IMG/VR virus record: IMGVR_UViG_3300005795_000025 | Span: 1-32,852 of that record | Direction: 5' to 3' (one strand) | DNA length: 32,852 nt | Origin: a virus | In this document: piece after piece, positions 1 through 32,852 of the stretch | Position numbering within the stretch: the first letter of the stretch is position 1 | Layout: every line of letters begins with the position of its first letter | Made by a program: the position numbers and the translations under genes | Notes under the pieces: model-generated | Seen by the model: the letters and a program-made list of their open reading frames with translations, nothing else | Databases searched by the model: none | Told to the model about the DNA's origin: nothing

Positions 1-175
1 TCAAGTAACTGTTACTCGGGAAAGACTTGTATCAAACCGGGACGAATCGTACATTTCATCCGGCAGTCGGCCTTCGTCCGACGCCTTTGCCGTCAATGTC
101 GACGGAACTTCTCTGAACACCACCACAAGTCGGCCACTTGTCGTGACCGCATTCGTCCTCGCGAAAGGCTCGCCC

Positions 176-289
176 ATGTTCGATTTCTTCGGCGCAATCT
201 CCGGCTTCTTCGGTCTACTGTTCGGCACCGGCTCGTCGAGCGGGAGCTCGGGAGGAAGCAGCGACGCACCCGTCGCCCCGCCTACCTGA
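176..289 (+). CDS. Small hydrophobic protein with Ser/Gly-rich tail
   Basis: Encodes 37 residues starting MFDFFGAISGFFGLLFG, an amphipathic or hydrophobic N-terminal half, followed by a Ser/Gly run and a short Pro/Ala end. The start is chosen because GAAAGG at 163-168 sits 7 nt before the ATG. The frame stays open upstream to base 2, but that part does not read like protein. The hydrophobic helix suggests membrane association; no function is recognised. It converges on the zinc-ribbon gene, with a perfect 13-bp hairpin between them. It lies on the probable host side of the att remnant. Confidence 0.55.
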   Translation: MFDFFGAISGFFGLLFGTGSSSGSSGGSSDAPVAPPT

Positions 290-295
290 TCCACA

Positions 296-329
296 AGCCT
301 CACCCGGCACCGATCCGCCGGGTGAGGCT
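296..329. terminator. Bidirectional hairpin terminator between convergent genes
   Basis: A perfect 13-bp inverted repeat (AGCCTCACCCGGC at 296-308, complement at 317-329) with an 8-nt loop. There is no long T-tract, as is common in actinobacterial terminators. It lies between the stop of the small + strand gene at 289 and the stop of the minus-strand gene at 366, so it probably serves both. Confidence 0.75.
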
Positions 330-365
330 CTCGCGAATCTCTTTGAAACACAACGTAACAGCACT

Positions 366-569
366 TCAACTCCACCGACTTTTCTGCGGATTCACGCCGA
401 CACACTCCGGCGTCCGGACAGTTTCACCACATCGCCTGCAGTAATGGGTCCTGTGTCCGCCATTCTCCGTCGAGGCACACCCGCAGACCTCCCAACCGAC
501 AAGGCATGTGTTCGCCGTGAGCCGGTGTCCGTTAGGGCAGCAGTCCGGGGATTGCTCGGTCAACCGCAT
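366..569 (-). CDS. Small zinc-ribbon-like protein (CPxGH type)
   Basis: The 67-residue product is rich in Cys and His: CCPNGH near residue 10, a CGC group, GHRTHYC followed by CRRC, and a late Cys. This resembles a small actinobacterial family in which a CP-x-GH box, a V-L-V-G-W stretch and a GHRT..C..C box form a probable zinc ribbon. Partner and function are unknown. The frame is open to a GTG at 674; the ATG at 567-569 is preferred because related short proteins begin just before the CPxGH box, though its Shine-Dalgarno is poor. The overlapping + strand frames look like shadows. Confidence 0.6.
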   Translation of the reverse strand: MRLTEQSPDCCPNGHRLTANTCLVGWEVCGCASTENGGHRTHYCRRCGETVRTPECVGVNPQKSRWS

Positions 570-772
570 CTCCACATTTTCGCACACATGTTCGACAACT
601 TGGTACTGCACGCTGCACATTCGATTACACCGGCCGCTTCCGGTCGGCCCGAGCGCAACTATCCCTTCCGTCACTTCGGTCTGCTTTAATACGAAGGCTT
701 TGTCGGGGGTTTACCAATGTCCGAAGTTGTCGAGTTTCTGCGAACACACGCAGGCGAGCACGGGGTTGAACT

Positions 773-1459
773 ATGGGTTTCTTCAAGAAGACGGCTGTGA
801 CTGCTCTAGCGGTCGCTGCAGTCGGAGCATCAACAGGGATCGCATCAGCTGATCCGTCGACCGACGTGAATTACGAAGCGAAGGTCGTCGACAAGTCGAT
901 CGTCACCACCATCGACGCCGGGCTGTTCAAGGTGTCCGGCGACGGCAAGTCCGTCGTCTTGCAGGACAGCAAGGGAGCCGACCTTGTTTCCCTGCCTCTC
1001 GCATACAACCTCGGGGATCTACAGTTCCCCTTCGATCGCACGATCAGTGAAGACGGTAAGACCCTCACGCTGACACCGATCACCGATTCTGCGAAGGCAA
1101 CACCTCGACCCGAGAGTGCGCCTGCGGCAAAGGAATGGACGCCCGTCGCCTCGCCCGAGGAGAATGATCGGGCGATTGCGCACTTCCAGAGCCAACTCGG
1201 CCTCGGCACTCAGGTCGGCAGCCTGCTCGGCACCATCGTCGGCGCCGGAATCGGTTGCGCTGTCGGCGCTCCGCTGGGCTTGACCATCGTCGGACTCCCC
1301 GTCGCCGCGGCACTGTGCCTGGGTGGCCTCGCAACAGGCGCCGGAATCGGCGGTGTCGCCGGAACGATCCTCGGCGGCGGCGGCGCGGCTGTCGTAGCCG
1401 GCATCGATCTCGTCAACACGCTGAATGCTCCTGCAGGGACGACCGTCTGGGCTCAGTAG
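773..1459 (+). CDS. Secreted glycine/alanine-rich protein
   Basis: The 228-residue product has a classical Sec signal peptide: MGFFKK, a hydrophobic core, then cleavage after GIASA (about residue 26). The mature part starts with about 85 residues of beta-like alternating sequence, then a Pro/Ala linker (about 105-125), and ends in a long small-residue hydrophobic segment (about 140-215) rich in Gly, Ala, Val and Leu with GxxxG spacing. Two Cys flank the middle of that segment. Secreted actinobacterial proteins of this layout are common and uncharacterised; the tail could insert in, or sit on, the cell envelope. The Shine-Dalgarno is weak (a GGGG run 6 nt upstream). A strong terminator follows 30 bases after the stop. 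Confidence 0.8.
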   Translation: MGFFKKTAVTALAVAAVGASTGIASADPSTDVNYEAKVVDKSIVTTIDAGLFKVSGDGKSVVLQDSKGADLVSLPLAYNLGDLQFPFDRTISEDGKTLTLTPITDSAKATPRPESAPAAKEWTPVASPEENDRAIAHFQSQLGLGTQVGSLLGTIVGAGIGCAVGAPLGLTIVGLPVAAALCLGGLATGAGIGGVAGTILGGGGAAVVAGIDLVNTLNAPAGTTVWAQ

Positions 1460-1490
1460 CCACTTGGTGGTCAGTCGCTGCTCCACGGAA

Positions 1491-1527
1491 AGCCCCGCCC
1501 GCCCGAAGAGGACGAGCGGGGTTTTTC
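1491..1527 (+). terminator. Rho-independent terminator
   Basis: CCCCGC (1493-1498) plus CG (1500-1501) pair with CG (1513-1514) plus GCGGGG (1516-1521), followed immediately by TTTTT. It lies downstream of the secreted-protein gene and is the last recognisable element before the tRNA remnant. Confidence 0.85.
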
Positions 1528-1552
1528 GATTCAATGTGCAGGAGGATCTACG

Positions 1553-1597
1553 TGGTGCCCCCAGTCGGACTCGAACCGACACTTGACGGATTTTAAG
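1553..1597 (-). other. tRNA 3'-end fragment, probable prophage attachment site
   Basis: Read on the minus strand, this carries the 3' end of a tRNA: part of an anticodon loop (1591-1597), TCCGT of the anticodon stem (1586-1590), a 5-nt variable region, a perfect 5-bp T-stem (GTCGG/CCGAC) around a TTCGAGT loop (1564-1580), the acceptor strand TGGGGGC (1557-1563), discriminator A and CCA (1553-1555). The sequence to the right lacks a matching 5' anticodon stem or D-arm, so it is not a complete tRNA. The loop as written would give anticodon TAA, yet the short variable region is not that of a leucine tRNA. The core therefore probably ends inside the loop, and the parental gene could be tRNA-Lys(TTT); that identity is inference. 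Phages often integrate at tRNA 3' ends, leaving such a displaced copy at one junction. Confidence 0.75.
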
Positions 1598-1612
1598 TTT
1601 GCTCTTCTCGAC

Positions 1613-1650
1613 GTTTGCCAGAATTGGCAGAATTGGGGGCATTGGCAAAC
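1613..1650. repeat. Inverted repeat next to the att core
   Basis: GTTTGCCA (1613-1620) and TGGCAAAC (1643-1650) are perfect 8-bp inverted arms. Between them TTGGCAGAATTGG forms further partial repeats. The element begins 16 bases inside the probable prophage side of the att core. It could be a protein-binding site for the recombination machinery or simply a hairpin. Confidence 0.4.
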
Positions 1651-1711
1651 CGTTGAAACGCAACGTGATTCATCTTTATGCGCTTTGTGTGATTGGCCGG
1701 TTTCGAGCATG

Positions 1712-1730
1712 CTGCGTACTCCCTGCGTAC
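1712..1730. repeat. Direct repeat CTGCGTAC x2
   Basis: CTGCGTAC occurs at 1712-1719 and 1723-1730, an 11-bp period (one helical turn), and is followed by GTAC-CGAA-GTAC. Spaced direct repeats near an att core are typical of arm-type integrase or excisionase sites, but no integrase is in this window to match them with. Confidence 0.35.
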
Positions 1731-1878
1731 CGAAGTACGTTGGGCACTTAGATCAGTGCCTGACACCTATACGTTACGACCGGTCCGTCTGGTTTGATGT
1801 ATGTGAATTTTACCTACCTTTTTGCCAGTCCAACGATTGGCCGATCGCATCCATTCAAACCAAGAGAAGGTCAGCTCG

Positions 1879-2352
1879 ATGACGTATCCCTCAGCCCCCG
1901 ACTCGGGACTCCCAGTGCCCGCCCCGCAACCCGTGTCAAATAGCAACAAACGCGTATTCATCATCGGTGCAGCGGTTATTGCCGTCATCGCGCTTGCGCT
2001 CATCGCGGTCTTCACCTTGCGAGATACCAGTCCTAAGACCTTCGAAATGAAGGGCAGTGTGGGGATCATCGACGGAGTCACCAAGCTGTCTGACAATCGT
2101 TGCGCAGGTAAGGGTGGATACAAGGACCTCTCGGAGGGTGCTTCGGTGACGATCGGTGATCAGTCAGGCAAGACTGTCGCCACCGGGTCGATCGCAAGCA
2201 GCGAGTACGTGAGCGGGGCATGCATGTTGACCTTCTCAATTCAGGTCCCGGCCAAGCTGGACTTTTACCAGGTGGAGGTCTCGCACCGCGGAGTTGTGAC
2301 CTACTCTAACGAAGAAGCACGTTCCGGCCCGTTCATGTCTATCGGCGGCTAG
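1879..2352 (+). CDS. Single-pass membrane protein with exported domain
   Basis: The 157-residue product has a Pro/Ser-rich cytoplasmic N-terminus (1-23), one transmembrane helix (about 25-46), and an exported domain of about 105 residues with two Cys that could form a disulfide. The exported part contains motifs (CAGKGGY, EGASVTI, FYQVEVSHRG) that resemble an actinobacterial exported domain found downstream of single helices or lipoboxes. The start at 1879 is chosen because AGAAGG lies 8 nt upstream; an ATG-less extension to 1822 is open but implausible. It is the first gene inside the presumed prophage, with an AT-richer leader before it. It may be a lysogenic-conversion surface protein; no function is known. 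Confidence 0.75.
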   Translation: MTYPSAPDSGLPVPAPQPVSNSNKRVFIIGAAVIAVIALALIAVFTLRDTSPKTFEMKGSVGIIDGVTKLSDNRCAGKGGYKDLSEGASVTIGDQSGKTVATGSIASSEYVSGACMLTFSIQVPAKLDFYQVEVSHRGVVTYSNEEARSGPFMSIGG

Positions 2353-2459
2353 GTGTCACCAACCTGATGGCCGGGTACACCTAGTGCGAGCTGCGCAAGC
2401 TATCGATTTTCAGGAATGACAGCGAGTCGGGCCGGCCGCAGCCTCAACCGACCTCACGT

Positions 2460-2963
2460 CTACTCATCTTCGGCGCTCTGCTCGTATTCGTCGTTCCATT
2501 GCTGGTGCGCAGGACTGACCAGATACACCCAGACCGATGAGACGCCGATCTGGGCCCTAACCACCAGGCCCGGAAGGTCCCAGCGCAGGCCGCGAGTCGG
2601 TTCGATCCACCAATCCGTGGGCCGCTGCCCCAGCAGTTCGAACATCCGGTCCACGAGTGCATTGAAAACTTCATCCAGCTCAGGCTCCAAGTCGCTCTGA
2701 CCGAGAACCACATCACTGGCACGGAAGGAGATCATATCGATCGCTCGCGACAAGTCGGTTGTCGATATGTCCGCGACGCCCACCATCACATCGGGGCGAT
2801 TGACTTCGAGATTGGTCACGGCTGCTGGCACCTGCTCATCGAGGCCGCTGAACTGCCAACCGACCTGACCGCAGAACGGCGGCAGGTCATTGACGGTCCA
2901 CGTCCAGTCGAACTCAGCGGCCGCGCGCACCGCCTGGGCAGCGCGTTCGATATCTGCTCGCAC
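2460..2963 (-). CDS. DUF6301-like protein
   Basis: A 167-residue soluble acidic protein without signal or membrane segment. Features include a W-T-W-T-V-N-D-L-P start (about 20-28), a central alternating strand region, an L-x(2)-A-F/V-N-A-L-V-D segment, and a C-terminal W-D-L-P-G-L-V-V-R followed by L-V-S-P. This matches my memory of the DUF6301 family, uncharacterised and mostly actinobacterial. The GTG at 2961-2963 abuts AAAAGG with no spacer, so the true start may be slightly different. It lies immediately downstream of decayed coding sequence on the same strand, so it could be the surviving half of a two-gene unit such as a toxin-immunity pair. That role is inference. Confidence 0.6.
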   Translation of the reverse strand: MRADIERAAQAVRAAAEFDWTWTVNDLPPFCGQVGWQFSGLDEQVPAAVTNLEVNRPDVMVGVADISTTDLSRAIDMISFRASDVVLGQSDLEPELDEVFNALVDRMFELLGQRPTDWWIEPTRGLRWDLPGLVVRAQIGVSSVWVYLVSPAHQQWNDEYEQSAEDE

Positions 2964-2966
2964 CTT

Positions 2967-3287
2967 TTACAGCTCTCTCTCGTAGTCAGAGTTGGTGATT
3001 CGATAGTGGCCGTCAAGGCGGTCGTAGCCTCCCACATCACGACGGGGCCAAGTACTCACAGGTAAGTCATGCCGCGGAGTCGTTCTTCATCCGAGACGAT
3101 CTGTCCGGGCGGCGGCGTTTGCTGCACGACGTTGACGCTGCGGGCTAGGAAGCGGAACGGTCGAAGAAATAATCGAGAAAATGTCGTGGAAGTACTCGGC
3201 GTCACAGGCTCGAATCATCATTTCTACGGCCCAAAACGTGTACTGCTCGGAGACGAAGTAGTGCCGCACCGCCAGGATGTTTGGCAC
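2967..3287 (-). pseudogene. Decayed coding sequence upstream of the DUF6301-like gene
   Basis: Several broken stretches on the minus strand read like protein in different frames. One frame from 3287 gives a start resembling MPNILAVRHYF and stops near 3087. A second frame contains VQQTPPPGQIVSDEERLRG and stops at a TGA near 3045. The 3'-most part, ending with TAA at 2967-2969, reads GGYDRLDGHYRITNSDYERE then Leu and stop, a convincing protein C-terminus. No single frame spans the region. The simplest reading is the 3' remnant of a frameshifted gene, 3 nt upstream of the DUF6301-like start. The family is not recognised. Confidence 0.4.
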
Positions 3288-3326
3288 TTTTGGTGCTAGA
3301 TCTATCGACAGAGGAATCAGATTGAG

Positions 3327-3710
3327 ATGAAGGTACTTCTCGGATTCATCGCAGCGTTCTTTCTAATTGTCTTCATCACGAACCATTGGCAGACGATGCT
3401 GTGGATTGTGATCGCGGCCTTCGTCATTCCGATGACGTACGAAGGTTTCAAGTTCGTGCGCGAGTACCGAGGTGACATGCGCAAAGTGAAGGCTGACTAT
3501 TTCAAGGGCCTCGACGAGCGAACGAACCTGCAGCATCAGCAGTACCTCGCTGGTCGCGACGAAGGCGTCTACGGAGACTATCCGCCTGCACATCTGGACA
3601 AGACGACGAGGGCCGGATGCGCCGTTCGTTGCCTGCCGACCGTGACGTTTTCGTGGATGCCGAGAGTATTGAATCGAAGCTCGGTGAAAGTTTCATCACG
3701 CCAGGTTTAG
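3327..3710 (+). CDS. Small membrane protein, probably frameshifted near its C-terminus
   Basis: The first 90 residues are coherent: two closely spaced hydrophobic helices (about 4-20 and 23-38), then a charged helix with K-A-D-Y, an L-Q-H-Q-Q-Y-L box, and G-V-Y-G-D-Y-P-P-A. Small actinobacterial membrane proteins of this layout usually end soon after such a box. After about base 3600 this frame becomes Arg/Ser/Cys-rich, while the +2 frame reads like protein (DEGRM, then VFVDAESIESKLGESF near 3608-3695). A one-base deletion near 3595-3605 would explain this. The +2 frame runs without a stop into the lipoprotein gene, so the original end cannot be placed. AGAGGA about 11 nt upstream supports the start. 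Confidence 0.6.
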   Translation: MKVLLGFIAAFFLIVFITNHWQTMLWIVIAAFVIPMTYEGFKFVREYRGDMRKVKADYFKGLDERTNLQHQQYLAGRDEGVYGDYPPAHLDKTTRAGCAVRCLPTVTFSWMPRVLNRSSVKVSSRQV

Positions 3711-3805
3711 CCTGGTTCGGCTTCGCGAGTAGCTGGGATGTGATTCGGAGCGCTCTTTGCCGAATCATTACTCAAGTCGAATGCTCGTCTGGTCTCCTAG
3801 ATCAC

Positions 3806-4684
3806 ATGAGATCAAAGATCGTCGTCGCCGCGGCACTTTCGCTGAGCTTCTTCACTGCTGGCTGTGGAGGGTCGGACTCTACCGACTCAGAGCAGTCTCA
3901 AGACTCGGTCGTTCAATCCACGAGTCCGACAACCGAAGCCAGTCCGATCCGTAAGAAGGCGATCGGCGAAGAGGCGGCGGCGGGCTGCGTTGAGGGGGCC
4001 GGCCGAGAAACGTGTGACGTTCGATTCACGATCACCTCCATCACTCGAGGTGAATCATGCTCGGGCTATTCCAATGGAATTCTCGAGCTACCGGCGAACC
4101 ACGAGGTCGTCCGCTTCAATATCGAAGCTGAGACTGCACCTGAGTTCAGCTACGCCCAGGCCAACGGCGTGTTGCTCACGCAGTACTGGAGCGTCGTCGA
4201 TGCGGACGGTTACATGGTGAAGGATCCCGATATCGCTACCGGGTGTGACGTCGACGCAAACGTCGTCTACAAGTTCCTCGAACCAGGTATTAAACAAAGG
4301 TCGAGCGTCCCCATCATTGCGCCAGTCGGCGCGACAACGCTGCGCCTCTCAGAGCAGGGCCACGGCTGGGAATGGGAAATTCCCGCGGCAGCCGAGATGC
4401 CGCCGACCGCCCCCGCCGCTCCGCCTGTTGAATCCCCCGCTCAGCCCACGACTCAGGAGTGGACTCCAATTACAACCACCGTTGTCCAGAACCCGGTTGA
4501 CAGTCGCCCGAATCCCTACCCGAATTCACAGGACTCATATGGTCGAGATACGGGAACAAGCGGGGCAACCCTGGTCGGATGTGGCGATTGGAGTGAGTAC
4601 CAGCCAGGTACAGGCATCTATTCAGACGGCTCTCTGGACTACGCCGCAGAGTGCCTACCCGGCGGGTCAATGGCGCCGAACTAG
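3806..4684 (+). CDS. Lipoprotein with C-terminal Pro/Thr-rich region
   Basis: The 292-residue product starts with an n-region (MRSK), a hydrophobic core and a lipobox F-T-A-G-C with Cys at residue 20, so it should be lipidated and held on the outer face of the membrane. A Ser/Thr/Asp linker (21-45) leads to a beta-rich domain (about 50-190) with four or five Cys that resembles the DUF4352-like layout of actinobacterial lipoproteins. A Pro/Thr/Ala-rich stretch (about 195-240) follows, then a tail with C-G-D-W and Y-A-A-E-C. The ATG at 3806 is chosen because it starts the signal peptide; an in-frame extension to 3617 is open but belongs to the previous gene's altered frame. A surface-exposed moron protein is the likely role. 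Confidence 0.75.
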   Translation: MRSKIVVAAALSLSFFTAGCGGSDSTDSEQSQDSVVQSTSPTTEASPIRKKAIGEEAAAGCVEGAGRETCDVRFTITSITRGESCSGYSNGILELPANHEVVRFNIEAETAPEFSYAQANGVLLTQYWSVVDADGYMVKDPDIATGCDVDANVVYKFLEPGIKQRSSVPIIAPVGATTLRLSEQGHGWEWEIPAAAEMPPTAPAAPPVESPAQPTTQEWTPITTTVVQNPVDSRPNPYPNSQDSYGRDTGTSGATLVGCGDWSEYQPGTGIYSDGSLDYAAECLPGGSMAPN

Positions 4685-4959
4685 CCTCACCGTCCTCATC
4701 GACATCAACCGCGCGGCCACCGGAGAAAACCGTCTGTGCACGCAGAAAAGTACTCCTACTACGAACTTCGGCAGGTTTAAGGCTTCTATCCCTGCTGCCT
4801 TGCAACTAACCGCGCCTGCGCACGAAGCAGGGCGACCCACTGAACCGGCGCCCCACTATTTGAGCTGCGACTAAAAAGGTCCGTCGAATCCGTAGGACCG
4901 GACTGTCTGGTATGTATTGCTGACACTTCCCCACTACGGGGCCGAGCAAGGACGCGACG

Positions 4960-5610
4960 ATGAACTCACAGCCCGGCTGGTATCCAGACCCGCAGAACCC
5001 CACAATCGTGCGGTACTGGGACGGGCAGCAATGGACCAGTCAGACACAAGCGCGCTCGACGAACCTAGCAATGGTAAGCATGAAGCCTCCGATGACCGCG
5101 CTCACCAAGGTCATCTGGTTTCTCATCGCCTTAGCTGCGGGCGTCGTTGCGCTCGTTGTGGGCACAACCGTCGTCGCCAACCTCGCTGGATCGAAGCCGG
5201 AAACCGTCACAATCGACGACGCGACCTACACACAGTTGATGCTTCGCAAAGACCCCACATCTACCGACCCTGCCACGTACCAGGAAATCGACGATAGGGA
5301 TCTCGCACTGATAGTCAAGGACCCATGGGCAAACAAGGATCGACGGATAGCCCTCTACGCGTCGATCTACCAGTTCGACACCATCACTGGAACTGATCGT
5401 TTCCTGGCGAACGTCGGGACTTCCCCTCTTGGGATCGGCAATTCCCAGAATGCACAATTGGTCGGAACAATTACGGGGCTTGAGTCATTCGTTGAGGGCG
5501 ATACCGTGAAGTTGCACGTCGTCGTTGATGGCGAGTATCAGTTCACATCATCGGGCAAAGAGATCGTCGTCCCTCAGTTCCAGATCGGCATCATCGAACT
5601 CGCCGAGTAG
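4960..5610 (+). CDS. DUF2510 domain membrane protein
   Basis: The N-terminus (about residues 4-28) is a DUF2510 domain with the hallmark P-G-W-Y-P-D-P, R-Y-W-D-G and Q-W-T. One transmembrane helix follows (about 47-73), then an exported domain of about 140 residues with no Cys, rich in beta-strand sequence. DUF2510 is a short cytoplasmic domain typical of actinobacterial membrane proteins; its function is unknown. AAGGA lies about 10 nt upstream of the ATG. It is the third consecutive + strand gene for an envelope-anchored protein, and the same DUF2510 motif returns in the next gene, where it sits at the opposite end. The preceding 275 bases contain no evident gene. Confidence 0.8.
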   Translation: MNSQPGWYPDPQNPTIVRYWDGQQWTSQTQARSTNLAMVSMKPPMTALTKVIWFLIALAAGVVALVVGTTVVANLAGSKPETVTIDDATYTQLMLRKDPTSTDPATYQEIDDRDLALIVKDPWANKDRRIALYASIYQFDTITGTDRFLANVGTSPLGIGNSQNAQLVGTITGLESFVEGDTVKLHVVVDGEYQFTSSGKEIVVPQFQIGIIELAE

Positions 5611-5641
5611 CGTCACAACATTCACCGAAAGGGCAGCAACT

Positions 5642-6019
5642 GTGGGACTCCGAATCGGAGGCGGCGTAGGACCGCTCTACTGGTCCACACCCATTCGTTC
5701 ACCCCAAATCCCAACCAAATACGGGAACATGGGAATCGTCACCTGGTCCTTCTACATCGGCCTTCTCATGATGTGGTGGACGTTCTACCTTTGCTGGCTC
5801 TTCTACAAGTACCTTGCCATCGCGATTTGGTGGAGCATTAAAACCCCCTTCCAGTGGTGGCAGCAACGGCAACATGCCGGCCCTCCGCAGCCCGTTCGCC
5901 ACTTCCCTCCGGGTTGGTATCAGGATCAAGCCAATCCTGCGTATGTCAGATGGCATGACGGAACTCAGTGGACTGCGCATGTACAACTCGCTGGCGGGCC
6001 GATTCCGCCGACCTACTGA
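5642..6019 (+). CDS. Small membrane protein with C-terminal DUF2510
   Basis: The 125-residue product begins VGLRIGGGVGPLYWSTPI, a Gly-rich start reminiscent of small phage and actinobacterial proteins. A very Trp/Tyr-rich hydrophobic segment follows (about 30-66; WW and FYLCW motifs), probably two membrane passes or one long hairpin. The DUF2510 motif comes last (P-P-G-W-Y-Q-D-Q, V-R-W-H-D-G, Q-W-T at about 89-112). GTG at 5642 is chosen over the ATG at 5729 because GAAAGGG lies about 10 nt upstream and the Gly-rich start looks conserved. The gene is 31 nt after the preceding DUF2510 gene, so they are probably co-transcribed, and a terminator follows. Confidence 0.65.
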   Translation: MGLRIGGGVGPLYWSTPIRSPQIPTKYGNMGIVTWSFYIGLLMMWWTFYLCWLFYKYLAIAIWWSIKTPFQWWQQRQHAGPPQPVRHFPPGWYQDQANPAYVRWHDGTQWTAHVQLAGGPIPPTY

Positions 6020-6030
6020 TCCCACCGCAA

Positions 6031-6060
6031 AGACCTCACCGTTTGGTGAGGCCTTCGTTG
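6031..6060 (+). terminator. Terminator after the envelope-protein cluster
   Basis: CCTCACC (6034-6040) pairs with GGTGAGG (6045-6051) around a GTTT tetraloop, followed by a T-rich stretch. It closes the + strand run that starts at 1879. Confidence 0.75.
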
Positions 6061-6192
6061 TGTTTGAGACCGGTAAGTCCGGTTCGGGTGATGCTGGCCG
6101 GTTGCGGCATGCGATGATTCCCGGACCACAAAGATCAGCCCCGGCGGATGCGGCAAACTCTCACGTCGGTGCCACAATATAACGTGCGACTC

Positions 6193-6208
6193 TCGCAACA
6201 AACTGCGA
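6193..6208. promoter_or_regulatory. Short palindrome upstream of the ImmA gene
   Basis: TCGCA-N6-TGCGA lies 46 bases before the ImmA start, between a TATAAC hexamer (near 6178) and a strong ribosome-binding site (GAAGGAGGAGGAG). It could be an operator; the arms are only 5 bp. Confidence 0.3.
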
Positions 6209-6254
6209 TAGAACGGGTTCGAATGCGGAATACTGGAGAAGGAGGAGGAGCGAG

Positions 6255-6776
6255 ATGAGTCACAGTGCAGTGGAAGCGCCCCAGTCACGACTGTCTTACT
6301 CGGCGATCGCGCGGTACGCAGAACAGATTGCCTCAGAGAACGACGCAATCGATGAGCGCGGCAATGTCGACGTTTACGAACTCCTGAGAAAGCTGGGAGG
6401 TGACATCGAGATCGATGACCGCGCTGAGTCGCTTGACGTGCGCGAAAACGGCGACTTCACGGTATTTTTGCCTACTCACACCTCTAGACTGCGTGATCGC
6501 TTCACTATCGCTCATGAATTAGGGCATTACTTCTTGCATTTTCGCGCACCCGATCAAAACCTCATCGGCGAGCGCACATCGACATTCACGCGACTTGGCC
6601 GGAACATCCCGGAAACTCAGGCCAACGTGTTTGCATCGAATCTGCTGATGCCAGCTGCGCAGTTCAAGGCGATGTACTCCCGACTGGAAGAAGATCTCGT
6701 ATCAGTCGCAGAACATTTTGAGGTCTCATACCCTGCGGCAAAAGTCCGCGCAGAATTTCTTGGACTACCTATCTGA
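6255..6776 (+). CDS. ImmA/IrrE family metallo-endopeptidase
   Basis: A 173-residue soluble protease of the ImmA/IrrE (DUF955) family. The zinc motif H-E-L-G-H is at residues 87-91, followed by Y-F-L-H, and the third ligand is Glu120 in E-T-Q-A-N, then F-A-S-N-L-L-M-P, all as in the family. The N-terminal 75 residues are a helical segment and a small beta region. No HTH domain is fused. Family members cleave XRE-type repressors (ImmA, IrrE) or act in toxin-antitoxin and defence loci. The ribosome-binding site is very strong. The gene ends in TGATG, overlapping the cyclase-like gene by one base, so the two are translationally coupled. No repressor gene adjoins it, which is unusual for a prophage ImmA. 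Confidence 0.9.
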   Translation: MSHSAVEAPQSRLSYSAIARYAEQIASENDAIDERGNVDVYELLRKLGGDIEIDDRAESLDVRENGDFTVFLPTHTSRLRDRFTIAHELGHYFLHFRAPDQNLIGERTSTFTRLGRNIPETQANVFASNLLMPAAQFKAMYSRLEEDLVSVAEHFEVSYPAAKVRAEFLGLPI

Positions 6777-7792
6777 TGGTGAGTGGACTCAATCACGACG
6801 GCTCAATTCTGTTCCTTTCCTGTGACCTGCAAAACTCAACGCAGTTCAAACAGAAGACCAGCGAAGGGTGGATCGCAACTTTCCTTGCGTTCTATACAGA
6901 GTTCCCAGCTCTTCTTTCTACCGAAATCGGTGGAGAATGCCCCGATCTACAAGGACGCCTACTTCTGTGGAAGGCAGTGGGCGATGAGCTGATTTTCTCG
7001 GTGCGCATCAGGACAGAGACCGAGTGCAGCGATGCTGTCGATGCCTGGTTGGCAACGATGCTGACCTTCGAGAGGGAGCACCTCCTCGACAAAACTCCAA
7101 TGACGTTAAAGGGCGGTGCGTTTCTTGCGACCGTCCCATCGCCCGACCGTCGAGTGGCGATACCGCGTACCGTCAACGCAGTCGATCGCTCGAATCTCGA
7201 TGCACAGGCGATGAACGAGGCGACGCTAAACAAGGCGAACGAGGAAGACGGATTTTCTGCCCAGTTCGCTATGGACTTCGTCGGGCCCAGCATAGACACC
7301 GGTTTCCGAGTCCTAAAATACGCATCGCGAAGGTACTTTGTCTTAACCGTCGAGGTAGCCCACATCCTCTTCAAGCACTACAGCGATCATGTTCAGGAAA
7401 ACAGACAGGCTCATCTGATCGGGACGCATGAACTGAAGGGCGTTTGGGGAGGTAAGCCATATCCTGTATTCGCGATTGCCCGCAACCTGGAGCATGCGAC
7501 CCCAGCACAGGCTCTCACTTCAGCGTTCAGTAACACCGCCCTCATCACGGATGAGTATCCACAATGCAAGCCGCACGATGTGCTGGGCGCTATCAAAGCC
7601 TACCGAGGGTCGAAGGACTGGCAGGGCGCGGTACACGCTCCCGAAGCGCATGAGCAGGACTTTCGGAACCACCCTGCGGGAGTCAATGCGCGGGCATTCC
7701 TCGACAAGTTGATCGATACTTCGGAAGACTCGCTCGACGAAGCAGAGGACAAGGGCGACGAGGAGTCGGTCGAGGATCTGCCAACGTCATAG
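6776..7792 (+). CDS. Class III nucleotide cyclase-like protein
   Basis: The 338-residue product has a catalytic fold in residues 8 to about 235. Landmarks: first metal Asp17 in S-C-D-L-Q-N-S-T; W-K-A-V-G-D-E-L with Lys66 and second metal Asp70; D167-F-V-G-P-S-I-D174-T-G-F-R178. The K-x3-D and D-x6-N-x3-R spacings equal those of class III adenylyl cyclases such as mycobacterial Rv1625c, except that the transition-state Asn is Asp174. A later E-L-K-G-V segment matches the end of cyclase domains. Residues about 240-338 form an extra region with a very acidic tail. No membrane segment, HAMP or response-regulator domain is present. It could make a cyclic nucleotide signal, or be a non-catalytic sensor. 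Coupling to the protease gene suggests a joint role. Antiphage cyclases (Pycsar) are a possible parallel, but their known effectors are not next door. Confidence 0.75.
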   Translation: MVSGLNHDGSILFLSCDLQNSTQFKQKTSEGWIATFLAFYTEFPALLSTEIGGECPDLQGRLLLWKAVGDELIFSVRIRTETECSDAVDAWLATMLTFEREHLLDKTPMTLKGGAFLATVPSPDRRVAIPRTVNAVDRSNLDAQAMNEATLNKANEEDGFSAQFAMDFVGPSIDTGFRVLKYASRRYFVLTVEVAHILFKHYSDHVQENRQAHLIGTHELKGVWGGKPYPVFAIARNLEHATPAQALTSAFSNTALITDEYPQCKPHDVLGAIKAYRGSKDWQGAVHAPEAHEQDFRNHPAGVNARAFLDKLIDTSEDSLDEAEDKGDEESVEDLPTS

Positions 7793-8243
7793 GCCGTCGC
7801 CACACCTCTTGATTTTCGTCGTTGGAGGCACGGCCATCAGGTGGCGCTGTCATTGCTTCCAACATCTATTTCGCGCGTCCTAATATGGCTTTGCCCAGCA
7901 CGTATCGTCACCTTATGACACCGAATGAAACACCAGTCTCATATAGTTTTCCAGACGTAGTCAACGCAGGGGGTCGAGTCCGTCGCGACCTCGCCGGTCG
8001 GTGGGTTTAACTGTAAGGTTGGCCTCGGCGCGATATGCAGATCTCTCCCTCACCTGTCGGGGATCCTCATGCAGTCTGGCACCCGGGAGCCGAAGACGCT
8101 AACGAAAACCACCCTGCCGCGCATCACTGCATCGAAGGAGCCAGCACGCCGCATGTCTGCAAAACCCCGACACCTCGGGTAGAAACGGGCGCAATCTCGA
8201 TCTCCTCAGACCAGCTGCTCAATCTGGAAATCGCACGAGCTGG
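7793..8243. other. Intergenic region, no convincing gene
   Basis: The 451 bases between the cyclase-like gene and the convergent PIN gene hold only short frames. One + strand frame (7915-8010, 31 residues, starting MTPNETPVSYSFPDVVNAGG) has protein-like composition but no ribosome-binding site and could be a remnant. No strong terminator hairpin is obvious. Confidence 0.5.
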
Positions 8244-9134
8244 TCACTTAGGTTGGTTTACCGAACGCCTGATTCGTTCCGGCTCCACCGGCGCGCCGAT
8301 CCCGAAGACGCGCCAATGATCGAAATCTAACCCCTCAATGGCTGGGAGGTGCGGACAGCGCTGCATCGTGGCAAAGATGGTGTCGGGGGGTAGTTCGACC
8401 CCATCACCACCTACTCGCACCATGACGCCGGGGTCAGGCGGCAACTTCAGGTACGCGATCTCTGGCGACATGTACATCGGGCGGGTCCCGAGCCCTCTGT
8501 CGTTAAGCACTTCGCGGAGCGACGCCATGTCGCGCAGAAAGAATGAAAGCGTTTCGGGCACAACGATAAACGGCAAAAGATCCGCCGCGTCCGCTGAGTA
8601 AAGCGCTGCACTGAAAGTCGAATATGCCTCGATTATCTTGCGGTGTCCCTCGATATCAATCTGCCGCTCGGCATCTTCGATGTCGCCTTTGAGGTATCCC
8701 TCTCCCCATTTGTGACGATAGTCCAGCGCTTCTATTGCCTGTGCTGGCGAATACGTCGAGACGCCGGGGTGCTCGATGCGCAGAACAGCTTTATCCCCGC
8801 TGACTAGCATGTTCGCGTCAGCATCGTAAGTAATTGCCGCCAGAAAGTTGTCATCGGGATCTGAACACACAAGTGGAAGGAATTGCTCTGAACGGTCGTC
8901 AACGAACGTGCCCACCAAAGTGACAGCATCAACCAACGCTTCAGCCTCACCGCGACTGAACCAACGGCGAAACTTGTCTCGCTCAAGCCTGGACGCCAAC
9001 TCGTCGAGTAGATGCTCGGAAACGATGAGTTCGACCTCTCCTGAAAGGGCTCGACGGACGAGTTCCCCGGTAGGACCGTTAGGCGAAATCGCAGCTGCAA
9101 TAAACACGTTCGTATCGAGCACGACCTTAATCAA
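8244..9134 (-). CDS. PIN-domain toxin with long C-terminal extension
   Basis: Residues 1 to about 125 form a PIN nuclease of the COG1569/PIN_3 type: V-L-D7-T-N, conserved acidic Glu45 in L-L-D-E-L-A, D-P-D-D95-N, and V-S-G-D114-K complete the metal-binding set. Such toxins are usually about 130-150 residues and cleave RNA. Here another 160 residues follow (about 137-296), with a helical, acidic middle and a beta-like end; I do not recognise this part. The small gene 11 nt upstream on the same strand is the likely antitoxin. The catalytic residues look intact, so it should be an active RNase unless inhibited. The extension could be target-binding, regulatory or a fused inhibitor. Confidence 0.8.
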   Translation of the reverse strand: MIKVVLDTNVFIAAAISPNGPTGELVRRALSGEVELIVSEHLLDELASRLERDKFRRWFSRGEAEALVDAVTLVGTFVDDRSEQFLPLVCSDPDDNFLAAITYDADANMLVSGDKAVLRIEHPGVSTYSPAQAIEALDYRHKWGEGYLKGDIEDAERQIDIEGHRKIIEAYSTFSAALYSADAADLLPFIVVPETLSFFLRDMASLREVLNDRGLGTRPMYMSPEIAYLKLPPDPGVMVRVGGDGVELPPDTIFATMQRCPHLPAIEGLDFDHWRVFGIGAPVEPERIRRSVNQPK

Positions 9135-9145
9135 TGATCGAGGCC

Positions 9146-9385
9146 CTATCTCCGTCGACTGCCGGCACCGACATGGCCCGGCTCTCGTTTCTCCACGCGC
9201 ATGCGCTCAACCTCGGCCGAAACGATCTCATGCGCCTCGGCGTCGGTAACGGGCTCGCGATACGCGGAGTTGCCAACCAACTCCGCAAAAACTTGCTCCG
9301 CTAGCGTCCCGTCGCTACTTAAGACGAGGCCTGTTCGCTTCTCAAGGCGGGCACGCGCTGCACGTTTCCGATCTGCTACGGACAT
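9146..9385 (-). CDS. Small antitoxin of the PIN toxin
   Basis: The 79-residue product is rich in Arg and Glu, with a basic N-terminal helix (VADRKRAARARLEKR), a short middle helix with E-Q-V-F-A-E-L, and a charged C-terminal helix with E-R-M-R-V-E-K-R. No classical HTH or ribbon-helix-helix is obvious. Position immediately upstream of the PIN gene, size and operon structure make antitoxin the best call. The ATG at 9383-9385 is chosen with GAAGG about 9 nt upstream; an in-frame GTG at 9391 is also possible. The upstream frame ends in a TAG just before it. Confidence 0.65.
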   Translation of the reverse strand: MSVADRKRAARARLEKRTGLVLSSDGTLAEQVFAELVGNSAYREPVTDAEAHEIVSAEVERMRVEKREPGHVGAGSRRR

Positions 9386-9391
9386 AACCAC

Positions 9392-9637
9392 CTACCTTCG
9401 AGACGGAGGACTTTGAATCACCCACACTTGCCGTGTTTGTATGACGATACCGCTTCCGCCGACAGGTAGGACAGAAGTCACCATCCAAGCCATGTCCCCA
9501 CGGAAACCGTGGACGAAGACCCGGACGCGTAGTTGTCGGTTGCGGCGCTTATAGTCTGCCGCGCGGGGTCGGGAGGGTAAGGGAAGACCTGCTCGGCCCC
9601 GCAATCTGGCGTTTTGAACACTGAAGTTGGATATCAT
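9392..9637 (-). CDS. Possible small protein upstream of the toxin-antitoxin pair
   Basis: An open frame of 81 residues on the same strand as, and ending directly before, the antitoxin gene, with the antitoxin ribosome-binding site inside its last codons. The last 50 residues (R-V-R-V-F-V-H-G, M-A-W-M-V-T-S-V-L, G-I-V-I-Q-T-R-Q-V-W-V-I-Q) alternate like beta strands. The first 30 residues look non-coding, and a TATAAG hexamer near 9550 could instead be a promoter for the antitoxin, so the real start may be later or the frame may be spurious. Confidence 0.3.
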   Translation of the reverse strand: MISNFSVQNARLRGRAGLPLPSRPRAADYKRRNRQLRVRVFVHGFRGDMAWMVTSVLPVGGSGIVIQTRQVWVIQSPPSRR

Positions 9638-9852
9638 GTCATTGCAGCGGCGATTCTGAGTGGTCAGTTCGGCCGCGCAAGGCCTGCCCTCCGACTGTGC
9701 ACTCGCCGGGGGTGGGCCTCACCAACCTCCTCGCGCCGCCATGTTGAGTCAGAGGCACTGTGGATGCGCCGGCGAATTGCCTGCCTGACACTTGAGCACC
9801 GAATGCAACCAACAATCGTGGTTCGGCCCCATGCCCGAGAAGTAGTATCGCT

Positions 9853-9887
9853 CGTGCACGTTCGCCTTTGCCGGCTCGACGTGCACG
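9853..9887. repeat. Two copies of the palindrome CGTGCACG
   Basis: The perfect 8-bp palindrome CGTGCACG occurs at 9853-9860 and 9880-9887, 27 bp apart, just beyond the stop of the XRE gene. Elsewhere between 9638 and 9893 I see no gene. A paired operator for the upstream-facing minus-strand genes is possible but unproven. Confidence 0.35.
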
Positions 9888-9893
9888 GCCCGC

Positions 9894-10304
9894 CTAGGTG
9901 TTACTGACGAACACTGTGGGCGGGCCATCTGGCGAATGAAGAACTCCGTTCACGCGCACAGGAATCGGCGGCCCTCCCGTGTCTCCCACAGTCCGGCGTC
10001 GAATCTCGTCGAGAATCTGCTTGTTCGACAATTGCTGCAGCGACATTCTTGTCGGCGACAACGGCACGTTTTCTTCTTCAGTCATGAACCGGGCGGCAAT
10101 CAACACCTCCTGCACAGGCGCATCAAACAACGCTGCGACGCGCCGCAACACTTGCGGGGTCGGTGATCGTGAGATCCTCGTCCACTGAAGCATCTGCGAT
10201 GGATAGACACCCAGCGCCCGAGCCGCCTCCTCGGGGGTCTGATAGCCGCGGGCCGCGATCTGGTCTCGAACCCAAGCTGCGAATCCTGACGACATAGGTG
10301 TCAT
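9894..10304 (-). CDS. XRE-type helix-turn-helix regulator
   Basis: A 136-residue protein with an N-terminal HTH (about 8-65). The first helix is F-A-A-W-V-R-D-Q-I-A-A-R-G; T-P-E-E-A-A-R-A-L-G-V-Y-P-S-Q-M-L-Q-W follows as the helix-turn-helix, then P-T-P-Q-V-L-R-R-V-A-A-L-F. The C-terminal half contains a helical segment (Q-Q-L-S-N-K-Q-I-L-D-E-I-R-R-R) and a Pro/Val-rich end. This layout fits a small XRE-family repressor of phage or plasmid type. Two ATGs (10302-10304 and 10293-10295) are possible; the first has GGGA 3 nt upstream. Palindromes at 10370-10401 and 10441-10456 lie upstream and may be its operators. It is the only candidate ImmA substrate in the window, but it is 2 kb away and not in the same operon. 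Confidence 0.75.
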   Translation of the reverse strand: MTPMSSGFAAWVRDQIAARGYQTPEEAARALGVYPSQMLQWTRISRSPTPQVLRRVAALFDAPVQEVLIAARFMTEEENVPLSPTRMSLQQLSNKQILDEIRRRTVGDTGGPPIPVRVNGVLHSPDGPPTVFVSNT

Positions 10305-10369
10305 TTTCCCACGGAGTTTCTGAATGTTCGCGCAGCGAAACAGTTCAAGAGTTGCGCGCTCGGATCAGT

Positions 10370-10401
10370 TATCCCCATGTGCTGTGCATGAATTGGGGAT
10401 A
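10370..10401. promoter_or_regulatory. Candidate operator of the XRE gene
   Basis: TATCCCCA (10370-10377) and TGGGGATA (10394-10401) form a perfect 8-bp inverted repeat with a 16-nt spacer, 66-97 bases upstream of the XRE start. The spacing would put half-sites two helical turns apart, suitable for a dimeric HTH protein. Confidence 0.4.
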
Positions 10402-10440
10402 GTTCAATGCTCAAATATCTGTGACTCCACGAAGACTGGT

Positions 10441-10456
10441 ATCGGAAACCTCCGAT
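10441..10456. promoter_or_regulatory. Second palindrome upstream of the XRE gene
   Basis: ATCGGA-AACC-TCCGAT is a perfect 6-bp inverted repeat with a 4-nt centre. It differs in sequence from the one at 10370, so it may bind another protein or form a small hairpin. Confidence 0.3.
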
Positions 10457-10591
10457 CAGTAGATTTCCCTCGGCGGCATCACCTGACTCCGAACTCGGGT
10501 ATGGCGTAGCCCTGCCGACACGATCTCCCAGGCTGTCGGCGGGGCACCATAAACGGTGCGCCGCTTCCGCCTCGGTTCTCGGCGCACTCAG

Positions 10592-10629
10592 GTCCGCCAG
10601 CGTGCTGATCACACACTCGCTGGCGGGCC
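10592..10629. terminator. Terminator-like hairpin
   Basis: CCGCCAGCG (10594-10602) pairs with CGCTGGCGG (10618-10626), and flanking GG/CC extends it past a mismatch. There is no T-run, and no gene clearly ends at it. Confidence 0.45.
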
Positions 10630-10748
10630 TCTATCAGCAGAAGCCAAAGTCTTAACAAATTCTTGATTCGATTCGGGTTTGGCGATTCCATTGAGTGATA
10701 CTGCTGACTTGCGGCTTTTCGATGTCGGTAACACGGTCAGCCGCATCG

Positions 10749-10783
10749 GCCCACCTGCCGGGTGTCATTCCCCGGAGGTGGGC
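10749..10783. terminator. Terminator-like hairpin
   Basis: GCCCACC (10749-10755) pairs with GGTGGGC (10777-10783), and inside it CCGGG (10758-10762) pairs with CCCGG (10771-10775); only one bulged G interrupts. It is a very stable hairpin about 70 bases before the CxxC microprotein, and may insulate that gene from upstream transcription. Confidence 0.5.
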
Positions 10784-10855
10784 TGCCTCGCTTCAGCTGG
10801 GCCTACTAGGATTCTCTCTGGGTCGGGCCCCGGACAGCGAGAGTTGTGTTAGCTG

Positions 10856-11059
10856 ATGAAAAACGGCGCATTCTGCACGCAATGCCGACGCTGCAGCAAT
10901 GTAGTTTACGACGGCCCATGGATCTCGCCGGCCGAACGGCTGAGACTGCAGCAAGATCACCGAAGTTCCTGTCCCGCAGATGTCATTCCGATCCGAGAGC
11001 CGCTCTCGACTTCGTCTCGGGTTGCCACTGTGAACTCGCACTTCACGCGCCCCGCATAA
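10856..11059 (+). CDS. CxxC microprotein, possible zinc finger
   Basis: The 67-residue product begins MKNGAFCTQCRRCSNVVYDG: C7-x2-C10-x2-C13, then P-W-I-S-P-A-E-R-L-R-L-Q-Q-D-H and R-S-S-C-P. A CxxC knuckle followed by a helix with His and Cys about 30 residues later is the layout of a small treble-clef or zinc-ribbon protein. The rest of the chain is unremarkable. The overlapping longer frame from 10846 lacks such order. No clear Shine-Dalgarno is present, so the gene may be leaderless or start elsewhere. The hairpin at 11170-11208 could be its terminator. Confidence 0.5.
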   Translation: MKNGAFCTQCRRCSNVVYDGPWISPAERLRLQQDHRSSCPADVIPIREPLSTSSRVATVNSHFTRPA

Positions 11060-11169
11060 TTGCGACCGAGGGTGAAGTCGGAGATGAAATAACCCCGAGG
11101 TTACGATACGGCTACCGTTGCAGGTATGGTCGAATTGTAAACGTATAGCGCTGCCGTTGTTCGTTTACC

Positions 11170-11208
11170 AGCCCTGACGGTCCCCTGTCTTGTGTGGCCG
11201 CCAGGGCT
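11170..11208 (+). terminator. Hairpin terminator downstream of the microprotein
   Basis: AGCCCTG-A-CGG (11170-11180) pairs with CCG-C-CAGGGCT (11198-11208), with one mismatch, and is followed by GCCCTCTTACT. It ends the + strand stretch that starts at 10856. Confidence 0.55.
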
Positions 11209-11306
11209 GCCCTCTTACTGAATGAAAAAGCCCGGATCTAGTTACTCTCGATAACTATCTGCGACCGGAATCTGCAGAATCTAACGGGCCTCGAAACGGA
11301 GATGTC

Positions 11307-11511
11307 GTGAAACGGAAAGCGCTTTGCCTCACAACCGGAGCTCTCGTCATCACCTTCGTAGCCCGATCACTCGGTTCACTGGCCGCGGCTCAGCCCTTCG
11401 GCGTACCTCTCGGGCACCGCCTCGTCCGATGAAGACCTAACAGAGCCCATCCACCGCAGCTGCGGGGCCAACAAACTCGGCCCAGTTTATTCGGCCCATC
11501 ACACCGTGTGA
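11307..11511 (+). pseudogene. Small secreted protein, probably frameshifted
   Basis: A GTG at 11307, with ACGGAG 6 nt upstream, opens a signal-peptide-like start (MKRKALCLTTGALVITF) but stops at 11432 after 41 residues. A different frame from about 11390 reads SSDEDLTEPIHRSCG, then ends at 11511, and has better protein composition than the end of the first frame. One indel near 11385-11395 would join them into an exported protein of about 67 residues. Alternatively the 41-residue frame is itself the gene. Confidence 0.35.
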
Positions 11512-11521
11512 AACAGCAAAA

Positions 11522-11558
11522 GACGCCCCCACCGATTCCCGGTAGGGGCGCCTTTTTT
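11522..11558. terminator. Bidirectional terminator at the end of the late operon
   Basis: GACGCCCCCACC (11522-11533) pairs with GGTAGGGGCGCC (11541-11552) around a 7-nt loop, with TTTTTT on the + side and a TCTTTT stretch on the minus-strand exit. It begins right after the stop of the last structural gene on the minus strand. Confidence 0.9.
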
Positions 11559-12456
11559 ACAGAACGGCGAAGCCGCTTCGCGTGTAGATAGTGGTTCCGA
11601 ACTGGCTGATTCGGTTGTACTGAACCTTCACCCTGTCCCCGGCGGCCAACGGGTAGCTGACTGCAGTTCCGCCGCGAACGTCATAACCCCCGATATCGGA
11701 ACTGGTGTTCACCACATTGCCGTTCACGAGGATCCGGATTGCAGACTTATTATCCGAACGGCAGTTCACATTGGCAGTCAAGATAGCGCTCGGATGACTC
11801 TTCTGAACCACGAACGAAGTGCCATCCATGATGGTGCCAGGATTGGGCGTAAAGGCAATGTCGGACCAACCTACGGGGGGAGTCTGATCGACCTCAGTGC
11901 CGCCAATGGCTACGGGCTGATCCTCCGCCGAGATGGTCATCATCGTCCGATTGGCCACAACGGTCGTAGCGAAAGCTCCGGACTGATTCCGATATCCCAG
12001 GGTCAACACATCGCCGACTGTCAGGGTTGTGTTGGCCATCCCCATCAGCTGAAGAGCGCCGTTGTAGTTCACAGACCCTGCTGACTCGGTGCCGATCAAC
12101 GTGCCGTTCTTGTAGATACCGAGATAGGCGGTGTTGTTGGAGGTCGTGGTGAAGTGCCCAGTGAACCCAATGCGGACGGGACCAGACGTTGCACTGACAA
12201 CGCCGTTGCCCTGAACCACTGTTCCCGGAAGCCCTGGGTTGGCGATCATTCCGGGGATGGTCACCGTTGTCACTGTCGATGTCTGGAAGTTGGCGCCGAG
12301 GATGATGCCGGTGGGCGTGAAGGAGCTGAACAGAAGCTTCCACTCTGTCCCCGTCCAGAGGTGAGACGACGTGATGTTCTTCCATTCGGAGCCAGTCCAA
12401 TAGGCGCGTTGCGTGATTTTCTTGTACGAGTTCCCGTCCCAGGCGTGTGCAGACAT
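11557..12456 (-). CDS. Receptor-binding tail protein candidate
   Basis: The 299-residue product begins with three short repeats built around a W-D/T-G-x-x-(W/Y)-K unit (A-W-D-G, Y-W-T-G-S-E-W-K, L-W-T-G-T-E-W-K; about residues 5-42). Such repeats are often found where fibre-tip proteins attach. The remaining 250 residues are beta-rich, Thr/Ser/Gly-rich and Cys-poor, consistent with one or two jelly-roll or C1q-like trimer domains. It is the last gene of the late operon, right after the collagen-like fibre gene (3-nt gap), the usual place for host-range genes. The exact fold is inference. Confidence 0.65.
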   Translation of the reverse strand: MSAHAWDGNSYKKITQRAYWTGSEWKNITSSHLWTGTEWKLLFSSFTPTGIILGANFQTSTVTTVTIPGMIANPGLPGTVVQGNGVVSATSGPVRIGFTGHFTTTSNNTAYLGIYKNGTLIGTESAGSVNYNGALQLMGMANTTLTVGDVLTLGYRNQSGAFATTVVANRTMMTISAEDQPVAIGGTEVDQTPPVGWSDIAFTPNPGTIMDGTSFVVQKSHPSAILTANVNCRSDNKSAIRILVNGNVVNTSSDIGGYDVRGGTAVSYPLAAGDRVKVQYNRISQFGTTIYTRSGFAVL

Positions 12457-12459
12457 CGG

Positions 12460-13830
12460 CTACTCCGTCACGTGGTAGATCGCGCCCGTTATCTGGCCTG
12501 TCGTCGGCAGTGCTGTAACAATCTGGTCGAGGTCGCCACGCCTCGCGGTCGCCGACGTCGTACCGAGCGCGAGGTTCGAGTTGCCCGTTCCTGCTCCGAT
12601 CGCAGCTCGACCTGCTGCTTGGTCGACAGCCCGCATTGATGCCCGGCCCACGGCGGTTGCATCTGTGATGTCGGCCGAGGAGGTGTCCACCGCACCTGTT
12701 CGTCCGTTCACCGAAGAGACCGGCGAGGTGGGATAGGTAGCTTCCAGCCAGTTTGTCGGCACTGATGCCGGATTCGCGATAAGCCGGAAATCTGTACCCC
12801 GATCACCGCGAGTGCACCAGTCGCCGCGCTCGCCACCGAGAGCGATCATTCCCGCCTCTGAATAGGTCACACCGCGAAATGACGCGCGGGCTTCGGCTGG
12901 GATCTGTGCGGCGAGGATCTTGCCCGCGCCGTCGAGGTCCGCTTTGGTGGCGAGTTTCGCTGTCAGACCGGTGACTTGAGCTTCGGAGTGCGTGTGCGTC
13001 GTCGAGGCTTTGCCGTCGAGTGCACCTTGGAGGCCGGTGACATCTGCGACAGGGTGGGAGTGGGCGGTCGGCGGGCGGGCGTCAGTCAGTCGCGAATCGC
13101 CTTCCTGCACTGACGTGTCCGCCTTGCCGAGTGAAGTCTGAACGGCGGGTGAGGTCTTCGCCTTCGTCACAGCTTCGTCGACGAGCTTTGGTGTCGTGAC
13201 CGCGTTGTCGAGCACCGAACCGGCAACGATTCCGTCAACCGCGTCCTCAGCTCGCTGCGCCTGCGTTGTCGCGTCTGCGACCGCCTGCTGCGACAGTTCG
13301 CGCTCGGTGACGAACTGCGCGCCGTACTGCTCGAGAGTCTGGTCGACCAGGTTGGCCGTATTCTCGATGCTGGTCTTCGTCTGATGGACATCGGTCTGAA
13401 TCTCCTCGACGTCGCCCTTCGCCGTGACTACGACGTTGAGCGCCTCGGCGACGGTCTGGCGGTCGGCTGCGACTGCGGAGGCTGCGGATTCAACTGCCAA
13501 CCGATCCTGCGCCACCTGTGCAGCATCCTCGGCGACGTCTTGGATTCCAGCCGCGATCTGCTCGGACCGTTCAGCGGCAGACTCGGCACGCCCGGCCGCA
13601 TCGTTGGCCCCAGCAATCGCAGGAACAGGAAGTGTGATGTCTGGTCCCTGCGACATGTCGAAGACAAGGCTGTCACCGGACACGGAGATGCCGTCGACGC
13701 TTCTGCCGGCAGGACCCGGCACTGTCGAGTCCTTGCCTGGCGGACCCGGCGACGGGACGAGGATCCCACCGCCTCCGGACTTCTCCTCCCCCAGTGTGAT
13801 TCGTTCACCGTCACTGCCCACGAGGATCAT
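12460..13830 (-). CDS. Tail fibre with collagen-like and coiled-coil regions
   Basis: The 456-residue product has a short N-terminal domain, a collagen-like Gly-Pro segment (P-G-P-P-G-K-D, P-G-P-A-G; about 30-45), and a long Ala/Gln/Glu/Val heptad-like coiled coil (about 75-225). Short tail-fibre repeats with S-H-P-V-A-D-V-T-G-L and T-H-S-E-A-Q-V-T-G-L lie at about 265-315, and a Gly/Thr-rich head follows. This is the typical build of a trimeric side fibre in actinobacteriophages. Start: the ATG at 13828-13830 overlaps the previous stop by ATGA; a frame extension to 13995 is a shadow. Confidence 0.85.
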   Translation of the reverse strand: MILVGSDGERITLGEEKSGGGGILVPSPGPPGKDSTVPGPAGRSVDGISVSGDSLVFDMSQGPDITLPVPAIAGANDAAGRAESAAERSEQIAAGIQDVAEDAAQVAQDRLAVESAASAVAADRQTVAEALNVVVTAKGDVEEIQTDVHQTKTSIENTANLVDQTLEQYGAQFVTERELSQQAVADATTQAQRAEDAVDGIVAGSVLDNAVTTPKLVDEAVTKAKTSPAVQTSLGKADTSVQEGDSRLTDARPPTAHSHPVADVTGLQGALDGKASTTHTHSEAQVTGLTAKLATKADLDGAGKILAAQIPAEARASFRGVTYSEAGMIALGGERGDWCTRGDRGTDFRLIANPASVPTNWLEATYPTSPVSSVNGRTGAVDTSSADITDATAVGRASMRAVDQAAGRAAIGAGTGNSNLALGTTSATARRGDLDQIVTALPTTGQITGAIYHVTE

Positions 13831-14150
13831 TTGTTCACCTTCTTCACCTGTCCGGTTTGCAGCTCCAACTCGACCGTCGGGGTCGCCTTGGTGTCCTGGA
13901 ACATCAGCCAGTACTTCGTACCAGCGGCGATGGTCCCGACGACTTCGGATTCGATCTTCAGCGACGCCGTGCCACCGGCAATGGCGAACTCCCACTTGTC
14001 CTGTGCGGTTCCCGGATCTCCTAGAAGGAAGTAGAGCTTGTGGCCGTCAGGGAAGTCGGCGCCGTCTTCGAATCGATACCAATACACAAAATCGCCGACT
14101 GTGGGGAGGTTCAGAGCGAATTTCGGCGTGGGTGTGCGGATGTCGCCCAT
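13827..14150 (-). CDS. LtfC-like beta-sandwich minor tail protein
   Basis: The 107-residue product is beta-rich: F-A-L-N-L-P-T-V-G-D, Y-W-Y-R-F-E-D-G-A-D-F-P-D-G, Y-F-L-L-G, and T-K-Y-W-L-M-F-Q. It resembles the LtfC/p132/Gp6 group of small proteins that act near side-fibre attachment in actinobacteriophages. It overlaps both neighbours by a few bases, so it is made together with the fibre. The family call rests on memory of the motif pattern, not on a search. Confidence 0.55.
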   Translation of the reverse strand: MGDIRTPTPKFALNLPTVGDFVYWYRFEDGADFPDGHKLYFLLGDPGTAQDKWEFAIAGGTASLKIESEVVGTIAAGTKYWLMFQDTKATPTVELELQTGQVKKVNK

Positions 14151-14665
14151 CAGTTCCCCTTTCCGTAGATGTCGCGCATGATGTCCGCGATGTCGGGGTG
14201 GACGTTGGCGGATGCGCTGGTGATGTCGTGGCCATGATCGGCGAGCGTTTCGAGCAGTTCGGCGGATGAAGTCTCAAGTTCTTTCGCCAGGACGTGAGCG
14301 CGGATCGGTTTCGCTGAAACGGATTCGGAGGTCGTCTGCTCATCGATCTCGGCAGGACTGTCGTCAACCACCGGATCGGGCACCACGATCTCGTAACCGC
14401 CGGCAAGCATCAGTGCCAACGTGGCAGCATCATTCAAATCCGCTTCGTGATGCAACATGCACGAACCTGGCATGCGATCCATATTCCGCGCCCGACCGGA
14501 CGAAGTGGACGGAACCACAACAACTTCCGGCAGTTGCATCCCGAACGACGGCTGCGCCCAGACAATCACATGGTCGGCCTGAATCAATGGCTCTGAAAGT
14601 AGGTAGCAATTCGCCGGTCCCGCATAGCCCTTAACGTCCTCAAGAATCAAAGTTGCAGTCTTCAC
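14150..14665 (-). CDS. Minor tail-associated protein with IF2_N-like C-terminus
   Basis: The 171-residue product has an N-terminal beta/alpha part (V-K-T-A-T-L-I-L-E-D-V to about residue 95), an acidic linker (about 98-120), then a 45-residue helical end. That end reads H-V-L-A-K-E-L-E-T-S-S-A-E-L-L-E-T-L-A-D-H-G, closely following the pattern of the IF-2 N-terminal domain (LAKELGVSSKELLExLKELG). GTG at 14663-14665 is chosen: its GTGA overlaps the stop of the previous gene and GGGGAG lies 7 nt upstream. It sits between the second Gly-rich tip protein and the LtfC-like gene, so it may be a fibre assembly or attachment factor. Confidence 0.6.
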   Translation of the reverse strand: MKTATLILEDVKGYAGPANCYLLSEPLIQADHVIVWAQPSFGMQLPEVVVVPSTSSGRARNMDRMPGSCMLHHEADLNDAATLALMLAGGYEIVVPDPVVDDSPAEIDEQTTSESVSAKPIRAHVLAKELETSSAELLETLADHGHDITSASANVHPDIADIMRDIYGKGN

Positions 14666-15273
14666 GGTTCGTACTCCCCTAACATGTATTCGACAATCGT
14701 CACGCAACCATCAGCGCCCGAACCGAAGCCGCAACCACCTCCGCCAGCGGGAAACCCACCAGGCATTCCAGGATTGCCGCCGCCACCCGATTGACTTGTC
14801 TCCCATAGGAACGCTGGCGATTCCCCCGGGCCAGTGAAAGGACCAGACGAACCGCCACGCTTCCACAGGCCCGCACCGCCACCGCCACCGGCGAGAAGGC
14901 GAATAGGTGACGAGGTGACCGACACTCCGTCGGTGCCGCTCAACCCGCCAGCACCACCACGCATGGTCGCCAATCCGCCGGCCCCGCCATTGTCAGCGCC
15001 GGAGCCGCCATTGGCGATTACGTCCCAGAACGAAGAACTTCCGCCATCCTGGCCATTCGTGCCACCCGCTCCGACCACGATCTCCACGACATCAGGGATG
15101 TTCCGCGCAAACACCATGAAACGATCCACCGCTGCGCCTCCGCCGCCGCCGGCTGCCTGATTGCCGCCGCCGCCAGCTCCCCGCAAAATCAAGTCGAACT
15201 GGTAGCAACCACTGGGCGGAGTCCATGCGAAAGTTCCTGGCGTACGGAACACTTCCATCTGCGTGTACCTCAC
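14662..15273 (-). CDS. Glycine-rich minor tail protein 2
   Basis: The 203-residue product begins with a short beta domain (V-F-R-T-P-G-T-F-A-W-T-P-P-S-G) followed by many Gly-rich runs (GAGGGG, GGGGGAA, GGAGGL, AGGGGGAG, and a C-terminal A-G-G-G-G-C-G-F-G-S-G). The spacing of the runs is like that of polyglycine-sandwich adhesin tips such as T-even-type gp38, although kinship is not shown here. The GTG start overlaps the stop of the first Gly-rich gene. The two form a tandem pair of different lengths, and the shared V-F/T-F-T, W-D-V-I and G-A-G-G-G-G motifs suggest duplication. Confidence 0.7.
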   Translation of the reverse strand: MRYTQMEVFRTPGTFAWTPPSGCYQFDLILRGAGGGGNQAAGGGGGAAVDRFMVFARNIPDVVEIVVGAGGTNGQDGGSSSFWDVIANGGSGADNGGAGGLATMRGGAGGLSGTDGVSVTSSPIRLLAGGGGGAGLWKRGGSSGPFTGPGESPAFLWETSQSGGGGNPGMPGGFPAGGGGCGFGSGADGCVTIVEYMLGEYEP

Positions 15274-16322
15274 GAGAAACGCTCGATGATGTGAACGATG
15301 CCAGCGCCGCCGTTTCCGCCACGGCCCCAGCTGTTGCTGTTGTTCCCGGAGCCTCCGCCCCCGCCACCACCGCCAGGGAATGCGCCAGCGCCAGCCGTAG
15401 AGCCATTGTTACGAGCACCTCCCGCGCCTCCGCCGCCGCCAGTCGGGACAAGCTGAGATGGAACCTTGCCCGGCGCATTGGCCGTGGTACCACCCGGAGA
15501 GATGCCGCCCTGACCACCCATGCCCTGGGTTGAGGGGTAGGACGCGGAAGTGGTGAATCCGCGTCCGCCGCCTCCGCCGCCGCCATGCAAGTCATAAGGA
15601 GAAACGGACGACCCCGCGTTGGCCGGCGCTCCAGCAGCCTGAGTAACCAGACTGCCGAAGCCGCCAGGAATCATCCCCGTACCACCCGGAACCCGATCCC
15701 AGTTGCTTTGATACGCGAAGTCCGCAGTAGGGCCGCCGATTCCGCCGCCAGCCTCCAGGTCCAGAACCCAGGAACTACCGCCAGGTTTGCCATTGCTATC
15801 CGTGCTGATAGCGCCATCACCAGGGTATCCAACCTTGATGGAAATGACCTTCGGAGTTCCGTCAGCATTGAAAAGCATGCTGCCAGGAATGGTGAAGTGG
15901 TTTTCTCCACCACCAGATCCACCCCCGCCGCCGAGCTGGGAGGCTGGAGCAATGTCGATACTCCACTTCCCCGAAGCGCCGCCGCCGCCAGCGCCAACCA
16001 TGATCACATCCCACGAAATCGTTCCCGGTGAAGCCGTGATGTCGGCGTTACCCGTAAAGGTGCGCGTCTTACCGAAGATGGTGAGCTGAGCAAGCTCCTC
16101 TCGGATCTCTTCGATGGTCTTCGAGTGGTCGGTGATCAATTGAAGTTGCTCTTCGAGCGACTTGCCGTCATGTTTGAACGCGTTCTGTGCGCCTTGCCAT
16201 TTGCCCAGTGCGCCATTGGTCAGTCGCGCCTTGGCTTGCTCCTCGGTCTCCAGCTGGCGAGCGCGGAAAAGTCCGCGCACGAGCGAGCCGTCGGGGATGG
16301 CGCCATCCGGTGCAGCTCCCAC
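15270..16322 (-). CDS. Glycine-rich minor tail protein 1 (possible adhesin)
   Basis: The 350-residue product has an N-terminal helical segment (about 20-80; E-T-E-E-Q-A-K-A-R, then a Leu/Glu-rich coil) that probably attaches it to the tail. A strand region with F-T-G-N-A-D-I follows, and then about 250 residues with repeated Gly blocks (GAGGGG, GGGGGSGGG, HGGGGGGG, and a near-C-terminal block of about nine Gly). GTG at 16320-16322 is supported by GGGGAGG about 6 nt upstream. The composition is far from that of its neighbours and is probably a structural polyglycine array at the tail tip, exposed to the host. Confidence 0.75.
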   Translation of the reverse strand: MGAAPDGAIPDGSLVRGLFRARQLETEEQAKARLTNGALGKWQGAQNAFKHDGKSLEEQLQLITDHSKTIEEIREELAQLTIFGKTRTFTGNADITASPGTISWDVIMVGAGGGGASGKWSIDIAPASQLGGGGGSGGGENHFTIPGSMLFNADGTPKVISIKVGYPGDGAISTDSNGKPGGSSWVLDLEAGGGIGGPTADFAYQSNWDRVPGGTGMIPGGFGSLVTQAAGAPANAGSSVSPYDLHGGGGGGGRGFTTSASYPSTQGMGGQGGISPGGTTANAPGKVPSQLVPTGGGGGAGGARNNGSTAGAGAFPGGGGGGGGSGNNSNSWGRGGNGGAGIVHIIERFS

Positions 16323-16354
16323 AGTTCACCTCCCCGTTTGGTTTCTAAGGCCGA

Positions 16355-16756
16355 TCACAGCGGCGGACCTTCCGGGCGGTTCAGGTGATTCCAGGCTCGC
16401 TGCGAAAGCTGCGGTCGCTCTTCATTTCCTGGGATTCGGTCCGCGATCCACTGGATCGTTGCCCGCGCCCACGTGAGTAGGTCGTCGAGTAGTCCGTCGC
16501 GCTCACGATCAGTTGCTTTAAGTGCGTCAACTTCGGCGCGCAGTGCTGCATTTTCCGCCTTGTTGGCAGAGCTTTCCTCGCGGACGGCGGCGAGATCGTC
16601 GCGCATCGGTCCGAGGATCACCTCGAAGTCCTTGCGCTGCTGCTCGAGTAGATTCACTCGATCCGATCTGCGGCCGGCCAGCCACCCGCCAAGGGCGGTG
16701 ATCGCCGCAACGATCACCGTCCCAGCTGTGGGCCAGAACGCTGGGTGATTGAACAC
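16355..16756 (-). CDS. Membrane protein with coiled coil in the lysis cassette
   Basis: The 133-residue product has one N-terminal transmembrane helix (about 10-28, T-V-I-V-A-A-I-T-A-L-G-G-W-L-A-G), then a long charged helix with heptad character (about 30-90) and a Trp-containing C-terminus. It directly follows the holin gene with GAGGAGG 5 nt before its GTG. In actinophages such one-helix proteins next to the endolysin and holin are treated as a second holin-like or accessory lysis protein. The exact role cannot be read from sequence. Confidence 0.65.
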   Translation of the reverse strand: MFNHPAFWPTAGTVIVAAITALGGWLAGRRSDRVNLLEQQRKDFEVILGPMRDDLAAVREESSANKAENAALRAEVDALKATDRERDGLLDDLLTWARATIQWIADRIPGNEERPQLSQRAWNHLNRPEGPPL

Positions 16757-16784
16757 CGGCCCTCCTCGGGGTCAGTCGAGGTGG

Positions 16785-17426
16785 TCAGGCGAGATAGCTG
16801 CCGTCGTCGCCGTCATATGGGGCGTTGCCCAACTCCGGGTCCGGCCGACGGTGGCGAGCTTCTGCCGCCCGACCCTCACATCCTGCGAGACCTCGCGCGG
16901 TTGCCTCGGCAGCCAGTGAGTTCGAGGATACCGACTCTTCTTCGCCGATCGCGATGACGTCGGGGCGGAGGGGTGCCAGCGACGGCAGACCCTTGGTTGA
17001 CCCGAAGTTGCTTGAGGCAAGCGAAGTTAGTACCGACACGAGAGCGGCGGTGGCAGCCAATGTGAGCGCGTCGCGCCAGTTGATGTCCGACAGTGTTCCA
17101 GTTGCGGGGATCGCACCGACGAGAGCGCTGACAAAAGTCCGACCGACGCGGTCGAGTAGGTCGATAAGGAAGTTCCCCGACGTGAGTGCCGTCGACGTCG
17201 AGAGGGCGATGAGGAATGAGACGAGCGCGGCCAGGGCTGCTGAGGACATCGCAGTCGTCCATGACACGGACGCAATTGTTGTGCCCCCCGCCAGGAAGAC
17301 GAGCACTGTCTGAACGAACGTCTTGCCGGTGCGATCGAGCACGTCCAGCCAGAATGCTCTTGTGTCAATCGAGCGTGTGCCGACGAGTTCTACGCCGACA
17401 GTGAGGGTTCCGTTTGATTCAGCCAT
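16785..17426 (-). CDS. Holin, r1t type with internal duplication
   Basis: The 213-residue product carries two copies of one hydrophobic module: F-W-L-D-V-L-D-R-T-G-K-T-F-V-Q (25-39) with following helices to about 75, and F-L-I-D-L-L-D-R-V-G-R-T-F-V-S (86-100) with helices to about 137. The halves are offset by 61 residues, and each carries an (A)-A-L-V-S helix end. An L-(D/E)-R-x-G-K-T-F-x-Q signature is typical of the r1t-like holin family, normally one copy of about 75-90 residues. The C-terminal 75 residues are hydrophilic and Arg/Glu-rich, probably cytoplasmic. It is 3 nt downstream of the endolysin gene, with GAAGG 8 nt before the ATG. Confidence 0.85.
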   Translation of the reverse strand: MAESNGTLTVGVELVGTRSIDTRAFWLDVLDRTGKTFVQTVLVFLAGGTTIASVSWTTAMSSAALAALVSFLIALSTSTALTSGNFLIDLLDRVGRTFVSALVGAIPATGTLSDINWRDALTLAATAALVSVLTSLASSNFGSTKGLPSLAPLRPDVIAIGEEESVSSNSLAAEATARGLAGCEGRAAEARHRRPDPELGNAPYDGDDGSYLA

Positions 17427-17429
17427 GAT

Positions 17430-18527
17430 TCAGCCTTCCTGTGCAGCAGTGGCCTGCTGACGAGTGTCGCCCGATGCAAATCGGGCCTGGAGGGATGCGA
17501 GCAGGGCCTTCGACTCGAAGGCCTCGCGGTGAGCTTCGAGCACCCAGAAGACGAGCGAGCCGGTGCGATCGTCACCCTCGACGTGGGACTTGTATCCATC
17601 CCAGACGGTTTCGTTCCAGACGTCCGCGAGACCGGCGCGTGGCCACATCTCTGCTTCCTGGACCTTGACGAAATCACGTCCAGCTTCAGAGATCTGCCGA
17701 ACAGGTTCGGGCTGGCCCCACTGTAGGGCAGCGTGCTGTTCGTACGAGAGTTCCACGGGGCCTCCTGGATTCGGTGCGGGTGTGGAGCCCAGGCGCATGA
17801 TCAGCGCCCAGGTTTTGGGTCCGACAGTTCCGTCGGGTGTCAGCGCCGGGTCGGTGCGCTGAAGGGCAGCGATTGCAGTCTGGGCATCTCGCCATTTCCC
17901 TGACTGCGGGATGGCGAGCTTTGCCTGCATGTGTTTGATGCCGGCGACCTGATACGCCGGTTCGCCAGCCTCCCCGGAGATCGATTCCTCGGGGCCGTCG
18001 AGCGGGCCGTAAAACCAGCCGGAGGGCAGCGGGAACGCATCGGGATCGCCCGCGCCAACAGTGGCGTCGAGGTACCAGAAGTCATGGAACAGTGGATCGT
18101 TCCATGCCCTGGCGGATGCTGCGACGACGTGTCCGGAGCGGCCCATGTACATGCCGCGGGATTCGAAGTTCAAGCCGTCGAATGTACCTGCGACATGAGA
18201 GTTGTAACCGCCACCGCCGTGCATGAAGCCGAGCTTGAGTAGGGCGTTCGGTGGCACGTCGGCCTTGTTCCGAGCGTGGATGAGTCCGAGTCGAGCGGCA
18301 TCACCGGTGGCAGATGCGCCGAGAATGCCTGGTCGGTTGCAGTTCTCGGTGGATCCGTACCGCCGGTTCGCCTGCATGCCCTGAACGTGTGCTGCGACCG
18401 CGAACGCGAACCAGCTGCAGTCACCGCCAGGGTTGCCGGATCCGCCGTACGCATACGGGAGCCAGTCCTTCGACCAGATATAGGCGCGGGTCGCGTCGAC
18501 TTGCGCTCGCGTGAAAGTGCGTGTCAT
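17430..18527 (-). CDS. Endolysin: Cys-His peptidase plus peptidoglycan-binding domain
   Basis: The 365-residue product has an N-terminal NlpC/P60-like peptidase (about 1-150): Y-A-Y-G-G, G-G-D-C37-S-W-F, and H111 in N-S-H-V-A-G-T with E-S-R-G following, a pattern shared with actinophage lysin A peptidases. Residues about 193-246 form a PG_binding_1 domain (I-K-H-M-Q, L-T-P-D-G-T-V-G-P-K-T-W-A-L). The last 90 residues are helical and of unknown role. The start at 18525-18527 is preferred (AAAGGG upstream); the longer frame to 18611 lacks support. Together with the holin it forms the lysis cassette, embedded in the tail genes. A mycolic-acid esterase (lysin B) is not seen here. Confidence 0.88.
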   Translation of the reverse strand: MTRTFTRAQVDATRAYIWSKDWLPYAYGGSGNPGGDCSWFAFAVAAHVQGMQANRRYGSTENCNRPGILGASATGDAARLGLIHARNKADVPPNALLKLGFMHGGGGYNSHVAGTFDGLNFESRGMYMGRSGHVVAASARAWNDPLFHDFWYLDATVGAGDPDAFPLPSGWFYGPLDGPEESISGEAGEPAYQVAGIKHMQAKLAIPQSGKWRDAQTAIAALQRTDPALTPDGTVGPKTWALIMRLGSTPAPNPGGPVELSYEQHAALQWGQPEPVRQISEAGRDFVKVQEAEMWPRAGLADVWNETVWDGYKSHVEGDDRTGSLVFWVLEAHREAFESKALLASLQARFASGDTRQQATAAQEG

Positions 18528-18561
18528 GAATACCCTTTCGGGATGTAGTTGTGGATGGGCT

Positions 18562-19155
18562 CTAGAGGCCCAGATGTGCGACGAGCCGGTCGGCGATTTC
18601 GCGACCGACATAGGCGTCGGGGTCGACGTCCAGGCCGAGGTTTCCGAGGAGCTCGACTATCTCGTCGGTATCGACGCCGAGACGTGACGCCAATTCGCTG
18701 ACCTGCAAATGACCGGCGGGGGCGGAGGGTTCGGGAACGTCCTCGAATCCCATCTTTTCGAGCACCACCTGTTTGAGTTCAGCTCGATCGGACTGCGGCA
18801 GCTGCGCCACAACCTCAGTCCAGGAGCTCTGCGGGAGGTCCGGAGTTCCCATGGCCACCCACTCGCCCTGCGCAGTCCACCTGTCCGCCACAGCGTTCTT
18901 CGGCGGTTGATACTTGAGAGTCGGCTTCGCAGACGGGCGGGCGCCGAGGATCCACATGCGCCAGGATTGCATTTCCCAGTACTCGGTTCCGAGCATCAAC
19001 GGAGCACCGACTACGCCAGGCATTCCCGTGAACATCCACAGGAAAGCCTGGCGCGGATTGCGGAGGTCGCAGTTCTCCCGCAACGGAAGACCTTGGCCTT
19101 CCCACGCCGGCCACTGGTCGAAAGTCTTGCCGCGAACAAGTCCTTGCTGTTCCAT
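18562..19155 (-). CDS. Minor tail protein with IF2_N-like C-terminus
   Basis: The 197-residue product has an N-terminal part rich in Trp and Pro (about 10-110: Q-W-P-A-W-E-G-Q-G, F-L-W-M-F-T-G-M-P-G-V, W-E-M-Q-S-W-R-M-W-I-L), typical of small baseplate-associated actinophage proteins. A helical region and a Pro/Ala linker follow, then a last 50 residues with S-E-L-A-S-R-L-G-V-D-T-D-E-I-V-E-L-L-G-N-L-G-L-D-V, resembling IF-2 N-terminal domain repeats. GGGAG about 8 nt upstream supports the ATG at 19153-19155, 2 nt after the previous gene. A second protein with the same kind of end lies at 14150-14665. Confidence 0.65.
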   Translation of the reverse strand: MEQQGLVRGKTFDQWPAWEGQGLPLRENCDLRNPRQAFLWMFTGMPGVVGAPLMLGTEYWEMQSWRMWILGARPSAKPTLKYQPPKNAVADRWTAQGEWVAMGTPDLPQSSWTEVVAQLPQSDRAELKQVVLEKMGFEDVPEPSAPAGHLQVSELASRLGVDTDEIVELLGNLGLDVDPDAYVGREIADRLVAHLGL

Positions 19156-19157
19156 CG

Positions 19158-20831
19158 TCAGACTCCCAACTGTTGAAGTGAGGTGGCGAACGCTTCGATG
19201 CGCTCCCATGCCTTCTGAACGGGGTCCTCCAGCGCGCGACTGTCGCCGATGGTCACGGTGCGTGTGACTGGCTGCTCACGTGACCAGGACAGCCCGACCT
19301 TGGAGATCCGGTCGATGTAGATGCGGCCGGTCTTGTCGTTCTGCATCGTGAAACCTGCACGGTCGCCGAGCCATACGTGGCCCGTCTCGCCGATCAGAAA
19401 CGGCGCAGCGTCGCGGGCACCGAACTCGATCGACTCATACGAGCGTGTCGCCCAGATTCCCGCTCGGAGAACCATGAGCGAGGAAATCGTGTACGCCTTG
19501 CCCGCACCGTCCTGGAAGTACTCGAAGTATCTCGTCCAGCCCTGATTGTTCGCCCGCGCTACCAACCGTGCGACCATCCAGGCGAGCACGGTCCCCATGT
19601 AAAACGGTTTCAGCACGGCGTCCGCCACACCGCCCATGGGTGGCACGCCGGGAATCATGGCGGTCAGATCGCCCAACATCTGCACTGTCGCCGACATCAA
19701 TTCGTCGACGCCTGGGGCTGAACTACCGCCCGTCACGACTTGTATGCCCTTCGACGGAGTCTTGCGGAACCGATACCTGTCCAGCCCGGTCTCTTCGCCG
19801 TCGCACCACACTGCAAGAGGCAACGACTTATTCGTCCGCTTGCTGCCCGGAATGTAGTACTCGGCCGGGATTGTGGTGTCGGTTACGAGTTGCGACGTGC
19901 TTTCGATGAAGTCGCCGATGAACTTCTCGACGGTCATTTTCAGCCCGTCGAATCGAGTGCCGCCCTGCGACGTTCCCGTGAACCGTCCGGACCGATCTTC
20001 GAACGACACGACCACCGTCCCGTGACGCAGGTTCGCACCCGGCCACGGAGGCGGATCGCCATGCAGGTAGCGGCGCACGACCGGAGTGATCTCGCCGTCC
20101 TGCATCATCGTCTTCGCGATGTCGTGAAAATTCTTGAAGCGTGAGCCCGCAATCCCCCACAACGCACCGGAATTGAGCGAATCCATGAACTTGATCGGTT
20201 TTACAACCAGAGACCAAGTGGACTGATCCAAGTTGGTGCGGTTCGCCGGATCCATCGGATCGTCCGGCATCGCCCAGGTCGAGTTTCGCTCTCGATGGCA
20301 CTGGAGGTCGAGCATCGTGGACAGCACCCACGGGATCGGCCCTGGGAGGATGAACACGCGCGGCGCCTGAAAGTGCTCACTGAAGAAACTGTTGGACCAG
20401 ACGGTGTACCACTTGAGCCGCTCGTAGTCGCTCGAAAACGTCGCTACGACAACTTGATCGCCGTTGTCTCGCTTGTCGAGTTCGACGTACTCAAGGAGTC
20501 CGCCCCACCGTGAGCCTGTGTACTCGACGGTGATGTTGACGTTGCGTTTCTCGCCGCGCTGCATGCGGCCCCACTCGTCCCAGAGCCACTGACCCACAGG
20601 GTGATCGAGCGGGTGTTCCAACTGCCCGGGCCCGGTGTCCCCTTCGATCAGATCGAAAGTACCGCCGTACTCGGCCTGCACCAGATGCTGCAACCGCATC
20701 TCGCCGTCCCACAGCAGTGCAACAGGCGGGATCTGGCGCTGATTCTGCTCACGCCGCTCTTCGGCCCGGGTGGCTTCCCAGATCGCTTCGCATTGCTCCT
20801 CGAGAGACAGTCCGTGATCGATCACCGTCAC
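19158..20831 (-). CDS. Large minor tail (baseplate hub) protein, Gp37-like
   Basis: The 557-residue product follows the distal tail protein, the position of the hub or Tal protein. Middle and C-terminal parts carry the pattern of the ReqiPepy6 Gp37-like tail group: a beta-domain region to about 170 (L-L-E-Y-V-E-L-D-K-R, V-V-V-A-T-F), a helix-rich centre, V-V-V-S-F-E-D-R-S-G, and a C-terminal stretch (Y-I-D-R-I-S-K-V-G-L-S-W-S-R). A hydrophobic helical segment (about 395-440) may insert into, or line, the tail tip. GTG is chosen with GGAGGTGG about 7 nt upstream. The specific family is remembered, not searched. Confidence 0.7.
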   Translation of the reverse strand: MTVIDHGLSLEEQCEAIWEATRAEERREQNQRQIPPVALLWDGEMRLQHLVQAEYGGTFDLIEGDTGPGQLEHPLDHPVGQWLWDEWGRMQRGEKRNVNITVEYTGSRWGGLLEYVELDKRDNGDQVVVATFSSDYERLKWYTVWSNSFFSEHFQAPRVFILPGPIPWVLSTMLDLQCHRERNSTWAMPDDPMDPANRTNLDQSTWSLVVKPIKFMDSLNSGALWGIAGSRFKNFHDIAKTMMQDGEITPVVRRYLHGDPPPWPGANLRHGTVVVSFEDRSGRFTGTSQGGTRFDGLKMTVEKFIGDFIESTSQLVTDTTIPAEYYIPGSKRTNKSLPLAVWCDGEETGLDRYRFRKTPSKGIQVVTGGSSAPGVDELMSATVQMLGDLTAMIPGVPPMGGVADAVLKPFYMGTVLAWMVARLVARANNQGWTRYFEYFQDGAGKAYTISSLMVLRAGIWATRSYESIEFGARDAAPFLIGETGHVWLGDRAGFTMQNDKTGRIYIDRISKVGLSWSREQPVTRTVTIGDSRALEDPVQKAWERIEAFATSLQQLGV

Positions 20832-20847
20832 CGGCGGCCACCTCCTG

Positions 20848-21789
20848 TCATTGCATGCCGATAGGCCGCGACCATCGCCGCGGCTGAACCAGCTGGATCA
20901 TCGCGCCGCCCGCCGGCGCGTTGGTCACCGAAACCCGCAGAGTTTGCTGCTGTGTCTTCGGCGGGATGACGTACTCGAAAAACCGCCCGGGAACAGGCAT
21001 CCGGCCAAGCAAGTTCGTATTCGCAGCATCACGGACCATCAGCTTCATCGGATCCAGATCGACCGTGAACCCACCCTCGAGCACACCGATGGACGGCATG
21101 ACGATGGAGCGGTTCGCGTCATTGCGGCCCGACAACTTCGACACGCCAGGTCGGCGTTTGCCTGGCGGCCCCTCCCACGACACGTCGGGAAGGATCCAGT
21201 CACCGCGAGTGCCGATCCACTTGTGCCGCATCGGCTGATCCGTCGGATTCCAGACCTCGATCTCGCCTGACCCCGACGAACTGCCGGTCGACCACTTCGT
21301 GACGTAGTCATCCTCGTAGTAGTGCGGTTGACCCGCCCGCAGCGGAATGATCGGATTCGAATACTCCACGACGAGCGGGTCAATCCCCGGATCGAAATCG
21401 GGCTGCTCGTACAACTGCACGTCGAGGAACCGTGTCGAATTCTCTGTAATGACCTCGATGCACGCCAATTTCGCATCGTGGTCCCACTGATCGACCCGAT
21501 AGTCGAACGCCTGCCGGAACCGCGAATCGATGTCCTCCTGATCGCCGCCGGCAACCCGATCCGCGGAAACATGGAACCCCAGCGCAAGATCTCGCCAGTC
21601 GTTCCACATCCCCTTCATCGTTCCGCCAGACTCGGCGTTCGCCGCCACCCACGAAGTGCGGACCGGGGAGTCGAACAAGCCCTTGACCTGATCGACTCCC
21701 AAGTCCACACCTTCGGTGCCGGCATCCTCGCCATGGACAGGCCAGAAACTTCCATCCGTGCCGTGGATGTTGATCGTCATCGATGCCAT
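20848..21789 (-). CDS. Distal tail (Dit-like) protein
   Basis: The 313-residue beta-rich protein sits directly downstream of the tape measure and before the hub gene, the canonical Dit position. Motifs include an N-terminal strand region, W-N-D-W-R-D-L-A-L-G-F-H, Y-E-Q-P-D-F, Y-S-N-P-I-I-P-L-R-A-G-Q-P-H-Y, and a galectin-like second half with W-N-P-T-D and F-T-V-D-L-D-P. GGGAGG 5 nt upstream fixes the ATG. It should form the ring linking the tail tube to the baseplate. Confidence 0.75.
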   Translation of the reverse strand: MASMTINIHGTDGSFWPVHGEDAGTEGVDLGVDQVKGLFDSPVRTSWVAANAESGGTMKGMWNDWRDLALGFHVSADRVAGGDQEDIDSRFRQAFDYRVDQWDHDAKLACIEVITENSTRFLDVQLYEQPDFDPGIDPLVVEYSNPIIPLRAGQPHYYEDDYVTKWSTGSSSGSGEIEVWNPTDQPMRHKWIGTRGDWILPDVSWEGPPGKRRPGVSKLSGRNDANRSIVMPSIGVLEGGFTVDLDPMKLMVRDAANTNLLGRMPVPGRFFEYVIPPKTQQQTLRVSVTNAPAGGAMIQLVQPRRWSRPIGMQ

Positions 21790-21811
21790 GGCGACCTCCC
21801 AGCCTTACCGA

Positions 21812-24800
21812 TCATCCGAATGGCCTTCCTGCATGCCGCATCATCTGGCGACCCTGGGCACGCTGAGCGCTGTGCACCGCGGCCATGCCGTCAGAGAATG
21901 TCGGGTTGTTGATGTTGACCGAGTAGTCGTTTCCACCACCGGCATTCGGATTGATGGCGAGCGTGTCCAAGTTCGCGATCTTGGCGATATTCGCGAACTC
22001 AGGCGCCGTGAACACCGGCTCCGGAGCACCTGACTTGTTCAACGCCAACCCGCCGTGCGGGATCATTCCGCCCTGGTCGTAGAGCTTGATCGGCAAGGTC
22101 TTGAGCCAATCCTCGACCCAATTTCCCGCACCGATCGTGACCGGCAGCTGCCCGTCGATCTCGCTCCGAGGGAACGAACGCGTCACGAAGTCACCCAGCG
22201 GATCTCGCATTGCCTCCGCAGCCGAGGACTCCGGCAAGGTGGATCCCGGCTTCGGCTTCTTGAACTCCGGAAGCGGAATATCCAGCCAACGAGAATTGAC
22301 GCCGAATATCTCGAGCGCCGAATCGACCGCGATCCCCACCAGGTCGGACCCGTACCTCTTGAGTCGATCCTTCAGCGAGAAATCGCCGTTGGCTTCCTTG
22401 TCCTTGTCCTCCTCGACCTTCTTGCGAGTCGCGGCGAGCGAGTTCTGAGCCGAGTACACCGAAATATCGGCCTTCTCCTTCTCGAGCGAGGTCGACTCGG
22501 GATCGTTGTACACCTTGTCCCGGGCCAACTGCGCATCCAGCAGGGCAATCTCGGCATTGCGCACCGAAATCGCATCGTCACCCATCTCGCCGGTCAGAAC
22601 AGGAGCAGGATCGTTCGACGTCGAACTCTTGCCGTCACGTTTCTGCTCCAGCTCGCGAACCTTGAGCTCGGCCTGCTGAACCTTCAGCTCCGCCTGGTCA
22701 CGATCGGCCTGCGACTTCTTGTCGTTGGCGTTGATCTTGTCCCGAGCCTCCCGCGCCTGAATTACCGCCACACGGGCGGATTCGAGTGCAAGAGCATCCT
22801 TCTCGGTCCACTCCACCGGCTTCTCGCCACGCAAATACGCACCCGACTTGCTGTCCCAACCGTCGATGAGTTCGTTCGGCAGGTGGAACTTCACCGGGAA
22901 CTGCGACGACTGAGCATTCGCACGGTTTCCGCCGATGCCCGATGTACCGTGAGCACCGCCCGATTCCGCCGACATGCCGGCGATGGTCGCCGCCATGTGT
23001 TCCTTCGAGATGCCGAGCTGGAACTGAGTGCCCGCAGGACCCAAACCGGCTTGCAGACCCGCCACGCCGCCACGACCGTTGAAGAAGTCGTACGTGGTGT
23101 ACAGACGCTTCACCGATCCGGTGATGCCCATGACGATCTGCTGCAACCAGCCGACAAATCCCGAGCAGTCGAATTGCGTCGGCCCCGTACCGCCCCAGAG
23201 GTACTTATTACCCTCGACCGATCGGCCGGCCGCGAGCCCTGCCTCGATACCGTTGCGGCCACCTTCGGCGAACCGGGGAAGATTCTTCAACCGCGAGTCA
23301 TCGCGATTGATCATCCCCAGCAGCCAATCCCACTTTTCCGACGAGCGGCCGTTGACGATCCACTCGCCCTTGTCGACCCAGGTTGTCGGTACGCCATCGC
23401 GACCCATTCCGAGGAAGCCGTCAACACGATCGGTGCCCGGCCCTGACGTGGGAAGTCTTGCGCCGTCGGCATTTCGAGGAAGCCGCCCACCGTAGTATCT
23501 GCCAGCGACCTGAGGCAGCCCCTGTTGGCGATACAACTCATTGATCGCGTCGTTCGACCAACCGCCACTCTGCTGCGCAACGGTGTAGAGCTGGTTGAAC
23601 TGAACGGTGACCGTCTTGTCCTTCAGTGCGTCCAAGGCTGCCTTCGCGGCCCCGCCGTCGATCAGGAACTTCTCAATCCCCGCAATGAACGCCTTAGGGT
23701 CCGCAACCTTGCTCGACAGGTCGAACAGTTCCTGCAAACCAATGTTCTTCTGATCCTTGAGCTTCTCGATATCAAGATCGGCGCCCGGCTTTACCTCGAG
23801 CTCGTCGAGGTACTTCATGAAGGCGTCGGCGCTGCCCGCATTGAAATCGAACTGCTTGAGGTCGAGGTCGATCCCGGCCATCGCCTTCAGATTGTCGAAT
23901 GCGATCATGTTGTCCATGGCCGTGCTCAACTTCATCTGAAATTCGTTGTCGTCCATGTCGATCCGGATCTGGCCGCTAGGCAAATCCGTAACGTCGGCGC
24001 CCATGCGACGCAGTTCCGCCAGGATGCTCGGGTCGAAATCCTTCTCGACCGTCAGAACCTTCGGCTTACCTGGCTCGATCTGCATCATCTGAGACCAGAC
24101 CTCAGCAAGCCCCTTGGTCACATCGTCGGCGCCCTGGAGACCAACCTGAATTTGGATGGCACGCTCGTTATAACCGAGATACTCCAGCGCATTTCGCATG
24201 TCGCCGATTTCGATCCCGAACGACTTACTGGTGCCTTCGACCTGCTGCTGAACGCTCGAGAAGATCTCGTTGATGTCCTTGCCGGCGTTTGCCATCTGGA
24301 CTGCGTTCTGGATGATCTTGACGCTGGTATCTTCGAGATCTTGACCGTTTTCGGTCAGTGTCGAAATACGCCCGTTATCCAGCAGCTCGGAGCTTGCACC
24401 CTTCGTCTGGTCAATCGGCGCCGCTTGCAACAGTTCACGAGTGAGCTTGTTGTTGTCGTTCGTGGCCTGCTTTTCATCGGGGTTGATGCCCGCAATCAGC
24501 TGCAATGAGCGATACATTGCATCGCTCTTCTCGGTGGCAGTGGCCGCTTCGTCGCCGATCGTCTTCAGGAGATCGGACATCTCCAGATAGCCTGGCGTGA
24601 GTTCCGCAACGGCAGCACGCGTGTTCTGGAACCGTCGCCTCTGACCGTCGAGCCAGATGAATGTTTCCATTCCAGCTTCGGTTGATCGGTCCAACTGCGA
24701 TGTCAGGTAACCAAACTCGCCGTTCGTCCCCGAAATTGCGCCGGCAAGTTCCTTGTTGGTGACACCCAGGCCGCTGAGTGTCGCCTCAACCATTTCAGCA

Positions 24801-26965
24801 GAATCTCGAACCGCAAGATCCTGCTTCATGCGCTGGTTGAACGAATCGCCGGTACCGAAGAGCGCATTGCCGGCGTTCTGCCATGCGCCGCCGGCCTGGG
24901 CCCAGATTCCTGGACCGTTGGCGATCAGCGTCTTCTGTGCTGTGCGTGCCTCCTCGATTCGGCTCGTCAGGGCCTCTGTGGCCTGTTCCGACATGGCACC
25001 ACCGGACGCCTGCAGCGCCTTGGCCAACTCGAACTGAGATTCGGCGGTGCCTTGTGTGGCGACCGTCAGCGCTTCGTGGAATCGCTTCGACTTCTGAATC
25101 TCGCCATTGATTCCCGAGTACGCGACCATGCCACCGATGAGCGCGATGCCGACCGGACCCCCCAGGGCGCCGGACACCGCGCTCATTCCGCGACTCAGGC
25201 CGCTTGCAGCAGAACTCATTGCCGAGAGACCAGCAGCGCCGACGCCGCCCGCAGCAGCGCCCATCCTCGAGATGAACGACGTCGTCCCATGAACTGCCTG
25301 ACCGGCCAACAGGTGAACCGACGCATAACCCTTCGCCTGCAGGGCGGATGCCTGCATCGCTGCGGCCGTGGCCTTCTCCTGCGCCGCGTACGCCCGAAGC
25401 CCCGGCATTACGTTGGAATACGCCGCACCCATCTTTCCCAAGACTGTGTTGGTTGCAGTCATGCGGGCTACGAAACTCGACGCCCGGTCACTGAGCGTGA
25501 GCATCGTGCCGCTGAAACGGCTCATCGAACCGCTCGCAGCGCCATATGTTGCGGCATTGGTGCGCACATCGGCGTTGAACCGCGAGAACGCACCACGGAC
25601 ACCGTCAACGGCATTTCCTGTCCTCTGCCACATTCGCTGATATGCGCTCAGCGGTTGCGTTCCGGCGGCGGCCTGCGCCGTCAGAGATGCCATCGACGGA
25701 GCGATACGTGCCATGATCGCGGGCACGGTTTTGAACAGGAAGAACGCTGCAGCCAGTGCGGTGACTACACCCTGGTTGTTCTCCATCAGGCTCGACATGG
25801 TGCTCAGGGCAGGAACGAGCACCCCGTCCGCGAGCTGCGCTGTGAGCTCGAGAGTCGAGAGGAGCAACGTCCACGACGAAACCCCGAGCGCGCCTGATGC
25901 TTCGGCGAACGATCCGACGATGCCCTTCACCGCTGGCCAGGCCTTCACGGCTGTGTCGCCGAGTGAATCAAACACGCTCGTGAAGCGGTCCCACTCCGAG
26001 CCGATCTTCGCACCGTTCTCCGACTGGAACGTCGCGAATGCCTTCTTGCCTTCCTCGCCGAACTTCTGCAGCTTTGGCAGTCCTTGGTTGAACACGCGAT
26101 GATCAAGCGTGTCAGCAAATTTCGAGACGAGCGGCGTGGCAACGTCGATTCCGGACGTGACATCCTTGAGCCAGTTCGCCGAGCGGCTGAACGTCGGCTT
26201 AAGCGCTGCCGCGCCCACGCGGCCCATCGCCGCCATCGTGTTCGCCCACGCAGCCGACACGGTATTGCCAGCGGTGGCGGCGCCGCCGATGTTCTTCTCG
26301 ATCGCCGCCAAATATGTTGCGGAGTCGACCTTGCCTTCGGCGACCATGTCCGAGAGCGCCTCTTGCGTGACGCCCATTTCGGTGGCGAGCCACTGGTAAA
26401 TCGGCAGCCCGCGGATTGCGAGCTGGTTCAGATCAAGGGTGTATGCCTTGCCCTTGGTTTGAACCTTGTTGATCACCGCGCCCATCTCTTCGATGGATGT
26501 TCCGGCGATCGTTGCTGCGTCGGCAGTCAGCGACAGGTAGCGCGTCAGGTCCTGGCCGGGCTTGATTCCGGCGGCGACGGCCGACGCTGAAATTGTTGCA
26601 GCTTCACCGAGACCGAAAGATGTGCCCTTCACCGAAGCGAGGGCGGAATCCATGATCTTCGCGGTACTGAGGGTCGTATGCCCAAGCCCTTCGAGCTTGC
26701 CCTCGGCATTGTCGATCGCAGTGAGGCGGCCGAAGCCCTTGTACAGCGCCGTACCAATTGCCGTCGATACCGCGGCGCCCGTAGCCGCGGCCCCCGCCAT
26801 GAGGGTCTTCCCCATGGCTGCCGACATCTTCGAGCCCATGCTGTCGCCGGCCTTTTCGCCCTGCTGGACAACCTTGGACAAAGACTTCGACACTGCGGCC
26901 GGAATGCCATCGGTGCGCGCGGCAATCGGGACGTACATGGTCGCCAGTTCAATGCCACCGGCCAT
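21812..26965 (-). CDS. Tape measure protein with NlpC/P60 domain
   Basis: At 1717 residues this is the longest gene in the window. It starts with a tape-measure N-domain (about 60-330: G-R-L-T-A-I-D-N-A-E-G-K-L, D-L-N-Q-L-A-I-R-G-L-P-I-Y-Q-W-L-A), followed by Ala-rich helices with hydrophobic segments and long coiled-coil-like stretches. A peptidase domain is embedded at about 1250-1340: Y-L-W-G-G-T-G-P, F-D-C1267-S-G-F and H1323-M-A-A give the Cys/His pair of NlpC/P60 enzymes. At about 0.15 nm per residue the length predicts a tail near 260 nm, a long siphovirus tail. The domain could open the cell wall at injection. The ATG has GGAGG about 7 nt upstream. Long + strand frames over this gene are composition shadows. 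Confidence 0.93.
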   Translation of the reverse strand: MAGGIELATMYVPIAARTDGIPAAVSKSLSKVVQQGEKAGDSMGSKMSAAMGKTLMAGAAATGAAVSTAIGTALYKGFGRLTAIDNAEGKLEGLGHTTLSTAKIMDSALASVKGTSFGLGEAATISASAVAAGIKPGQDLTRYLSLTADAATIAGTSIEEMGAVINKVQTKGKAYTLDLNQLAIRGLPIYQWLATEMGVTQEALSDMVAEGKVDSATYLAAIEKNIGGAATAGNTVSAAWANTMAAMGRVGAAALKPTFSRSANWLKDVTSGIDVATPLVSKFADTLDHRVFNQGLPKLQKFGEEGKKAFATFQSENGAKIGSEWDRFTSVFDSLGDTAVKAWPAVKGIVGSFAEASGALGVSSWTLLLSTLELTAQLADGVLVPALSTMSSLMENNQGVVTALAAAFFLFKTVPAIMARIAPSMASLTAQAAAGTQPLSAYQRMWQRTGNAVDGVRGAFSRFNADVRTNAATYGAASGSMSRFSGTMLTLSDRASSFVARMTATNTVLGKMGAAYSNVMPGLRAYAAQEKATAAAMQASALQAKGYASVHLLAGQAVHGTTSFISRMGAAAGGVGAAGLSAMSSAASGLSRGMSAVSGALGGPVGIALIGGMVAYSGINGEIQKSKRFHEALTVATQGTAESQFELAKALQASGGAMSEQATEALTSRIEEARTAQKTLIANGPGIWAQAGGAWQNAGNALFGTGDSFNQRMKQDLAVRDSAEMVEATLSGLGVTNKELAGAISGTNGEFGYLTSQLDRSTEAGMETFIWLDGQRRRFQNTRAAVAELTPGYLEMSDLLKTIGDEAATATEKSDAMYRSLQLIAGINPDEKQATNDNNKLTRELLQAAPIDQTKGASSELLDNGRISTLTENGQDLEDTSVKIIQNAVQMANAGKDINEIFSSVQQQVEGTSKSFGIEIGDMRNALEYLGYNERAIQIQVGLQGADDVTKGLAEVWSQMMQIEPGKPKVLTVEKDFDPSILAELRRMGADVTDLPSGQIRIDMDDNEFQMKLSTAMDNMIAFDNLKAMAGIDLDLKQFDFNAGSADAFMKYLDELEVKPGADLDIEKLKDQKNIGLQELFDLSSKVADPKAFIAGIEKFLIDGGAAKAALDALKDKTVTVQFNQLYTVAQQSGGWSNDAINELYRQQGLPQVAGRYYGGRLPRNADGARLPTSGPGTDRVDGFLGMGRDGVPTTWVDKGEWIVNGRSSEKWDWLLGMINRDDSRLKNLPRFAEGGRNGIEAGLAAGRSVEGNKYLWGGTGPTQFDCSGFVGWLQQIVMGITGSVKRLYTTYDFFNGRGGVAGLQAGLGPAGTQFQLGISKEHMAATIAGMSAESGGAHGTSGIGGNRANAQSSQFPVKFHLPNELIDGWDSKSGAYLRGEKPVEWTEKDALALESARVAVIQAREARDKINANDKKSQADRDQAELKVQQAELKVRELEQKRDGKSSTSNDPAPVLTGEMGDDAISVRNAEIALLDAQLARDKVYNDPESTSLEKEKADISVYSAQNSLAATRKKVEEDKDKEANGDFSLKDRLKRYGSDLVGIAVDSALEIFGVNSRWLDIPLPEFKKPKPGSTLPESSAAEAMRDPLGDFVTRSFPRSEIDGQLPVTIGAGNWVEDWLKTLPIKLYDQGGMIPHGGLALNKSGAPEPVFTAPEFANIAKIANLDTLAINPNAGGGNDYSVNINNPTFSDGMAAVHSAQRAQGRQMMRHAGRPFG

Positions 26966-26982
26966 GGGCCACCTCCAGTTAT

Positions 26983-27645
26983 TCAGTTGTCATCGAGGTG
27001 CTTCCACGTCTTACGTGTCACAATCCGGCCGATTGTCGACCGCGAAACGTGGAAGAGGGCAGCAAGATCGGCGTAGGTGCATCCACTCGAGGCGAGCGCG
27101 CGCACTGCCAGAACTTGCTGCGTGGTGAGCTTCGGCGTCCCTGGTTTGAGTTCGTCGTCGAAGGTTTCGCTGGATTCGGCGTCGAGGATCTCGGGTCGGT
27201 CGGCAATGGCGAGCGGAACCTGTTCCCGGTTGTCCGCCTTGAGTCTCTTGCGAAGCTCAGAGACTGGTAGCACCGTTTTCGGCTTGCTCTCCTCGGGCGG
27301 TGTGACGCCCGGGCGTGGCATCGGCTCAGGGCGCTTCGCCTTCGAATTGCCTCCGCGCTGCCAGTTTCCGCCCTGGATTCCGTCAAAGATTCCAGCGAGC
27401 AAGTGTGCGTGCAGATCCCAGTGAAGATCAGGATCCTTGCGGCGCATATACGCGCCGTTCGGTGGGGGGTACTTGAGGTAGCACTTGAGGTCCCACCATG
27501 AGAGATTCGCGGTGCCGAGGAAATCCAGCGATCTACCCATCGGGAGCAGATCAGCTTGGATCGCCTCGGCAACCTCCTCCTCGTCCTCTAGGTATCCGAG
27601 GAGGCTGAGGATTCCCCCACTGGCGTCTTCGACTCGTTTTCCCAA
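26983..27645 (-). CDS. Tail assembly chaperone, frameshift extension with C-terminal HTH
   Basis: This frame overlaps the end of the preceding chaperone gene in the -1 frame, and its only upstream start is a TTG inside the overlap. It is therefore best read as the extension made by -1 slippage, giving a fused product of about 326 residues. The first 95 residues (L-G-Y-L-E-D-E-E-E-V-A-E-A-I, W-W-D-L-K-C-Y-L, H-W-D-L-H-A-H-L-L-A) match actinophage chaperone-T sequences. The last 45 residues carry a clear helix-turn-helix: T-T-Q-Q-V-L-A-V-R, then Y-A-D-L-A-A-L-F-H-V-S-R-S-T-I-G-R-I-V with T-R-K-T-W-K-H-L, the pattern of HTH segments that end many phage homing-endonuclease-like proteins. A DNA-binding end on a chaperone is unexpected. 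Confidence 0.8.
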   Translation of the reverse strand: MGKRVEDASGGILSLLGYLEDEEEVAEAIQADLLPMGRSLDFLGTANLSWWDLKCYLKYPPPNGAYMRRKDPDLHWDLHAHLLAGIFDGIQGGNWQRGGNSKAKRPEPMPRPGVTPPEESKPKTVLPVSELRKRLKADNREQVPLAIADRPEILDAESSETFDDELKPGTPKLTTQQVLAVRALASSGCTYADLAALFHVSRSTIGRIVTRKTWKHLDDN

Positions 27646-27962
27646 TGAGTGTCGATCTGGCCGAGCTCACCGTCGGTGAGCTTCTCGAGGATCGCGTAAT
27701 CCTTGGCACTCACGTGGAGGCTGAGCATCTTCAGAACGATGTCTCGGCCAGAGCGCCGCACTGGCTCCAACGGCTTCCCATCTTCCGGCTGCGGCTCGTT
27801 CTTGCCCGAGAGCCAGTCGTAGAACTTCTTGGACTTTTCGACCGGGAAGTACTGGATCTTCGGAACCGTGAAGAAGAGCGGATTCTGACGCCCCTTGATC
27901 GGGATCTCGAACTCGATCTGAATCGAAGGATCGTGGGCAGGAGTGACGCGGAAGATAGCCAT
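27588..27962 (-). CDS. Tail assembly chaperone, N-terminal product
   Basis: The 124-residue product starts MAIFRVTPAHDPSIQIEFE and carries E-F-E-I-P, P-L-F-F-T-V-P-K and K-F-Y-D-W-L, then S-L-H-V-S-A-K-D-Y-A-I-L-E-K-L-T-D-G-E-L-G-Q-I, and ends in G-E-S-S-A-S-S-D-T. This order and the G-E-S-S-A-S-S end match the short chaperone of siphoviruses, made upstream of the tape measure and extended by slippage. The ATG at 27960-27962 is chosen because the longer frame to 27998 adds sequence with no support. Confidence 0.88.
   Translation of the reverse strand: MAIFRVTPAHDPSIQIEFEIPIKGRQNPLFFTVPKIQYFPVEKSKKFYDWLSGKNEPQPEDGKPLEPVRRSGRDIVLKMLSLHVSAKDYAILEKLTDGELGQIDTHWENESKTPVGESSASSDT
27612..27618 (-). 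promoter_or_regulatory. Probable -1 slippery site GGGGGAA
   Basis: In the short chaperone frame the bases read GTG GGG GAA TCC. The tRNA on GGG can re-pair one base upstream, also GGG, giving GGA ATC CTC in the extension frame. The frames and the overlap agree exactly with a -1 shift. A GGGAAAA run about 30 bases upstream lies in the wrong phase for a canonical heptamer from this frame. Confidence 0.65.
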
Positions 27963-28027
27963 GGTTGGACCAAGCCTTTCGAAAATGAAATAGCGCAATG
28001 TCGACTACGTGAAAGCGTTTGACGGAC

Positions 28028-28097
28028 GGGCCTGTTGGTGTCCCGCCCCGTGAAGGGCAGGCCCGGTCCAATGGTGTTGACACCTCACGGGGCGGGA
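28028..28097 (-). terminator. Structured element after the major tail gene
   Basis: Two perfect inverted repeats interleave: GGGCCTG (28028-28034) with CAGGCCC (28058-28064), and TCCCGCCCCGTGA (28041-28053) with TCACGGGGCGGGA (28085-28097). Nested folding is not possible for both at once, so the RNA can form either hairpin or a pseudoknot. Lying between the highly expressed tail-tube gene and the chaperones, it probably acts as a leaky terminator or an mRNA-end stabiliser. Confidence 0.6.
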
Positions 28098-28105
28098 GAA
28101 TGCGG

Positions 28106-28933
28106 TCAGACCGCGGCGACGGTCACAGCGCCGGGAGGAGTGAGACCGGATCCCGACGCGGTCACGAGACCGGCGCCGTTCTTGAACACGACCGTGAACG
28201 GACCACCGGTAGAACCGGTCACCTCCACGTTGCCGGCGCCGACGGTCGGGAGAGCCTCAAGCGCGGTCCTCACGGCTGCGGCCGTCGGATTGAATGCGAT
28301 GCCGTCCGTGGTCTCGCCGTCGACGTACACGTTCCATGCACCCGCAGTAGAACCGCCAGGCAGCGTGAACAGCTTCGTCACGGAACCATCAGCGGAACTG
28401 ATGGTCATGACCGCGTTGTTGCCGTTCTTCTCGAACGAGGTGATTTCCACTTCGTACGAGATCGTGTCGGTGTGCACGTACACACGGTCGCCGGTCAGGC
28501 TCGGCTGGCCGTCGGGAATGTAGTTCCGCACGTTCGTGTCCTCATCGACGGTGTCGAGGACCCACGAGGAGTGTGGCAGCGTCTTCTTGTTCTTGTTGAC
28601 CGTGATCACGTTGCCGGAGACCACGACGTTGCTCTCACCGAAAACGGTCTTGAGCACGGTCGCGTTCTTGGACTCCATGAACTTGAACTTGAAGACCAGG
28701 CCGTACTTGGTCTGAAGGACTTTGACGACCGCGCCACCGAAGGCGTTCTTCTCGGTCTTGTCTCGGGTCTCCGACTCGGTCATGCCGTCCTCGCCGACAT
28801 AGCCGTGATCGAGCCAGGCGGGCGGAAGGGCAGAGCCGGCCGGGCCGGGCGCCGGAGTGCCGAGCGGAGAACGGAACACGACGCCGTTGGCGAGCGGTTC
28901 GGAGGTAAGGATGTTGCCGGCAGAAGATGCCAT
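28106..28933 (-). CDS. Major tail (tube) protein with C-terminal appended domain
   Basis: The 275-residue product has a tube fold in residues 1 to about 190 (V-V-F-R-S-P-L-G-T, A-W-L-D-H-G-Y-V-G-E-D-G, G-G-A-V-V-K-V-L-Q-T-K-Y, V-L-D-T). After this comes an 80-residue domain starting near K-L-F-T-L-P-G-G-S with G-E-T-T-D-G-I-A-F-N-P-T-A-A-A-V-R-T-A-L-E-A-L-P-T-V-G-A-G-N-V. That pattern is common in small repeat domains appended to phage structural proteins. The appended domain probably lies outside the tube, decorating the tail. AAAGGGG upstream fixes the ATG. Confidence 0.88.
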   Translation of the reverse strand: MASSAGNILTSEPLANGVVFRSPLGTPAPGPAGSALPPAWLDHGYVGEDGMTESETRDKTEKNAFGGAVVKVLQTKYGLVFKFKFMESKNATVLKTVFGESNVVVSGNVITVNKNKKTLPHSSWVLDTVDEDTNVRNYIPDGQPSLTGDRVYVHTDTISYEVEITSFEKNGNNAVMTISSADGSVTKLFTLPGGSTAGAWNVYVDGETTDGIAFNPTAAAVRTALEALPTVGAGNVEVTGSTGGPFTVVFKNGAGLVTASGSGLTPPGAVTVAAV

Positions 28934-28985
28934 GGGATGCCCCTTTCAGGCAGAGTTGGCCGTGCCGCGAATGGCGGTGCACGGC

Positions 28986-29381
28986 CTACGAAGTGATGTG
29001 TCCCCTGATGTCGAACTGCAGGGTGAACTGGTAGCGCGGCGTCGACGATTCGGGATCCGGAAACGATTGCGGGACACCGATCGTGGTCACCTGACGGATC
29101 CTCGGCTCGGTCGAATCACGCTGCGCTGCTTTGAGAATCGAGAACGATCGCTCGGCGAGCCTGCGTGCGCGGTCTTCGTCGTTGTCCCAGCATTGGAAAA
29201 TCACCATCCGCGAGGAGAGGATGATGTTGCGATCACCACCGCCTGCAGCGCGCGCTGTGACGAACCTGTTCGGCCGGGGCACTGGGACGCGGGTCGACAC
29301 GTCCGTGTTGTCGCCGAGCTTGTCGTAGAGATAGTTCGTGACGATTTCTTCGACAGGGTCGAACTCGATGACCTCAACCAC
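28986..29381 (-). CDS. Tail terminator protein
   Basis: The 131-residue product starts V-V-E-V-I-E-F-D-P-V-E-E-I-V-T-N-Y-L-Y and has V-P-R-P-N-R-F-V, V-I-F-Q-C-W and A-R-R-L-A-E-R-S, ending with beta strands (R-Y-Q-F-T-L-Q-F-D-I-R-G). The layout and the position just before the major tail gene fit the tail terminator, which caps the tube end. GTG at 29379-29381 overlaps the stop of the neck gene; GGGAG upstream supports it. The longer frame to 29543 is rejected. Confidence 0.8.
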   Translation of the reverse strand: MVEVIEFDPVEEIVTNYLYDKLGDNTDVSTRVPVPRPNRFVTARAAGGGDRNIILSSRMVIFQCWDNDEDRARRLAERSFSILKAAQRDSTEPRIRQVTTIGVPQSFPDPESSTPRYQFTLQFDIRGHITS

Positions 29382-29643
29382 TGGACGCTCCCGCGGCGCG
29401 GATGAGGTTGTTGTGCTTGGCTTCCGATCGCTTCGCCTGCACGGTGGTTGCCGCAACCGATACGAATCCGCGGCCCTGCGGCCGCTTCTGCCCCTGCACG
29501 GACGAGAGGGTGTACCCGGCAGCGTTCCCGCCGACCGCGGCATGGACTTTCTCCATCGTTCGATGCAGATGACCCATGACCTCGGCGCCGCGACGGAGTT
29601 GCTCGAGCGCGTGGGGATTCCAGACGATGTCAGCTTTGCTCAT
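29374..29643 (-). CDS. Neck protein (HK97 gp10-like)
   Basis: The 89-residue product, M-S-K-A-D-I-V-W-N with a helix L-E-Q-L-R-R-G-A-E-V-M and later strands (F-V-S-V-A-A-T-T-V-Q-A-K), has the size, position and layout of HK97-gp10-like neck proteins. Its ATG overlaps the previous stop (TGATG), fixing the start against the longer open frame to 29913. Confidence 0.65.
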   Translation of the reverse strand: MSKADIVWNPHALEQLRRGAEVMGHLHRTMEKVHAAVGGNAAGYTLSSVQGQKRPQGRGFVSVAATTVQAKRSEAKHNNLIRAAGASSG

Positions 29644-30011
29644 CAGTTCTCCACTTTCTTCAGTGCGATTGAGCGGCCGGGCGTGAACCCGAATGGGCCT
29701 TTCGTCCAATCGGAGTCCTCGCCGTCGACTTCGAAGTCGTGGTCGTAGCCGGGAATCACGACGCGATCGAGAGCACTGATCGTCACCTCCGGCGGTGCGA
29801 GCACCACGAGGCCTTCTATGACCATGTCTCGGTTCGGCTGGTTCGGCTCCGACATGCCGTAGTCCGAACGTGAGCCGTAGCCGTACACGAGAGTCGGTTC
29901 CGGATCGGACCATGATTTCTTCCGGTTGCGGCCGGCGTCGAGTTCATCGGACTGCTGGAACCGACGGATCCCGATCGTGTGAGCTCGAGGAAAGGGCTTC
30001 ACGAGAACCAC
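29643..30011 (-). CDS. Head-closure (neck) protein
   Basis: The 122-residue product is beta-rich with I-G-I-R-R-F, T-L-V-Y-G-Y-G-S-R, V-I-E-G-L-V-V-L-A-P-P and I-S-A-L-D-R-V-V-I-P-G. It sits between the head-tail adaptor and the gp10-like gene, the place of head-closure proteins (like SPP1 gp16). GTG at 30009-30011 overlaps the adaptor gene by 13 bases. Function is by position and shape, not by clear family motif. Confidence 0.65.
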   Translation of the reverse strand: MVLVKPFPRAHTIGIRRFQQSDELDAGRNRKKSWSDPEPTLVYGYGSRSDYGMSEPNQPNRDMVIEGLVVLAPPEVTISALDRVVIPGYDHDFEVDGEDSDWTKGPFGFTPGRSIALKKVEN

Positions 30012-30421
30012 TCCGTGTCAGGAGTTCTCGATCGATACGCACCCGGAGGCGTCATGTCCACGGAGAACGCCCGCGTCTTCCGCTTCGGGATACCGAGTTC
30101 TTCGCGATCGTCATCAGTCAGTGTGAGCGCACCAGGCTCGGCGCCGCCGTATGTGGTCGACGTCTGAAACGGGCCGGCGCCCTGCTGGACACTGCGCACA
30201 CCTTCGGGGTTCTGAAGGTGCCGGATCAGCATCCGGGCAACGACCTTCTTTACTCGGATCAGTGGCAACTTGTTGGCGGTGATGCGGTCCTCGATATTCG
30301 GATCCGCCCGAAGGATGTCATCCTCCGCGTCGGCGATCTTGACCGCAATCTGCTCGTCCGACGCCTCGGTCGGAGGGCCGATCCAACGGTCGCGAACATC
30401 CTTCGGAATTGTCCATGCCAT
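29999..30421 (-). CDS. Head-tail adaptor (Gp19/Gp15/Gp42-like)
   Basis: The 140-residue product begins W-T-I-P-K-D-V-R-D-R-W-I-G and continues with an alpha-helical region (I-A-V-K-I-A-D-A-E-D-D-I-L, V-V-A-R-M-L-I-R-H-L-Q-N-P-E-G-V-R) and a tail with L-T-D-D-D-R-E-E-L-G. Helical adaptors of this length with a start of this type belong to the Gp19/Gp15/Gp42 group that bridges portal and neck. AGGAGGTG lies upstream of the ATG. Confidence 0.75.
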   Translation of the reverse strand: MAWTIPKDVRDRWIGPPTEASDEQIAVKIADAEDDILRADPNIEDRITANKLPLIRVKKVVARMLIRHLQNPEGVRSVQQGAGPFQTSTTYGGAEPGALTLTDDDREELGIPKRKTRAFSVDMTPPGAYRSRTPDTEWFS

Positions 30422-30442
30422 CGGGTCGGCACCTCCTAGTTT

Positions 30443-30856
30443 TTAGTTGTTGGTCGTAGCCTTGGCGGGTCGACCGCGACGCTTGGGTGCCGCTGTTACA
30501 GGCTCGGGCTCGGGCTTAACCGTTTCCGGCTCGGGCTTAACCGTTTCCGGCTCGGGCTCCACCGTCTCCGGTTCAGATACGGATTCCGCTCCGAGGTCGG
30601 GCGTCAGCTCCTCTTCGGTGGCCGGCGCACTTACGGTTTCCGGAGCGACCTCTTCCGTTACGGTCTCGGATTCGGTTGTCGTCTCGGTCTCGACCACGAC
30701 GGGTTCCGTGACCTTAGGCTCGGGTGGCGGGCCGTCCCAGGCCGCAGGATTGGTGATCCTCGCAGCAGCCCAGGACGGAACCGCATCACTTGGCCCGAAA
30801 ACATGACCGACGCCCGACTCGTCCGCGACATGCACAGAGGTGATCAGGCGTGCCAT
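30443..30856 (-). CDS. Acidic Pro/Glu/Thr-rich protein with AT-hook-like end
   Basis: The 137-residue product has a short N-terminal domain (1-45: L-I-T-S-V-H-V-A, A-A-R-I-T-N-P-A-A-W-D-G) like that of small proteins next to capsid genes, a long Pro/Glu/Thr/Val stretch (about 50-120) with PEPETVK repeats, and a basic end K125-R-R-G-R-P-A-K132 that resembles an AT-hook. It overlaps the capsid gene (TGATG), so it is made with it. A capsid-linked DNA-binding or organising role is possible. Confidence 0.7.
   Translation of the reverse strand: MARLITSVHVADESGVGHVFGPSDAVPSWAAARITNPAAWDGPPPEPKVTEPVVVETETTTESETVTEEVAPETVSAPATEEELTPDLGAESVSEPETVEPEPETVKPEPETVKPEPEPVTAAPKRRGRPAKATTNN
30507..30569 (-). 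repeat. Three tandem 21-bp repeats inside the Pro/Glu-rich gene
   Basis: The 21-base unit (one PEPETVK heptapeptide) occurs at 30507-30527, 30528-30548 (identical), and as a diverged copy at 30549-30569. It is an in-frame coding repeat prone to copy-number change. Confidence 0.85.
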
Positions 30857-31884
30857 CAGAGAACCTTGGCGATCATGGTCGCGTTGGAGTTACCCAGGAT
30901 CGGCAGACCGATTCCCGAAGCCTTGGTCCAACGACCGATCGGATCCGGATTGACGTACGAGCCGACGACAATGCCGGGCGCCTCGGTCTCGTCGATCGAG
31001 TATTCGGGTTCGATCGCTTCTGCGGTGATGCCCCACAGGGTTTCGCCCAGCTTCGCCGAGGTCGTGCTCGATCCGCCGATGTAGAGAATCGAGTCATCCG
31101 GAATCAAGCGAACGGCATTGCCGTTGTAGTCCTCGACCTGCGCGTCGCACACCTCGAATCGAGGATGTCCGAACGAGGTGAACAGGGCCTGGACCGCCTC
31201 GAGTGTGACGATGGTCTGCGTCGAACCGACGGGGAGAACCATTTCGCGGATCGCTTTGTTGCGCATCAGCGAAGACAGAACGCGCTGCGAGGTGATCGCC
31301 CGACCGGGGTTACCCGAGTTCGAGACACGGAAGACCGAGAACCAGGACTCCTGATCGAGGACCGGATCCGCGAGTCCGGACCACAGGGTGGCCGCGGTGA
31401 CGGAATGTCCGGGCTTGCGGTCGAAGTCGGCCTCGATCTCCAGGCCGTCCTGCGCCAGGCTGACCTTGCCGGTCACGAGCGCCTGCGCCTTGGCGATGAT
31501 CAGGCGAGTGCGAATCGCGTCGGCCAGCTCCACAGCATCCTTGAGGATGTAATCGAGAATCGCGGAATCTGCCTTGCGCAACCGCAGACGGTCGTACTCC
31601 CCCAGTAGTCGCTTCTCCGAAAGAGGAGGCAGCTCACCGGAAATGCGAGTCAGACCCTTGCGGGGCGACTGCGGAGCCTCGGTGTCCCAACTGCGGAACT
31701 TCGCCGACCGCTTCAGTCCGTGCTGCGTGATGTTCGCCCGGAAATCCACATCGTCAATGAGGACATCAGGGAGAAGGTTGTCGATCACCGACAGGTCGTT
31801 GACCGGCTGATCGGCAAGAGCCTCACGGGTGTAGCCCGTCAGCTCCGCCGGAGTGATGTAGTCGCTATTGAGCACAAGTGCCAT
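30856..31884 (-). CDS. Major capsid protein (Phage_cap_E type)
   Basis: The 342-residue product has the HK97-fold layout of the Phage_cap_E group: an N-arm (M-A-L-V-L-N-S-D-Y-I-T-P-A-E-L), L-L-P-D-V-L-I-D-D-V-D-F, W-D-T-E-A-P-Q-S-P-R, a long helix (I-L-D-Y-I-L-K-D-A-V-E-L-A-D-A-I-R-T-R), V-T-A-A-T-L-W-S-G-L-A-D-P, and a C-terminal P-E-Y-S-I-D-E-T-E-A-P-G-I-V-V. AAGGAG sits upstream of the ATG. It builds the shell of the capsid. Position after decoration and scaffold genes agrees. Confidence 0.9.
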   Translation of the reverse strand: MALVLNSDYITPAELTGYTREALADQPVNDLSVIDNLLPDVLIDDVDFRANITQHGLKRSAKFRSWDTEAPQSPRKGLTRISGELPPLSEKRLLGEYDRLRLRKADSAILDYILKDAVELADAIRTRLIIAKAQALVTGKVSLAQDGLEIEADFDRKPGHSVTAATLWSGLADPVLDQESWFSVFRVSNSGNPGRAITSQRVLSSLMRNKAIREMVLPVGSTQTIVTLEAVQALFTSFGHPRFEVCDAQVEDYNGNAVRLIPDDSILYIGGSSTTSAKLGETLWGITAEAIEPEYSIDETEAPGIVVGSYVNPDPIGRWTKASGIGLPILGNSNATMIAKVL

Positions 31885-31896
31885 TGCTCAGTCTCC

Positions 31897-32265
31897 TTAG
31901 AAGTATCGGATGCTGCGGGCAGTTGCCTGGCCGGCCGCATTGACGGGGGACGGCAGCTTCGCCGCCAGGATGGCGCCGTGCCAGTGCAAAGCGCCGACCA
32001 CAACGGTCGCGCCGGCGGGGATCTTCACCGCAGTGAACAGATGCCCCTCGATCGGATCCTCGTCGCCGTTCTTCCACAGGCCGTAACGAGTGCCGACCTT
32101 CTTGAGCGGGTGGCCGGACTTGAGGTAACCCTGGGGGTAGTGAGTGGCGGGCGTAAACGTCGACACGTCGATGTTGACCGGTCGTGCCGTGTCGGTGCCG
32201 TGTGCCGACGCCAGCCAGGACTGGTCATCCTGACCGAAGCGTTCGGTCCTGATATTGAGATCCAT
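31897..32265 (-). CDS. Head decoration protein
   Basis: The 122-residue product begins M-D-L-N-I-R-T-E-R-F-G-Q-D-D-Q-S-W-L-A-S-A-H-G-T-D and continues with L-K-K-V-G-T-R-Y-G-L-W and G-H-L-F-T-A-V-K-I-P. The D-D-Q-S-W-L-x-S-A-H-G-T motif is that of actinophage decoration (capsid-cementing) proteins upstream of the capsid gene. AGGAGGGA lies upstream of the ATG. Confidence 0.8.
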   Translation of the reverse strand: MDLNIRTERFGQDDQSWLASAHGTDTARPVNIDVSTFTPATHYPQGYLKSGHPLKKVGTRYGLWKNGDEDPIEGHLFTAVKIPAGATVVVGALHWHGAILAAKLPSPVNAAGQATARSIRYF

Positions 32266-32294
32266 CTGGATCCCTCCTTCTTGAATGTGTTGGT

Positions 32295-32852
32295 CTACTT
32301 GGAATTTCGTTCCTTGTAACGCGCCCTACCTGCCGAGACAGTCGATTCCGTCTTCTGGTGGCCGGGGTTACCTTGCTGCGGGTTGGGCAGCGGACCACGG
32401 GGAACGCCCGTGAGCGGATGCGCCGCCGCGACTGCCACGATCTCCGTGGTCACCTTCTCGTTGAAGTCGGCGGCTGTGGGGTCGAGGTTGAGCGAGGCGA
32501 TCCTGGCCATGAACGATCGGGAGTCGATCAGCGAGCTGGGGTTCGCGCCCTTGGTTGGAGCGAGCAGCAGAATCGCGTTCTCGACCTTCGCTTCGCGTTC
32601 ACCCTGCCGTGCGGCAGAAAGGTCTGTGGCGAGCTGCGCGGGATCCGGTGGCGTGTTGCCACCTTCGCCGGTGAAGGCCCTTTGAATCTGATTCCACTTC
32701 TCAGCGGCGTCATGATTGTCCTTCGCTCGCGTCTCCCACTTGCGGGAGTGGTCGAGTTTCTCCTTCACCTCGGCCGGCGTCATACCTTCGAAAACCTTTG
32801 CCCAGTCGACCTCGTTGGGCTCGGGGTTCGGGTTCGGCTCCGGCGCCGGAGC
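32295..32852 (-). CDS. Scaffolding protein, 5' end beyond the window
   Basis: The frame is open to the window edge, running through P-E-P-N-P-N-P-E-P-N-E-V-D-W-A-K-V-F-E-G into the internal Met at 32783, so the true start lies outside. At least 185 residues are visible: a Pro-rich start, a charged helical middle (E-V-K-E-K-L-D-H-S-R-K-W-E-T-R-A-K, A-A-R-Q-G-E-R-E-A-K-V-E-N-A-I-L-L) and a flexible end. This fits a scaffold that directs shell assembly, immediately before the decoration and capsid genes. A short open extension beyond the edge is expected. Confidence 0.8.
   Translation of the reverse strand, partial: APAPEPNPNPEPNEVDWAKVFEGMTPAEVKEKLDHSRKWETRAKDNHDAAEKWNQIQRAFTGEGGNTPPDPAQLATDLSAARQGEREAKVENAILLLAPTKGANPSSLIDSRSFMARIASLNLDPTAADFNEKVTTEIVAVAAAHPLTGVPRGPLPNPQQGNPGHQKTESTVSAGRARYKERNSK

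Follow-up and report, generated by a model that had tools for sequence, protein, structure and literature searches.

Few recoded phage proteins are as conserved as the tail assembly chaperones, which are regarded as pure assembly factors. In phage lambda the short form gpG and the frameshifted form gpGT are made in a ratio of about 30:1; the G part acts on the tape measure protein, and the partner of the T part is the tail tube protein (PMC5009743). The heptamer GGGGGAA has been reported with PRFect as that of all "fivetwo" sites in the SEA-PHAGES data, about a thousand frameshifts (PMC10885494), and a GGGGGAA site was assigned as well to the frameshift of corynephage phi16 (PMC5506516). A second group of described systems concerns the C-terminal ends of homing endonucleases and their DNA-binding domains. 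The last ~50 residues of the I-CreI-like protein gp14 of phage LittleE are reported to be related to the C-termini of HNH proteins, and this C-terminal module is therefore known to move (PMC3706429). CapR of the Vibrio satellite PLE, described as related to homing-endonuclease DNA-binding domains, represses capsid expression of phage ICP1 (PMC10448857).

We analysed a stretch of viral DNA of 32,852 nucleotides (IMG/VR record IMGVR_UViG_3300005795_000025, in the following "the window") in which these two types of protein appear to be joined. It is reasonably likely, in our judgement, that the C-terminal 50 residues of its gpGT are a DNA-recognition module captured from a homing endonuclease, which has been kept and gives gpGT a DNA-binding tail. 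No description of a helix-turn-helix (HTH) on a tail assembly chaperone was found in the literature searched, for the most part openly accessible papers.

The Chaperone Locus and Its Frameshift

The ORF at 26983-27645 on the minus strand encodes 220 aa and contains the T frame (26983-27618) of a G/GT chaperone. Together with the ORF of gpG it forms a pair of overlapping ORFs, the second in the -1 frame, with a slippery heptamer present and with the genes of the major tail protein and the tape measure protein on either side; both G and T are homologous to known chaperones in the PHROG profiles (Table 1). Judged by its sequence, the window protein is a lambda-type G/GT tail assembly chaperone. 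It has in common with these chaperones the gene order major tail protein - G/GT - tape measure, the -1 frameshift at GGGGGAA and the T core motifs GGI..L, LSW.D and NWQR.G...P..RPG. The nearest of them is that of the Rhodococcus phage ReT1v, whose T protein matches the window T at 44.5% over residues 1-109. Unlike the window protein, the T proteins of ReT1v and of phage Avani end shortly behind the core and lack an HTH. Rhodococcus is the probable host: 250-435 bases in the queried part of the window align with Rhodococcus plasmids at 88-93%, and the closest kin among named phages is one that infects Prescottella equi.

Table 1. Features of the chaperone locus in the window (positions count from the first letter of the window).
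Feature	Position	Strand	Evidence or remark
Tape measure protein, directly downstream	21812..26965	-	ORF list; shares N-terminal homology with the tape measure of named phages
HTH domain, homing-endonuclease C-terminal type, ends TRKTWKHL	26995..27132	-	Pfam, PHROG, AF2 helices, pN/pS
Flexible linker, T core to HTH	27133..27222	-	pLDDT about 37-43; pN/pS 0.36 (20-codon stretch)
T domain (core) of gpGT	27223..27618	-	PHROG 1326 (tail assembly chaperone), E 3.9e-29, residues 8-141; alignment
gpG, short form of tail assembly chaperone (124 aa)	27588..27962	-	E 1.7e-19 to PHROG 23607 (tail assembly chaperone); flanked by the genes of the major tail protein and the tape measure
-1 slippery heptamer GGGGGAA (zero frame G GGG GAA)	27612..27618	-	Invariant in the window and L002-L008
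Major tail protein, upstream	28106..28933	-	ORF list; named by synteny with annotated phages alone

The heptamer is unchanged in 8/8 sequences, i.e., in the window and seven relatives (L002-L008), and it is found in 13 of the 14 named-phage relatives. The upstream GGGAAAAC (27636-27643), in turn, varies and reads GGGAGAAC or GGGAAAAT in some relatives. In L006 (the same contig as L032/L044) the T frame has a stop at codon 4, after GGGAAAAC and just upstream of GGGGGAA. Because this stop separates the two sites, the slip in L006 must occur at GGGGGAA, and GGGAAAAC was rejected as a slip site on both counts, its lack of conservation and the intervening stop. Since the HTH is encoded after the frameshift, it is part of gpGT (about 326 aa by our own count) and absent from gpG. 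Within the T frame, about 43 bases 3' of the slip site, the RNA at 27494-27569 has a structure stronger than that of synonymous randomisations (z -3.7), which could be a frameshift stimulator.

A Helix-Turn-Helix Domain at the C-Terminus of gpGT

The preliminary description, made from the letters of the DNA, had read a clear HTH at the end of the slippage product (the ORF ends in KLTTQQVLAVRALASSGCTYADLAALFHVSRSTIGRIVTRKTWKHLDDN followed by its stop), and this reading is borne out by Pfam, PHROG and AlphaFold2 (AF2). With the 48-aa end alone as query, the Pfam families HTH_Tnp_4 (E 1.6e-6; 28.1 bits, cut-off 27) and Xre-like-HTH (E 7.5e-6) are both above cut-off; with the whole 220-aa protein both fall just under it (23.9 and 23.4 bits). 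The best PHROG matches to the C-terminal end are an HNH endonuclease (phrog_20467, E 1.3e-8), a DNA-binding protein (664), an HTH protein (517) and an endonuclease (6156). NCBIfam profiles gave nothing near cut-off.

In the AlphaFold2 model, computed from an input alignment of 21 rows, a helical T core is followed by the poorly ordered linker of Table 1 and then by three helices at model residues 166-177, 182-189 and 193-201 (block pLDDT 73-87). When model residues of about 158-211 were compared with solved structures by VIA-align, about 45 residues could be placed on the DNA-binding HTHs of IstA (8q4d, Z 6.7), Tc3 (1tc3, Z 6.6), GcrA (5yiu, Z 6.3) and Hin (1jj8, Z 5.4), and the HTH of gamma-delta resolvase was matched as well. 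These scores lie in a modest range (Z 5-7), and since a mitochondrial ribosome chain tops the same list (Z 6.8), Z alone is not decisive; the absence of I-HmuI from the list proves nothing either way. Foldseek returned 0 matches in the PDB at E <= 0.001, and a sequence search of the solved structures gave E > 1 throughout. A chance HTH-like segment was rejected on the profiles, the model and the selection described below.

Likeness to Homing-Endonuclease C-Termini

That the HTH is typical of phage homing endonuclease-like proteins, as had also been noted from the sequence, agrees with what we found in other viral contigs. Five contigs fetched with the T protein encode proteins of the HNH/NUMOD4 type (L009, L010, L012 and L013) or the GIY-YIG/NUMOD3 type (L011), and all five end in an HTH plus VTRKTWKH[VIL]. 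Pfam recovers HNH_3, NUMOD4 and NUMOD3 in this set, HNH_3 in L013 just below cut-off; in L011 Pfam gives NUMOD3 alone and the GIY-YIG assignment was made by eye. The window HTH is 43-51% identical to the tails of L009 and L011-L013, a likeness inflated by the recruitment of these proteins partly with the peptide VTRKTWKH, by which their last eight residues were preselected. T7 gp7.7, which was not recruited in this way, has a similar end and matches the window HTH at 48-50%. Matches to the HTH occur in 661 records, and among 60 rows taken from these at even steps most of those with an annotation are HNH endonucleases or HTH proteins, and none is a tail chaperone; free-standing HTH proteins with a module of the window type are common in phages.

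The likeness to the HNH and GIY-YIG endonucleases (L009-L013, T7 gp7.7, PHROG 20467 and 6156) thus extends to the HTH sequence, its C-terminal position and the terminal KTWKH[VIL], whereas gpGT carries the module on a virion assembly protein and has no nuclease domain: a Pfam search at E up to 5 brings up no nuclease domain, be it HNH, GIY-YIG or another. gpGT is therefore not itself a homing endonuclease, which would have a nuclease domain in the same protein, although its C-terminus is of the endonuclease type. HNH_3 is also absent from the window record and from the other HTH-bearing records, which may be fragments. As in the comparison of LittleE gp14 with HNH proteins, a module of ~50 residues would have shifted between unrelated N-terminal domains, to another nuclease type in LittleE and to a chaperone in gpGT (PMC3706429). 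In a sister prophage without HTH on its chaperone (G011), two HNH genes, one of them with the window HTH type, lie at C1:36042-38275, far from the chaperone gene; a free-standing HNH gene of this type is a possible kind of donor.

Selection on the Fusion

When the eight near-identical sequences were compared in their 28 pairs, pN/pS was 0.060 in the T core (140 codons), 0.357 in the linker (20 codons) and 0.069 in the HTH end (51 codons, model residues 161-211), values that reflect selection over shallow time and, for the linker, a small control. Variable codons altering the residue number 3 out of 17 in the HTH, 8 out of 44 in the core and 6 out of 9 in the linker. The HTH count departs from a 75% neutral expectation (binomial p 1.1e-6) and from that of the linker (Fisher p 0.028), and it is indistinguishable from that of the core (p 1.0). 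The HTH is under purifying selection and constrained like the chaperone core. A loose linker between two constrained domains is what one expects of a functional fusion, and a decaying remnant would not look so.

The proposal in the preliminary description that an intron-type endonuclease "relic" had been captured has consequently to be given up with respect to the relic: relaxed selection is not seen in the HTH, and a trace of the nuclease is missing. It might still be argued that the HTH is a neutral passenger, i.e., what remained when a homing endonuclease gene had been inserted after the chaperone gene and mostly deleted, a piece tolerated and not yet lost. Homing endonucleases are often located within essential phage genes or close to them (PMC10448857, PMC3706429), and the free-standing HNH genes of the sister prophage G011 would fit such an origin. 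But with a selective constraint equal to that of the chaperone core, no remnant of the nuclease, and a second lineage that keeps the HTH at the same place (see below), we regard this explanation as quite improbable.

Distribution Among Relatives and Probable Number of Captures

The extension is rare. Among 50,697 phage records, none of the 485 matching ones covers 80% of the T protein at any place, and in all 14 T proteins examined from named phages the chain ends soon after the core and the HTH is missing. An IMG/VR search with the T protein as query brought up seven near-identical prophage contigs, and besides them five loci that match the end only or little more. Among IMG/VR loci anchored on the tape measure protein (best 80 of 245), 51 have a T-core match and nine have the HTH, namely the seven already known and two further ones (L045/L046). 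Pooling all fetched loci (forward frames, window excluded), the HTH is present in 9/142 distinct T-core ORFs, or 9/135 if a full core and a stop inside the locus are demanded, frequencies that are if anything overstated because part of the loci was fetched with HTH-bearing queries. Scans of genome contigs, and megablast of window positions 11000-32852 against phages, found no relative. The HTH is not typical of the chaperone family. The check that had been suggested earlier, a search for relatives with the same C-terminus and no HTH similarity, does not apply here, as the relatives mostly lack any such extension. A one-off or a sequencing oddity was rejected, given the seven further near-identical contigs and the second lineage.

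This second lineage (L045/L046) is only 28% identical to the window in the T core and 30% in the HTH, which ends in GRTWAHVGGE and matches PHROG endonuclease 6156 (E 3.5e-8). The model of L046 has three helices arranged as in the window model, and among the 40 listed of 215 matching records its HTH is closest to HNH endonucleases (51-53%). The nearest named phage to the L045/L046 T core is Mycobacterium phage Avani (51%), without HTH; nearest to the window T core are ReT1v, L035 and L036, none of which has an HTH. In a T-core tree of 90 rows, from which the HTH columns were omitted, the HTH proteins fall into two groups set apart by starred branches and are united in 0% of 200 bootstraps; the AU test against a single HTH clade gave p 0.0299. 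Since each HTH is more similar to the tails of HNH endonucleases than to the other HTH, two captures are suggested, and from these sequence comparisons capture of the HTH twice appears likelier than once in Rhodococcus-type prophages. Alternatively, T cores might have been swapped under an older fusion, a scenario we do not rank first; the HTH also tracks the tape measure type common to both lineages, whose N-termini in the window and in L045/L046 share 91-92% identity at the protein level and about 76% at the DNA level.

The latter association speaks for a different role of the domain, the main rival of our reading, in which the captured HTH would now be a protein-protein docking piece, e.g., on the tape measure protein that follows it in every case, and would have lost DNA binding. 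Of the best 80 of 245 loci, nine have a tape measure N-terminus that shares at least 91% identity with that of the window, and it is exactly these nine that carry the HTH, while the next best (72%) goes without it; chaperones of the G/GT family contact the tape measure and the tail tube (PMC5009743), and conservation of the HTH alone fits a protein-protein role equally. However, HTHs only 30% identical between the lineages facing tape measure N-termini 91-92% identical do not form the pattern of a conserved interface, and basic endonuclease-like ends (TRKTWKHL, GRTWAHV) are kept in both lineages. Such a docking role therefore seems unlikely to us. Even further down we place the possibility that the HTH occurs as a small DNA-binding protein of its own, released by linker cleavage or separately made from an internal start: the disordered linker is long and free-standing proteins with the module are common in phages, but both lineages retain the fusion in frame, which makes this very improbable.

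A Possible Role of gpGT in Gene Control

The reading we prefer, a captured and retained DNA-recognition module, implies the following sequence of events. The module would have been captured in frame behind a normal T domain, connected by a disordered linker and without the nuclease part, and it would be carried by the rare frameshift form gpGT only, with gpG free of it. The G and T parts would carry on ordinary chaperone work, G on the tape measure and T on the tail tube, while the HTH, tethered by the linker, would bind DNA. Such binding is likely in view of the net basic charge of the HTH (8 K+R vs 3 D+E) and its endonuclease-type sequence. The recognition helix differs between the two HTH lineages and does not indicate a shared DNA site.

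That the chaperone might also regulate had been put forward as the second option in the preliminary description. As to the purpose of such binding, our best guess is a feedback in which those gpGT molecules that are free of tail assembly bind somewhere on the phage DNA and so adjust the expression of late genes, although a regulatory target in late gene control is speculative. A precedent for the mechanism is CapR, which like gpGT has a homing-endonuclease-type DNA-binding domain and acts on late structural genes; it differs from gpGT in that it is described as a satellite-encoded protein with a Zn-finger rather than an HTH and with no chaperone fusion (PMC10448857). In its complete form, with gpGT as a chaperone and at the same time a sequence-specific DNA-binding regulator made only by frameshifting, with surplus gpGT feeding back on late genes, and with the DNA-binding half recruited from homing endonucleases more than once, this proposal is tentative and we consider it rather doubtful as a whole. 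If true, a selected DNA-binding tail on the frameshift product alone would couple gene control to the constant proportion of G to GT. The fusion is also a case in which a virion-assembly gene has appropriated the DNA-recognition module of a selfish element, it seems on two occasions.

Other Features of the Locus

An imperfect inverted repeat (27001-27025/27031-27055), of which the outer 9 bases are perfect, lies within the HTH codons, and the antisense frame of the repeat (27001-27055) itself reads HTH-like (57% over 21 residues). A selected RNA hairpin or operator at this place is not supported, as 38 out of 1000 synonymous randomisations fold as well and covariation is not above that of shuffles. 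Rfam has no family within 26900-28200. An inverted repeat upstream of G was not adopted as an operator; by eye it is a terminator-like hairpin, and the second lineage has its own.

Elsewhere in the window, a PIN-type nuclease gene (8244-9134) and a small gene upstream of it (9146-9391) form what by eye resembles a toxin-antitoxin pair (8244-9391). In Rhodococcus phage ReT1v-1 (L014, 490-2583), a tail-spike-like gene of glycoside hydrolase family 55 is annotated between the major tail protein gene and the chaperone genes, which is an unusual position.
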